Assembly (NCBI GenBank): GCA_002077065.1
Contig: NAJO01000064.1
Location: forward strand, 1 to 64,000
From: Cryoendolithus antarcticus
Taxonomy: Eukaryota > Ascomycota > Dothideomycetes > Cladosporiales > Cladosporiaceae
Length of the DNA: 64,000 nucleotides
Direction of reading: 5' to 3'
This document shows positions 1-64,000 of the stretch, piece after piece. How positions within the stretch are numbered: the stretch's first letter is position 1; every line of letters starts with the position of its first letter. Under the pieces are notes generated by a model. It saw only the letters and a list, made by a program, of their open reading frames with translations, made no database searches and was not told where the DNA came from. Both the position numbers and the translations under genes were made by a program.

Positions 1-761
1 ACGAGATTGGATTGCACTGGTACACCAAGCAAGGCGCTTCCTCCAGCTCCGGCCCAGCAGTCTGCTACATCCACGGCGGCGGCATGATCTGTCTCGGTCC
101 AGAGCACTATGACATCCCCATGAAGACCTACGTGACCCACACCGGTATCCCCTTCCTGCTAGTCGACTACCGCTTAGCTCCCGAAGTGCAAGCGCCCGTG
201 CCCGTCACGGACAGCTACGCTGGACTGAAGTACCTCTTCGCCCATGCGAGCGAGCTAGGCGTAGATCCGGCACGCATAGCACTCATGAGCGACTCGGCTG
301 GTGGCGGCATCGCGGCGTCAGTCACGCATCTGGCGAAGCAGAAGTCCGGCCCCAAGATCGCAAAGCAAGTCCTCATCTACCCCATGCTCGACAATCTCAA
401 CACCTCCGAGGATCCCGACACAGCGCCCTTCGCAACCTGGTCCGTAGACGACAATAAGACCGGCTGGGGTGCGCTGCTCGGCGACAAAGCCGGCTCAGAC
501 TCCGTTCCTGTTACTCACGCTGCGGGACGAGCTAGCATTGAGGACTTGAAGGATTTGGCGCCTGCTTATATCGATGTGGGCGAGCTTGATATTTTCAGAG
601 ATGAGGATCTGGAGTATGCAAGGAAGCTTGGGAAGGCTGGAGTTAGTGTTGAGTTCCATTTGTATCCGGGGGTGCCGCATGCTTTTGAGACTTTTGCGCC
701 GACGACAAAGGTTGGGCAGGCGGCGGTGGGTAATAGGTTGAAGTTCTTGGCAGGACTGTAG
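1..761 (+). CDS. alpha/beta hydrolase, HSL-type esterase/lipase (5' partial)
   Basis: The reading frame is open from the window edge (frame beginning at base 3), so the N-terminus lies outside. The HSL oxyanion motif is visible as YIHGGG. The nucleophile elbow is SDSAGGG, with Ser between Asp and Ala as in the family's GDSAGG. The acid is in GELDIFRDE and the histidine in VPHAFE, so the catalytic triad is complete. About 253 codons remain, close to a full catalytic domain. By family it should hydrolyse short-chain esters; the substrate cannot be read from the sequence. It has no signal peptide in the visible part. The stop is TAG at 759-761. Internal ATG or TTG codons near base 12 are not believed to be the start because the fold needs upstream strands. 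Confidence 0.88.
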   Translation, partial: EIGLHWYTKQGASSSSGPAVCYIHGGGMICLGPEHYDIPMKTYVTHTGIPFLLVDYRLAPEVQAPVPVTDSYAGLKYLFAHASELGVDPARIALMSDSAGGGIAASVTHLAKQKSGPKIAKQVLIYPMLDNLNTSEDPDTAPFATWSVDDNKTGWGALLGDKAGSDSVPVTHAAGRASIEDLKDLAPAYIDVGELDIFRDEDLEYARKLGKAGVSVEFHLYPGVPHAFETFAPTTKVGQAAVGNRLKFLAGL

Positions 762-1022
762 AGCGAGGTCTTTGTGAGTATGAGATTCTCCACTTGTTAG
801 ACTGTTCTGTACTCAGGCATGTATTTGTGCGCTGGGGAGGTTTGTGGACACGTTGGGGGCAGCGTGTGAGTTTCGCGAGGTTAGGCAGCGGTCGTTCCTG
901 CCCCGTAATGAGTCGGTACACTTCCTTCTCTACCTCACTTCTTCACTCATACGCACGTTTGGATTAGTTGATAATTCATACCTGCGCGGAGAACGCAGTT
1001 TCCGTCTGCCAGACCTGCTAAG

Positions 1023-1901
1023 ATGGCGAGAACGAAGCAAACAGCGCGCAAGAGTACCGGCGGTAGAAAGCCGCGTCACACGCTAGCAGATCAGATTAAG
1101 AGGCGAGAGGCGAAGCGTCTAAAGACACCTGAGCCGCCTAGTGAGGAGCCCATCCTGGGGAGCTACCTCGCTGCGGAGCGCAAGGCGACCATCAGTGCTT
1201 ATGCAAAGCTTGATCGCGATGTACCCGAGACCAAGGCTGTAACGTGTACAACTATGTTAGATAAGCACACCGTTGATGGGACGAGGAACACCAGCTGGCG
1301 TACTGCCGAGCTGGAATACAGCGTCTCGATTCTGAACTACCTCGAGACCATGGACCGCGATATCTACGAGGAAGATGTGCCATGGACACGGTACCCGCCA
1401 ACATCGCCGAGTATGTCAACTTTGACTATGCCCGACGAATGCGAGGACAGGTTCTGGGAGCAGGAGGATCGTATCAAGAAAATCACGCGGTCCGTGATGG
1501 AGTGTGCTGCGTACTGTATCTTGGTACTACGATCTTCTTGCGAAGTCTTCGCTTATGCTAAATCTTTTGCAGCCACGCCGAAATTTATGCATATCCTCGA
1601 TGCTGAAGAGATTGCACAGGCTATCAGTCGAGACATTGCGAAGCAGATACAGCGTTACGGGCGAGGAACGCGACTCTACCGCAATGCCCTTCAGGGGCAT
1701 TTCCGCTACATCTACAGAATGCGTCAAATCGCTCAACCAAGAGCACTCGACTTCGCACTCGAGGCCATGGAGCGCTACTCGGTGCTCTGCTGTTTTCACG
1801 CCAAGACCTGGCTATCAGAACCCATGGAGTTCGAGTGTGGCGCCTCGGATGATTTGCATGCCATGCTTATCGCAACGAAAGCAGGCTGGGATGCTGAGTA
1901 A
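1023..1901 (+). CDS. histone H3-tail-mimic protein with unknown helical body
   Basis: ATG at 1023 opens a 292-residue protein beginning MARTKQTARKSTGG, identical to the H3 tail through Gly13. It continues RKPRHTLA, where H3 has KAPRKQLA. Counting after Met, 17 of 21 residues match, including R2, K4, R8, K9, S10, T11 and R17; K14 and K18 are lost. A basic stretch (residues about 26-35) and a TPEPP linker follow. The remaining ~250 residues have no histone fold and no domain I recognise; they look mostly helical and contain several Cys. The codons (AGA, ACA, CAA, AGT) are not the strongly biased set usual for fungal histone genes. The tail could be read by H3K4/K9 writers, readers or erasers; that is inference. 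The TAA at 1899-1901 may be premature (see next entry). Confidence 0.75.
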   Translation: MARTKQTARKSTGGRKPRHTLADQIKRREAKRLKTPEPPSEEPILGSYLAAERKATISAYAKLDRDVPETKAVTCTTMLDKHTVDGTRNTSWRTAELEYSVSILNYLETMDRDIYEEDVPWTRYPPTSPSMSTLTMPDECEDRFWEQEDRIKKITRSVMECAAYCILVLRSSCEVFAYAKSFAATPKFMHILDAEEIAQAISRDIAKQIQRYGRGTRLYRNALQGHFRYIYRMRQIAQPRALDFALEAMERYSVLCCFHAKTWLSEPMEFECGASDDLHAMLIATKAGWDAE

Positions 1902-2123
1902 GATGTCAGCGACACCGTACATGCACTTCTCGAGAAGAGAAAGAAACTTGCGTCCATTGGCGCAGATCTGAACTACTTTACGAAGATACTTCAGGATGCA
2001 AGCGCGCTCCAAAGTCTCAGGCCACATGATCCTGTCATCCTGGCGCGACAGAACGATGTCGCTGAGTGCGTGAGTTGGCTCACGCCGAAGAAGGTAATGG
2101 TGAAGCCATGGCCGATGACCTAG
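1902..2123 (+). other. in-frame continuation after the TAA of the H3-tail-mimic gene
   Basis: The frame of the upstream gene stays open for 73 further codons to a TAG at 2121-2123. The sequence looks protein-like: it starts DVSDTVHALLEKRKKLAS and runs on with an amphipathic helix pattern. A single C-to-T change (CAA to TAA) would explain the stop. A GTAAGA at 1898 could instead be a splice donor, but no acceptor downstream restores a long frame. Full read-through length would be 366 residues. Either the gene was recently truncated or the annotated stop is a sequencing difference. Confidence 0.45.
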
Positions 2124-3011
2124 ACACGAAATACATCGCAAGATTTATAGCTCGGTAACCGGTCGCTAAGTATTGCTCGTGTTGCCTATCAAGTGCAAGA
2201 GTATGTCATCGCCACAATGCTGATGGGAACTATGTGTTCGAGGGATACGCTGACAGGAATCCCCTCTACAAATGGTCGAACATTGCTCTCGGATGCAAAG
2301 TAGTATCTCACTGCTATACATATATGTACACTTCCGAATGCTCTGGACTTGCAACAGCGAGGTCGTATGTACGCGGGATCAAACAACTGCAAGAGCGCTC
2401 AACCCACTCCTCCCTTCGTCTGGACTCCGGCACTGCACGGAAGCGCCATCACCAGTACAATAGCTTGTCAGCACCATTACATGCACTCATATCGCTCCTC
2501 AAGCTCGTGATTCTTCAACTTTCTTCGTAAGAAGTGTAACGCCTGCTACGGTCAAATCCCCTCCGCAGGAGCTCCGCCGCTTCAAACCCCCTCTCCTCTT
2601 CTCTCCTCCCTTCTTCTTCCTCTCATCCTTCTACCATCTATCACCATCTGTCCAAGCACCCTCAAGCTTTCACAAGGGTTGCTGCGTTGCTGCGTTCGAG
2701 CAATTGAGATTCTTGCCATCTATAGGATCACTGAAACAATTGCTGAAGTTACTGCGTTGCTGCATTCTAGCGTCACTTCTGATTTCCCAATGCCATTGTT
2801 GTGCTATTCGTCATGTATGCGCTAATTCACATATATTCACTCCATCATGGACTGGACTTGAGGGCTGGGGCTTGGTGATCAGGGACTTCTGACCTTCAGC
2901 CTTTTTGTGCGGCGGGGGTCTTGGTGCTTGCCGCTGCGACGTCGAGGGTCATTGCATTATGGTGGGATGTCATATATCATTTTAGCAGTATAAATTGTAC
3001 TACTGCTTACA
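2124..3011. other. intergenic, no gene seen
   Basis: No convincing reading frame. A pyrimidine-rich tract lies at about 2576-2635. A partial direct repeat of about 20 bp (gttgctgcgttgctgcgttc at 2678 and a close copy at 2748) follows it. Confidence 0.5.
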
Positions 3012-4259
3012 TCAATTCCTTGCATCCCATCGTCTTCTCAGTTCATTTGCACGTCTCGCAGCTTCCACCCTTTGGTGAGCTTGTGCCTCTGCCTGGCTCG
3101 CAGCGTAGTCGGGCAGATCGTCACCTTCGTCCATGTCATCGTCCGTTGTACCTCTCCAGTCATCGATGGCTGCCTCGAGAGACGCCACTGTGTCGAGTGG
3201 TTGGATCGGACCAGACCGGAGGCTATGGCTGTCTGACGGCAGCCACAAATCTAGTCCAGAGGCTGAAGCCTGTAGTCGCTGTCGGTGAGCTTCCGAGACG
3301 TGAGAGATCTCGGGTAGTGATGCGAGGTGTTGCAAAGCGTGTCTCGTTCTGGGCGTGTCTGCTATGGGCGATACAGAGTACTCCCGGGAAACACTTGGAT
3401 GCGTGGGGATGCTAACACTGCTCGTTACGTGCTGGCGACTTGAAGTCGACAACGGAGACAGTGTATCGAGACCGACCATAACTGCCGCGAACACACTGGC
3501 TTCCTGATCGCTATCGAAGGACGTGTCACTCCTCACCCGCGGGACTCGTGCTCGTTCGCCAGGTGGGTATGTGTCGGCGCGCGAGAGATCCTGGTGTACA
3601 AACTCGGTGTCCAGTCCGAGCCCATGGTCGAAGCGGAACGGCGTGTTTGGCTGACTGACAGATCGATACGAAGGATGCAATGTACCCGTGTTCGCGACAA
3701 CGTTGTATGGATCATACGGGCTGAGCTGTGGGTAAAGCCGACCAAGGTCTGTAGGATTCAGCGAAACATTGTTGAGTGGCTGTGGTCGCCGACGTGGACG
3801 TGAACCACTGAGTACAGAGCGGTGTCTCATAGGTAGTGGTGTCGGCGCGAGTGGTGTCGATGATACCCCACGAGCGAAGTTGTTCGTCAAGTGAGGTCGA
3901 TCCAGCCGGTCTTGCAGATCCCGTGAGGGCGGCCGCTGCCAGTCATTCGGTCGGTATGCTTCGGGGATGGTCGACCACTGACTTTGAGGAAGAGGGCTTG
4001 ACCACGCCTGCATTGTACTCCATCCCTCGAGTGCCTCGACGGAGGGTCTGGATGTCGCATCTCTAGGCTGCCTGCCCGATGTTGTTGAGCTGTCATGGCT
4101 TTGCCTTGTCCTCGATGGCGGCCCATATGTAAAGCGCATCTCATGGTCCTTCTGCATCGCAGAGTCTGACAATGCCAGATCGGCCAGTAGATCGCGACAA
4201 AGCGAGACGCTCCTATAGAAGTCGGCTTGCATCACTAAATGTGTACAAGCGAGTTCCAT
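3012..4259 (-). CDS. hypothetical disordered protein
   Basis: I do not recognise this protein. The start chosen is the ATG at 4259, giving 415 residues; the frame is open about 46 codons further upstream but has no ATG there, so a spliced first exon is possible. A short helical N-terminus (residues 1-45, MELACTHLVMQADFYRS and onward) is followed by ~300 residues rich in Ser, Pro, Arg and Thr. The C-terminus is acidic (about DDDMDEGDDLPDYA) and then turns into an Ala/Arg/Glu-rich helix. There is no signal peptide or membrane segment. The composition suggests an intracellular scaffold-type or regulatory protein, but the sequence alone does not support a function. Confidence 0.55.
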   Translation of the reverse strand: MELACTHLVMQADFYRSVSLCRDLLADLALSDSAMQKDHEMRFTYGPPSRTRQSHDSSTTSGRQPRDATSRPSVEALEGWSTMQAWSSPLPQSQWSTIPEAYRPNDWQRPPSRDLQDRLDRPHLTNNFARGVSSTPLAPTPLPMRHRSVLSGSRPRRRPQPLNNVSLNPTDLGRLYPQLSPYDPYNVVANTGTLHPSYRSVSQPNTPFRFDHGLGLDTEFVHQDLSRADTYPPGERARVPRVRSDTSFDSDQEASVFAAVMVGLDTLSPLSTSSRQHVTSSVSIPTHPSVSREYSVSPIADTPRTRHALQHLASLPEISHVSEAHRQRLQASASGLDLWLPSDSHSLRSGPIQPLDTVASLEAAIDDWRGTTDDDMDEGDDLPDYAASQAEAQAHQRVEAARRANELRRRWDARN

Positions 4260-5401
4260 GATGTCGGAGAGTTGCACAAAGGAGACTTTGGGCCGAAATG
4301 AAAAAGTGTTGGATCGCCGCACCTGCAGCTTATGTATTGGAGGAGCGCATAAAGTGGAACGCGATCGACTCCAGGATAAACTCGTGTCGATCGTCAATGC
4401 TACATAGCCAACTGACTATACGGCGGCGGCATCCCGGCACAGGAATACTGCGGAGTGATAAACGGATATGAGCCCTGCCGCGGTCACTCTGCCTCAATAC
4501 TACCGCGCGCCTGATTATGTGCGCAGCAGCGGATCTTACGAACGAGGAATGCTTCGCGACAAGAATGAAGCAAGATCGACACGAGCATCATCTGCCCGAG
4601 CGCACAAAAAGCAGCCCTGGACATGGTCCCAAGATGTATTTCGTATCCTGCGGTACACTTTTCAGCTGGTACATCTAACCTGGAATTACGGTCAGGCTCC
4701 CGAAGAGTAGCAGCGTCCGGTCGCGTGGCGTTGTCTGATACGAAGTGCCCTGTGGCGGCACGCAGATAGACTCAGCGCTTGGGAGCAGATCTTGGAGCTT
4801 GGCATTCAGGTCTATATTTGAATATAGTAAGCTGATGTTCAAGGTACGAGCATGGTCATCGTGAGCACATACTGCCGACACTACGATGTCATCCAGTGGT
4901 CGGCGCAGTCACTCACAATTGACCCCAGTCCAGAAGCGATCCGGAGGCCACCGTGGCGACTTCAGGTGCTTGGGCCGACGTCGTTGCATTGGGAACGACA
5001 AACTGTAGCCTCCATGTTCACGACTCAAAGGTGCCTAATCGCGTGCCGTATAACAGCCGATCGCGAAGGTCGTAGCGCTGCGCAGCGGAGCAATTCAGGC
5101 GGGACATGTCACACAGATGAAGACCGTGGAAGACCAATGCTGAAGGATCGTGGCAGTGAAGTTCCAAGAATAACTTCCATAGATTGGATTACATAAACAT
5201 CATCCGAGTCATGCAGAATCGATATGCACTATCCACTTGCTCATGCCACGACGTACCCTTGGGAGCAATGTCCCAGTCGCTGCGTACAAATGTTGTGCAC
5301 AGATAACGGGCCGCGTAGCTTAACGCAAGAAGTCGTGATAGTCAACGGACAAACAATCGCGCTGGAACCTCGCAGGAATCTACAACAGACGCAGCTGTAT
5401 C
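4260..5401. other. intergenic, no supported gene
   Basis: An 80-codon ATG frame at 4468-4710 lacks any recognisable domain and is not called. No other structure is seen. Confidence 0.45.
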
Positions 5402-5772
5402 TCATCGCTTAAAGCTGGCGTCGAGACTTTTCTCGAGCTGGTACTGCGGCTGGAACTCGACATATAGACTCTCCTGCATAAGACGTCAGTGATCATAGCA
5501 ACGGCCACATCAAGTAGCAGAATGCGTACGGGATCGGCAGCTAGCCTGGCAATGGCCGCAGCATCACGATCTGGTAAGACTTTCTTCGGCAACCGAGTTG
5601 CCGCGACCATGAGCTAGATCTGACAGCTCTGCTCAAGCAAGGTGTACAAACATGCTGCCTCGTCGACCGGGGCACCAACAGTGATGAGACCGTGGTTGAC
5701 GAGGATGCTGGGCCTAGCACCACCCAACGCTTTTGCGTATATATTATCTTTGCTGGCATAATCTGATGAAAG
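5402..5772 (-). pseudogene. class II aldolase/adducin C-terminal relic
   Basis: Reading leftwards from 5772, the frame gives the family signature LVNHGLITVG followed by VDEAACLYTLLEQSCQ, where the NHG histidine belongs to the metal-binding set of class II aldolases. It is then cut by an in-frame TAG (5616-5614) at a position where relatives usually have Gln. The frame continues as LMVAATRLPKKVLPD to an intron (5529-5474, 56 nt, GTACGC...GCAG, phase 0). It ends in the typical C-terminus LYVEFQPQYQLE and a TGA at 5404-5402. The N-terminal half of the domain is absent. The relic begins directly after, and in frame with, the stop codon of the MFS gene. It is the 3' end of a deleted gene, now dead. 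Confidence 0.72.
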
Positions 5773-7543
5773 CTACTTCTTGTCCTTCTTCACCGATTTC
5801 CACTCAGTGCCAAGCGCGCCAATGATGCACAAGCAAGCCAGCGCCAGTGCAACGTACCATGAGGCTGTGATCGATCGACCGTACGCTGACACCACACTAT
5901 CCAGCATCCCGTCAGAGAACTGCTTCCTGATCTCCGTCAGCCCCAGTGCCTCGATTGCCGTGACATTCGCACCTGGTAATGTGGACTGCAGATCTGCTGA
6001 TAGCCGGTTTGTAAACACAATCTGCGATACAGAAGTGAACAGCGCAGGTCCGAAACTCTGAGCGAACAGCACGAGCGCGAGTCCGAGTGGTACGTCTTCC
6101 TTAGACAGTGCAGTCTGGATCGAGTTCTGTGGACATTGGAAACCTACGCCGGCGGCAAAGCCAAGAAGGCCGAAGTAGCATATCAGCGGGGCAAGGGTGG
6201 TATATTGGCCCCATGTAGTCATCAGTCCAGTCGCCACAGGTGTGAGGATGGCGGAGCATACCATGAATGGAGTGTAGTATCCGAAGAAGCTGGTACTACC
6301 AAGCACGTGGTTAGCTAAAGGACTGAGGATATACCAGCAGAACTCTTACCCAGGTCCTTGTACGGCGAGCCCAATGAGCGTTCCGATCAACGACGGCAAC
6401 ATCATGTACCCTGATCGTGCGGCTGTATAGCCGTGAACAGCCTGGAAGTAAGCAGGCGCGTAGTACTCGAGGATTGTCAAAGACGAGACAAGGCCGATTG
6501 AGAAGATGATAGCAGCAGCAACATTGCGATCTCTGATCACTCGCCATGGCAGGATCCCCTCGGCTTTTTGTAGAGACTGATGGACCCCTAGCACGACGAG
6601 AAGTACACCGGATACCGCAAGAAGCGCGATGATCCTGGCACTTGACCAGGCGTATGTGACACCCGCCCAATTGAGCGCAAGGAAGAAAACCGTCAAGGAG
6701 CCCGAAAGCAGTGTAGTACCTATGAGGTCGAGCTGTTGAAGCGTTGCTTTCAGCCCAGGGCGTTCGTTTGCATTATAAGTCGACACTTCTGGCAGGAGGA
6801 ACACCATGGCAATCAGAGCGCAGCAGCCGAGAGGTAGGCTTATCCAAAAGCACCAGCGCCATGTCAGGTACTGCGTAATGACACCTCCTGTGAAGTATAT
6901 CAGCAGTCCGCACGGGACCGACTCGGCCGAGCCATCGCATACCAAGGGGCGGTGCGATCAAACTGGCTAAGACCTCAACTGCGCCAAATATGCTGCCAAA
7001 CACGGGCCGCTTAGCAGGGGCTACCAAGTGCATGAGCAGATTCCAAAAGCCCGCCGTACCACCAGCTACGCCGATACCAGTGACGGCGCGACCAACTACG
7101 AACATACTTGAAGAAGTCGCCGCTGCACAGAGGACTGACCCGATGAGAAAGACCGCTTGAGACGAGATGAACGTCCACTTCGTCGAATGCAGTTTATACA
7201 GCTTGCCGAACGTAAACTGCAGTGTGCACGTGGTCAGCCGATAAGCCGTTGCGTACCAGCCAACATCTGCGATTGTGTGAAAGTTATCCGTGATCGAAGG
7301 CACCGCTACGGCAATTATGTTGCCATCCAGACCGCCGAGAAGGAGACAGAAGATCAGTGCAAGAAATGCGAGCCATAGCTTTGTCCCGCCAGGATACTCT
7401 CTTGGTGGCGTTTCATCTACTGCCGCTGTCAATGTCGAGGCTTCGAGGGTCCTAGTCTTATCTTCGATCGCTCGTGTCAAGGAGCCTTGCTTCGAATCTT
7501 TGTTAGGGTAGATTGGCAGCTCTATGATACCAGCATCTGCCAT
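5773..7543 (-). CDS. MFS multidrug transporter, DHA2 (14-TMS) type
   Basis: Three exons: 7543-6943, 6887-6350 and 6295-5773. The introns are 55 and 54 nt with GTATGC and GTAAGA donors and phases that fit, giving 553 residues. The N-terminal ~75 residues are polar and cytosolic. Hydrophobic segments then follow in the DHA2 order. GGLDGNIIAVAVPSI in TM1, the VGWYATAYRL helix, GRAVTGIGVAGG and WRWCFWISLPLG are all typical of fungal 14-TMS drug:H+ antiporters. The protein should export toxins or drugs at the plasma membrane in exchange for protons. ATG 7543 is the first in-frame ATG (upstream there is only TTG). An aldolase relic lies immediately downstream, so the locus may be a shrunken cluster. 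Confidence 0.88.
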
Positions 7544-8501
7544 GATCACGATCACCCAATGTGTAGCGCCTGCGACCAGCCCTTGGAGCGTCAACGCCCA
7601 TATGCTATATCAACGATGCTGCAGACGAACGCCGCATTGCGGTTTTCCAGCCTCGCCATGCTGAGATTATGCAGGTCGCGATTCGTGTTCAGCCGCGTAT
7701 CTAACAACGCCGAGCTCCGAATGCTGCTATGTGCTCGAACCGAAGCTACGCATTGAGGAATCCCACTCTTCTGTGGCGTATCTCCAGCTCATACAAGGAG
7801 AAGACGGATGTATACAAAAGGGTTTTTGGAGGTGTCGCGTCTCGGGGACATCTGCTAAGCTCTAAGCGATGGCTCGCCAAGCCTCGATGGTCACGTGCTA
7901 GACCCAGTGCCAACTCTCAGACCTGCATGGAATATCGCCGTTAGCGTGCTCCGCTGACGTCCAAGCAGTTCCCGCCGTATCTCCCTAATACTATTACACC
8001 TCCTCATCGTGCTCGGAAATCATAGTACCACCTCCCGTCTGCTTTGTCACTTTACGTTCACATTGCACAGTCTGGTCGTTCTACCCACTTCTGCATCCTG
8101 TGTAATACCGTGGAAAAGGACGCAGTGAGCCGATGGGCTCGAGGCGGACTATGCCACGGTAGTGCTGCGTGCTGTATCAGCCATTCGAGAGCCCGGCAGG
8201 GGTCGGCTCGATGCGAGACCAGTATATGTTCAAGTTCACACTCTCTATTCCTCTTGTCCTGTTGTTTCACTTGCATTATCTCTCTACTTGGGGTAAAGCC
8301 TCCTTGAAGCAAGACGTCGAAGATCAAGAATCTAACTACATTATTGCCACTGGTTCTCGGATTATTGTTCCCCTCCGCACTCGAAACTTTCCACCGTCCT
8401 GACCGCTACACCACCTTCCGCTTCGTCTCGCGCAGCGGGGTTTTCGGGCCTGGCCTGATCCTGCTCGTGTAGTCAAGTCCAAACAGCACAGACATCGTAA
8501 C
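7544..8501. other. divergent intergenic region between MFS gene and HDAC gene
   Basis: No convincing frame or repeat is seen. It must hold the promoters of both flanking genes, which diverge from here. Confidence 0.5.
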
Positions 8502-10076
8502 ATGGCCATCGCTGGACCAGCAAGCAAGCAATTCCTCCCTCCCATCGATGAGCCAAACACGGGCATCAATGCACGACCGTCACAACCGAAGAAGGTGGCA
8601 TATCTCTACGATGCGAACATCGGCCACTACGCATACGAGAGCGGCCACTGTATGAAGCCTCACCGTATTCGCATGGCTCACGATCTTGTCATGAACTACG
8701 GCATCTTCAATAAGCTCGAGATTTTCAGGGCTCAGCCGGCGTCGAAGTTGGAGATGACGCAGTTTCATACCGATGAGTACATCGACTTCTTGTCGAAAGT
8801 CACACCTGAAAGTGCAGAGAAGTATACTAAGGAGCGCACGAAGTTCAACGTATTGGAGGACTGCCCGTTACGATAGGACAACTTTGTGTTCATCCAGCTA
8901 CTAATCTAACAACTAGGTCTTCGACGGACTCTTCGAATACTGTGGTATCTCCGCAGGAGGTTCCATGGAAGGTGCTGCGAGGCTTAACAGGGGCAAATGC
9001 GACATTGCGATCAACTGGGCTGGTGGTCTCCATCACGCGAAGAAGGCGGAAGCAAGTGGGTTCTGCTATGTCAACGGTGCGTTGCTGCTCACTCGAGTGG
9101 TCTGACGGCGTCACACCATTGCTTCACACCGCCACAAGCGCTAACGATGAACAGACATCGTTTTGGGCGTCCTTGAATTGCTCCGCTTCCACCAACGGGT
9201 CTTGTACATTGACATTGACGTCCACCACGGCGATGGGGTCGAAGAAGCATTTTACACTACCGATCGGGTGATGACGCTATCTCTGCACAAGTATGGCGAA
9301 TTCTTCCCAGGCACCGGGGAGCTCAGGGATATCGGTGTCGGATCAGGTCGTCGATACTCAATCAACGTCCCCTTGAGAGACGGCATCGATGACGCGAACT
9401 ACAAGAGCATCTTCGAGCCGATCGTCACCTCGACCATGGAGCATTACCGTCCGGGCGCTATCGTACTGCAGTGCGGAGCAGACTCGCTGTCTGGAGATCG
9501 ATTGGGATGCTTCAATCTTAGTATGAAGGGGCATGCTAGTTGCGTGAACTTCGTGAAGAGCTTCGGACTGCCCCTACTGGTATTGGGCGGCGGAGGGTAT
9601 ACCAGTATGTAGTCCGAACGACAAGATCAGGAGATGCCTCGCTGACTAGTGTTACTACAGTGCGCAATGTGGCACGTACCTGGGCCTACGAAACCGGACA
9701 GCTCGTCGACCACGACATGGTTGATACCTTGCCTTTCACAGACTACTACGAGTACTATGCTCCGGAGTTTGCGCTCGATGTGCCAGCTAGCAATATGCAA
9801 AACGCTAACACCAGAGAGTATTTGGAGAGGATCAAGACCTTCATCTTCGAGAACTTGAGGAAGACGATACCCTCGGCACCGTCTGTGCAGATGCAGGCGA
9901 TTCCACGCCATTCCATGGGTATGGACGAGACGCTCGATGAAGAAGAGGACCGGCTTGACGATGAGGACAGCGAGGCTAATGCTGACCATCGGTACACGCA
10001 ACGCATGGTAGACAAAATGGTTGAGCGAGATGGTGAGCTGATGGCACCGGAGCGAATGAGCATCATGGCGGCCTGA
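8502..10076 (+). CDS. HOS2: class I histone deacetylase, Hos2/HosA type
   Basis: Exons: 8502-8849 (or -8866), 8917-9076, 9155-9604 and 9661-10076. Class I HDAC landmarks are present: [36 protein letters not shown] (the two active-site histidines), [14 protein letters not shown] (Zn ligands), [32 protein letters not shown] and LGGGGYT. The short acidic C-terminus ([13 protein letters not shown]) and VTPESAEKY fit Hos2 rather than the longer-tailed Rpd3. It removes acetyl groups from histone H3/H4 tails in a Set3C-type complex. Introns 2 and 3 are canonical. The first junction is odd: the donor that keeps the reading frame (8850) removes six conserved residues, while the donor that keeps them (8867) shifts the frame by one. 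With donor 8850 the protein is 457 residues. Confidence 0.9.
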
Positions 10077-10347
10077 GCGCTTCCACGGGTCGCGGTAGGA
10101 CTTCGTCCCAGTCGTAGGTGGTCCTGCGCTGGCCAAGATGAGTTACATATCGTAGAGGCGATAGCAAGTTGGCGTCCAATGAATGTCTGATCGTGGTGCT
10201 GTCGTGAATCATTGGCAACACTCCAGGCTGGAGCTGTAAGGACCTACGCGTAGCGTTTCGTTGCCGCTGGCATCTCTTGCGCCGCTTGCGGTGCGTCCAG
10301 CTCATGCCTCTCCACTGGATTGTCTGCATAGAATCCAAACTCACGAG

Positions 10348-11232
10348 TCAGTGACCGCTTCCACAAACTGAACGAATACTCCCTAGAGTCACACCGTTAT
10401 GTACACCGATTTTTGCAGGCTCACGCATCTCGTACTGACTCGAAACCTGGGTATAGTGCGGTGAGCTGATTGTTTCGCTCGTTCTTTCGGCCTCGCGCAA
10501 TCTCCTTCTGTAGTACAGCCACATGCCGACGCAGACAAGAATGGCTACCGCCCCGACGCCAGCCCCAGTGCCGATACCGACTTTGGCGGACTGAGAGAGG
10601 CCTGCTGGGGTGTCCGTGCTTGCAGGCGATGAGCTCGTTGAACCTGCAACAGTGCCCGGTAATGGGGCGGATGCCGTGGAGCTAGTCTGAGAGCTGGTGA
10701 ATATGGCAGACACAGAGGCTGACGTTGATGAAGTGATCGTCGAAGGAGTGCTTTGCGTCGTCGCGGCAGAGGTGGACAGGAAGCTTGCGAGATTGAAGAG
10801 GATCGTAGTAGCTCCTGCATTCGCGGACGAGAGTGAGCTGTACGTATTGTTCATAACCTCGTTACTGACGTTCGCTATTGGATCTGCGTCTGTAGACCAG
10901 CAGATGTCGACTTGGCCTGTCAATTCGACGTCCACGTCAGCACAGTAATGGAAACCTCCAGCTCTAATCGATCACCGAATCTATTCATTGGACGTACCAG
11001 CTCGCTGAGTACAAATCTCCACGCCAGACAAGCAACAGAAAGCTTCCCCAGAGTTGCATTTCTGAGTAGAAGAGTCGCCAGTACAGTCCACCGAGGCTCC
11101 CCAGCACGCCGTGTTCGGATCTCCAGGAGGGCAGCAGTAGTACTTGTCACGTAATTCATCTCGGACACAAACCGATGGTGCTATGCAAGAAAAGTCCATA
11201 TCCGGGCATCCCAAGGTAGCGTTGGTGTTGAA
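10348..11232 (-). CDS. Mid2-like type I membrane protein, Cys-rich ectodomain (N-terminus uncertain, possibly disrupted)
   Basis: Two exons are clear: up to 10998, and 10916-10348. The intron is 81 nt (GTACGT...GACAG) with phases that fit. The ectodomain has about 10 Cys (GCPDMDFSC, YYCCPPGD, FCCLSGVEICTQ, VDICW). A Ser/Thr-rich stalk of ~100 residues follows, then one membrane span (GIGTGAGVGAVAILVCVG), a WLYYRRRLRE stop-transfer and a ~50-residue cytosolic tail. This layout matches fungal wall-sensor-like proteins. Upstream, the same frame crosses a TAA (11235-11233) into a hydrophobic stretch ending LSRAHA that looks like a signal peptide, but no ATG precedes it. The gene may have lost its secretion signal, or the first exon is unresolved. 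Confidence 0.6.
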
Positions 11233-11235
11233 TTA

Positions 11236-12264
11236 TACATCGCTGAATGCATGTGCTCTCGACAACCACCACGCTCCGAGCGAGAAAATCAACTGGACTA
11301 TCGTCGCTCGGTATATCGCGCGAACGGTTTTCGACGGCGGCGGGAAAATGATTGTATCCAGAGACACTGGAACGCGTACAGGTACGCGCAGCAAGACGTC
11401 TAGGCTTCGGAAACAGTGCAGAAGTGAAGTCGATGCAACGGCGATCGTCGCATCTTGTCGGTGAAATAAGCTTTGTGAAGGGGTGACTAGCGCGATGGGG
11501 ATGCAAGCCACTCCAGGGTTGAAGATTGCCGGACGGGCCAGACCTTGCTCTCTTGCGGCACAGCTGTAGATTCAAAGATGCCGCAAAGCCATTTTATTCG
11601 ACAGATAATCCACGGTGATGCGTCCACAAGCGAAGTGCCCTGCAACAAAACGCCGGATTTGATCAATGTGACCAATGCATCGCGTCTCCAGAGTGCGATA
11701 CATAGCAAGCTGTATCATTTGAAGTCACGCAATCCCTCCGAGGGTTGTCATAGGCGCGTATCCAGCCCCATCGAATAGCCATGCGGCCGGGCGTGTTGGT
11801 GTGTTTCACCAGACTCCAATCGCACAAAACAGCACCAGCACGACTTTCGAAGAGCACGGCGGCTATATGCAACCTCTGCCGAAGAGAATTGTCAGGTGCG
11901 ACAATCTACGACTTAGGTTTGCTACGCCCTGAATGCCCTCGCTATTCCAGAAAGCTGACAGGTTCGGTGCAGCGTAACAGTCTTGAAAGCCCGTCGTCCA
12001 TTGCTGTGAGACGAGCATATCAGTCATTCCACAAGGAGCATTGATCTCCCCCCTCACCGGCCATATGTTGTTCGATATATGTCAGATCTCGTTTCCTTAT
12101 GATGACCACCCTTGAACCCCAGAGGCGATACTCATTGATGCGCACACGATCATTGAGAGTGATCATCGGAACAGCTGACACCTACATCTGGACTGGACCG
12201 AGGATTCCAGGGCAAGCTGTTTACCAAGAAGAACTCGTCTCCGTAGCGATCAGATCAAGTGGTC
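11236..12264. other. intergenic, with possible orphan signal-peptide frame
   Basis: On the minus strand, 11236-11330 encodes a hydrophobic signal-like segment in frame with the Mid2-like gene (see that entry). No other supported gene is seen. Plus-strand frames of 60-90 codons at 11545-12044 show no recognisable domain. Confidence 0.45.
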
Positions 12265-13074
12265 TTATTCATAATTGTCGATGCCATTGACTCCGTCCAA
12301 TCCATCAGCTAAAGCCTTGACGAAGATTTCGCCTACATCTTCAACACTCAGACCGCGCACGCCGACAGCCTCGAGGCTAATCATAGACTTTTCTTCCAGT
12401 CCACATGCAACGATTCTCTCGAACCAGCTGAGATCGGTGCTGACGTTCAGTCCAATGCCGTGACTGCTGACATTCCGTCTGAGGTGCACGCCAACGGCAC
12501 AGATCTTGCGATCATTGTCGATCCAGACTCCTGGGTTCTCCGTGCGTCTTGTTGGGATGCCGTAGTGAGCACACGTCTTGATCACCGCAGACTCCAGTAA
12601 GTTCACGTAGCATCGAGGCGAAAGGCCATGACGTTTGAGATCGATGATCGGGTAGGCTACCAGCTGACCAGGGCCATGAAAGGTCGTTTGGCCACCGCGA
12701 AGAGCTTCGTGAAACTCAGCTTTTCCACCTGCGCGGAGGAAGTCCTGTTGCGCTGGGGTCGCAGATCCAATCTCGCGCCGTCCGCATGTGTAGACCGGGT
12801 TGAACTGGGCTGTGATCACTGCCGGTAGTGGCCGAGAGTTCGCCGCCGGCGTAGCTTTGTACGCCAGATGCTGTGCGACGAGCTTACTTTGAAGTTCACT
12901 CGCTTGCGTATATGATGTGAGGTTTGGCAGACGGATATATCGAAGAAGCATGCTGTATTGACGGCTTCGAGACGATCGTTGGAAGAGCATAAAGGAAGTC
13001 GAAACAGAAGGTACGAGGTGGCTACGGGTGCTGCCGGCGCTAGTAATCTCTATTTGTTCGAGATTGAGCTTCAT
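12265..13074 (-). CDS. LIP2: octanoyl-[ACP]:protein octanoyltransferase (lipoyl synthesis)
   Basis: A single exon of 269 residues starts at ATG 13074. The first ~50 residues are basic and Ser/Arg-rich, fitting a mitochondrial presequence; ATG 12990 is an alternative start. The LipB/Lip2 signature RGGQTTFHGPGQLVAYP is present. So are the following helix (CYVNLLESAVI), ENPGVWIDNDRKICAVGVH with the conserved Lys, SSHGIGLNV, and a Cys in ERIVACGLE matching the acyl-accepting cysteine. The enzyme moves octanoate from acyl carrier protein to lipoyl domains such as glycine cleavage H protein, in mitochondria. It is divergent from POP7, with only 41 bp between start codons. Confidence 0.93.
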   Translation of the reverse strand: MKLNLEQIEITSAGSTRSHLVPSVSTSFMLFQRSSRSRQYSMLLRYIRLPNLTSYTQASELQSKLVAQHLAYKATPAANSRPLPAVITAQFNPVYTCGRREIGSATPAQQDFLRAGGKAEFHEALRGGQTTFHGPGQLVAYPIIDLKRHGLSPRCYVNLLESAVIKTCAHYGIPTRRTENPGVWIDNDRKICAVGVHLRRNVSSHGIGLNVSTDLSWFERIVACGLEEKSMISLEAVGVRGLSVEDVGEIFVKALADGLDGVNGIDNYE

Positions 13075-13115
13075 GATGCTCGATCTCCACTGTCAACGAT
13101 GTGAACATTACAGCC
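13075..13115. promoter_or_regulatory. 41-bp divergent promoter between LIP2 and POP7
   Basis: Only 41 bp separate the two start codons (13074 on minus, 13116 on plus). At least one 5' leader must therefore overlap the other gene or be extremely short. No TATA-like box is obvious. Confidence 0.6.
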
Positions 13116-13941
13116 ATGGACGAGGCCGAGTCGTCGGCCGTCGTCGCGCCTACCAACATCGCAGCAACTCGAAGAAAGAGCCGACGTCGAGACAAGACTC
13201 GGGACAACGGTCATGATAAGCTTCCCCGTCTACCTAAAGGTACCTCTGACCACATTGTCAGGTGTTGATCTGCAAGTTGACCCTTAGCTAGATGCCGAAT
13301 TGTCCAAACGTCCACTCTTCCGTCCAGCGATCCCATCGCCATACTCAGGCAGCGACAATCAGAAGACAGTCTACGTCTCGGCCAAGACCCCATTTCTGAG
13401 TGCTGTGAAGCGAGTCGAGAAACTGCTCAAGCTAGCCGACAAGCGTACTGTACAGTCCGCAACTACGATTGCAAAGCAACGCGAGCAGTCCCGCAAGCGC
13501 AAACGCAGCTTCGGTGAGTACGACGGGGATGAGATTGCAGGGATTGCCGCAGTTGCGGAGGAGCAGAGGAAGAGTGGCGAGGACAGGGAGGAAGTCGTGA
13601 TTAAGGGCACAGGGAAAGCTGTGCAGAAGGTGCTAGAGCTCGGCTCGTGGTTTCAGCAGAGGGAGCTGGAGTATAGGGTGAGGTTGCGGACGGGGAGTGT
13701 GGGTGCGATCGATGATGTGGAGGTTGCCGAGCCCGAAGATGATCTGGAGGCAGAGGCTGGCGCTGGTACTGTTGCTCCAACAGAAGGAGACACTGCGAAC
13801 GAGAGCATGCTTGATGCTGGAGCTTGCGAGAGGCGGAATGCGCCCGAAGTGCGACCAGAGCTCGACAAGCCGCCAGAAGCAGTGTCTGGAACGCGGATCA
13901 GGTATCTGAGCGTGATGGAAGTGGCAGTGAGTCTGATATGA
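13116..13941 (+). CDS. POP7: RNase P/MRP subunit Pop7/Rpp20, Alba-like
   Basis: Exon 1 is 13116-13239 and exon 2 is 13292-13941; the intron is 52 nt (GTACCT...GCTAG) and the product has 257 residues. The first exon is basic (TRRKSRRRDKTRD). The Alba-type fold is seen in TVYVSAKTPFLSAVKRVEKLL, VVIKGTGKAVQKVLELG, VRLRTGSVGAIDDVE and the final strand TRIRYLSVMEVAVSL. A ~55-residue acidic insert sits between the last two conserved blocks. The protein binds the P3 RNA domain with Pop6 in RNase P and RNase MRP, for pre-tRNA and pre-rRNA processing in the nucleus. The C-terminus matches the usual family end, so the TGA at 13939-13941 is trusted. Confidence 0.87.
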
Positions 13942-14358
13942 TGATGATAGCCAGCGCGGCCTCATGCAAGGCGTTCCCAAGCGATATCAGTGGCGTTCTA
14001 ATGGAGCAGGGCGTTGGAAGCTTAACTGATACCCCAATGCAATGAAGACGGTGTCGATAGGAGACGTGATCACGTCTAGAGCAGCGTCCACTGCAGCTAC
14101 CTGACAGAACTCTCAGTAACAATTCTCTTGAGCAACGTAGCATGATTCCGAATCCCAACTGTTTGTCGTATACATGCTGTATTCATTGCAGTCTGCCCAG
14201 TATCTGTGCCCCGCCTAAGTCTCTCAAACCCCCGCGAACTTCAAGCTTCCTCGCATCTTCATCACACATCAATAACCTCACGTGCCACTCTCGCCAGCAG
14301 TGTCGCGCACTAGTCCCTGGAATCTCATCGCCCAGTCTACTTGAGCACACTCAGCGCA
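13942..14358. other. intergenic, promoter of SNX3-like gene
   Basis: No gene is seen. The stretch before 14359 is C/T-rich in places, as in many fungal promoters. Confidence 0.5.
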
Positions 14359-15140
14359 ATGCAGCGCATTGAGCCGCGCCCGGAAGCGCAAGCTTCGCCC
14401 TCCCAAGGGTATAGCAATGGGACCGAGGGAGCCAATGGCCGAGGACAAGCACCAGTGCCCACGGGCTTTGCAAGCACAGGAGCAAACCCACATACTCAGA
14501 GTTTCGAGGAGATCTATGGCGTGCCCGAGAACTTTTTGGAAATAGAGGTAGGTACGATGGCATAAGCAGAACTGCAGCATACATGCACACACATGAGAGT
14601 AACTCGAATCTGCGTGCGCACGACGTAGCATCACAGACTCGGAGCAACGATAGCGAAGGGAAAGTCACGATGAGAGGAAGAGACACGGTTGCTAACGATA
14701 GCTTGCGACAGGTCATCGACCCGCAAACCCACCAACCTACAGCCTCCCCTTCCTCCCGCTACACAACCTACCTAATCCGCCTCTCAACCAACATCCCCGC
14801 CTTCAAGCTCCGTCGCTCAGAAGTACGGCGACGCTACTCAGACTTCGAAGTCTTCCGCGATCTGCTAGAACGCGAATCCGCACGAGTCTCAATTCCTCCA
14901 TTACCAGGCAAAGTTTACCTCAACCGTTTCGACGACGCAGTGATAGAAGAGCGGAGACGCGGACTGGAGAGATTTCTGAGGATAGTGGCAGGGCATCCGC
15001 TGTTACAGACGGGTTCGAGGGTGTTGGGGGGATTTGTGCAGGGTAAGTTCGATCGGAAGCAGGGTGCTATGATTGGGAGTCTTTGAGGTGGGTGGCTGAC
15101 GTACGGACCAGATCCAGCGTGGGATCGCAACAGCTGGTAA
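14359..15140 (+). CDS. SNX3: sorting nexin 3 / Grd19, PX-domain protein
   Basis: Three exons: 14359-14547, 14712-15042 and 15112-15140. Introns are 164 nt (GTAGGT) and 69 nt (GTAAGT, GCTGAC branch); phases fit and give 182 residues. The N-terminal 60 residues are flexible. The [14 protein letters not shown] motif leads into a PX domain: [15 protein letters not shown] (PI3P-binding Arg and RRYSDF), [12 protein letters not shown] and [20 protein letters not shown]. The short last exon gives the conserved end DPAWDRNSW, which fixes the second intron. It binds PI3P on endosomes and sorts cargo with retromer back to the Golgi. Confidence 0.93.
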
Positions 15141-15413
15141 CGTGCGAAGAGGGAGATTACGAGGTGATGTATGTAACTCTGAAGCGTTCACGCTTTTGTA
15201 CATGGGATGTTCCGTTCCTGTATCTGCATTTGCCAGGATCCGAAGAGTCAGGCTAGTGGCACCGAGGCGTGACAAGTGTCGCCCCAATTTGAGGGGGACT
15301 CGAGACGCTAGCAGTGAACATTTGATCGCTCGATGGCACTGCGGAAGCTGCACTGCACCTCCTGAGCTCAGTTCCCGGCACACAAATGTGATCTATACAT
15401 CGATTCCGATTGC

Positions 15414-16514
15414 TCATCGGCTTCTGCCATTGCTGATAATCTCACTATGCAACCTCGCCACCTCCGGCACAATTAAACTCTCGATCTCCAGCGGCATCTC
15501 AGTAGATTGCCTGACTTCCCCCATAGTAGCAGCTGTGACGCTCTTCGATCTGCGTGAGCTAGGCACCCGGATCCACTGATCACCGCCAGCTGCGGACACG
15601 AACAATACCTCGTATTTGCGCGTGTTGAGCATATTACCGATGACCAGATCATGCGAGTACTTCTTCAGTGCGTAGCGAGATTTCTCGGCCAAGATGGAGG
15701 GATCTGTCTCGAGTTTGAAAGATACGATCATGCTCTTGGGTGACCAGACGTCAACCAGCTGCTTTAGAAACTTTGGCACGGGGTCAAGGTCGATGACTAG
15801 CTTGGCACCGTCCATATGAGCTGCAGGCGCTCTCTCCTCCCCTATACCGAGACTTGAGCCGTGGTTTGCGTGCGCAAAATCCTCTGAAGACTGGATCTTA
15901 TGCTCGACCATGCGATTGGCGGGGATAAAAAAGTCGGAGACCGCAGCTGCGAGATAGAAGAGTCCATCTGCGCCCAGCGGCCGCATAAGCATTGCAATCT
16001 CTCTTAAATGCCAGAGGTACTCGTTGACGCTCGTGAATGGCAGTAAGAGGAGCATCTTCTCTCGCTTTGCTCGTTCGTACTTCTGCAGCACTGATGCCAT
16101 CTGAGCTTGATACTCATCGTCTATGACCACCTCGCCAGTCGACGAAGTCGTCATGTAGTCCAGAAAGCAATTCGTGCTATGTGAAAAATGTCTCGAATAC
16201 GGAAGCAGTGAAAACTGACGATGCAGGAAGATCACAGCGTAGCCATTCTCGAGAAAGTACTCGGCGCTTGTTGCTCCACGAGTGCCGGCGCTGAAGTTGT
16301 CGATAAAGCGGACGGTCTGATTCTCTAGTGGGACTGTCGTACCTCCAGAAGTGACAAGAGCTACACGATTGTGTTTCCGGACATGATCCGCAATGAAGGG
16401 CGTGAGCGAGGAGATGTGCTCGTCCAGTGAGGCAGGTCGAGGGTTGGTCGCGAAGTATGTGGTCTCGCCGTTTGCAAGCTTGCTGTCGCCGTTGGACTGA
16501 TCATGGGCTGCCAT
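15414..16514 (-). CDS. CAB2: phosphopantothenate-cysteine ligase
   Basis: A single exon from ATG 16514 gives 366 residues; the frame is open further upstream but without an ATG. The eukaryotic PPCS features are clear: VALVTSGGTTVPLENQTVRFIDNF (split motif around the nucleotide-binding loop), SAGTRGATSAEYFLENGYAVIFLHR, YLAAAVSDFFIP, SFKLETDP and HDLVIGNML. The enzyme joins 4'-phosphopantothenate to cysteine in coenzyme A synthesis, in the cytosol. Its length is normal for fungi. It converges with the SNX3-like gene, with 273 bp between stops. Confidence 0.93.
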   Translation of the reverse strand: MAAHDQSNGDSKLANGETTYFATNPRPASLDEHISSLTPFIADHVRKHNRVALVTSGGTTVPLENQTVRFIDNFSAGTRGATSAEYFLENGYAVIFLHRQFSLLPYSRHFSHSTNCFLDYMTTSSTGEVVIDDEYQAQMASVLQKYERAKREKMLLLLPFTSVNEYLWHLREIAMLMRPLGADGLFYLAAAVSDFFIPANRMVEHKIQSSEDFAHANHGSSLGIGEERAPAAHMDGAKLVIDLDPVPKFLKQLVDVWSPKSMIVSFKLETDPSILAEKSRYALKKYSHDLVIGNMLNTRKYEVLFVSAAGGDQWIRVPSSRRSKSVTAATMGEVRQSTEMPLEIESLIVPEVARLHSEIISNGRSR

Positions 16515-17406
16515 TTCGATAACAGTCAAGCCCTTCAACGGAAGGCTTTTGAGGAGGAGCTTGTTGACGCGCAATGGTGATTGAACATCAAGGACGATGC
16601 GCTCAACGGCACCCTTTTCAGCCCGTATCTAGCTGCTGACGAAGCTGACACTCCTTCCCAATATCTTGATCCATTGCTCCGATAGTGGACATCATAGCGC
16701 AGTATCAACGCTGCGAAGAATATACCATCACACGAGATCCAGTTTAGAGTTTGGAAGGTGCTAAGGCCAAAACTGGGTACTTTCTGCAGACCTCACCTCC
16801 TTTCTCCTCCATCTCACCTTGCTTCTCGCATCTACACCCTGCCAGTCCACAATCTGCTCTCCACCTTCGCAAGAGCATTCATCAAATATCTGCATAGACT
16901 TCACGTGGAGATCTACAACCCTGCGATACTCAGTCGCCAATCCTGATTCCCGCCAGATCAATTGCAGGAAGCCATCATCATGGTCACTATTGCTGAGTCA
17001 TACACCATGGCACTAGTGCACTTGACTACCAGCAGCATACTCGCTGGTCAGTCTGTCGAGGATCGCGCTCGAAGGTACATTAGGGTGTACGTGTGACTGT
17101 TTACCCCTTCCTTGTTCATCCCTTGCATCCTTACAATCCTTAGTCCCGACTTACTTCTCATTGGCCATCGGCACTTTATTGCTCAAGGACTTGCGGGGAA
17201 AGTCAGGCCCTTACAAGCCCACTGAACACCTTGCTCTCGAATCCCTTTTGTTGACGTACGGAGGGATTCTCCATTCCGCCCTCAGGCGAGGCAGGGGCGA
17301 TCAGATATATATTACCATGCGGCTGACTTACCCGCGCGCGTAGCAAGACCCTGTTTCGTAAGTTCTGTGCGTTTCACTATATGATCAAAGCTTATCTCGT
17401 CTTGCC
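16515..17406. other. divergent intergenic region with one 38-codon ORF
   Basis: ATG 16980 opens a 38-codon frame (stop 17094-17096) that could be an upstream ORF of the 17407 gene. Its start lies in a TCATCATGG context. No other gene is seen. Confidence 0.4.
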
Positions 17407-18777
17407 ATGGCTACTCGGCGCGTCAAGGCTGAAGACTGGGCGCCAGTAATGCAGACGCGTATCAAGACTCGAGCTTCACCCCCGAAAGGGCCACGCGAAG
17501 AGGGACTGATGCTGCCGAGGCCTGTCATCAATCGTAGACCAACGCCACTGGACATCGAGCTCGCACAGACAAGATCACCAGCCAGGAAACTCGTGCCAAC
17601 GTTGATCTCGCCTATGGCTGATTCCGAGAGCGTTCGAGATGCAGAGGTGGTCGATCTCGCACCAGATAAGGCATGGCACCAGCAAGATGCACTAGGTACG
17701 CTGACGGTCCGACGCTCGTTGTCGGGGAGGCGAGCATGTCCCAGTGTTGCATCGCGGCGTTCCAGTATGTCCTTCGGCATACTGGATTATTACATACGCG
17801 ATGTCAGTCCTTTGCAGAGCCCCGAACTGCCTGTCACTAAGACGCCAGTACTGGACCCTGCGATCGACAAATTTGAGTTCGGTCTCGCTGAGCCCAAGCT
17901 GGAGTCTGCTGTCAGCATCGATGTGACAGACGTCCAAGGTGGTGTGGAGCATGACATCCCACTATTGCCACTATCACCGCCGCCACCGCCACCAGCGTCA
18001 GTCGTGAGACCACAGCACAAGAAGACATATAGCCTCTTTCCGGCCGTGAACGAGAGCAGCCCACCTTCTCACCGGCTCGCACAGATTATCAATGACTCTT
18101 CAACGGACTTTCATCAACCTCAAGACCCACTCAGCGATACACGAGCAATCCCATCTCAGCGATTCCCATCACAAGTCCTGGCCAAGCTGGATGGCACTCC
18201 TTCACGCCGGCGAGCGGAGACGGTCAGCACGCCATCGCCACCGGAGACTGCCCATACATCTTGCGTCACGAGTCTTGGCACACCGCGACCCTCCGCTACT
18301 TACTATCGACATCGGAAGGAGAGTCTTGTCGCTTCCGTGCGTGGCCGCAAGGACAGCTGCGCCTCTCAGACTAACGCTCGACTAATTCCTCTGCGAATCC
18401 TGTCGTCAAGTTCCACGGCATCGAGACCAAGTCGCTCTTCGGCGTCGACGTCAACGATCACCGGAGGCTCGCCAAACGCGCAATCACGCTGGTCAGAAGA
18501 CACGATCACATCGCCTGTCGCCGTCACTACCCCTAGGACTCGCACGAGCTTCGGCAGCCTGGTAGGGGGAGATAGCTCACAACATCCTGCGTGTTTCTTC
18601 GAAGATGATGACGAATCAGTGCCTTTGCGGAGGAAGTTCCAGTGGCAGAGAGCGGGGAGTCTGACGAAAGAGGGCAGTCTCGGACGGCAAGGCAGGGGCA
18701 GATTCGACGACAAAATAGGATTTGGTGAGAGGGTGGGAAGACGGATGTTATGTCGCTGTAGTGGCAGACGAAGATAG
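17407..18777 (+). CDS. hypothetical disordered Ser/Pro/Arg-rich protein
   Basis: A single exon of 456 residues starts from ATG 17407. I do not recognise it. It is rich in Ser, Pro and Arg throughout, with a proline run (LSPPPPPPASV) near residue 190 and many SP/TP and RxxS sites, so it is probably heavily phosphorylated. The conserved-looking parts are SFGILDYYIRDVSPLQSP (about residues 120-137) and the C-terminal region with an acidic patch (EDDDESVPLRRKFQWQ) followed by GFGERVGRR. It has no signal peptide or membrane span. A cytoskeletal or cell-polarity role would be a guess. Confidence 0.6.
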   Translation: MATRRVKAEDWAPVMQTRIKTRASPPKGPREEGLMLPRPVINRRPTPLDIELAQTRSPARKLVPTLISPMADSESVRDAEVVDLAPDKAWHQQDALGTLTVRRSLSGRRACPSVASRRSSMSFGILDYYIRDVSPLQSPELPVTKTPVLDPAIDKFEFGLAEPKLESAVSIDVTDVQGGVEHDIPLLPLSPPPPPPASVVRPQHKKTYSLFPAVNESSPPSHRLAQIINDSSTDFHQPQDPLSDTRAIPSQRFPSQVLAKLDGTPSRRRAETVSTPSPPETAHTSCVTSLGTPRPSATYYRHRKESLVASVRGRKDSCASQTNARLIPLRILSSSSTASRPSRSSASTSTITGGSPNAQSRWSEDTITSPVAVTTPRTRTSFGSLVGGDSSQHPACFFEDDDESVPLRRKFQWQRAGSLTKEGSLGRQGRGRFDDKIGFGERVGRRMLCRCSGRRR

Positions 18778-19796
18778 CACCTGATGACTCATGAGCCTGA
18801 ATGACTTACCATACCACTCTTCCATATCGCATTACCATCCATCATCGGTAAGACCTGCTTTCGAAGCTTCATGAAGCGTTCAAGCTTTTGCTCCTCCGCA
18901 GTGATCTCAAGCTAGCAGGCAGCTGCATATGCAGGCGTCAGCCACAAGGCGGTGGAGATCTGGGCCTGCGCCGATGCGGATGAGATCTAGCTTATAGCCC
19001 GAGGTAGCAGAGGGGTGTGCTCGGTGCAGCTCCGTATGGAGCCACGACGTGGGTATTAGAAGATAAGGCGATGCGATGGTACGGATATCGCAGTGGTGCC
19101 CCATTGAGCGATCTTGAGATTCGGCGGATGTTTCGAGATGTCCGAGCGTCACTTCGATTTAGTTGTGCCCGTACCATGGCCGTGATGAAGCGTAACGACG
19201 CTTCTATGACGTGAGGATTACATATGACAATTTTCCACTTCATGAAACCTCGTCCCGCTGGCAGTTCGTCAAATGCGGCATAGCAAACCGTGAAACATGT
19301 CACAGCAAAGTGGAGACCGGAAGCTCGCTTGTTGGATGACACTGAAGGCGTTGATCGGCGCGCGCTTGTCGCATCCCTGCGCTTCCTGGTTGATCTTCAG
19401 CCCGCATCGCATATGACGGGGTAGACCTGGTCGGCAGGTAGAGTAATGTTCTTCCTAGTCAGATCTTGTGACTTCATTCGTGCTCCTACAGTCGATTGCT
19501 ATCTAAGACTTCACGGCTTTGAAACGAGTTGTGCGTTGAAGCAGTGCAGGTCACGTCCGGATCCTTTAGTTGCACCTGCATGACACGGATGCGTTGGCCC
19601 TTACCTCCACTCGTTCCGACTGCGGTGTACATTCAGACCGACCGTTCCTGTTTGCCAGACTTCAGCTCTCTTTCGAGGTCGCTTCGGAGGACCGACTGGA
19701 CTGAGCTTGTCGAAACACGTAGCGAGTACTTTCAGCATGCCTGCTATTGGAGCTTAAGAAGATCTCTCGTACAGCAACCAATCCCGAATCAAGATC
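18778..19796. other. intergenic, no supported gene
   Basis: Only short frames without domain signals are present, on both strands. Confidence 0.45.
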
Positions 19797-21497
19797 ATGC
19801 TGGATCCAGTACAGCATGTTGCCCAGCGCGCAGATGATCAGAGCATGGACTACTTCCGAGATGTGTTCGGCTCAGACAATCCAGAGGCCGAGGACGCTTT
19901 TGATGCTAAATTGAAGGCCGAAGCTGAGCAACTTAGTCTGTCCATCGACGAGCCGAAAGCTCATACGCATGTGAGTGAAAAGGCTCGTTCAATGGACACG
20001 ACTTTTTCCGAACGTGCACGCAGATCTGGATCTATCTGTTCGCAGAGCTCGCAGTCTACAGGCTTGACGTCACACTACTCGGGTGCCTCACGAAAAGTGC
20101 CCATGCCCGGAAGCCAAAGCATGCGGCACGGACAGGACCAGAGCTCTCGCTTTGCGCGCAGGAGCTTTGCTGGAGAACGAAGCTCACACAACTTTATAGC
20201 TTTGCCCAGTCCGGCCCAGTCCACGCCGACGCTGCCAGCGACACCTTCGGATGATCCTCCAAAGAAGTCCTTCCGCCGCTTGCGAGGCTTCAGCTTGCTT
20301 GGAAAGCACCGCAACAGCTCAGAATCATCGGTGACAGCCCCTGGGTGTCCGCACTGCCCGAGAGATACCGCTAGCAAACGCCGAGCACTACACACTTTGC
20401 CTTGCGGACATAAGTTCTGCGCCGCCGCAATGAGAATGAAGATCAACGTTCAGAGAGAAAAGGGTCTGTATCCCTCATGCTGCGGAGTGCCCATCCCTGG
20501 TGCTACGATACAGCACGCGATGACTAGAGTCGAGCGTGAGGACTTCCTCGATAACTTTGCGAAGTGGGAAGACGGAGCTTCGCGAAATGCCTCTGTTGCC
20601 ACCGAGGCATTGGACTCTGACAGCTTGACATCTGTATCGCCGGATCGGAATCAGAGCCCGCCTCGAGAGACGGAGACCATAGCTCCCACTGTGCCCGCAT
20701 CGACCTTCTTCGACACTGTGCCCGAGCTTCTCGCCCTGCAAGCCGCGTGCGAAGCACAATGCCAACGTTTCAAGCTTTGGACCTCGCAAAATCGTGCAGC
20801 TACGGAGGCAAAGCACCTCGACGCTGTAGCAGCTCTCCGTCGTAGTCAAGACACCGCACTCGAAGCTCTGCTAGACACCCACTCGCTCGCTCTGGCAGAT
20901 GCGGAAGACAAGCAAGTCGCCGCCGAGAGTAGCTTGCGCGAGGTACATGAGCAGGCATACCGCGTCAATGTGACAGCGCTCAAGCAGCAGGAGGCTTACT
21001 GCGCAGGAACATACAGTGATGGACAGCCACATGGTAGGACCATCACGGACTTGGACCGTGCGGAGCTAGACAAGACGAGAAGAACGCGGGACAACATGGC
21101 GAGCCGGCAGGAGAGCGCAATCAACGTACTCCGAGGTGAGCAAGGGAGGCGGATACGGGCTAGAGTGCAGAGGCAGGATAAGGAGGTCACGGACTTGGAA
21201 GTGCTGCAAGAGAGTGACATAGATGCGCTTGAGAGGCAACATGCGATCGAGGTTGAGAGCCTTGGCACGATGGAGAAGGAGAGACGAACGAGACTGGAGG
21301 GGCGATGGAGGTTGCAAACCATGATCATGTTGCGGCGGGCCGGGATCGAGGCAGAGGACGTCGAAGCTTGTCGAGGAATCGTGGTCGACTGGGACGGAGC
21401 TTTGGATAGACCTCCAGTGCCAGAGAAAGACGCACGGCGCGGAGCTGCCAGATCGAGATATGATAGTATGCTGGCCGATGGGCCGGCACATGTATGA
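19797..21497 (+). CDS. RING/IBR-like zinc-binding protein with C-terminal coiled coil
   Basis: A single exon of 566 residues. The first ~180 residues are Ser-rich and disordered. At about 182-235 lies a Cys/His cluster (CPHCPRDTASKRRALHTLPCGHKFC, read in two parts, then SCCGVPIP). It resembles the RING plus IBR-like proteins common in filamentous ascomycetes, where the LPCGHKFC block is the core. After a linker, residues about 310-520 form a long charged helical region rich in Glu, Arg, Gln and Ala, probably a coiled coil. It may be a ubiquitin ligase, but the Cys spacing is reduced compared with a full RING, so activity is uncertain. Confidence 0.7.
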   Translation: MLDPVQHVAQRADDQSMDYFRDVFGSDNPEAEDAFDAKLKAEAEQLSLSIDEPKAHTHVSEKARSMDTTFSERARRSGSICSQSSQSTGLTSHYSGASRKVPMPGSQSMRHGQDQSSRFARRSFAGERSSHNFIALPSPAQSTPTLPATPSDDPPKKSFRRLRGFSLLGKHRNSSESSVTAPGCPHCPRDTASKRRALHTLPCGHKFCAAAMRMKINVQREKGLYPSCCGVPIPGATIQHAMTRVEREDFLDNFAKWEDGASRNASVATEALDSDSLTSVSPDRNQSPPRETETIAPTVPASTFFDTVPELLALQAACEAQCQRFKLWTSQNRAATEAKHLDAVAALRRSQDTALEALLDTHSLALADAEDKQVAAESSLREVHEQAYRVNVTALKQQEAYCAGTYSDGQPHGRTITDLDRAELDKTRRTRDNMASRQESAINVLRGEQGRRIRARVQRQDKEVTDLEVLQESDIDALERQHAIEVESLGTMEKERRTRLEGRWRLQTMIMLRRAGIEAEDVEACRGIVVDWDGALDRPPVPEKDARRGAARSRYDSMLADGPAHV

Positions 21498-22101
21498 AGC
21501 ATGATCAGCGGCCACGAACAGGATCTTGATCTATGTGCACTTTCACACTGTTCAAGAGTTGTCATGGGCATGGACTTTGTCCATACGCACTCACGCCAGA
21601 CAATGGAAGAACATCATCGTGGACCCTAGAGACCATCGGCAAATGATCACCCTCAATGTATGCCAATCCTCACAGTAGCGCAACTTGCCTGGCTGCTACG
21701 ATCCTCTGGCGATTCGAAGCTCTCACGGACCGGCATTCCATGCTCAAGGTTCGACCGAGCACATCGCGACAATGACTTTGCGAGTGGCAGTACCCAGGAG
21801 AGTTCAAGCTCAAGGTCCGTCGCCATTCATAGAAACAGTGATCATCGCTCACCTCAATACAGCAAGAGGAATAAGACACTCGCAGCGCGGAATATAGCAC
21901 CGTCATGAGGATCAAAGTTGTACAGGAGAGACGGTGCGGACACAGCTAGATCATGTTTTTAGCTTGATCCAAGGCACCCGGTCTGCCGCAAGACTTTTGA
22001 CATTGCCGCGAAATGCAATTCCTTCAGCTTCACCACAATCGAGAGGAGAATCCCCTGAACCCTGTAGGCTGGAACCTTGGTATTCCGTCGGTGTCGAGTT
22101 T
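21498..22101. other. convergent intergenic region, no gene seen
   Basis: It lies between two convergent genes. Frames of 60-90 codons on both strands have no recognisable features. Confidence 0.45.
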
Positions 22102-23924
22102 TCACACGCACTTCCATGCCGCAGGCTGCTTGTAATTTGCTGGATCCACGCAAGTGTTTCTCAGCGGGTACTTGCAATGATCCCTCTCGAAATCCTTGCC
22201 CAACGACAAGGTATCCTGTGCAATCAATGTCAGCACACTATCCCTCAAGCTCTATATGACCAAGCAGGATACTCACGTTGATATACTTCACGCCCCTCAC
22301 TGTCTCCGGCCCCTGCCCGTTCTCCACCCAGTCCACAATTCTGAGCAACAGATTGTTCTGCGGCGTCTGCTCTTCGCCCGCCAGAACAGCAGCGTTCTGC
22401 CCAATTCCCCACGCTCCGACGCCGCCGGAACAGTGGTCCATGCCCGAGATTCGAAAGAAGCGGTAGAAACTGTCCATCTCGGACGAAGGCAGCGACATAG
22501 TGTCTGCAACGAAGTTATAGTACCTTGGGCTGTTCGTAGAAGTGATGATCGAGTCCGCCTGGCCATGATACTGGATCACCTTGCCACCGCGGTTCTTGAA
22601 GGCGGAGAGATCACCTTCCCAGGTCTCGATATTTGAGGGGTTCTTCGCGTGAGCGTAGGAGAAGTCCGCTAGACTGAGGTTTGCGGCGGACCAGGAGGGA
22701 TCGTTGTAGATGGCGTAGCGATACCAGTCTTCTGTGTAGCTGAATGGAATTCCATTATAGTAGATGTGGGAGTCTGGGATCTCCGAGCCGTAGTTCATGC
22801 GAGGGAAGACGATCTGACCGTCTGAGCCGTAGAGATCTGTAAAGACTTTTCGCACGGTCTGGACTTGCGGCGAGGTGAGACAAGTCGTCACATTTGGCGT
22901 AGATGAAGGACAGAGGAGATTCTCTGGGCGGTAAGGGCAGAGCTCAGGGTCTTCGAGGATGCCATCTGCGATGCCATCGAGGGAGTCGCATTGTTTGAGA
23001 ATGTCGCCGTGTACGAGTGCCCACTTCGCTGGAGTGAGGAACGTGGGCGAGTTCGGCGTACCGGTCTTGAGAAGGAAAGATCCAGACCATGAGGACAGGT
23101 TGTTGAAAGCCACTGCAGGTGCTCCCGCAACGATTCCATCGAAGTCTCCCGGGAAGTCCTGGATCTCCTTGAAGGCTTGTCGACCTCCAGTACTGCATCC
23201 GAGGTAGTATGACTTTTTATGCGCTTGACCATAGTAAGCCTTGGTGATCTGCTTGCCAATGAGGACTCCAGTGTGGACACTTCGATATGCGAAGTCCGCC
23301 ACTACATCCGAATTGTTGAGGAATGGGAGGCCGCTGGTACCGTTGTGTCCGTTGTTCGCGCCGACTGTCGCAAAGCCGAAGCCAGCTGTGTAGGCAAGAT
23401 CTTCGTACTGAATGCAGCCGCTGAGACCGCCGTTGCCCGTGCTGAGGAAGCTACGATTACTGTCAGTACTCTGTTACTCTCGCATGGCTACTCCTGGCAA
23501 AGATCCGCCGGCTTTCCGTCCTGCTACACATCTCTCCCGCGTTCGTGTATTTGAAGAGAAGACCCCAGAAACATAGTGAAACTCACCGCCCACTCCATTC
23601 AGTCGGCAACCAAGCCTCCAACGTAATCCCACTCCGATTGCTCGTCGCGACATTCATGACCAACCTACACAGATCCACCGGCACGACCTGGCTCGGTCTC
23701 GTGCACGTGGAGAGATTGTAGCCCTGCTCAAGGGACAAATTCGTGCCAGCTACGACATACTGCACGAGGTTCACCTGTACATTAGGAGCGTGGAAAGACT
23801 TCCCGAAACGTGCGCAAGCGGCTTGCGGGTGGGAGACGGTGTGGTCGTGATCGTGTGGGTAGGATGGAGGATGGGAAGCAAGTGCGAGAGGAAGCGCAGA
23901 GAGAAGCGGGGTGAGGACTTTCAT
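22102..23924 (-). CDS. secreted tannase/feruloyl esterase family enzyme
   Basis: Exons 23924-23587, 23450-22277 and 22215-22102; introns of 136 nt and 61 nt, both GTGAGT donors; 541 residues. A signal peptide is clear (MKVLTPLLSALPLALA then SHP). The nucleophile motif is YYLGCSTGGRQA, the acid HGQADSII and the histidine GMDHCSGG, giving the Cys-Ser-Asp-His-Cys arrangement of the tannase family, whose two Cys form a disulfide linking Ser and His. The last exon supplies the typical end (DTLSLGKDFERDHCKYPLR and onward). Several N-glycosylation sites are present. By family it cleaves ester-linked gallate or ferulate from plant material outside the cell; the sequence does not tell which. Confidence 0.92.
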
Positions 23925-24328
23925 GTTCGCGGTGTTGGACGCTGAGTGACTAGCAGGTAGAGTATTGCCTTACCATTGAGGTCGAGAGCACGTGGAAGTA
24001 TTATCTCCCAGCCCTGTCCTTCTCCACATCAAGCGTGACGCGCACCAGCATGTTCGGCAGTCGAGATGGGAAGCAGCGTGAGGTTAGAGTGCAGTAAACA
24101 AGGGTGAACGTCGGTGAGACAACATTTGACTGCGGAGAAGTGGGGCAACCTCGTAAAGCTTGGCTTGTAGGCTAAACTCTGACTGCTTCCTGTGCCTGAT
24201 CGCCGACGAGCTCGCTTGCATTTATGTCTTGTATCGTAGCCCACTCCACAAGCTCTGTTGGCCAGGCGAGACCACAGTATCGCTCGAACTTCTAGTATGA
24301 TCGTACACAGCAACTACATCACTCCACC
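23925..24328. other. intergenic, upstream of tannase gene
   Basis: It lies upstream of the tannase gene and downstream of the RPN5 stop. No gene is seen. Confidence 0.5.
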
Positions 24329-25874
24329 TCAATGCGCCTTCACGCTCTTCGCCGCCTTCTCGCCTGCGGGCTTGATCCGAGCCATCATCTCCTCCTTCGT
24401 GATCAGGTGATCGATCCTCTCTAGCAATCCCAGTAGGCTCTTCATGTTCCCGCTCCACTCGTTCAGCACCTCATCGGCATCGCGCTTCTTCTCGAAGGTT
24501 ACGACCTGTGCTGGCCGATCGATGCGAGCGTAGATTGTCTTGTTGACGACAAGCTCCGATATGTACTTCTCCGTCTCCTTCGCTGGCAAGTCGAGCAGCG
24601 CAGTGAGGCGAGGGAAGGTAATGCGGGTGTAGTACTTCGCCACGACTCGGACGTTGTGCTCAATGACCCGCTTGCGAAGGTCGAGCCAGCGCTGGTTTGC
24701 TTTGGGGTCTTTCGAATCCTCTGTAGCCGAGAAGATGTCGCTGTGAAGTAGGTGGTGTCCGTAAGTCGATTCGACAGAGGGCCAGCGCATGAGCTCAGTG
24801 ACGGTGAAGAGCTTTAGCATGGCAGCCTCGGGCTTGCAGTGCTCCTCAACGCGCGAGTCTTGCGCTATGCGATGGAGGAGGTCGGATTGTTCGTTGTCGT
24901 AGGGTGCGAGGAGGACAAAGTAGATGACGCGCTGCAGTGCGGCTTTCAGCTGTTCGCGGTTGTCTTCCACCGCCTGCGTGTCGAGCACCTGTCGATAGTG
25001 CTTGCATGCATCGAGGTATTTGTCGTCGTGCTTCGCCAGTGTGATCTGTTGCTCATAGTATCGTAACTTCAGATCCGTGACATCATCATCTGGTGTCTCC
25101 TCCTCCTCGCCCACCGCTGTATCGGACCGTAGCCTTTCCTTCTCTGCCTTCTCCCTGCGCTCCTTCTCGATCTGCTCCGCCGACTTGACCGGCTTGCGAT
25201 TGAAGTAACGTGTACTAATCTTGCGACTCAGTATGCCAGCTTGCGTCCAGTCGCCCTTCTGTATGCACAGAGACACCTGATCGAGAATGAACTCTGTCTT
25301 CTCTCTCCGGCTCATCGATCCGAATGTCTCGACCTGAAGTTCGCACAGGATGTCTGTTGCTGCTGTGATGTCGCCTTGCTCATGTTTGATGTTAGATAGT
25401 ATTCGGGTCACTCTTGCACGCTCCACCTCAACGAAAATCTGCCTGTCGTTAGTCCGTGACTACTCAAAATTCTGGCAGTGGATCTCCTACCTTCCCCTCC
25501 GTCACTGTCCGTAATGTCTCGATCACACTCAGCTTCACCTCTAGACTCGGTGCATCATCCAAGAACCCCATAACCACCTGCACCATCTTGGTGATGGCTT
25601 GCTTAAGCTGGCCATGCTTCTTGCTCAGGACCAGAATTTGCTCGTTCAGCAGCGACCAATCCTTGCCCTCTTTGCATATTGTGACAATCGCTACCAGTAA
25701 CCGTGATGTTGATGCGAGATCTGATGCTTGTCGGGTCTGCTTCTCCAGTCCTAGCAATTTGTCGACTGCTGCCTGGATTTGACCATCGTGTCCCTGCTTC
25801 CCTGCTTCGGGTAGAAGAGCGTCCACCTCCTTGGTGAAGTCCCGATCCGCTTTGATGATCGAGCCGTCCGACAT
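24329..25874 (-). CDS. RPN5: 26S proteasome regulatory subunit Rpn5 (PSMD12)
   Basis: Two exons: 25874-25491 and 25438-24329. The intron is 52 nt (GTAGGA...GGCAG, TAAC branch) and is phase 0; the product has 497 residues. ATG 25874 is the first ATG in frame. The N-terminal helical repeats (TEFILDQVSLCIQKGDWTQAG, KLRYYEQQITLA, YLDACKHYRQVLDT) lead to a C-terminal PCI domain (HNVRVVAKYYTRITFPRL, LLDLPAKETEKYISELV, IYARIDRPAQVVTF). It is part of the proteasome lid, where it contacts the Rpn11 deubiquitinase region. An acidic insert EEEETPDDD near residue 225 is a usual variable loop. Confidence 0.94.
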
Positions 25875-26616
25875 GCCGGCGGCGAATGATCGAGTATAGC
25901 GGATCTGTGAGGGTTTCGGCAAGTGTAGTGACTTGCGTACACTGGAATGCGTTGGAACTGGGTATGAATTGAGGTTTGAGGATCACGTGGCAGTGGTGAT
26001 TGTTTTGAGAATTGCATGCGTTTGCGATCCTCAAATGTCGCGAGGCAGCTTGAGTGACGAATGGCAAGTTCACGCGCTAGCGAACGGGTGACTCCGCCGA
26101 GCCTCCTTCCCCGACAGATCCGTGCCCCCATTCCATCGAGGATCTACTCCTAGTCACACACCGTCGCTTCCTACATCTCGCCAGGCTTCAGAGAGTTCAA
26201 GTCATCGCTTTGTGCCCAATATGACCTCGGAATGACTGACAGTAAGTGAGTTCCCAACTCGGGACCGATTGACCTTCGTGTCACGAAGCCACGCCGGATG
26301 TCGGCAAGCCGAAGCGCAGGTACATGTATGGTGGTGAGGGGCTGATCCCTAATTGATGGCACGTCTCGACGTCGCCAGCTTATCACACCCGATCATTGCG
26401 CGCGGCGCGGAGCACACGATCACTTGTCACTAGCTGCGAGGTCTCAAAACGATCAGGCCCGCGGCTATTCTTGACGAGCTGCTCAGCAGTGACGCCGTTC
26501 CTCCGCTGCGGCACTTAGACTTTACTGCTTGCGCGCGTCCGGCGAACCTTTCTCAAAGTGCATCATAGTGAAAGGCATTCTATTCTGGACCTCATGTCGT
26601 CCGCTGCTGTACAGCA
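25875..26616. other. divergent intergenic region, no gene seen
   Basis: It must hold the promoters of RPN5 and the transporter gene. The frames seen are short and lack domain signals. Confidence 0.5.
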
Positions 26617-27914
26617 ATGGGCAAAGATCTCGAGACTGGAAGCGATGAAACCTCGCCGGGACGTGCCGAAGGGGCAGGCAATGGTAAGCCAGAGGAGGAC
26701 ACACGACCAACTCACCAACCCTCCAAACGGCAGGGCTACATCGAATGGATCCAAGACCACTTCAACTGGACCTGGTTCACGTGCACCCAGAGCACAGGTG
26801 GCGTGGCAATCGTGCTATCCGAATGTCCAAAGCGCTTCCACGGTCTCGACGCCATCGGGACCTTCGTCTTCATCCTCAACATCGTCATCTTCCTTTGCTT
26901 CAACGGACTGCTCATTACGCGATGGGTGACGAAGCCAAGCACCATTCGAAAAAGCTTCACCACCCCTCCCGAGTGCTTGCTGTACGGCGCATGGTGGCTA
27001 TCACTCGCAACGATCATAATGTGTACTCAACGATACGGCAGACCACACTGCGGACCCTGGTTAGATGTAGCCATGCGCGTCTGCTTCTGGTTCTACGCAG
27101 CCTGCTCGTTCTTGTCGACGACCGCGCAATTCATCGTCATAGGCCACTACACGGCGAACTTTAGGCTCGGCAGCAATTCCGGTGTGCTGCTCACTGTGCT
27201 ACATGCAATGCTCACTGGCACTGTGGCGTCAGTCGTCGCTTCAACCCAGCCTCCACACCAGCGTGTGCCCATACTGATAGCAGGAATTGGGTTCCAAGGT
27301 TATGGCTGGATTTTGTCCATGCTGTACATGGGCCATATCATGGGATGGATCTTAGAGAACGGCTGGCCGCCGCTGAATGCGCGACCAGGGCTTTTCATGC
27401 TTGCACGTCCTCCATCGGCCCGCTTTTCACCCAAATGTCATACTGACATCTCCAGGTCGGCACATCAGGCTACACAATCACCGTCCTTCTCGGCTCCGCC
27501 CGCTCCATACCAGTCGGTTACGGCTACTTCGCCACCCACCCCTCTGCCCCCGAAGTCTTGACCATATTCGCAGACTGGTCCTCCGTCTTCCTCTGGGTCT
27601 TCACCTTCTGGGCCTTCTGCGTAGCGCTCTTTATCTCGCTAGCAGACATGTTTGTACGAAAATCTGCGCCTCCGGGCCTACCGCTCAAGACGAACATGAT
27701 GTATAACACCATCTGGTGGGCGTCGATCTTCGGGAACGTAGGGTTCACGATTGGGACGATCTACTTGGGGCAGGATTTTGAGAGTGAGACAGTGCTTTGG
27801 GTGAGTACGGTGATGGTTGCGTTGTTGGTGGTGATGTGGGTCGTGAACCTGGTGGCGATGGGGAAGGCGATTGTGGTGTCGATGTTCTTGAAGCCGGAGG
27901 TGAAGTTGGGCTAG
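26617..27914 (+). CDS. TDT-family transporter (malic acid / sulfite efflux type)
   Basis: Exons 26617-27402 and 27456-27914; 414 residues. The N-terminal 45 residues are hydrophilic. FNWTWFTCTQSTGGVAIVL, the next helix (DAIGTFVFILNIVIFL) and LNARPGLFM are typical of the fungal Mae1/Ssu1 group of the SLAC1/TehA superfamily, which has ten membrane helices. The splice needed to join RPGLFML to VGTSGYTITVLLGSA has a GC donor (GCACGT) with an excellent branch (TACTGAC) and CAG acceptor, 53 nt, phase 0. It transports C4-dicarboxylates such as malate or exports sulfite; the sequence alone cannot decide between these. Confidence 0.85.
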
Positions 27915-28452
27915 CATAGACCGATTGCACAGGGCTGTATCGAAACTTGGATCACACATCGTACTTTGTCGTAGTCGTCGATTGCGTGACTGTTCCCATC
28001 TGAGCTCCTCGCTTGGACATCGTGCCGAGATACCCGACAAGACTTTAACCCTTTATGCACGTCTCAAAGACACTGGCAGACTCATCGCTACAAGGCATTG
28101 ACAAAGTGCCATTCGGTGTACAGTTGAGATATCACTACAAAGCATCCAACAGAGCTGAATCGCATTGGCCGCTGTTCACGTTCGCTCCTCGGCAGCAGGC
28201 AGGTGGTCGCGCTCAAACTTGATGTCCATTAATCCGAGAGCCTCCAGCTGGTCCACAGTGGTGTAGCGTCCATGATAGCCTAGTATCGCAATCTTCACCA
28301 TCATCGAAGTCCGCTGTTCAGTTTCGACGCGACTTCTCGACGGATACATGGTCCCCGAAAAGCCATCGTAGCCGACCGAGAGTTGTATTTACTCGGAAGA
28401 GTCGCGGACGAGAAGTACTTGAATCATTGAGGCCACGCTATCCCTCACGGTC
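27915..28452. other. intergenic, promoter of DLD1-like gene
   Basis: No gene is seen. Confidence 0.5.
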
Positions 28453-30193
28453 ATGTCTGCGATGCGATCGAGGTCGGCTGCTACACGTCTGATCGCTGGT
28501 GCACGACACACGCAACGCGGTCAACGAACGTCCAATGTCCGATGGCAGTCGACGGCGACTCCTACGATCAATAGACAAATTTCTGTTCCATCCTGGACTA
28601 CTGGCCGCGTTCTGCTACTAACGACCTTCACGGGCACTCTGGCATACTTACTTGGAATCAATGAGACGTCCTCATTCGTCCGTACTTCTGAGACGAAGAC
28701 AGCAGCACCAATCGAACCAGTATACGCGACGAAAACCAAGCTCGAAATAGCCATCTCAGAACTCCGTGCCCTGCTCGGCGAGGACGCGGTCTCCACAGAT
28801 GACGATGTTCTGCACGACCATGGCTACTCGGAATGGAGCAGCATCGATATCGAGACGTTGCCTGTCGCCGTGGCCTACCCAAAATCTACAGCAGATGTGC
28901 AGGAGATCGCAAAATGCTGTACCAGGCACAAGATTCCCGTAGTGCCTTACTCTGGCGGCTCCTCCCTAGAAGCAAACTTCTCCGCCCCATTCGGAGGTGT
29001 AAGTGTAGACTGCGCTTACATGGACAAGATCGTCGCATTACGACCGGATGATATGGATGTTACTGTGCAGCCGGCGGTGGGCTGGATGACACTGAACGAG
29101 CAGATCAAGAGCTCCGGCCTATTCTTTCCCGTTGATCCTGGACCGTCGGCCGTGATAGGCGGTATGGTCGATACCGGCTGTTCGGGCACTAATGCCGTCC
29201 GGTACGGTACAATGCGTGACTGGGTCGTGAACCTCACCGTCGTGTTGGCGGATGGCACAGTAATCAAGACCCGTCGCCGGCCTCGCAAGACAGCAGCAGG
29301 TTACAACCTCACATCGCTGTTTGTCGGCAGCGAAGGAACGCTCGGCCTAGTCACCGAGATAACACTCAAGCTCGCCGTGATCCCCCAGAAAACCGCTGTA
29401 GCACTCGCAACCTTCCCCTCGATCCGTGATGCGGCTAGTACGAGCGCAGCCGTCATGCGCGCTGGCATCCCAATAGCAGCCATGGAAATCATGGACGAAG
29501 TGCAAATGAACGTCGTCAACCGCGCCGGTTCAACGAAAAAGAAATGGGCCGAAACACCTACCCTGATGTTCAAATTCTCCGGCACCCCAGCCAGCGTCGC
29601 CGAGCAGGTCGGACAAGTCAAGAAGCTGTCGAAAGCCAACAAGAGCGGCTCCTTCGAATTCACTGCCGACGAAGCCGAGCAAGCAGCGCTCTGGTCCGCG
29701 CGCAAAGAATCGCTCTGGAGTATGCTCGCCCTGCGGAAAGCCGGCGAGGAAGTCTGGAGCACAGATGTGGCTGTACCGATGAGTCGGCTGGCGGATATTG
29801 TGGAGGTGAGCAAGAAGGAGATGGATGAGCTCGGCCTCTTCGCAAGCATCCTTGGTCACATCGGCGACGGCAACTTCCACGAAAGCATCATGTACGACGC
29901 GAAAGACCCTGAGCAAAGGCGAAAGGTGGAGGAGTGTGTGTATCGGATGGTGGATCGGGCGTTGGAGATGGAGGGGACTTGTACAGTGAGTGGCCGTCCC
30001 TTTCCTGAGGTCAATGAATCCTAAGTGCTGACATGTGCAGGGCGAGCATGGCATCGGCATCGGTAAGAAGAGCAGCCTGGTGAAGGAGCTCGGCATCGAT
30101 ACGATCGACGTGATGCGGAAACTGAAGGCTAGTCTCGATCCTCTGTGGATCATGAACCCAGGCAAGATCTTCGATGCACCAGGAGAGACTTGA
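28453..30193 (+). CDS. DLD1: D-lactate dehydrogenase (cytochrome), mitochondrial
   Basis: Exons 28453-29985 and 30041-30193; intron 55 nt (GTGAGT...TGCAG, GCTGAC branch), phase 0; 561 residues. An Arg/Ser-rich mitochondrial presequence is followed by one hydrophobic segment (VLLLTTFTGTLAYLLG), fitting inner-membrane anchoring. The FAD-binding PCMH domain shows VVPYSGGSSLEANF, PAVGWMTLNEQI, GGMVDTGCSGTNAVRYGTM and SLFVGSEGTLGLVTE. The C-terminal domain has GHIGDGNFHE and, in exon 2, GEHGIGIGKK. It oxidises D-lactate to pyruvate and passes electrons to cytochrome c. Length and order match yeast Dld1. Confidence 0.94.
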
Positions 30194-30491
30194 GAATGAT
30201 CATAGACATCTGTACACGTGTGTGACATATAGCGGCGAACAAGAACGTTACAGCAAGTGGCGGCAACAAAGCTCTGGAGCGATGTGAAGATCAGAATGAG
30301 TACAGATGCAATGGGTGAGGGTGGTCACTGTTGTGCTGTTTACCCTACAGCATGCTGAAACCCGTTCTCTGGCTAGCAGAGCCGGCTCGCATTATCTCGT
30401 CGTCCATTACTACAGGTATGTGTACAATCTCATCGACACCCAGACTCCATCATACACAAATCTATCATACACTCCCCAATGCTCGAACACC

Positions 30492-31820
30492 TTAGTAGGC
30501 AGTCGTAATTGGCGAAGCAGTGACCAGCGGCGGCGGGCCCTGGAGAGTGAACATCCTGCTAGCCGTAGAACCAGGGGCGACGGTGATGGCAGGAGTGAAG
30601 GGCACGTTCTTGTTGTTGAAGGCAGCCTCGAGGGAAGTAGGCACCGGAGCCTCAATATCGGAGTCCACAACATCCTTGCAAGAAATGCCGAAGAAGCCGC
30701 ACAGCGTAGGCGGGCGGATCGATCGAGGCAGCACATCGAGAACGTCAGACTTGTAGACCGTCTCAAATGTGGTGGGGATCGAAGCCACGGCGTCGCGATT
30801 CACGACACTGGCGCAGGACATACCGTGGTAGCCGCAGAGCGTGGGCGGTGGGAGCGATCGAGGCAGAACGTCGAGGTCAGCATTAGAGTTGTTCAATCCG
30901 TCAATTCCGGAGTCAGCATGCTCGACTGCAGTGTCGGTGGCCTTGGCCTTGACATCGCGCTTGTCGACGGCGGCAGTGCTCAAAGGTAGCAGCGGCACCT
31001 CCTCCGTATCGTCATATGTTGATTCGATAACGTCAGCATCTCCATTCGCAGCGACAGCGCACGAGATGCCAGTCCAGCCACAGAGAGTCAAAGGGGGAGC
31101 TTCGGGTAAGCCGCAGCGTCCGCGTCGCGAGTGTCGACGGTGATCTCACGTGCCATGTGCTCGGTGGTGTCAGGTACGTCGCGATTGATGGTCAAGTCGT
31201 TGATGGTGCAGAGGTGGCTGTTGCACTCCTTGGCACGCTTGAGGCTGTGGTAGCATCGCTGATCGCAGACTGCAGAATGTCAGTCTCATGTCACGATCGT
31301 TCCTGCCGTTTGACGTACCTTGCTTATCGGCCTTGGAGACCTTGCGAGCGTCACGCGTGTCGACTGGAGCAGCGTCCACCGCAACAGCCTCCGCAATGGA
31401 GTCCTCGGTAGCGCGTGTGGCGATCTCGCCAACCGGCTGGAGAGGCCCGCAGATGTCGTTGTCGTTCTCGTCCCAGTTGCCATGCGGGCGACAAGCCATG
31501 TCACACTGAGGGACCGCCTGGCGATACGTGTTAGTATCAATCCTGAGTTCCAAGTGTGACAGGACTTACCACCGTCATCGGCAGCTTGCAGAAGCAGTCA
31601 AGGTTGATGCGGGTCGAGTTGGGGTCGCGTCCGACGCAGCCGTTGTCGGAGGCGATCTCGGCGTAGCAGTTGAAGGCGCACACTGAGGGTTTGTCAGTAC
31701 CGAGGCGATCATTCGGGGGCGTGTGAAAAGCTAAGACGTACGTGTGTGCGCGTTCACCACGACGAGACCGATCGTATCGGCGGCGAGCAGGACGCGTAAA
31801 GCAGATATGAGCGGCGCCAT
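30492..31820 (-). CDS. secreted CFEM-like protein with C-terminal CGxxGxSC repeats (candidate pheromone or Kex2-type peptide precursor)
   Basis: Five exons: 31820-31742, 31682-31570, 31517-31319, 31269-31150 and 31099-30492. Introns are 49-59 nt, all with GT donors, and phases fit for 372 residues. ATG 31820 opens a signal-peptide-like segment (LRVLLAADTIGLVVVNAHT). Eight Cys follow in CFEM order (LCAFNC, NGC, DCFCKL, PQCDMAC, DIC), then a second Cys block (VCDQRCYHSL, ECNSHLC). The C-terminal half carries three repeats, LCGWTGISC, LCGYHGMSC and LCGFFGISC, the last two preceded by LDVLPRS and PPT. Ascomycete alpha-type pheromones share the C-x3-G-x2-C core. One clear Kex2 site (DKRDVKAKA) and several TRDA/NRDA sites lie between units. 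The last intron lacks a strong branch site; a one-base deletion in a C run is the alternative. Confidence 0.65.
30678..31082 (-). repeat. three CGxxGxSC coding repeats
   Basis: Units lie at 31059-31082 (CGWTGISC), 30813-30836 (CGYHGMSC) and 30678-30701 (CGFFGISC). Units 2 and 3 share longer flanks: LDVLPRS before, PPTLCG at the core, and a V-V-N/D-x-D segment after. Spacing is about 82 and 45 codons. Confidence 0.85.
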
Positions 31821-32428
31821 GTAAGCGAGTGGTGACGTTGGTTGTGATGCTGGCGTTCGCTTCGTCTTGGTATTCTTGAGCTAGCGGTACGGCAGTGACA
31901 TTGTTGTCTGACGGTGGTGATTGTGGTGTTGCCGTGAGGGCTCTCGTGGTGTATGCAAAGGAAGATTGACGACGCTGAAAGTGGAGATTAGGTCATCTCG
32001 CCGCAGCGGTGTGAAGTGAGGAAGGAGCCCCACCCAGCGTTGTGAGGTGAGGAAGGAGCGATAGTGAGGTTTGGGCATCGACAGTGCTGGAACAAAAGAT
32101 GACCCCGAATCAGACACCCTATGCCAGATGCGTTATGCTTGTTGTACAGTGGCGTCGTAGCGCTTCCCGATGCCACATCATTGTGGCGATATTCGAGCCC
32201 CAAGACGACATCTGGGATCTGATTGGGATCACTCCCAGCGGAGCTCGCAAATGGCTGTATGGCCGCTCTCCCAAAGCATGAAGACAATGCTATGCTGCTC
32301 TACGCTGCGCTGCGAGTGCGACAACTGACATAGAGCCTTCAGTGAGAGATGTATTCCTGAACGAGCCTCTCCATGGCAATGCAGAAGCCACTTCGACTGA
32401 CGTGGTGTGTACGATAGAAGCTCATGCC
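31821..32428. other. intergenic, no supported gene
   Basis: It is the promoter side of the repeat-precursor gene and lies downstream of CMS1. A 65-codon plus-strand frame (32084-32281) has no recognisable domain. Confidence 0.45.
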
Positions 32429-33534
32429 TCAGAAGAACAACAGCTCGACTTTTGCATCGTTGACTCCATACCGCTCCCTGAACTCGGGTCTCGTCAAAAG
32501 ATCCACCAACGGCACCTGCGTTTCCTTCATATCCAGTAGACCTCGTTTCTTCTGATCAATGTGCGATGCATCAATGAGTATCCGTTCAACGTAGTCCGAC
32601 TTGAGGGCTCCTTCTCACTGTCAGTATGAAATGCACGATCATGTAATAGGCATGCATATCGTACCTTCATCGAGTAAATCGATAATCCGCTGTGGTGTTC
32701 CAATACCGATACCCATACGAGATCCTCTCGTTGCTGCTACAGCCTCCGATAGCTTTATATGCTTCGCAAATAGCTTGGCCACCATGCTCTCTTTAGTCTG
32801 GTACTTGCGTAATTGCCGTGTCAAGTCGGCTGCCCGCAGCCCAGCGCCTGCGACCACAATCGTGTGGGGTGCTCCGTTCGGTTCTGGGGCGTTGACGAGC
32901 TTCTGACCTTTCTTGGATCGACGCCAGCCAGCGAATTTCTCGAGGTACGGGGGTAATTGATCCGTGGTTCGAGTGGTGGTGAAGGCGGTAGTGTCCAGTA
33001 TCGCTCTCTCTTTGATTAACAGTTAGCAACTATGCTATCGGAGTGGACTCCCAAGTAGTCGGAATGCCCAGAGCTATGTCATTGAGAGTACGCCATTCGA
33101 CTGAGCCCTGGCCCAGTCTCTCAAAGGAGCCTCGTCCCACGACTTCACTGTCGCAACTACGCATATGGGTGCGCAAGCACATTTGATTGATCCCGGAGAA
33201 ACGTACCAGGTATCATTAGGTCCTCCGCTTCCACGAGGCTCACGTCAGGCCTGAACCGCTTCGTCCTCTGGGCCATATGGTCTGCCATGAGTCGGCTATC
33301 CATGTGCGCCAACGCCAGATTTACGCCCTTCTCCACGTCAAGGGAGTCATCTTGTACATCTTTTGGCTTCTTGGGGTTCTTTCTCCTCTTAGCGGCTCTC
33401 TTCGACTCGACAGGCGCATCGTCGTTCTCTCGTTTTCTCTTTAAACCAGCAGGAGTGCCTGGTGTGCTCGATTCTGCATCGGAGACGGACTCGATGAGAG
33501 GCACGCCTGTGAGAGCATCGTCGGAGTCGGACAT
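32429..33534 (-). CDS. CMS1: Cms1-like ribosome biogenesis protein
   Basis: Exons 33534-33207, 33003-32665 and 32610-32429; introns 203 nt and 54 nt; 282 residues. The start MSDSDDALTGVPL matches the usual family start; an in-frame ATG at 33567 adds 11 residues. An acidic then Lys/Arg-rich N-terminus (AAKRRKNPKKPK) precedes the conserved domain: AILDTTAF, LPPYLEKF, GAPHTIVVAGAGLRAADL, VAKLFAKHIKL, GIGIGTPQRIIDLLDEG and LIDASHIDQKKRGLLDMKETQ. This is a DEAD-helicase-like core without ATPase motifs, linked to small-subunit rRNA processing in the nucleolus. The first acceptor was chosen because only CAAAGAGAG (ending at 33004) keeps the frame. Confidence 0.87.
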
Positions 33535-33757
33535 CATTCCACGTGTAATCCAGGGCAGAACGTTCATACAGATCCGTGATCGAAGAAAAGTAGAGGCTTG
33601 ACGTTAGCTGCCAGTTCTTAACTCCGGGTACCGCCGTGCGATTGCATGTGATCAAGCTGTACCGCTATACAGAATACACTGCTCACTTCCCACCAAGCTG
33701 TCGCTCTCCGCCTCCCTCCGCACCCGCTCGCTAATACTCGAACTCACCACCGCCACC
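33535..33757. promoter_or_regulatory. short divergent promoter CMS1/SLU7
   Basis: It lies between divergent start codons 223 bp apart. It is C/T-rich on the SLU7 side and ends in a CACCACCGCCACC-type leader before the ATG at 33758. Confidence 0.5.
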
Positions 33758-35176
33758 ATGCCCCCCAAATCCACCCCCGCCGCCCCCTCCCAAAACAAAT
33801 CCACCGACCGCAACGAATACATCCCCTCCTTCATCGCCAAGAAGCCCTTCTACATAGACGACGCCACAGCCTCCCAAGACGACTACCTCCTCCATCAACG
33901 TCTCCAACACGAATCCTCCAAAGACTCGCTCGCAAACCAAACCTGGTACTCACGCGGTGTCCGCGCCGGCCCCGCAGCGACCAAATTTCGAAAGGGAGCG
34001 TGCGAGAACTGCGGCGCGCTGACGCACAAGGTGAAAGATTGTCTGGAGCGACGGAGGAAGAAGGGCGCGAAGTGGACGGGCAAAGGAATCGCACAGGATG
34101 AGGTTGTGGAGGATGTCAAGCTTGGGTGGGATGCGAAAAGGGATCGGTGGAATGGGTTTGAGGCACAGCAGTATCAGGAAGTGGTGAATGACTTTGAGGC
34201 GCTGGAGGAGGTAAAGAAGCTGGTTGCTAATGGGGAGGAGGAGGAGGGCGCGAAGTACGAGGAGGAGACTGATATGGGGAGGCAACAGAGTAAGGCTACG
34301 AGGAACTTGAGGTTAAGAGAGGATACGGCGAAGTATTTGCTAAACTTGGATTTGGAGAGCGCAAAGTATGATCCGAAGACGCGAAGTATGGTTGACGCGG
34401 TGGAGAGCACGAACGAGTTGATTGCGGAGGAGGGGTTTCAGAAGGCTAGTGGAGATGCCGGGGAATTCGAGCGGGCGCAGACGTATGCTTGGGAGACGCA
34501 GGAGAGGGGTGACAAAGACAAGGTGCACTTGCAAGCAAATCCTACGGCTGGGGAGATTACTAGAAAGCGGAAGGCGGAGGAGGAGCTCGTCAAGAAAGAG
34601 TCGCAGAAGAAAGCTTTGCTAGACAAGTATGGCCCGCAGGACGCGATTGCGGTGAACCTGCTGAAGGATGCGCAAGTCACGGAGAGTGAGCGGTACGTGG
34701 AGTATGATGAGCGGGGGAAGATCAAGGGCGCGCCTGCCGTGGCGGAGAAGAGCATGTACCCTGAGGATGTCTTTATCAATAACCACACATCAGTCTGGGG
34801 TAGCTGGTGGAGGGACTTCAAGTGGGGATATGCATGTTGTCACAGCGTGGTCAAGAACTCGTTCTGCACGGGTACTGAGGGCATTACGGCCGCAGAGGAA
34901 GCTGAGCGATTTAGCAAGGGTATTGATCTGCCTACTACAGATGAATCGGCCATCGTGCCGAGGGAGATCGCGTGGAAGGAAGAGGAGAGCGAGGAGAGGC
35001 ATGTGCCGAATGGTGTCGATGCGCCGGAGAAGAGCAGCATGGACGAGAGTCGACGGCGACTCGAGGAGCTCAAGGGCGGTGTCAGCGAAGCAGAGATGGA
35101 GAAGTACAGGCGAGAAAAGATAGCGAAGAACGACCCAATGGCGAACATGCTTGGGAAGGATGAGCTGCTGAGCTGA
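33758..35176 (+). CDS. SLU7: pre-mRNA splicing factor Slu7
   Basis: A single exon of 472 residues from ATG 33758, in a good CCACCATG context. Slu7 hallmarks: EYIPSFIAKKPFYID near the start, the zinc knuckle CENCGALTHKVKDC at about residues 82-95 followed by RRKKGAKWTGK, then KLGWDAKRDRWNG, NLRLREDTAKYLLNLD, and the C-terminal EDVFINNHTSVWGSWW. It acts in the second catalytic step of splicing with Prp18, docking the 3' splice site. The length is normal for filamentous fungi. Confidence 0.94.
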   Translation: MPPKSTPAAPSQNKSTDRNEYIPSFIAKKPFYIDDATASQDDYLLHQRLQHESSKDSLANQTWYSRGVRAGPAATKFRKGACENCGALTHKVKDCLERRRKKGAKWTGKGIAQDEVVEDVKLGWDAKRDRWNGFEAQQYQEVVNDFEALEEVKKLVANGEEEEGAKYEEETDMGRQQSKATRNLRLREDTAKYLLNLDLESAKYDPKTRSMVDAVESTNELIAEEGFQKASGDAGEFERAQTYAWETQERGDKDKVHLQANPTAGEITRKRKAEEELVKKESQKKALLDKYGPQDAIAVNLLKDAQVTESERYVEYDERGKIKGAPAVAEKSMYPEDVFINNHTSVWGSWWRDFKWGYACCHSVVKNSFCTGTEGITAAEEAERFSKGIDLPTTDESAIVPREIAWKEEESEERHVPNGVDAPEKSSMDESRRRLEELKGGVSEAEMEKYRREKIAKNDPMANMLGKDELLS

Positions 35177-35661
35177 GTGTGCAGAGCATATACCCAGCAG
35201 TTGCACTACGGATCGCATGCACCGCAAACAATTCGAACATTTCAGCCGTCCGTGAACGATCTCACGATTCGTTCATGTTGTACTGTAGGTGCAGTAATGT
35301 ACTTTTGTATTTCATCCTCCAGATTATATCCCGACCGGGAAGCTCGGACCATCAAAGCTGCGATCCACGACATCATGGATACTTGACGACTAAACGCACT
35401 CCATCGAGATGCCTGGCATTCAGCGAAAGACACTCAACCATTGTGGAATTCTAGGAAGGTATCTGAAACAACGATTTTCGTACGCCCGCTATGCCACCAA
35501 CTATGACCGTCACTCGACTTGCTGTTAGGCCTGGGAAGCTACCGTTCTAGACACGTGCTACAAAATCGATAAAGACGAACGGAAGATCTTTCTACTCAGG
35601 CCCTCGCCTACATCGCAAACCCGACGACTCCTCCTGGGCGTCCGCGGCCCATAAGCCCTCC
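35177..35661. other. intergenic, no supported gene
   Basis: It lies downstream of SLU7. Short overlapping frames only. Confidence 0.5.
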
Positions 35662-35880
35662 ATGGGCGGCGCGTCATTCGCTCATCTGATCTCGGAGCTA
35701 TCTGCTACGAAGCCTGGGATGGAGGCTATGCGTCAGCAGGGCGAGACGATGGACGAAGGTGATCGTGCGAGGGCAAGGACAGTTGCAGTCTGGGTCGTGG
35801 GGCTGCCTATTGTGTTTGGGGCTGGGGTTGTGGGGTGGACATTCGGACGAGACATCCTTGGAGATCGTGAGGGAGAGTGA
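35662..35880 (+). CDS. small single-span membrane protein (hypothetical)
   Basis: ATG 35662 opens 72 residues. A polar, partly charged N-terminal half (SELSATKPGMEAMRQQGETMDEGD) is followed by one membrane span (VAVWVVGLPIVFGAGVVGW) and a short acidic tail. The layout resembles small mitochondrial or ER tail-anchored proteins, but I recognise no family. The frame has natural codon use and a clear hydrophobic block, so it may be real; a spliced upstream exon cannot be excluded. Confidence 0.45.
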   Translation: MGGASFAHLISELSATKPGMEAMRQQGETMDEGDRARARTVAVWVVGLPIVFGAGVVGWTFGRDILGDREGE

Positions 35881-36227
35881 GCGAGACAGGGGGTGGCAAA
35901 CGGCTCAAAGCTCTAATACTTCCAGGCCTCTACGGCTGTGCGTGCCTATGGACCAGATTATGGATTCACGTGGTCCTAAGAGGTGCTGTAAGCTCCCCTG
36001 CAGATGCATCTTGGCATTTCGAAACATCCCGCCACAGCTAGGTGGAAGCTCCGCATCTCACCCTCGGAGCGATGTCACTACATTGATCGATTATTCACGA
36101 CTACTATACACACCACTGTAGCCTCGCCCACAGTACTGATATACGGTTTCGACCTGCTGCAGCAGCCTGCTAAGACGCTGCCTCCCGTGTGAAAACATGC
36201 GGGCCAGGGCAGCAGTGTTAGGAATTC
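35881..36227. other. intergenic, no gene seen
   Basis: No supported frame. Confidence 0.5.
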
Positions 36228-37269
36228 ATGGAGTCGGCCAAAGCAAAACATGGTCACTCAGCCGGTACTATTGATGCATCAGGAAACTCCAATGTCCACG
36301 CAGGCGACTCCATACAGCATACCGAGCAGTCGATTGGACGAGATAATTACGATTACATCTCGAGTTTCAGTCAGGTGAACCGTAAGTATGCTAGCCTCCT
36401 AGTTCAGCATGCTGCTCAAGACATGGTGCCTAACCTCGCTCGATATCGGCGGCTGACCGTCTTGTAAAGACTATAACATTCAGCTTGGACAGTTTCGGCC
36501 TCCGACGCCAGGCGTGTCTGGTACACTGTTCCCGCCTGCCCCACCACCTCGATCTGGCTCAGCGCCGCCGATTCAAGACAACTCTGATAAGACCATATCC
36601 ACGAGGCAGCAGCTAGGCAGTTCTGCGCCCGGCGATCTCGTGGACCCGAAGGCAAGACCCGCCCGCTCTGCCCTATCGTCATCTGCTGGCCCAAGTTTTG
36701 CTTCCAAAGCAATAGATTGGGACGCCCTCGGCCGCGATGAGCTCATTCTCCAAATCATCAAAGGAAGCCGAAGTCTCCTTATTGGGTCACTCTTTACGCC
36801 AGGGGAACTCAAGCGAATCCTCACCGCACACAGAACCCCGGTCCTCCGACGCGAAGCCGAAGCAATTTATCTTGCTTGTCACTGCATCGAAGCCCTAGAT
36901 CTGCAAGCAATGGACCTTGGCCCACAATTGTTGTCACCACCCTGTATGCCCGATCCGGTGGCATCCTACTGGTCAGCAGGCGAACAACAAACGAGCTTTG
37001 CCGATTCTCATACGTACACACGCGCCAGCGAGTCAACGACATTCACTGCATGGACTGGGTCATTTGAAGGCGTGGTGTCGAATATGACGACGGAAGTGGT
37101 CAAGTCCATGGAATCCAAGCTCGCTACAACCATGGCGCGAGACGAGCCACTAGATCCATGGCAGGAACTGGAGTTGCAGAGCATGATGCAGGAGCTTTCT
37201 CGCGCGCGGCAGGCGATGTCTGCGCAATATCTCGCTGCCTGTAGGGACGCGATGAATAATATTAAGTAG
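36228..37269 (+). CDS. hypothetical protein with Gly/Asn/His-rich N-terminus
   Basis: Exons 36228-36381 and 36470-37269; intron 88 nt (GTAAGT...AAAG, GCTGAC branch); phases fit, 317 residues. I do not recognise the family. The first exon encodes a polar segment (HGHSAGTIDASGNSNVHAG) of the kind often found as linkers in fungal signalling proteins. Pro/Ser-rich sequence follows to about residue 130. A helical part (ELILQIIKGSRSLLIGSLFTPGELKRIL and on) and a C-terminal helix (WQELELQSMMQELSRARQAM) complete it. There is no signal peptide or membrane span. Confidence 0.6.
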
Positions 37270-37614
37270 GTACTTCTGATAAGGAAGTGACTTGACGCTG
37301 CGGATCTCTCGAGCGATGGCGCGCAAGCAGTGACCTCCCACTCCGGCTGCTATGCATATGAGTCTGGTCTTTCACATCGTCTTGTCGGAGGCTGTCATGG
37401 CACACATCTTTAGTCGCGAGGAAGATATGATATTCCCGATACCTGATAACCCAGGCCCAGCTATATCGCCAAAAGGTGAACTCACAAATGCACTCTACAA
37501 ATACCCTCCACAACATACCATCCCATACCGATCACAACGAACCCACAAACACACGCCCTCGAGTCGGACCCCTCCTTGGCCCCGCCCCACTCTTCCAAGC
37601 CCCTACCTCATCCT
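37270..37614. other. convergent intergenic region, C-rich on plus strand
   Basis: It lies between two convergent stops. The plus strand near 37540-37760 is strongly C-rich because the ASH1-type gene's 3' coding end reads as G-rich there. No gene of its own. Confidence 0.5.
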
Positions 37615-40233
37615 TTACACTACCTTCCCAAACTTCAACGTACTCTGCTTCAATCCCTTCCCCTCCCCACTCCCTCCCACCTTACCCTTCCCTTTCACAC
37701 CCCCAGCACCCAAGCCCCTTCCCACAGCTCCAGCAACACCCCTCAACACCTCCCCAAATTTCCTCCGCTTCTTCGCCGGTTCCTCGTCTACAGCCAGCAC
37801 ATCGTCTTCATTCAGACTCACAAGGCTGGTGGCTGAAGAGGCGAGGAGAGGCGCGACTTCGTCGGCTTTGGAGACGGTCTCGGAAGTTGAAGTAGCGGCG
37901 GTAGGTTGAGGGACGATGGAGGAGGGCAGGGCTTCCGTGAATTTGGAGGTGCCGGTGCTGAGGGCAGAGTGGGTGCGTTTGTGAGCTGGGCGGAAGGTGG
38001 AGGGTTCAGGCTTGGTCTCCGGAGCACTTGCAGTAATAGGTGCCGCTTCGTCGGTGAGTGTTACGTCTTTCGGCTCGGTCGTGACCTCGATAATTGATGG
38101 ACGCTCGGCAACTGCTTCGTCGTCTGCTGGCTCGGAAGCCATCACGCGCGAGGCAGTCAGATCGCCTTCCTCCTTCACAGCATCATCCGCACCAGCAGCA
38201 ACATCCCCCACAGCCTTCTTGACTTTAAACTCCACAACCGTCTTCGTAGTTGTCCTCCTCTTCGCCTGCTTCACCACCACCTCCGCCGTCCTCTTGAGCG
38301 GCGCTCCGCTTCTCCTCGCCTCCAGCCTCGCAGCCCTCACACTCCCTTTCTCCCTCTCCGCCTTCGCCTCAAGCTCCTTCTTAAGATCATCCTTGATATC
38401 CCCCAACGTCACCCAACCTCTCCACCCAGCTTTCTTCCCACCCTCAGCCTTGGCCTTCGCAGCCTCTCTCGCCTTCTTCTCGGCCTCAGCCTGCACTTTC
38501 GCGAGCCTCTCAGCCTCCTCTTTCTGCCACTTCTTCAGCTCATCTTTGCTCAGTCTCGCGCACAGAAAACCACGACAACTCGGTGCGCCGCAGTAGCAGC
38601 GTTGCCTCGTCTGCCCGAAATTGTCAAAGTTATAGTCGTACGTCAGCTCCTCCCCCGTCTTTACGCCGTTCTCCCCAGCAAACACTCCCATCCTCGGCGT
38701 TCCAGCAACAAGACACATCCTCACCTCGCAATTCGGCTCACAGCTATGGTTGACGAAACGAGCCATACTACCTTTCGTGCCGTCAATCACTAGACCGCCG
38801 TCCAATTCCATGAGATAGTAATTATCCTTGCCGTTATACACCTCATGCATACGCCGCTGACACTCGCCTTCGGAGATGATCTCACCGGTATACTCCATGA
38901 CAATGTCGCCCGGGGTGAAAGCACGACAAGCTCTTACGCCGAATCCGCGGTTGCCAGTAGCGAGGACTTCGACGCCGACGTCGTAGGCGCCTTTCTTCTC
39001 GAGGCGCTTGCCCAGCTCTGCGAAGGCGCGATTACCGCAGTCTTTGGCGGAGAGTAGGCAGTTCTCTTCGGAGCATTCGTACTGCATACTGCGGTTTAGA
39101 CACCATTCGCCGCAGCCGTGGCTTTCGCCTTCAGCTGGTGACTCGCAACCGCAGAGAGAGCGAGGTAGGGCTTTCGCTTGAGCGCGGCGTTTCCAGATGT
39201 CCTTTGCGTCACCAATCAAGCGGTTCTTGTTGACTTGCGTCCAGTCGCGGGGTTTCTGGTGGTACTTCGTAACACTCGGTGCGAAGACATCGAAGGGAAT
39301 GACAAAGTCGCGCTGTTTGGTCATGTAGTCGAACATGGGCAGAGGGAGAAATGGTAGCTTTGATGTCGTAGGGGCCGGAGCATCAGACATCGCTGAGCCG
39401 GGTCGTTTCTTCGAGAGCTTCTTGCTGGCGCCTGACTGCGTGGACTCCGGATCGGCAGTCTGCCCAACGTACAGCCCCTCTTTCTGCCACTTCTTCCCCC
39501 GCTTCCCTGTCGTAGTCTTGATCACCGACAGCGGCTGCACCACAACCGGCGGTGCCTCCTCCTTGACAGTCTCCTTCTTCGCCTTCTTGCTCGGCCTCTC
39601 TAGCTCCTCCTCCAAGGCATACAAGTCGATCTCGTCCAGCACACCCCTCGGTCCCATCTCCAGCTCCTTGAGCAACTTCGTCTTCTTCACAGTCACTTCC
39701 TCCAGCTTCCTCTTCCCTGCCTCCACGACATCCCGCGATCGCTTCCCAAGCACAGAGCTCACCTTCCCAGCCACGCTCTTGACGCGATCTTTGACGCTCT
39801 GCTGCCTGAAGACGGGCCGGGGTGGGAGATCCGCAGGGATGGATTCGGAGATCAAGCTCTTCTTGGCTGCAGCCTTGGGCTTCGTGCTGGGCTCGCGCTC
39901 CGAGTCATCCACAAGCGTCCGACCTGTAAGCCCGCTGACGCTTCGCCGTTTCGCTGCCTGCCCTGCATCCTCCTCCCGCTGCTGATCAGAGAGGGTCTTG
40001 AGGTTGTAGTTCACGCTCGATCTCGCTCGTTTCGCGCGTCCACTAGGACCAGCCTCGTCCTTGCCCGACGCGATACTACTCGCGTCGCCCAAGCTAGTAG
40101 GCGGCGTCGAGGCTGCAGGAGCATCGGACGCGTTCTCGTCGTCCAGAGTGCCGCCAGCGACTTGTATGTTTGAGAGGGCCGAGGAAGACGTAGTCGACGA
40201 CTCACGCGTCGTTGGATCGAGGGCACGCGTCAT
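37615..40233 (-). CDS. ASH1: ASH1-type histone H3K36 methyltransferase (AWS-SET-postSET)
   Basis: A single exon of 872 residues from ATG 40233 (the open frame upstream starts only with GTG). Residues 1-300 are basic and disordered. An AWS Cys cluster at about 361-401 (LCGCESP, GCGEWCLNRSMQYEC, CLLSAKDCGNRAF) is followed by the SET domain at about 415-540: ATGNRGFGVRACRAF, EYTGEIISEGECQRR, RFVNHSCEPNCEVR and ELTYDYNF, with the catalytic Tyr and SAM-binding Asn-His intact. The post-SET Cys are in CYCGAPSCRGFLC. The last ~300 residues are Lys/Glu- and Ser/Thr-rich. AWS plus SET without WW/SRI regions favours ASH1 over Set2. It methylates H3K36 in chromatin, and in fungi acts on weakly transcribed regions. 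Confidence 0.88.
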   Translation of the reverse strand: MTRALDPTTRESSTTSSSALSNIQVAGGTLDDENASDAPAASTPPTSLGDASSIASGKDEAGPSGRAKRARSSVNYNLKTLSDQQREEDAGQAAKRRSVSGLTGRTLVDDSEREPSTKPKAAAKKSLISESIPADLPPRPVFRQQSVKDRVKSVAGKVSSVLGKRSRDVVEAGKRKLEEVTVKKTKLLKELEMGPRGVLDEIDLYALEEELERPSKKAKKETVKEEAPPVVVQPLSVIKTTTGKRGKKWQKEGLYVGQTADPESTQSGASKKLSKKRPGSAMSDAPAPTTSKLPFLPLPMFDYMTKQRDFVIPFDVFAPSVTKYHQKPRDWTQVNKNRLIGDAKDIWKRRAQAKALPRSLCGCESPAEGESHGCGEWCLNRSMQYECSEENCLLSAKDCGNRAFAELGKRLEKKGAYDVGVEVLATGNRGFGVRACRAFTPGDIVMEYTGEIISEGECQRRMHEVYNGKDNYYLMELDGGLVIDGTKGSMARFVNHSCEPNCEVRMCLVAGTPRMGVFAGENGVKTGEELTYDYNFDNFGQTRQRCYCGAPSCRGFLCARLSKDELKKWQKEEAERLAKVQAEAEKKAREAAKAKAEGGKKAGWRGWVTLGDIKDDLKKELEAKAEREKGSVRAARLEARRSGAPLKRTAEVVVKQAKRRTTTKTVVEFKVKKAVGDVAAGADDAVKEEGDLTASRVMASEPADDEAVAERPSIIEVTTEPKDVTLTDEAAPITASAPETKPEPSTFRPAHKRTHSALSTGTSKFTEALPSSIVPQPTAATSTSETVSKADEVAPLLASSATSLVSLNEDDVLAVDEEPAKKRRKFGEVLRGVAGAVGRGLGAGGVKGKGKVGGSGEGKGLKQSTLKFGKVV

Positions 40234-40991
40234 CGTTGTTGAAGATCGTTGGGACAGCTTGCGGCGTCGGTGTAGGGAAGCAATGGCGGTAAGCCCGCTA
40301 AGCAAGACGCGTGAAGTGCCACGCTGAGAGGGAAGAGAGCGAGTAGATGGCGGAAGCGAGAGGGTCACAATGGACGCGGTGCATGCGTGATCAGCCCGCA
40401 CATTCACTAAGCAACAAGGATATCAAATTCGAAGCGAGATGTGAAGTGTGTAGAACGAATTGGTGTTGTGTATATGGGAAGCTCGTGATGGTGAAGTGGG
40501 AGGCAGGCAGCCTGCGGGTGGGTCCTCCAATCACCACATACTTGACATGCATATTGCGGGTGCAAACATTCCGCACACAACACTTGGAAGATTGCACGGC
40601 TGTAGTAGAGAGTGCTTTTTTGGCTCGAAGCTTTCGAGGCATAAGCTAGCCCCTTACAAGGCGTTGCGGTCGACAGTAAAGACGCTGTTTAGGATCAGCT
40701 GACTCTCGGCCACAATGCCAGCATGTCGCATTAGCCTCGCAATCTGTGGAGAGTGCAGCTGATACAGATGTCGGAGTAGCAAAAGTGAGCGTCAAGAAGC
40801 ACTGCGTGGCCAAGCGTGCGGGTCAACTGTTGTGCGTGGCTACGTGAGGTAGCTGTCGAGGTCCGGATTGTAGTGCGAGAAGAATTCAGACGGGATCGGG
40901 CAGAAGATGGTAGACAGTGATCAATTGGTAGATCCCGTTGCTGTAAACAGACTGTACACGCTCCCTTCGAATATCAACCAAGTGCCCCCGC
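40234..40991. other. intergenic upstream of ASH1-type gene
   Basis: Promoter of the ASH1-type gene plus the 3' flank of the NDUFA4-like gene. No supported gene. Confidence 0.5.
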
Positions 40992-41752
40992 CTAGTAGCC
41001 CTCCTTGCCCCACTTGTTGTACTTCTCGTGCAGTGACTACATATCGCGGTCAGTGTTTGGCCCGAAATGTTGCCTAGTCTGATGCAGCCTCCGATCGCCG
41101 CAGGTATCGAGGAGAAAGGAGTGATGATCTTCAACATGCAACCTCCCCTCCTTCCTTGCAAGCTCAGAGGCCAGTCCAATCCCTCACCCGCGTCCCCTCC
41201 CCGTCTCGCCCACCGTCTCCCACCCTCCTGTCTCCAAACAAGCACTAAGAATGACAGCACTCACCTTCGGCAAATTCACGTTCGGAATGATAACCTCGTT
41301 CAACGCACTGGGCGCCTCCTTCCTCCGGCTCGTATCTCCATGAGGATGATACTCATACCTCGCACTACCCCCGGTCTTCCACGGCTCCGTACCCTCAGCC
41401 TTGTGCACCGAAGCTTCACTGGAGGAGGATGTCGGGTTGGAGCTGAAGTGCCAGCCGGCGAGGCCGAAAGCGCCGGACATGATGGCTAGCAGGATGTAGA
41501 GTTCGGGGTCGCGTTTGGCTCCTGGTGGCGGGTGTCAGTACGAATTGTCGAAGCACTTACTCCAGGGTATGGCTGCGTCGGGTGGATATGCCGGAGGGGT
41601 AACTCACCCTTCGAGAGGACCTTTCGCTCTGCTTTGCGCGTGCCGGCCGCTTCGTCTGCTGTGGCAGATGGGGCGCTTGATGCTGGGCGGCGGATGGTGC
41701 GTGCTGGTGTGCGGATGGCCGTGAAGGCTGCGCGGCGGGCGATGGCTGACAT
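40992..41752 (-). CDS. small mitochondrial inner-membrane protein, NDUFA4/B12D-like
   Basis: Exons 41752-41608, 41521-41265 and 41036-40992; introns 86 nt and 228 nt, GTGAGT donors; phases fit, 148 residues. The N-terminus is an Arg/Ala/Ser presequence (MSAIARRAAFTAIRTPARTIRR). One hydrophobic segment follows (ELYILLAIMSGAFGLAGW), then HFSSNPTSSSSE, EPWKTGG and a conserved tail ending LHEKYNKWGKEGY. The membrane segment plus NP...EPW pattern resembles the MLRQ/NDUFA4 family linked to complexes I and IV. That family assignment is tentative; the mitochondrial location is better supported. Confidence 0.72.
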
Positions 41753-42057
41753 GATTGCGGTGTCTGTGTGTATGCTTGAGTACTTCAATGGCGAGCTCCC
41801 AATGATGAGGTGAACGGCATCGAGCTGCTTGGTGACGGGCTAGGTAAGGGCCGGCACTTGCCGCATCCCGCTGTAGACGAGGGGAAGGAACGACTGCACC
41901 CCTGATCCACCCTGCTTATGTGAAGCACCTTAATAGCCCGTCATTGACATATTGATCGCATTGGCGAAGTTCTGTGTCGCATGATGTATACTAGCATGCA
42001 ACAATGACCCAGATATCCCCGCGACCAGCGCAAGATTTCCAACGGTAGCACAACCCA
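41753..42057. promoter_or_regulatory. divergent promoter between NDUFA4-like gene and ERF2
   Basis: It lies between divergent start codons 305 bp apart. No distinct motif recognised. Confidence 0.45.
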
Positions 42058-44112
42058 ATGGCGACCTCCTCCTTCCCGGCCTTCCTCGACAGCGACCCGT
42101 TCCCCACCAACCCGGATCGCCGCCCCATATCCTCCGGCTCAGCGACCACGAATGGCACGAGCGAGTATGGCGGTGACGACGACTACACCTCCGCCAAAGA
42201 GCGACAAAGCAACATCGCATTGTCGCTCGGCCCCAATGGTCCGGCAGGCGAGCCAGGACTTCCACCAAGCAGACCGAGCAGTATAGGCGCCGCGTCGGGG
42301 AAGAGGGCTTCAGTGCGATCGAGTCTACTGCCGCCACCTTCAAGACGAGGCTTGGCGGCTTTTGTCACGAGTCCGAAAGGCGCGACGAGAGATGGCGCGC
42401 GCGGTGGGGAGCGGCCGATGTCGCCGAATCACAGCACGCATGTGCCGATCATTGCGTCTGGGTTTGCGAATCCCATGAGTGGGAAGGATCTACAGGCGCA
42501 GAGGGGGCAGAGGGGGTTTGTGACTGGTGGTGCGACGGTGCAGCCGCGCGAGCAGAAGAGGCAGACGCCGGAGGAGCGGGAACGAGAGACGCGGCATCGA
42601 TATAGCAATGCGTCGGTCAATACGCTTCGGGATGGACTACCGCCGACGACGGCTGAGGATGCGCCGCCGTTACCGACGAGTCGAGGGACGGATGGGACAT
42701 TCGATCACAACCAGACGTTCAGTATGGCGAGCGGGAACAGCACAGCACCGCTAACGACGCTGCGATCAGGTGAGGCCCATCACTCAGAATTCAGTCCTAC
42801 GGTGCCGCCCAAAGATCTTCCCCGGCGATCTCCCACCAATCAGTCCCTTCGCGCCAGTCTACGTCTGAAGTCACGCTCAGCAAGCTGGCAACGACCCTCG
42901 GAGACCCACCAACAACTGCACTCCGATCCCTCCTCACCGGCAAATGGCACCTCCGAAAAAGCCGCTGCCCAACTGCCATACTCTAAAACACAATCTCGCA
43001 ATCCCACCCGCGGGAAGAACTACGAATACTACGCCGGCGCCGCAAACTTCTTCCTCTCCGGCCGCCTCATGAATGCCCGCGCCAAACCAATAAGCATAGC
43101 GACCTTCCTCCTAATCCTCATCCCCGCGATCCTCTTCCTCGCCCTCAGCGCACCCTACCTCTGGACGAACGTCTCCCCAGCCCTACCGATAATCTTCGCC
43201 TACAACCTCCTCCTAACCATCTCCTCCTTCCTGCACGCCTCGTTCTCAGATCCCGGTATCCTACCTCGCAACTTGCATCCACATCCTCCAGCGAGCGCGG
43301 CTGAGATTGCTGATCCCCTGGCACCTGGACCGGCGACGACGGAGTGGGTGTTAGTCCGCTCATTCCCTCCTCAACCTGCCAATCCAAATCCCGAGGCTGG
43401 GGCGGGCGCGGCGCACGCAATGGAAGTGCCGGTCAAGTTCTGCAAATCTTGCACTCTCTGGCGACCGCCCCGCGCACACCACTGCAGAATTTGCGACGCG
43501 TGCGTGGAAACGCAGGACCACCACTGCGTCTGGCTGAATAATTGCGTGGGTCGGCGGAACTACCGATACTTCTTCTCTTTCATTTCTTCCGCGTCGCTCC
43601 TCGCTGCGTTTCTACTGGCGTTCACTGCGACGCATTTAGCTTCTTACCCGGGCGGTTTCGGCGGCGCGATTGGGCGTGCGAGTCGCGTGCAAGAACGCAC
43701 AGCGCTGGCTCTGATGATCTACGGTATCCTCGCGTTTCCTTACCCGGCGAGTTTGTGGGGGTATCACGTCTTTCTCATGAGCCGAGGGGAGACGACGCGG
43801 GAATACCTCAATAGCCACAAATTCCCGCCTAAAGACCGACATCGACCTTTCACCATGGGCTCCTCGATCCAAGCACGGGCGAAGAACGTTCTAGCTGTCC
43901 TGCTGAGGCCAAGGCCGCCGCAGTATCTTGGCTTCAAGCGGAAGTGGGAGGAAGGCGATGCACGATTCGGGCACGTCGTTCCCAAGAGGGAACGAAAGAA
44001 GGATGCCAAAGAGCGTTGGAGTGTCGAGTTGGAGAAGCTGCCTGGGAGTGGGAAGGGAGAGGGGAGTGGTGCTAGTGGGAGTGGGCATCAGGGGTCGCCT
44101 AGAGCTGGGTAG
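42058..44112 (+). CDS. ERF2: DHHC palmitoyltransferase, Erf2 type
   Basis: A single exon of 684 residues from ATG 42058. A ~320-residue disordered N-terminus precedes two membrane helices (PISIATFLLILIPAILFLAL and the following segment). The cysteine-rich domain comes next: CKSCTLWRPPRAHHCRICDAC then QDHHCVWLNNCVGRRNYRYF, with the catalytic DHHC. Two further helices and a TTREYLNSHKF motif close the core. With Erf4 it palmitoylates Ras at the ER. The long N-terminus is usual in filamentous fungi. The C-terminus is Gly/Ser-rich. Confidence 0.93.
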   Translation: MATSSFPAFLDSDPFPTNPDRRPISSGSATTNGTSEYGGDDDYTSAKERQSNIALSLGPNGPAGEPGLPPSRPSSIGAASGKRASVRSSLLPPPSRRGLAAFVTSPKGATRDGARGGERPMSPNHSTHVPIIASGFANPMSGKDLQAQRGQRGFVTGGATVQPREQKRQTPEERERETRHRYSNASVNTLRDGLPPTTAEDAPPLPTSRGTDGTFDHNQTFSMASGNSTAPLTTLRSGEAHHSEFSPTVPPKDLPRRSPTNQSLRASLRLKSRSASWQRPSETHQQLHSDPSSPANGTSEKAAAQLPYSKTQSRNPTRGKNYEYYAGAANFFLSGRLMNARAKPISIATFLLILIPAILFLALSAPYLWTNVSPALPIIFAYNLLLTISSFLHASFSDPGILPRNLHPHPPASAAEIADPLAPGPATTEWVLVRSFPPQPANPNPEAGAGAAHAMEVPVKFCKSCTLWRPPRAHHCRICDACVETQDHHCVWLNNCVGRRNYRYFFSFISSASLLAAFLLAFTATHLASYPGGFGGAIGRASRVQERTALALMIYGILAFPYPASLWGYHVFLMSRGETTREYLNSHKFPPKDRHRPFTMGSSIQARAKNVLAVLLRPRPPQYLGFKRKWEEGDARFGHVVPKRERKKDAKERWSVELEKLPGSGKGEGSGASGSGHQGSPRAG

Positions 44113-45274
44113 GAGGATGGCGGGCTTCCGTACATGCTGTTTGTACAGATTTGGGCTCTTTGCGAGGGGTTCAAGGTCTGTGGGTGTACATATGGCAGGA
44201 CCAAGACTCCGCAGGGAAATGCGAGTAATGTGTGTATACAGGACTTTTTGCACCAACGCAGTCAATTGTACGTCTTGCACCCTTCGTCTCCACCTCCCCT
44301 TGTCGTCTTTCCGCAGCCCTCGCTCCCTGTCGGTCCCCAAGCCCTAGCAGTGTCAAAGCCTCTGCTTGAACCTGCGTAACATATCAGCGAATTGTGTCCG
44401 CGAACTATCGCTCCGTGTGTGGGAAGGAGTCGTGTAGAAGAGTCAGGAGTTGATATCGCGTTCTCAGCACCGCCGCTTTTGCGGCTCTGAGTGAGCTGGG
44501 TGTAACGATTAGGTTGTGTCATCTTTCTTCGCCGAGATTGCGGTCGCCAGAAGTGCAGCGGAAAGGCTGAGAGAAGGCTTAGAGACTTACGTGAGTAGCC
44601 AGCGAGGACGATGGGTGGAGCCGCTGGGCCGGGCGTGGTGAGACGGCGGTGGTCAAAGTGGAAGTGGAGTAGATATGTGGGTGTGGCAGAGGGAAGAATT
44701 ATGGTGGAGTGTGAGGATTTAGCAAGCTGAATTGGGTTAGCGTGGTTCGGAGGACAACATGTCTCTGGACGCGCCTTCTTCAGCTTCGTTCAGCACGAGC
44801 AAAAGACGCTTCCAAGTTTGCTGTTGAGAGTGAGGCGGATGGCTCATGGCGGTTGAACCTCACGGACACCGCGGAACCCGGTGCGTCCGCAAAATGCCAA
44901 TGGCTTTGCAGGACGCCATGATGCATTCAGCGGGATGCATGTGCTGCTTGAGCTGCTGAACATGTGATGGACCTTCATCAGGTCTACACGAGCACGACGC
45001 ATGCTTTCAACAAGCATGCGTGATTCGACGTGTGGCAGCAGCGGAAGTGAGCTTCATTTGCTACAATGTAGGCCATTTCGCAGTCCGTGTGCTTGAATGC
45101 GGGGGATGCCAAAGAGGTGAGGTCGAAGTGGACGCGCCTGGGTCGCAGTCGGGCTTCACGCGTGCCTTCCTCTTCAATAGAAGCTTCTGCCTGGCTTGGC
45201 TTGCCACTTGCCTACGGACTTTTGCATCGAGGAGTATCCTCGACACAGCACGAGCGCATAGTCACAAACCGAAC
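44113..45274. other. intergenic, no supported gene
   Basis: The minus-strand frame 44262-44522 and plus-strand frames near 44134-44379 lack domain signals. The frame of the 45275 gene extends upstream to 45020 without an ATG. Confidence 0.45.
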
Positions 45275-46996
45275 ATGGCGCAGGAGGACGACATAGCAAT
45301 GTATTCCTTGGGTGATCCGCCTCCTGGCGCAATCCCCCAGCCGCATCTACTGGCACCAGTCTCTACGGCCACGAGCGCGCTGCCTGATCACTTCGATCCG
45401 CTACGCAACAGCTTCGATGGCAAATGTGCGGAGGCTCTCGACGCTAGTGCGCAGGACGGTGACGGCACTTCAAGCGAGTCTGATTGTTCCTCAGACTGTT
45501 CACGCGAACTCCACGATGGAAGCGATTGCGAGTGCGATTGCTGCAGAGGAACCTACGGACTGTACGACCGCTGCACGACCGAAGAGCTCCAACGCTTCGT
45601 AGATGACCGCGGGGTGCCTGCGACGGTTCCTACCTCTTCAATCAGATCTCACTACAAACAGCAGCTCATGAAGGCGGACAAGAGCCCAGCCTTCCGCCTG
45701 ATGGATCTACCGCCCGAGATGCGAGCACTGATTTTCACTGAAATACTGATGCTTCAACCATCAAAGTATCGCGAGGGGCACCGTGCATGCGATGCGCAGG
45801 TTTTGCGTATCTCGCGCCAAGTATACGTCGAGGCTGGGGAACTCTTGTACGCCTGCAACACGATCGCGTGCCATGCTCACGCCTGGGCCCAGTACGCAAA
45901 CATGCGCCATCCCGCGGAAGCCAGGGTACAACCAAAAATTCACAACAAAGTCGAAGATATCTACGCCCTCGGGGGCTGGCTTATCATCGAGTTACCAGCA
46001 CTGCCGAGCACCATCCCCAGCTTCATACTGCAGGTCCACAGGGTAGCGATTACGGTTGAATTCAACCCCGTACCAGACCTCACGCATGCCGAGGCAACTA
46101 TCAAGAACTATGTGCTGGAGCTCTGTACCGTACTGATGGAGAGCGACAGCCTGAAGGAGGTCAATGTGCATGTTGCCGACCATGCAAAGAGGGGACAAGC
46201 ATTGGCCCTTGCGACGCTATGGCCATTGCGTCGACTGCGTCGACTGCGGCGCCTACAGCGTTTCAAGCTCACTGGCGATGTCAGCGACGCGCTCCGGGAG
46301 GAGATCAGCGCGGAGGTGCAAGGGAACACGCCCACGTACAATACACTCCTTCAGTGCGGCAGACTTTTGACAGCGGCCCAACGCTACTTCGATCTCGTCG
46401 GCACCATTGAGAAGCCCGAACCTGAGTTCCGTCATGGTTACCAACGAAGATTCTATGGACATCCTGAATGCTTCGACTGCGGTTCTCTTTACGCAAACAT
46501 CAAGGAGATTGGCCAACGCATTGAGCCTTGGTTCGGTGATGATTTTGACAGTTTGCCCGACGTGGACCTGTTGCTGGACAGTCCCTTCGCGAGTGAGGCG
46601 ACCGAAGTCGTTCTGCGCAACGATCTGAATGTTCTGCAGCAGTTGCTGAGCACTGTCAACCCAAATAAGATCGTCGAAAGTCCCACAGCTTTGCAGGACG
46701 CGAAGGAAGCCGTCAATGCGCCGTACCAGGCACCTCACCGATTCGCCGTCGAAGATACGAGTGCGTCGCAGATTCAGACCTCAGCAGTTGGCCGAGCTCA
46801 GACAGCCATCGTTGACTGTGCCGCGAGGGCGAAAGACGTCTCCACTATGCCGACTGCATCGACCTGCTTATTTGGTCACCGATCCGTGGCCAATCAAGGC
46901 GTCGCCGCACAACCACCAGCAGTTTCGCAACAGTGGCTTGATTCAGCACGATTGCTAGGCCAAGGAGTGGCATCCCAGGCGCCGCCTGATCGCTAA
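45275..46996 (+). CDS. F-box-like protein with acidic Cys cluster
   Basis: ATG 45275 gives 573 residues. A Cys/Asp/Glu-rich stretch (ESDCSSDCSRE, then DCECDCCRGTYG) lies at about residues 70-97. CTTEELQRFVDDRGV then resembles a SAP-type helix pair. FRLMDLPPEMRALIFTEIL at about residues 144-162 is the F-box-like LPPE(L/M)R motif frequent in Dothideomycete proteins. The rest is a ~350-residue helical region typical of these proteins, with an Arg/Leu run (RRLRRLRRLQRF). It may be a substrate adaptor for an SCF ubiquitin ligase, but such proteins are often of unknown function. Confidence 0.65.
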   Translation: MAQEDDIAMYSLGDPPPGAIPQPHLLAPVSTATSALPDHFDPLRNSFDGKCAEALDASAQDGDGTSSESDCSSDCSRELHDGSDCECDCCRGTYGLYDRCTTEELQRFVDDRGVPATVPTSSIRSHYKQQLMKADKSPAFRLMDLPPEMRALIFTEILMLQPSKYREGHRACDAQVLRISRQVYVEAGELLYACNTIACHAHAWAQYANMRHPAEARVQPKIHNKVEDIYALGGWLIIELPALPSTIPSFILQVHRVAITVEFNPVPDLTHAEATIKNYVLELCTVLMESDSLKEVNVHVADHAKRGQALALATLWPLRRLRRLRRLQRFKLTGDVSDALREEISAEVQGNTPTYNTLLQCGRLLTAAQRYFDLVGTIEKPEPEFRHGYQRRFYGHPECFDCGSLYANIKEIGQRIEPWFGDDFDSLPDVDLLLDSPFASEATEVVLRNDLNVLQQLLSTVNPNKIVESPTALQDAKEAVNAPYQAPHRFAVEDTSASQIQTSAVGRAQTAIVDCAARAKDVSTMPTASTCLFGHRSVANQGVAAQPPAVSQQWLDSARLLGQGVASQAPPDR

Positions 46997-47040
46997 GCCG
47001 AAGCGTTCAGCTGAGTAGATGCCTTGCTACCGCCGTTGGC

Positions 47041-48216
47041 TCACACGCCAGTATTCTGCAGCAACTCAAACTCGGCAAATTCAGGGTCACGCATCACATT
47101 CGCTTTCAGGGAGGACAACTTGCTACATTTGCTTGACAGAGCGTGAAGATCTGCGACGGAGGGTCGGAGCTCGTCGAAGATGTCTTTTGGCGGGATCTGC
47201 AGCAAAGTACCGTCAGCATCGGTAGAGCAGGCAAATTATCTTGGGGGCAGGGATGAGGGAGGATTAAGGGGAACATGTATAATAGCGACCTCACATAGCC
47301 GACATACCTCCATGAAAGCCGCAGCTGGCGCAATCACGATCTCAGCCTGCTCGAGACTAGCGCAGCCCCCCAAAATCTTCAGCACCTCTTTGCCGAATGT
47401 CTTGAGATCGTCCACCTCGACAGTGACGTTCACCACCATGACATTCTTATGCTTCTCCAGCACTTTACGCAATTGCGTCAACGTCAAGCGAAACAACGTT
47501 GAGTTCAGCGCTCTCAGTCCCCTCGGATAGCTCTCCTCCTCGGTCAGCACTCTCACCAATCCCTCCCCTACCTCCGTCCCGAAAGCTTCTATGCGGGTTC
47601 CGTGATCGTCTTCCGTAGCGATAGCCATATTGAAGCTCAGACTGATCAGCCCTGGCCCAATCAACTTCACAAGCTTCTCACCCTGTATCTTCTCCAGTAG
47701 TCCTCTGTCCGTCCCAGTATAGTTCACCTCCAAAAACATCAGCCCCCTTCTCGCCTCTCCCGGCACATCACTCGTATTCCACTTCACCCATTGCGCCACC
47801 TCCCCAAAGAACCCCCTTTGCACGAATCCATCCAGAAAGCTCAGACTCCTCAGATTCGGCAGCCGGCGAAAGAACTCCACGGCATCTTTCCTCTGCTCCT
47901 CTGTCCGCCCGGAGAACTCCTGCTGATACACAACCACGCTCTTCAGATTCGGTAGTCGATTCGCGAGGGCTGTCAAGAAGCCGGCAGGGTAGCCTTGGGC
48001 GAAGAGCTCGAGGGTTAGGGATTCGAGGGCGTATGGGAGCGAGACGGGCACTTCGTAGGGTTGCGTCAGGAGGGAGACGTAAGTGGCGGAGGGGATCACG
48101 GAGGTGAGGGTCAGGGCTTTGAGGTTCTTGGCTGAGGGTGGGAAGGGGGGGATCGTGAAGGAGTCGAGGGTTATTTGGGCGCCTTGGGCTTGGGAGGGGT
48201 CGGTAGGTGCTGCCAT
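47041..48216 (-). CDS. hypothetical LRR-like protein
   Basis: Exons 48216-47308 and 47196-47041; intron 111 nt (GTATGT...GCAG), phase 0; 354 residues. It is not recognised by name. Leu-rich strand-helix periodicity is visible (ALESLTLELFAQ, LPNLKSVVVYQQ, LPNLRSLSFLDGF, LISLSFNMAI, MVVNVTVEVDDL), suggesting a leucine-rich-repeat or F-box/LRR-like fold without an obvious F-box. There is no signal peptide. It converges with the F-box-like gene, with 44 bp between stops. Confidence 0.65.
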
Positions 48217-48573
48217 GGTGGGATCGAGAGGGAAGGAAGGTGGGGTTTCACGGTAGAGGATGATAAGATGCGGTGGAGGGCTGGGTCATGGACATCATTG
48301 CGACCTGACTATCAGGGTAGTGCTGACGTTGGGCTGAGGTTTGGGTGATGGAGTGTCATTGTGGGGCACAGGTGGGGGCTGGCTGGACAGATGCGAGCAC
48401 TCATCCCATCGAATACGTTCATGTCGTCTCCGTGAAAGAGAAGAGTGATATTTGCTTATCTGGCCAGTGCTCAATCGCAACGTTCATGCCGGGGAGAGTC
48501 CTCGCATCGATGCTGTGGTAAGTATGCTTCCAGCCAAGCGAGTGTGCGTTCTTTCCCGTCCTCCATTCATCGT
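48217..48573. other. intergenic, no gene seen
   Basis: Promoter of the LRR-like gene, bordering a pseudogene. Confidence 0.5.
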
Positions 48574-49527
48574 TCACAACTCCTCAATCCCATGTCCTCC
48601 TGAATGCTTGTCTCCCTTGCCACCGTGCTGCCGACAGTGCTGATGCTCATGAGCAAAGAACTTGTCCCTTCGATCGAATATCTCGTGTATCCACTCGTGC
48701 GCGATTTCCATTTCCATACGCTGCACAGTGAACCTTGCCCTGGCCAAAGACACACAACTGCTCAGCTGATTGCAGTGGCGCACATCGTCGATCAGCAGGG
48801 CCGGACCGAAGGTGCTCCCAGCGAAGTCGGTGATGATGAATTCCACTTCGACAAAGTTGGTGTACTCCGAGGGCAGATGGACGCGTGTCATTGCTGTGTT
48901 GTGCTGGACGTCGCCGGGCTAAGAGGCTACGACTGTGGGCGTATCGATATTGTCATCTCTGTAACTGGGAGGTCGTCAGTGTTATGACTCTGCATGACGG
49001 AGCAGCTTGACAAACCCTTTGACATGCAGAGTACATCTTCCGCTAGTGTTGAGAAAGGCGAAGCTGAAGTCTTGGAGTTCGAAGTGCTGAGTGAAGGGAT
49101 ATGCTTGGATATGAGTGACCATTGCCATTTTGCCGTCGTAGAGACTTGGATCGAGCTCTCCCATGATGGGACTGATCGCGTACGGCGGAGAAATAGACTT
49201 CTAGCCTGGGTCTGCCTTGTGCGCAAAGTCCTGTGACGGAATGTCAGCAACAGCAGTGTGGAGCAGTCAGACTTCACTTGCTTCGCGCGTCCAGTGGACG
49301 TAGGACAAGCCATTGTAATCAAACAAAGAAGTTGAGAGGTTACCGGTCTGCGGTCCGGTGTCAAACTGATCAGAAGCTGCCAGTCATCATGCCATCACTG
49401 CGAATGTGGAACGCACCGTGCTGAGGAAGCATTGCTTCTTCAGACCGTCGGAGTCGTAGGTCTCATACGAGCTCGCCCTCGCTGTAGTCGCAGCGAACAG
49501 TACTCCGAAGACAGTGATGGCTCTCAT
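48574..49527 (-). pseudogene. decayed secreted protein gene with four in-frame stops
   Basis: ATG 49527 opens a good signal peptide (MRAITVFGVLFAATTARA). An intron (49416-49366, 51 nt, phase 0) leads to FDTGPQTGNL and FDYNGLSYVHW. Past a second intron the same frame runs leftwards to 48574 with recognisable pieces (YPFTQHFELQDFSFAF, CTLHVKGFVKLL, YTNFVEVEFIITDF, GPALLIDDVRHC). It is broken by TAG 49203-49201, TAA 48984-48982, TGA 48978-48976 and TAG 48921-48919. The second intron's acceptor does not restore the frame. The pattern (NGL-Y near the N-terminus, strand-rich core, LLIDDV-x-C end) matches a common fungal secreted beta-sandwich protein of unknown function. Confidence 0.7.
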
Positions 49528-49552
49528 GATTGCTGGTAAGCGGCCGGAGGTA

Positions 49553-51906
49553 CTAATTGTATGCTCGGAGATGTGAAGTGAGCTTGAGAAGTAACGGTGA
49601 GAGACGTACCTGTTGATCGCTGGCGATGCGTAGCTGGTCGTTCGTTCGTAGTTCGTTAGTGGTGAGGTCTGGAGATGATCCAGCGCAAAGCAGTAGAGCG
49701 ATGTCGGTGTAAACATGTCTGTGACGTTGCTTCCCATATTGCTGGTGAGTGACGCAAGTGCAGCACTGGAGCGCGCCACACTTGCTGTAAGACGTTGCAA
49801 ACTGGAGGGCAAGAGCAGCTGCGTCTCTGCAAGACTTGGAGTCCTCGGCAAAGCACGTATCAGCGTGATCGCGGCAACATATGACTTGCGCTACTTCGGC
49901 GAGAGACCCGGAGATTGGTGAGAGACAGCGTTGACGGATCGCCGCGCCTTCTTCACTACACGAGATCGATAACTGTTCGCTGACTAGGCTGTCGCATCCA
50001 GTCCACGAATTCCTCAGGCGTAGCCCAACGTCTCCTCGGAAACGTGAAATGACAAGCGCCTCGCAGGCGTACGGCTCGGGTAGGACCAGGAAGTAATGTG
50101 GACCGCTGGCACCATGCTTACCATGATATCTAACAATGACGGGCTTGTAGACTTCGTCGGACTTATAGGTCCAAATGCGCTTCTCTAAACACGGGATGAT
50201 GCTACCGCGCAACCGTAAGGGCATGAACGATTGTCGAACATGTCCAGTGGACTCGTGGTCGTCGCTGCTTAGGACGATATTGTCTATGAGGTCGTGCGAG
50301 ACCTCCGGCTTACCGTAGACATCGACTTGTCGGATATGCCGATCACAAGAAGCCCAGGACCATGTTGGCACTTTCGCAGTCCGTGGGTGTAGACTGTGAG
50401 TCATGTGATAGCTTTCACGATACTGATCGAAGCGCATCCGGGCCAGTCCGTTGATCATGTCGTTGTACCACAGCCCAGCAACAAAGCGGTCCCCTGGCAG
50501 GTGTTCGGCGACGCGTTGCGCAATTTGTCGTTCTCGTAGGTCAAGTACCTGTTAGTGTAGTGTACCAAGAATAGATACCACAGCCGATGTGCATCCCCGC
50601 CCGCAGCAAGGCCCGACAGAATGCCACTTCTCAGCGTCGTTTCGGTCTCGGGCGATGGGACTGAACTTCGAGTGAACCCAGTTGGGACAGGTTCGTACGC
50701 GTCCTCGAATATGGTCCACCGTCTACATGACAGATATGTGTTGAAGCTTCCGAATGCCAACGTCCTACGAGCCAGCATATATTCCTGGAAGACCCATGCC
50801 CGCGTATTCAAGGAACAGTCGGGCCCTTCAATGAGCTCTTGCCTGCGTCTGAAATCCGTAAGGGTGACTGTTGCTGTGCTCTGCGGTTGATCGGCCGTCC
50901 ATGCCACGGGTACAACACAGGTCGCGGCCTTAGCGCGAGCGGGCAACATTGCTTGGTCGGCGGAAGCAGCTGTGGGCGCGTTGATGACCAGTGTGGCGCC
51001 CTCGTGGACCGTACCCATGCGAGCGCTCTCTCGCAGCCAGTCCTCGGTATCGTCCTGAACTATACATAGGGCGTCAATTCAAAGATACCTGAGGCTGAGC
51101 CCGCGCGTGACCCTCACCGCATCCTGATATATCCGGGGTAGCGCATCGAACGCAATATCGCTGAGACGCTCATGTAGCGTCGCTTTCGTCGTGCAAAATG
51201 GCGTGGACAAGCCCCAGCAGTAGCTCAGCGCAACGTATCTCCCAGATCTTCCATTCGAGTTCATCAATTTCAAGGACCCAGACTCAGACATCCCGTCCAC
51301 ATCTAGGACCCGGGTGGGTAAAGTGTTGCCTATCGTTCCAGAGCATTCAGTGTGCTCCAACATGCACTTCTCCAGATACACTCGAAAATACTCCACGTCC
51401 CAGTCTAATCCAATCGCACTTCCGCCAATATATGGCGGAGACTGATTTTTGGCAGACAATGAGAACCACAGGCTCTCGTTCGGGATCCCACCCTCATCTG
51501 CGAAGGTACCATACGCAATACCACGGGTCATATGCCCCGAGGCGCTAATTTCTCCAAAACCGCGTACCAGACTAATAGTGAGATAACGATATGACGGAAC
51601 TTTGGCGTCCAGATACAGGCATCGCGCACGCTCTGAGGCGCGATTTGTACCATTGGCTAGCACAGCCCCCCAGAAGGTTCGACAGAGTGCACAGGTCGAA
51701 GCAGCAGACTCGAGGTCTGCGTAACGCCGGTGATGCTTACACAATCCTGTGTTGGCACCGGGGTCAGACTCCCAGAAGCCGGGAACCTCGAAATTAATGA
51801 ACTCGGTCTCGAACGCTCGGGTGAAGTCCGCGCACAGTTTGCAAAGAGATGCAAGCGCAACCATGCCCTCGTGCTGAGACGCCTGCACGGCTTTCAAGGT
51901 CGCCAT
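49553..51906 (-). pseudogene. HET-domain gene broken by a nonsense codon and a frameshift
   Basis: ATG 51906 starts MATLKAVQASQHEG. The HET domain is clear in three parts: YVALSYCWG and LPRIYQDAVRVTRGL; then IDALCIVQDDTEDWLRESARMG; then LNTRAWVFQEYMLARRTL. Between the first two parts an in-frame TGA (51081-51079) replaces the Trp expected in YLWIDALCI. A second lesion near 50521-50530 shifts the frame just before EHLPGDRFVAGLWYND, after which MINGLARMRF and PTWSWAS continue in another frame. HET proteins act in heterokaryon incompatibility and trigger cell death when matched with an incompatible partner. As it stands this copy cannot make the full domain. The 3' end (toward 49553) is poorly defined. 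Confidence 0.8.
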
Positions 51907-52506
51907 GCTGGCACTTCTGGGTAGGCCGGTCAGAGTGGCGATCTATCGCTATGACCATTTCGTGCCGGGTCTGGTTAGACTTTTGTGAGAGCTGAAGGAT
52001 ACACAAGAAAGAGAAGATGGAGGGAATGTTAGGGGAAGCGGGCATCGGGACGCCGAGACGTTCAACAGCGCAGGCCTACCCACACGAGTCTACTCCGCTA
52101 CCAAGACTACCTCCAATGAGGCTGTATAAATGCTTGCGTATGGTGGTCCATCGGAACCATCGTCGTGCATGTGGCGGAATACTCCCGCCCTGTTTGATGG
52201 CGGGCAGCGAGCCATCGTCGACTTCCACAACAGAACCTGATCCGACAAATGCTACTTAGAGATCAAGAGAGAACGCGCTCGCCATCCAGCTGACACAGCC
52301 ATGATTCCGGCCTTTGCAAGCTCATCTTCAGCCGTCGGACTAGTAGCTAATCTAGACCCACCTTACTTCTGTAGCTCCAGGGCCTCCGCATGAATCTTGT
52401 AGACCTCAGCTACCGCATATAAGTATACAACATCTCTCCTTGAACGCAACCAATCCTCCCGACTCCCACTCTTAAATTCCACCTCTTCCTCCATCTTTGC
52501 AAAAGA
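51907..52506. other. intergenic, no supported gene
   Basis: An 80-codon plus-strand frame (52017-52259) has no recognisable features. Confidence 0.45.
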
Positions 52507-53255
52507 ATGCCAGGCTCAACCCTCCTCCTCCTCGGCTCCGGCCCCGGCATCGGCCTCTCAATCGCCAAAACCTTCTCCGTCCGCGGCTTCACGCACATCG
52601 CCCTCGTCTCCCGCAACGCCGAGCGCCTAGCCAAAGACCAAGACGAAGTCCTGGACGCCATTCAGGAGCGAGGCTATAGCTGCCAAGTGCGCACTTATCC
52701 CTGCGACCTCTCTGACCTCTCGGCTCTCGACAAAGTCCTCAAGGAGGTTGAATCCTTCGGGAGTCTGGAGTGTGTGGTGTTTAATGCTGCGAGGGTGGAT
52801 GGCAAGCCGCCAGGAGAGGAGAGCGTAGAGGCCATAGAGGCGGATTTCCGCGTACGCCAAATGCCTCCCTCCGACATCGTTCGCCACTATACCCTAACCC
52901 TATATACTCCCAGCTCACGAACCTCTCCCTCTACCACGTCGCGCTCTGGGCCCTACCCTTGCTGAAGACACGCACCTCATCGCTCCCTTCTTTGCTCGTG
53001 ACGAATTCACTGCTTTACAAAGAGCCCTACCCACCATTCATGTCCCTCTCCCTTACCAAGACTGCGCAGCGCTCGCTAGTCCAGAGCCTGAACGCTGCGT
53101 ACGGGAAGGAAGTGCATGTGGGCTTGATTACTGTGGGCGGCCAAGTCAGTCCCGAGGCGAAGAACTTGAATCCTGAGAATATCGCCGAGAAGACTTATGA
53201 GTTCTATAAGCAGAAACGGGGGCAGTGGGGGCTGGAGGTGGAGATTCTGGAGTGA
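52507..53255 (+). CDS. short-chain dehydrogenase/reductase (SDR)
   Basis: Exons 52507-52851 and 52914-53255; intron 62 nt (GTACGC...CCCAG), phase 0; 228 residues. The Rossmann start is LLLLGSGPGIGLSIA, a GxGxGIG loop close to the N-terminus. CDLSDLSALDKV gives the adenine-site Asp, and VVFNAARVDG the NAG-like strand. The active-site region reads LSLTKTAQRSLVQSL, so the classical YxxxK Tyr is replaced by Leu although the Lys remains; LVTNSLL may supply the Ser. This variant is common in a group of fungal SDR-like proteins. Substrate unknown; a non-catalytic or atypical enzyme is possible. Confidence 0.8.
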
Positions 53256-53340
53256 GGCGAAGGGAGTGGAGGGGGAAGAGGCTGTAGTTACTCATACAAT
53301 AAACTCCCTTCATCATGCATACCTCAGACCCTACTCTACT

Positions 53341-56278
53341 CTACAACTCCCCCCTCCCTGTCGCCTTCCCAGCCTCAGCTTCTGGCTCCGCAGCGCCGTC
53401 AGCTGCATTCTCCACCGCAGCAGCTTTCTTCACATCACCCCTTGCATCATTGCCCTTCGGCGTCCCCCCAATTCCAGCATCAGCAGTCGGCGTCTCACTC
53501 TCCACGCCCTCAGCAAGCGTCCCTCGAACGCCCGCGCCACCTTCACCACCCACATGCCCTGCCCCATCAACCTCCACAGCAACCCCTCCATCGATCTCAT
53601 TACCATCCGGGTCAACGAGTCTCGTTCGTGTCTCGTACCGCGTAGAGAACGAGACTTTGCCCTCTAGAGCTTTGACCTGCTCTTCATCGAGCAGCACACC
53701 GTTCTCATCGCGGTACTCGATCTTCTGCTCCACGACCTGACCGGGCTGTCCGCTCACCTGACCGGGGAGAGGTAAGTTCAGGCCGGGCGTAACGGAGATG
53801 TCTTTCGCGGGGTCTTCGGCTACGGGCGCCGCGGGGCCGGCGTGGGCTGCTTGGCCTGTGGGCGCGGGCCCGGAGGCAGGCGCAGAGGGGAGGAGGGAAT
53901 ATTCTGCGTACTGTGCGATATTGTCAGTGAAATGTGATCAACAAATCAGAGGTGGGTGGACTCACGCTGTCGAAGAAGTTATTGCAATCCCAATCCCACT
54001 TGTCGAAAATCTTGACGCGCTCGCACTCCTTCTTCGTCCACTGATTGCCGTACGCCAGAGGAGCGTAGAGGGCGAAGACAGCTACGCTAGCGGCTAGGAA
54101 GACCACTGCGCCCGTCCAGCCGATGAGCGGGCGCTCTTTCACGCCTAGACCTGCGACGCGCGTAGTGACGAAGTCGTAGATCTGGCATAGCGTCAAGATC
54201 GCAAAGAACAGCGCCGGGAAGTAGTGATGCAAGAACAGCTGCCGTTGCATGAGGAAGAAGGGGAAGTAATGGAATGCCCATCCCAACACACTAACGCCGA
54301 TCTCGTAGTCGAAGCGGCGGAATGTGGTGTTACTGTAGTCATTGCAGTTTCGCTGCCAGCGCAGAACTGCCAGGCCCTTGAAAGCGATGTACAGCGCTAT
54401 TGCGGCCGTCGAAGCGAGCCAAATGAGCGGGTTGCCGATGAGGTAGATTTGGCGGTGGTCTTTGCCCCAGAAGTTGATACCACGACGCAGCACTGGCCAG
54501 GATGGCGGACGGGAGTCCCAGGCGTGCGACTCGACGAGTCCAGCGTTAGTAGTCCACATCACTTGCTGCAGTTCCCAGAACTTGCCCAGGAAACCGGGGT
54601 TGCGGTAGTTGACTTTCTCTGCCTGAGGACCGAGCGCTGGATGCGCATTTGACTCGACGTACCAGACACTGTTGGGCAACGTGCCACCGCGCGCGCAGGT
54701 GACTTCCTGCTGCTCGAACCCCCAAGCTGGGAGCTTGACTTTGTGGCTGAAAAGCACGCAGCCAGTCATGAGGTGGACGAGCTTGAACTTCGTCTCAATT
54801 GTGCGCAGGCGCTCTTTCGCGGCGCGACTGCCGGAGGACATGGACTTGATGATCTCGACGCGGAACAGATCGTTCGCGTCACCCTCAAAGCCATCGTACC
54901 CGTATGCGCTGACTTCGTTTTGCCATTCCGCTTCGGTGATTGGGGGGCGGACATCGTGGGAGTGAACGCGGCGGTCCGTAACGATATGATAGAGTTTGAG
55001 GACTGACCCGTCCTTGATATACTCTGGGCTTGCTGAATCCCACGCGAGTGGACCTTTGATGGTGGTATTGCCAGTCGGATCCTGCGCCCAATCGATCGGC
55101 TGGGTCTGGTTCTCAGCAATGAAGACGTTGTTCTCGTCCTTATGCGGGTAGAGTGTAATCTGCTGCTGCTTGCTGCCTTCCGGGTACATGTGTGCGTGAG
55201 AGTGCAAGTATCCGCCCTGAGTGTTGTGGTGTCGGAGACTGATCCTCGAGCCAAAAGCGACGTCCGCAGGCACATCTGCCATTCCTTTGCTGTTGAGCGT
55301 GGACTGGAACTCGCTGCTCATGAAGCCATCGCCATCGCCTGGGTTGACCAGGCAAGTGAAGTGGATTGCGAACATTGCCATGTAGAAGGTGATCGGGATG
55401 ACGATCAAGCAGAAGATTCTCGCGAACAGATGCTTGAACCACATGCGAGTCGTCACAGTCTTGCTGTCTCCGAGAAGCACCCACAATTGCAGCGCAGTGA
55501 GCGAGCCCACCCACGCGATCGTGAACAGACCAACCCACTTCACGCTCACAGTCGCTCCAAGTGTGACACCCGTCGCAGCCAGCCAGAACCACCACGACGG
55601 CTTGAACGCCGCCTTCTGCCCAAGCTCATGCTGATTGATGAATGACGTCCAGCTCAATGCCGTCAAAGCAGTGAAGATCACAAGGGGTGAATCCAGCAAG
55701 ATCAACCGACTCTGCGTGACCAACCCATTCTCAAACGTCACCAACGCAGCCCCAAACGCCGCAGTCGTAGTCTTGCACCCCGCCGCCTTCAGCGTCAGAA
55801 ACATTGTCGGCACAGCCAGCACGCCGCAGATCGCCGGCAGCAGCCTCATAGCCACATACGGCACGTTCGGCTCCACATAGTCTTTCCCGATGTCCTTGAA
55901 ATCGAACTCGCCGTCGAAGCCCGCCAGCCAGCCGGCGAGCGTTATCAAGAGTTTCGCCAAGGGCGGGTGGACGTCCATGAAGAATTTGCCTTTGATGTAT
56001 TTGCTGGCGAAGCCGCCGAAGTGGACTTCATCGAAGACAACGCTTGAGGGCTGGTAGATGCGGAAGAGGCGGACGAAGAAGGCGAGTATTGTGACGCCGA
56101 AGAGGGCTTGCCAGGCGTTGCTGGAGAGGTTGAGGATGTTGTGGTCATGTATGTCGTCCGAGGAAGAGGGGGCCGTGGATTTCGAGGAATTGGAGAGGGA
56201 GCCATTGGGTGTGGAGACGGCCGTCTTGGAGGGTGTTCTTGCGCCGCCCTGCGGTCTTGGTGAGGTCTGCACCGCCAT
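53341..56278 (-). CDS. PMT2: dolichyl-phosphate-mannose:protein O-mannosyltransferase, PMT2 family
   Basis: Exons 56278-53966 and 53910-53341; intron 55 nt (GTGAGT...GCACAG), phase 0; 960 residues. After ~65 disordered residues comes the first helix. The loop motif VVFDEVHFGGFASKYIKG, with the Asp-Glu essential in PMTs, is followed by DVHPPLAKLLI. A central MIR region (GSRISLRHHNTQGGYLHSH, LYHIVTDRRVHSHDVRPP, VSAYGYDGFEGDANDLF) comes before the C-terminal helices (FLMQRQLFLHHYFPALFF). Exon 2 adds a ~190-residue tail with KIEYRDENGVLLDEEQVKAL, as in other filamentous-fungus Pmt2 proteins. It mannosylates Ser/Thr of secretory proteins in the ER. It diverges from PRP21. Confidence 0.94.
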
Positions 56279-56733
56279 ATTGGCGAGTGCTTGTGTGGTG
56301 TGTGAGGAGATGTCGAGTAGAATCAAGTCTCGATGCGGAAGTCAGCCTCGTGCTGTCAGTCCAGCCGCGTCTCGACCCGCGACTTTTATGACGTGGCGCG
56401 ATTTCACGTGATGGGAGCGAGGTGTTTGCCCTCAACACACGCGATGAAATCAATCAAGAGAGCGTGGTGAAGAGAAGACAGTTGCTATGGTCAAGTTACA
56501 CAAGCTTCGCAGCAGCTACGTGGTCGCATCTTCCAGCTGCAGCGTATAATTAGTCGAGACCCCCCTGCAGCGCGATCAAACAGCTGTAAGGGCGGGAGTG
56601 CTGCACTAGCCTCCGCAACCGTGTCGGCTTTCGTGTCCGGCCTCCGAGAGCTTGACATGTGATGGCATGTACTGAGATTTGATTATTACCTACAGCGAGG
56701 TACACTTCACACCGCTCACCACAGCCGCCCACC
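56279..56733. promoter_or_regulatory. divergent promoter between PMT2 and PRP21
   Basis: It lies between divergent start codons 455 bp apart. No specific motif recognised. Confidence 0.5.
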
Positions 56734-58203
56734 ATGGCCGCCACCACCAACGGCGACGCCAACATGGAGGATCTCACCTCGCGTGCACCACCAGGCACCA
56801 TCCTACCGCCCCCAGAACTGCGCAAAGTCCTCGAGAAAACGGCAGGCTACGTCGCCCGCAATGGCGATCGATTCGAGACTGTCATCCGGGACAAGCAGGG
56901 CTCGGAAGCAAAGATGTCCTTCATCAATCCGGACGATGCTTACCACGCATACTACCGCTGGCGAGTCGACGAGATCAAAGCCGGGCGCGGAAATGCAGTT
57001 TCTGCAGGGCGGGAGGGGGAGGTGTCGTTTCAGGGTAGGGAAGCGAGGAAAGGCCCTGAAAAGCCCGAGGACTTCCAGTTCAGTGCGCGGATGCCGGTGT
57101 TCAGTGCGCTGGATCTAGATGTGGTGAAGTTGACTGCGCTGTTCACTGCGAAGAACGGGAAGGGCTGGGCTACGCATTTGTATCAGAGAGAGAGCGGGGG
57201 CTCGCAGTTTGACTTTTTGCGGCCGCAACATACTATGAATCAGTATTTCATGCGGCTTGTAGAGCAGTACCAGGGCCTACTCACTGGAGATGCTGTGGAT
57301 GGCGGACGGCCGCAGAAGAAACGCGTGGTGCAACTGGGAGAGAACGTACAGGATCGCTTCAAGGTGCTGGAGAGAGCAAGGAAGCGCGCGGAGTGGGTAA
57401 AGCACCAAGAGCAGCAAAAAGTCGCGCAAGAAGAGCAAGCCGAGAAAGAGAAGGTCGAGTTCGCCCAGATCGACTGGCACAGCTTCGTCGTAGTCGAAAC
57501 CATCGTCTTTGACGAGCGCGATGAACAAGTCGAGCTCCCCCCACCAATCACACAGAACGATCTCCAAAGCGCATCGCTCGAGCAAAAAGCAGCCATGAGC
57601 ATCAACCCCAACCGCCGCCTCGAGGAGGCCTTCCCCTCAGCAGACGACTACAACACTTTCTACGACCAAGCCGCGCAAGCCCCACAAGCAGCGCAGCAGT
57701 ACTACCAACCTCAAGCCTACACGCCCATACCTCCCACACCGTCAATGGCGCCACCTCCACATCGTCCGCAGCCTGTGCAACCCACGGCTTCCACACCGCT
57801 TAACCTCCGGCCCTCAGCGCCTATGCCTAGAGCACTCGCCCGCAACCCGCAAGTCCCCACCTCCATCTGCCCCAACTGCCGCCTCCCTATCCCCAACGAC
57901 GAAATGGCAGAGCATATCAAGATCGAGATGCTGTCGCCCGAATGGCGGGAACAGAGCGCCCGCGCAGCGCATCGCAGCAGCACTACAAATCTGAGCACCG
58001 GCGCAGTGGCAGAGAATCTGAAGCGTTTGGCGAGGAAGAGGGGCGATGTGTTTGAGGATGTCGCGGGGCGGGGCGTGGCTGAGGAGGAGGCTGAGGAGGA
58101 GAGGCGGAAACGGGTGGCTACGGAAGCTGCAGTGCAGCAGGGGCAGGCGGGCGGGAATGTGGAAGATCAGATTCGGAGTTTGCATGAGAGGTATAAGGGG
58201 TGA
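56734..58203 (+). CDS. PRP21: splicing factor 3a subunit 1 (SF3A1/Prp21)
   Basis: A single exon of 489 residues from ATG 56734 (CCACCATGG context). Two SURP modules are seen: residues about 32-75 (LEKTAGYVARNGDRFE, INPDDAYHAYYRWRV) and about 125-170 (LTALFTAKNGKGWATHLYQRE, HTMNQYFMRLVEQY). Helical charged sequence then leads to DWHSFVVVETIVF, a Pro/Gln-rich stretch, and a C-terminal CPNCRLPIPNDEMAEHIKIEM block followed by WREQ. It belongs to the U2 snRNP SF3a complex and helps place U2 on the branch site in the nucleus. As expected for fungi it lacks the ubiquitin-like end of the human protein. Confidence 0.94.
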   Translation: MAATTNGDANMEDLTSRAPPGTILPPPELRKVLEKTAGYVARNGDRFETVIRDKQGSEAKMSFINPDDAYHAYYRWRVDEIKAGRGNAVSAGREGEVSFQGREARKGPEKPEDFQFSARMPVFSALDLDVVKLTALFTAKNGKGWATHLYQRESGGSQFDFLRPQHTMNQYFMRLVEQYQGLLTGDAVDGGRPQKKRVVQLGENVQDRFKVLERARKRAEWVKHQEQQKVAQEEQAEKEKVEFAQIDWHSFVVVETIVFDERDEQVELPPPITQNDLQSASLEQKAAMSINPNRRLEEAFPSADDYNTFYDQAAQAPQAAQQYYQPQAYTPIPPTPSMAPPPHRPQPVQPTASTPLNLRPSAPMPRALARNPQVPTSICPNCRLPIPNDEMAEHIKIEMLSPEWREQSARAAHRSSTTNLSTGAVAENLKRLARKRGDVFEDVAGRGVAEEEAEEERRKRVATEAAVQQGQAGGNVEDQIRSLHERYKG

Positions 58204-59153
58204 GGAGACGATCATTCAAGAGGGAGGCGCCTGGCGGTGAAGAGTCGGTGGCACGCCCAGCGCTCTTCGATATGCCGATCTATGCAAGTTCTGCTGCATA
58301 TCATCAGATTCGGCCGGCATATTCAGCAGATGCACACCACTCCGCGGACGATCGAAGCTGGAAAGTGATGCGCGGAAGCTGCAATGCGACCCTGAGGCGT
58401 CGACGAAGCGCTGCTTCGAACATGCATACAGACAGCTACGACGCTACATTTACGGCACACAGCTCCGAAAGCAGCATGCACACACACCTTACAGCGGCCC
58501 AAAGGACTGGGACAGCAGGAGACTACCGTCCAAACCTGGATCGTATGGCGTCGAAGGATAACAAGCTTAAGAGCCGATCCCGCGGCCTTATCTCCACGCT
58601 TGGGAGAGCTTGTTTGGCCTGCCGAGGTGTACTATAGACATCACACCCTCGTACACGCAATGGCTTTACGTATCTCCGCCAATAGCAGAGGTGATGCACG
58701 TTTGATTTGTCCACCTTCACTTCCTCAGAACCGTCTAAACTCTTCAATGCTGCTACTACAAGCGTGGCTGCAAAGCATATGGCTACATCGCCGTGTCCAT
58801 GGGAGAAGAGGGAACGTATCTGTGGCTCTCACAGCATGACGGTGCAGCGCTTGGCTGCCCTAGCTAATCTGAAAAGATCCTTAGCCACGACCTGACTTTC
58901 TGGAGAAGTGGAGGTAAGCTCGACATGAAGACTGCGGGCGCGTCGATCTCATGCATGCATGTCTGACAGTATTTGGGTTGACGACTACCAGGTCATAAGC
59001 TCAAAGTATTGCTTCGCCGAGGCAGCGTATGTGCTGTAAGTACAGTACTGCCATCAACTTGTACACATATCACCCCTCTCCCTTTCCTATCGGCTCAAGG
59101 CTGCTTTGCCCTTTCTACGTCCTGTTTCGTTTGCTGCGAGAACGCTGCCCGTC
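58204..59153. other. intergenic, no supported gene
   Basis: A 145-codon plus-strand frame begins at 58200 but its composition is not protein-like and it starts on the stop codon region of PRP21. Nothing else is seen. Confidence 0.45.
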
Positions 59154-61290
59154 ATGCATTTCTCCACGCTAGGCCTAGCGGCGAGCTTCGCGGCTACTGT
59201 TCTGTCTCTCAGCACACCTAGCAGCCATGTTCTGCACGAGAAATGTCACGCTGAGCCCAAGAAGTGGGTTAAACTTGAGCCGGTCGCTGCGGATGCTAGA
59301 CTACCTATGCGTATTGGGCTCGCGCAATCGAATATCGAGAATGGAGTTGGGGCGCAGCTGCTTGAAGAGATGTGCGTGATTCTCCCTTGCATAGCGCTAC
59401 AATGCTCGCAGGCCACTGATGCACTATCCTAGTTCCCATCCAGCCTTCCCCCGATACGGCCAGCACCTCTCAGGCGAAGAGATCGTCGAGCTGTTTGCTC
59501 CTGCCGTGCACGCAGTGGACTCCGTCAAAGCCTGGCTCCTCTCGTCCGGCATCTCCGGCATTAGCCAATCTTCCAACAAACAATGGCTCCAATTCGACGC
59601 CTCCACTGCTGAAGCGGAGAAGTTATTCAGGACGAAGTGTCACCATTACGAGCACCTGCACACCGGCGCTAAGACCGTGGCTTGCGAGGAGTACCATCTC
59701 CCCGCCCACCTTACGCAGCATGTCGACTACATCACGCCTGGCCTTAAGCTCCTCGCCGGTGGGAAGGTCTCCTCCGACGTCCCATCCTCAGCACGCAAAG
59801 CCGAGCTCGAAAAACGCGGATTCCGCACCAACGCGCACACCAATTCTTCCGGGCCTGTCTTCGGTTCCCAGATTACGGCGCCACTAGCGAGCCTCAACAA
59901 GTCGGCTACGTAGCTCGGTCAGTGCGATCAGTATGTCACGCCGCCTTGTATCATGGCGATGTACAATATCAGCCGTGGGTCGAAGGCTGCGAAGGGGAAT
60001 GGAGCTTGGCATCTTCGAAGAGGGCGACTTTCACCCGCAAGTGGATCTTACGGAGTTCTTTGTTACGTTTGCGAACTACATCCCGCCGCTTACGCATCCG
60101 AATTTGGAGAGTATTGATGGAGGGTGACTTCATCTACGGCGCACGATCCCTTCGCCGCTGCCCGTAGAGTACCTACGAGATGGTCTCGCTGGGACTTGGA
60201 CGACGTACTGACTAGTTTCCTACTAGTGTCGCACCATTTTCGTACGCTGGAGGCGAGTCCGACCTGTAATACCTTACCCAGATCATGTCACTTGATGTTC
60301 TCCAGCTGACGTAGTGGTAGCGACTTCCAAATTTCGGTACATCTGTTGCGTATCTCGTTGCGGGCCTCTCCAAGAAGTCATGAAGGCTCCTCTACATCTA
60401 TACGTTCGGCTGCGAGAACCCATGTGGGAATACTATGTCAGTGAGAGTACTGAGTTGGGGCTGCAAAGCACGGAGACCTACAGAGCCTCTCATCCATCCG
60501 GCATCCCCAGACCGGCATCCTCAGCCGTGCCTGTAGTAGCTCAAGCGTCGTTCCAAACATTGAGAGACACGGACACGACTCGACGTTCCACTTACACATA
60601 CACAGTACCCCCTCATCTGGCCTCAGAACAGCATCCTCTACCAAACCGACGACATCTTCTACGCCACCGGTGTTGAAGGCGGCGGAGGGTTTCTGAACAC
60701 TTTCTTAGACGCGATCGATGGATCATACTGCACATACTCCGCGTACGGCGAGACTGGCGACTCGTCGATCGATCCTGTTTACCCTGATCCAATCCTTCTT
60801 GGTTACCAAGGCACACGACAATGCGGTGTCTACAAGCCAACGAACGTTATCTCGATTAGTTACGGGGAGCAGGAGGATGATTTACCGACGAATTATCAGC
60901 AACGTCAATGCAACGAGTTTATGAAGTTGGGCTTGCAAGTAACGAGTGTGTTGATCGCGTCTGGAGACTCGGGGGTTGCTGCTAGAGGGACGGACGATTG
61001 GAATGCTGATGGTGAGTCGTCGTTGTTGACACTTGGTTCTGTGAGGTTCTGGACAATCATCCTTCTTGCAAGGACAATGGCCCTTGCTTCCGGCACTATC
61101 GGCATTGCTTGCAAGACAATCGCCCATCTCTCCCGGACAATGATTCTCTTCTCCCCAAGCCAACATTTCATCGACGAGTCGGGCAAACACTGACATCGTT
61201 CTCCAACAGGCTGTCTCGGCAATGGCGAGATTTTCAACCCAGACTTCCCTGCGTCCTGCCCTTATGTGACTTCTGCTGGTGCGACAATGC
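59154..61290 (+). pseudogene. decayed sedolisin (S53) peptidase, aorsin-like
   Basis: ATG 59154 opens a signal peptide (MHFSTLGLAASFAATVLS). The pro-domain is readable (SHPAFPRYGQHLSGEEI, VKAWLLSSGI, ACEEYHLPAHLTQHVDYITPG). The catalytic domain follows with TPPCIMAMYNI, ELGIFEEGDF, GGESDL, YPLIWPQN, FLDAIDGSYC, VISISYGEQE, ASGDSGVAA and PDFPASCPYVTSAGAT. Breaks: TAG at 59911-59913; a one-base insertion near 60000; another shift near 60120; and about 330 bp of unexplained sequence between GGESDL (about 60268) and the TACCCCCTCATC that encodes YPLI (about 60609). The frame decays after 61290, so the region holding the family's GTSAS catalytic Ser is missing. It was once a secreted acid peptidase. 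Confidence 0.82.
61051..61155 (+). repeat. 21-bp minisatellite, five degenerate units
   Basis: Five head-to-tail 21-bp units begin with ggacaat or a variant (gcactat, agacaat). The unit lengths are equal without gaps. The array lies in the presumed intron of the sedolisin relic, between WNAD and the CLGNGEIF segment. On the minus strand it reads as heptapeptides with a central Ile-Val. Confidence 0.85.
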
Positions 61291-61406
61291 ATGGACGAAG
61301 CCGGAGTGGTGCAGGTCCGCCACAATGTGGCAGCTCAGGCTATAAATGCAATCAGGCCGCGAGTAGAAGACATAACGTAGTCTCATGTATGAACACTACT
61401 TGCAAG

Positions 61407-62533
61407 CTACTTCGGCGTCAAGATCGGCCGCACAATGCACTCATTTCCGTTGTCCGGGCACACCGCCGTCCGGTTTAGCTGCTTGTCCAACGGACCCGTC
61501 GGGCCACCAGTGTACTTGCACAGCTGACTGATGCCCAGCACGCAGTGTTGTCGCTTGTCGTTCGTAGGATATTGAGCGTCGCCCCAATGGCCATTGAAGT
61601 AGAGGTAGTTCGTTGGTGTACTAACGATATGTGAGCTGAAATGTTGGGAGAGAGCGCAGTGGATGGGGAGAGACTTACGTAGAGTCATATGGTGTGAATG
61701 TTTGTGACCCGACATCGAAGCTATAGTAGTAGGCCGCAAGCGAAGGGTCCCACAGAGCCCCAGCATCGGTATGGTCCTCGAGCGGTCCAAAAGGCAGGTT
61801 CACATTGGGGATCGTATGGTCGTGCGTTCCTTGAATGGCGTAGTTGGCGTGTGTACCATTCGCGGAGTATACGACCGGCTATGTTGGTCATTAGCACTGC
61901 TTCCTTGAGCTCGAGAATGACAATGAGACTCGCCCTCTTCCCACCCTTGTACTTCTGTACAGCCGCATAAGAAAATGCCTCGCCGTTCGAATGCTGAGAA
62001 TACCACATTTGGCTCGGCTTGCCGTTTACAAACCTTACCATCGTGTGCTCCCAATCACCAACATGGTTGCCAACATTGACTCCGAAGTAGATCCCGCCAA
62101 AATCGAATGCGTAGAAGTACAAGTAAAACGCATCCACGTTGCCATTGCCGTGATCATTCACAACAATGACACTGCTGTTAGCACCACCGGTTTTCCCAGA
62201 CGCATCCGGAGTGACACCTTTCAGCCAGGCGGGATTAGTCGTGACGTCTGAGGTAGATGTGAGGTAGACATTAGCGCCACCAAGGCCATTGAGAGCGTTC
62301 AGATTGTCAAGGGTCAGTGGATTTGGCGCATTGGCGATAGGCGCTGCATTGACCTCAGGCTGAGTGTTTGCAAGTTGCGCGCCGATGTCTGCGGGCTTGT
62401 ATTGTTCGCCCGAGAAGAGATACACGACGGGAGCGTAGTCTAGCACGAAAGAAGGCACGCCAGATGGAGCTCTTCGCTTGAACGGAGTGGCTGCTGCGAT
62501 CGCGGCAGTGAAGGCGATGCTGAGGAATACCAT
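61407..62533 (-). CDS. Vps62-like secreted/vacuolar protein
   Basis: Exons 62533-61934, 61878-61679 and 61620-61407; introns 55 nt (GC donor GCGAGT) and 58 nt (GTAAGT); phases fit, 337 residues. A signal peptide is present (MVFLSIAFTAAIAAATP). The Vps62 family features are VLDYAPVVYLFSGEQYKPADI, VNDHGNGNVDAFYLYFYAFD, VGNHVGDWEHTMVRFVNGKP, YSQHSNGEAF, then in exon 2 YSANGTHANYAIQG and in exon 3 YLYFNGHWGDAQY. The yeast relatives Vps62 and Tda6 are linked to vacuolar protein targeting by mutant phenotype only; the biochemical function is unknown. The GVNVGNHVGDWEH block suggests a metal-binding or enzyme-like site. Confidence 0.87.
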
Positions 62534-63300
62534 GTTGTGCAGTAGATTCAGGTGTATTTTGACGACGATGATGGGAACGGCCTTGAGACAGATCCGTGTG
62601 ATGCGGTACAGGCGCAGTATGTATATTGCAAATGCTAGAGGGAACAGGTTGACGCGCAGGAGGTGTTGTAGCACTTACAGGGTAGCGTCTCTAGTCTTCA
62701 ACTTCGATCGACATCATATGACACGCTCCAGCCAACCAGCTGAAGCAGAACGGAGTTGTGAAGTTACTGTAAGCAAGAAACTCGAGTGCAGGGTGATGAG
62801 CTTGACCACGCTATAGCGGCACGGGCTGATGGCAGCGCCAATGATTGGCTGCGCATGCAAGATCTCGAAGATCTGCGCTGTACCTGCAGCCGGACCTCAT
62901 GCCTTAATTGGCAAACCCCGTCAATATATCGCTACCTGGACGTTAGCCGCATCGTCATCGGACGACAACTCATTACAGCCAAAGATGCACGAAACACAGA
63001 GACAGGACGAAAGTGTAGAAGATACCTGCGCCAAGGCGTCGCAAAGTAGCGCGAGCGCGAAACGACGGGTTGTCTCGAAGTAGTCCTTCCAGTGCTACGG
63101 ACCTGAACGCAACACAGTGACAAGCCGCAATATTGCTGCTTGTCTAGGGAGCTACTCGATGTCGATGTATCTCCAATGACAAACGAGTCTTTCATTGATG
63201 GAGCAAGACGACGTATACTGAGGAGAGCGCGTGAAGGTCGACGCTTACCTAACATGGTATGAAACGCAAGCAATCTGTGGGCGGTGCGTTTGCTCCAATG
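62534..63300. other. intergenic, no supported gene
   Basis: A plus-strand ATG frame of 84 codons (62829-63083) has no recognisable features. Confidence 0.45.
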
Positions 63301-64000
63301 CTAGTTTTGCCCAACAAGCTCTTCAAGAGATGGGAAGTAAGCCACGCCTGCGAGTCTACCATCGCTTAGCAATGGATTGAAATAGTCGTTCATTGACGGC
63401 AGCTCAAGTTGTAGATCGAAGTCGTTCGATGCCGTGAGCGTGGCGAGGGACGGCAACATAGTGCTGCCGGTAACGTATTCGAATGGCGCATTCAGTGGCT
63501 GCAGTGGCTGCGATGAACGCGTCTGCACATTTCCGTGACCCCAGTGATTGCTGCTCTCTCGGACATGTACCGGAGGCTTGGTCTTTATTGGCTCGAGTGC
63601 CCAATCGAGTATGCCACGGCCTAGTACGATCGGCTGCGCATCGAGTTCGTCGTCGTTGAAGAAGTCGTACTCGTTCTGTAGCAACGAGTTGAAGGAGTCA
63701 CCGCGGTCAGGCAGCTTGGGCCGCTGCGGATGAGACAGTGGCATGCTATGTGATGGCTCTACGTGAGTGACTTGGTGAGACTTGCGCTCGATCAGTTGCT
63801 GGCCCTCGTGAGTCCGTGCGCGTAATAGACCAGCGGCCTGAGAAGGCTGTGGGCCTCGATCTGGCGGGGCAGGAAACACTGGAGGGCGTGCTGCCAGGCC
63901 ACTCTTGACGTACTTATCCGGGTAACGCTGGCGAAACCTGTCGCGCAGATCGGTCGGTTTTCTGCAATGCGGCCTAAATGCCTCGTCCTGCAGAATGAGT
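63301..64000 (-). CDS. Myb/SANT-like DNA-binding protein, C-terminal part (5' end outside window)
   Basis: The frame is open from the window edge at 64000 leftwards to the stop at 63301, about 230 residues. The first visible part, KPTDLRDRFRQRYPDKY, matches the end of the telobox-type Myb domain found in fungal TTAGGG-binding proteins (Tbf1/Teb1-like), where the TDLRDRFR helix contacts DNA. The rest is disordered, with an acidic patch (NEYDFFNDDELDAQ) that could be an activation region, and ends EELVGQN. A GTG at 63879 is not taken as a start because the frame continues with domain sequence upstream. Confidence 0.7.
   Translation of the reverse strand, partial: LILQDEAFRPHCRKPTDLRDRFRQRYPDKYVKSGLAARPPVFPAPPDRGPQPSQAAGLLRARTHEGQQLIERKSHQVTHVEPSHSMPLSHPQRPKLPDRGDSFNSLLQNEYDFFNDDELDAQPIVLGRGILDWALEPIKTKPPVHVRESSNHWGHGNVQTRSSQPLQPLNAPFEYVTGSTMLPSLATLTASNDFDLQLELPSMNDYFNPLLSDGRLAGVAYFPSLEELVGQN

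Follow-up and report, generated by a model that had tools for sequence, protein, structure and literature searches.

A near-exact histone H3 tail on a non-histone protein of Cryoendolithus antarcticus: a candidate N-terminal docking mimic

The window, a stretch of 64,000 nucleotides (contig NAJO01000064.1) from the fungus Cryoendolithus antarcticus, carries near its left end an open reading frame whose protein starts as MARTKQTARKSTGGRKPRHTLADQIKRREAKR, an opening also written MARTKQTARKSTGGRKPRHTLA. Directly after the Met, ARTKQTARKSTGG is exact. Residues 1-13, P16, R17, L20 and A21 are identical to histone H3, whereas positions 14 and 18 are R and H in place of K14 and K18 of H3. The H3 sites R2, K4, R8, K9, S10 and T11 are all present, and the segment C-terminal to the tail is basic. 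The frame and its coordinates proved to be as an earlier note on this DNA had given them, and residue comparison confirmed its count of 17 identities in 21, the two changed lysines and the full set of modifiable residues. The features of the gene are as follows.

1023..1088, plus strand: Met and H3-like tail, residues 1-21 (ARTKQTARKSTGGRKPRHTLA), 17/21 identical to H3; kept in the relatives P0122 and P0123
1023..1901, plus strand: tail-bearing protein frame, 292 codons and a stop; no Pfam domain, helical in a low-confidence prediction
1516..1572, plus strand: probable intron of 57 nt, GT...GCTAAAT...GCAG, borders provisional; 18 alignment columns are missing here in both relatives
1899..1901, plus strand: in-frame stop where both relatives read on, from the alignment with P0122 and P0123
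1902..2123, plus strand: same-frame continuation of 73 codons, equivalent to the C-terminus of the relatives and severed by the stop; from the alignment with P0123, with coding-like codon use

Beyond the tail, the protein resembles no histone. The window protein matched no Pfam family up to E 10, and searches with P0122 and P0123 to a threshold of E 0.01 were likewise empty. A PDB sequence search returned 132 chains at E <= 10 (best E 2.4e-4), of which the best 60 were H3-type, with alignments reaching no further than the first 37 residues, that is, the tail. By Pfam and PDB sequences, the protein therefore has the N-terminal tail of H3 and lacks the histone fold, which upholds the earlier description of a body without one; it has an H3-like sequence at its extreme N-terminus, as SNAG-type proteins do, and by Pfam lacks their zinc-finger body. 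AlphaFold models of the body (mean pLDDT 41.8 from a single sequence, 37.6 from three) were too poor to inform on its fold. The genome itself is eukaryotic and comprises 46.97 Mb in 149 contigs, and many of its domains occur twice, on paired contigs; in PMC5502844, as far as the text was available, the published R. antarcticum assembly is given as 47.4 Mb with 18,781 genes. When the 47 Mb were scanned with a degenerate DNA pattern for ARTKQTARK, it hit three places, namely the two H3 genes and the window site (reversed control, 0), and the looser pattern TKQT[AV]RK hit five, adding contigs C78 and C58 (control, 0). Searching the genome with the window protein (E <= 10) recovered its own locus, the tail on C78 (E 0.09) and a match on C124 (25% identity, E 0.2), considered as a body paralogue and taken as chance; with P0123 as query, the only matches were the own locus and C78.

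A protein search with window residues 1-290 (E <= 1, 592 candidates) gave five matches, including the window protein itself. The nearest is P0122 of Rachicladosporium sp. CCFEE 5018 (331 aa, 84%), followed by P0123 of Oleoguttula sp. CCFEE 5521 (369 aa, 53%). Both start with the tail, as do all three family members, so that relatives conserving it, which the earlier note had made a test of its reading, do exist; P0122 carries the change G12R. The remaining two, P0124 and P0125 (E 0.27 and 0.41), bear the tail on different bodies. In the three-protein alignment, 39/45 of columns 1-45 are invariant vs 111/227 of the remainder (hypergeometric 1.2e-6), and among 251 windows of 22 columns the one starting at residue 1 ties for first with that at residue 231. 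Pairwise, against P0123 the tail is better conserved than the body (40/45 vs 119/227, p 2e-6), whereas against P0122 it is not (42/45 vs 203/229, p 0.44). Because Oleoguttula is placed in Mycosphaerellales and R. antarcticum (in NCBI now Cryoendolithus antarcticus) in Cladosporiales, the tail would predate the split of these orders, unless there has been sideways gene transfer or a strain is misnamed.

The body is in a different state. Near residue 165, 18 alignment columns are missing in P0122 and P0123, and the 292-aa frame probably contains an intron, the best in-frame GT-AG candidate there being 1516-1572, with GCTAAAT before the acceptor; its excision would remove 19 residues against the 18 columns lacking in the relatives, so the borders are provisional. 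Past the stop at 1899-1901 the relatives extend 57 and 83 residues further. The 72 residues that follow the stop align with P0123 free of gaps, and P0122 matches 28 residues before its frame shifts. Codon use over 1023-1898 scores 0.13 per codon vs -0.06 and -0.03 for the two remaining frames of that strand, on a scale trained on long frames of the window rather than verified genes; the 66-nt tail alone scores 0.061 in its own frame vs 0.151 in another, which counts against a mimic. The Oleoguttula frame is open to its longer C-terminus. With an in-frame stop here, a frameshift in P0122 (CCFEE 5018) and no body on C78, the body is decaying in this genus, while the tails of both the window and C78 stay readable.

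The C78 locus is a second copy of the site, recognisable by two common flanks.

30..902, no strand assigned: upstream flank common to C78 at 85% identity; an alpha/beta-hydrolase-like frame, named by eye
3012..5742, no strand assigned: downstream flank common to C78 at 82% identity; the match stops near the end of the compared C78 stretch

At the matching site, C78 encodes a 50-aa tail peptide followed by a stop. This tail is more H3-like than that of the window, through residue 26, and has no body; the flanks lie 0.34 kb apart on C78 and 2.1 kb apart in the window. The starts of both contigs fall within one and the same hydrolase-like frame and are offset by about 30 bases (window 1-30, C78:1), as if the assembly had broken where the two copies become too alike.

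The copies and the H3 genes of the same genome (C117, C82) allow the history of the tail to be read from its codons. The window tail shares residues 1-13, P16, R17, L20 and A21 with the own H3 and, unlike it, has no histone fold behind it. Over 14 codons, 10 differ between the window tail and the own H3, all synonymously, and 10 differ between the window and C78 tails, with 9 synonymous changes and one replacement (A7V). Random placement of the same 11 base changes, as a neutral expectation, gave a mean of 6.7 replacements, and one or none in 1/200,000 placements. Ser10 is encoded by AGT in one tail, by AGC in the other and by TCC in H3. Judged from these comparisons, the tail is homologous to that of H3 and its residues are under purifying selection: the DNA has diverged and the residues have stayed. 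With codon changes nearly all synonymous and the N-terminal columns more invariant than the remainder, the similarity to H3 is kept by selection on the residues. Third positions differ in 10/14 codons of the tail (window 1023-1064 vs C78:1005-1046) vs 71/243 of the neighbouring hydrolase-like frame (Fisher p 0.002), and the two tails may thus be older than the split of the flanks, or faster-changing. The earlier note had offered the capture of one H3 5' exon as an origin. In its simple form this is unsupported: in both H3 genes an intron lies inside the R8 codon, where the first exon ends, so a single exon of this genome cannot supply the tail, and no intron occurs anywhere in the window tail. 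Any capture of H3 is old. The H3 genes each adjoin a divergent H4 gene (C117:1095940-1097222 and C82:158774-160046).

We then looked at the tail apart from its body. A search with residues 1-45 of P0123 (E <= 10) matched 23 of 48 candidates: three family members, two histones (P0140, P0143), P0144 and 17 others. Outside the family the E-values ran from 0.085 to 9.6 and were mostly not significant, the exact tails being recognised by inspection. P0144, an odd frame with a tail that begins only at residue 32 and likewise has R14, was set aside. The 17 others, P0124 and the three family members make a census of 21. With the first 45 residues removed, blastp at E <= 1e-3 sorts their bodies into 13 unrelated groups.

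Window family: three proteins
Fusarium ankyrin proteins: three (e.g. P0134)
Talaromyces/Paecilomyces family: three (e.g. P0135 of Talaromyces)
Pair P0126/P0127, from a Tara source
Grass and metagenome pair P0137 (Aristida) and P0125, at 24% identity
Singles: eight, including two F-box proteins (one of Podospora comata, P0141), an AAA protein and one sequence of a eukaryote collection

The sources are fungi, a grass, and marine and metagenome sequences. ARTKQTARKSTGG is exact in 20/21, position 14 is R in 21/21, and Met-Ala stands at residue 1 in 19/21. P0134, P0135, P0141 and P0137 thus resemble the window protein in an exact ARTKQTARKSTGG with R14 at or near the start and differ from it in bodies unrelated to its own (blastp E 1e-3, first 45 residues removed). 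The candidate step needs exact shared words, which favours exact tails, and the P0123 query itself has R14. The single-sequence members could be artefacts. In the C-terminal part of P0129, a tail-capped metagenome protein, a SET-like region was seen by eye, without confirmation from Pfam; if this part is real, the H3 tail and an H3-type enzyme fold are joined in one chain.

Several searches frame the census. Contigs of prokaryote genomes held seven H3-tail stretches, all with K14 (7/7): five long H3 frames, a 43-aa contig-end fragment and one that departs from H3 after K14. These are taken as eukaryote DNA in metagenome bins. Since the H3 genes in this DNA scan carry K14, the R14 of the census argues against chimeras with H3 genes. 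Viral contigs had no match to either of two tail patterns. When the 50-aa peptide of C78 served as query, 745/1316 candidates matched at E <= 1e-3, and 18 pieces among the matches listed were H3-fragment-like, 41-78 aa long, 17 with K14 and one with M14; a K14 query thus returns K14, and the R14 of the census is not to be taken as universal. An H4-tail control in the same genome gave four matches at E <= 10. Two are near-complete tails, in frames 86 and 206 aa long, whereas the others, in frames 103 and 92 aa long, span only residues 17/18-38; what this control shows is just that the H4 N-terminus occurs nowhere else at this threshold. It is conceivable, though somewhat doubtful, that eukaryotic proteins have acquired the H3-tail cap repeatedly as an N-terminal module, with residues 1-13 exact and K14 replaced by Arg. 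Fungi, grasses and other eukaryotes would carry it on bodies of ankyrin, F-box, AAA, coiled-coil-like or orphan type, where it would let the protein dock to H3-tail readers off the nucleosome. On such a module, Arg at position 14 would preclude acetylation or ubiquitylation there.

To our knowledge, known histone mimics are short, partial or convergent. SNAG only resembles H3, and SNAG-type mimics have a zinc-finger repressor body. The window protein is like the SNAG proteins of the GFI1/SNAIL-type repressors in carrying an H3-like N-terminus on a non-histone protein (PMC5896174, in the part of the text available), and unlike them its residues 1-13 are exact and its body has no zinc-finger or other Pfam domain. 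It is like EZHIP in bearing an H3-like stretch on a non-histone protein (PMC6513997, as far as the available text goes); in EZHIP that stretch copies the K27 region near the C-terminus with Met at the target, whereas the window tail is N-terminal with K4 and K9 intact. Among the open-access matches listed, the titles and first abstract lines held no account of H3-tail-capped fungal proteins, and among open-access texts with the string MARTKQTARKSTGG none dealt with such proteins by title and abstract.

We place roughly even confidence in the reading that the tail is an inherited copy of the H3 tail, kept by selection as an N-terminal docking mimic in the manner of SNAG. Readers of the H3 N-terminus require a free Ala1. 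Removal of the initiator Met would leave a free Ala1-Arg2-Thr3-Lys4 end like that of H3, and because the chain would start as H3 does, the tail should fit the pockets that take the H3 N-terminus, which we infer to include those of PHD fingers and COMPASS and the LSD1/KDM1 substrate cleft. The protein would thereby be tethered to the H3-tail machinery, or would block its site, as with GFI1, whose SNAG domain occupies the pocket of LSD1 by imitating the N-terminus of H3 (PMC5896174). The genome has six SWIRM-domain matches, none identified as LSD1. In favour of a mimic, the tail codons have diverged with their residues held, the tail sits on 13 unrelated body groups, and C78 has a tail without a body; against it, both this locus and CCFEE 5018 have a disrupted body, which is how a dying gene would look. 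To judge from a single change on C78, A7V, the K4 end may be of more importance than the A7-R8-K9 motif. Of the mimic proposed in the earlier note, selection on the tail, relatives that bear it and freedom from misassembly now have evidence behind them, and binding to COMPASS, DIM-5/Clr4 and PHD readers would be its expected consequence. Near-exact H3 N-termini on proteins without the histone fold raise the question of which H3-tail machinery acts off nucleosomes, and cells may put the H3 tail to a second use, as a tag by which proteins dock to chromatin machinery. Antibodies to H3K4 or H3K9, or proteomics, may detect other, tail-bearing proteins, and since the tail recurs on unrelated bodies, laboratory fungi offer a way to test the question.

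The tail could instead serve as a decoy or competitive substrate, which would take over modification or binding from H3 and so titrate K4, K9 and S10 enzymes, with the body of minor importance. All of R2, K4, R8, K9, S10 and T11 are there to be modified, C78 retains the tail without the body, and EZHIP inhibits PRC2 through an H3-like segment (PMC6513997, in the text available). However, EZHIP depends on Met replacing the target Lys; with K4 and K9 intact, the window tail would act as a substrate, and one of low abundance would hardly compete with H3. We regard a decoy as unlikely.

That an old, once useful H3-tail fusion is now dying, without present function in this fungus, seems quite improbable. 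The in-frame stop at 1899-1901, the frameshift and G12R in P0122 and the missing body on C78 all fit such a fossil. However, residues 1-13 are intact in both tails, but for A7V, despite many synonymous changes, and P0123 is open to a longer end. We consider it distinctly improbable that the tail is kept as a nuclear import signal for karyopherin binding. As far as the available text of PMC5677370 shows, H3 residues 1-28 are an import signal bound by Kap123 and the effect of K14R is minor, which, with the basic segment after the window tail, would suit import. According to the same text, however, Kap123 orders only H3 12-17 and 21-26, around K14 and K23, and needs small residues beside K14; its consensus is Lys or Arg14 between small residues with a Lys at about 23, and the window tail has R14, Gly13, Lys15 and Lys25 and no Lys23. 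Because the kept block is 1-13 rather than these ordered residues, and position 15 is Lys, the import reading is weakened; import signals do not require an exact ARTKQTARKSTGG either. A chimera with an H3 locus, whether of the assembly or of the gene model, was named in the earlier note as a refutation, and the position 1 kb from the contig end might suggest it. For the window gene it is ruled out: the tail has diverged synonymously from the H3 genes, two other strains have it too, and the flanks are syntenic with C78, which bears a tail of its own.

The earlier note had also pointed to two chromatin enzymes in the same window.

8646-9618, plus strand: deacetylase domain
37618-40419, minus strand: protein with a SET domain at 38629-38946, closest in the PDB to NSD3, ASH1L and SETD2

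Both domains are present, and nothing ties them to the tail gene. The ASH1 label agrees with the PDB matches of the SET-domain protein to NSD3, ASH1L and SETD2, with E-values of about 1e-38 to 1e-36, which are of the H3K36 type. Elsewhere in the genome, a 988-aa protein occurs in two copies, each with an H3-tail-like stretch in its interior (RRTKQTARKAVQQQAPRRQMASMAARKSAPSA in the copy with 21/32) and an acidic run after it.

C58:227703-227798, minus strand: internal H3-tail-like stretch, 21/32 as H3
C139:777496-777588, plus strand: the other copy, 20/32

This stretch differs by 6 replacements in 31 codons between the copies and is no better kept than the rest of the protein, which has no Pfam match and by eye may resemble the fungal rvt reverse-transcriptase-like protein. 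H3-like core exons also lie at C64:276535-276924 and C67:505042-505431, with no recognisable H3 tail found nearby; they may belong to an H3 variant whose tail has changed.
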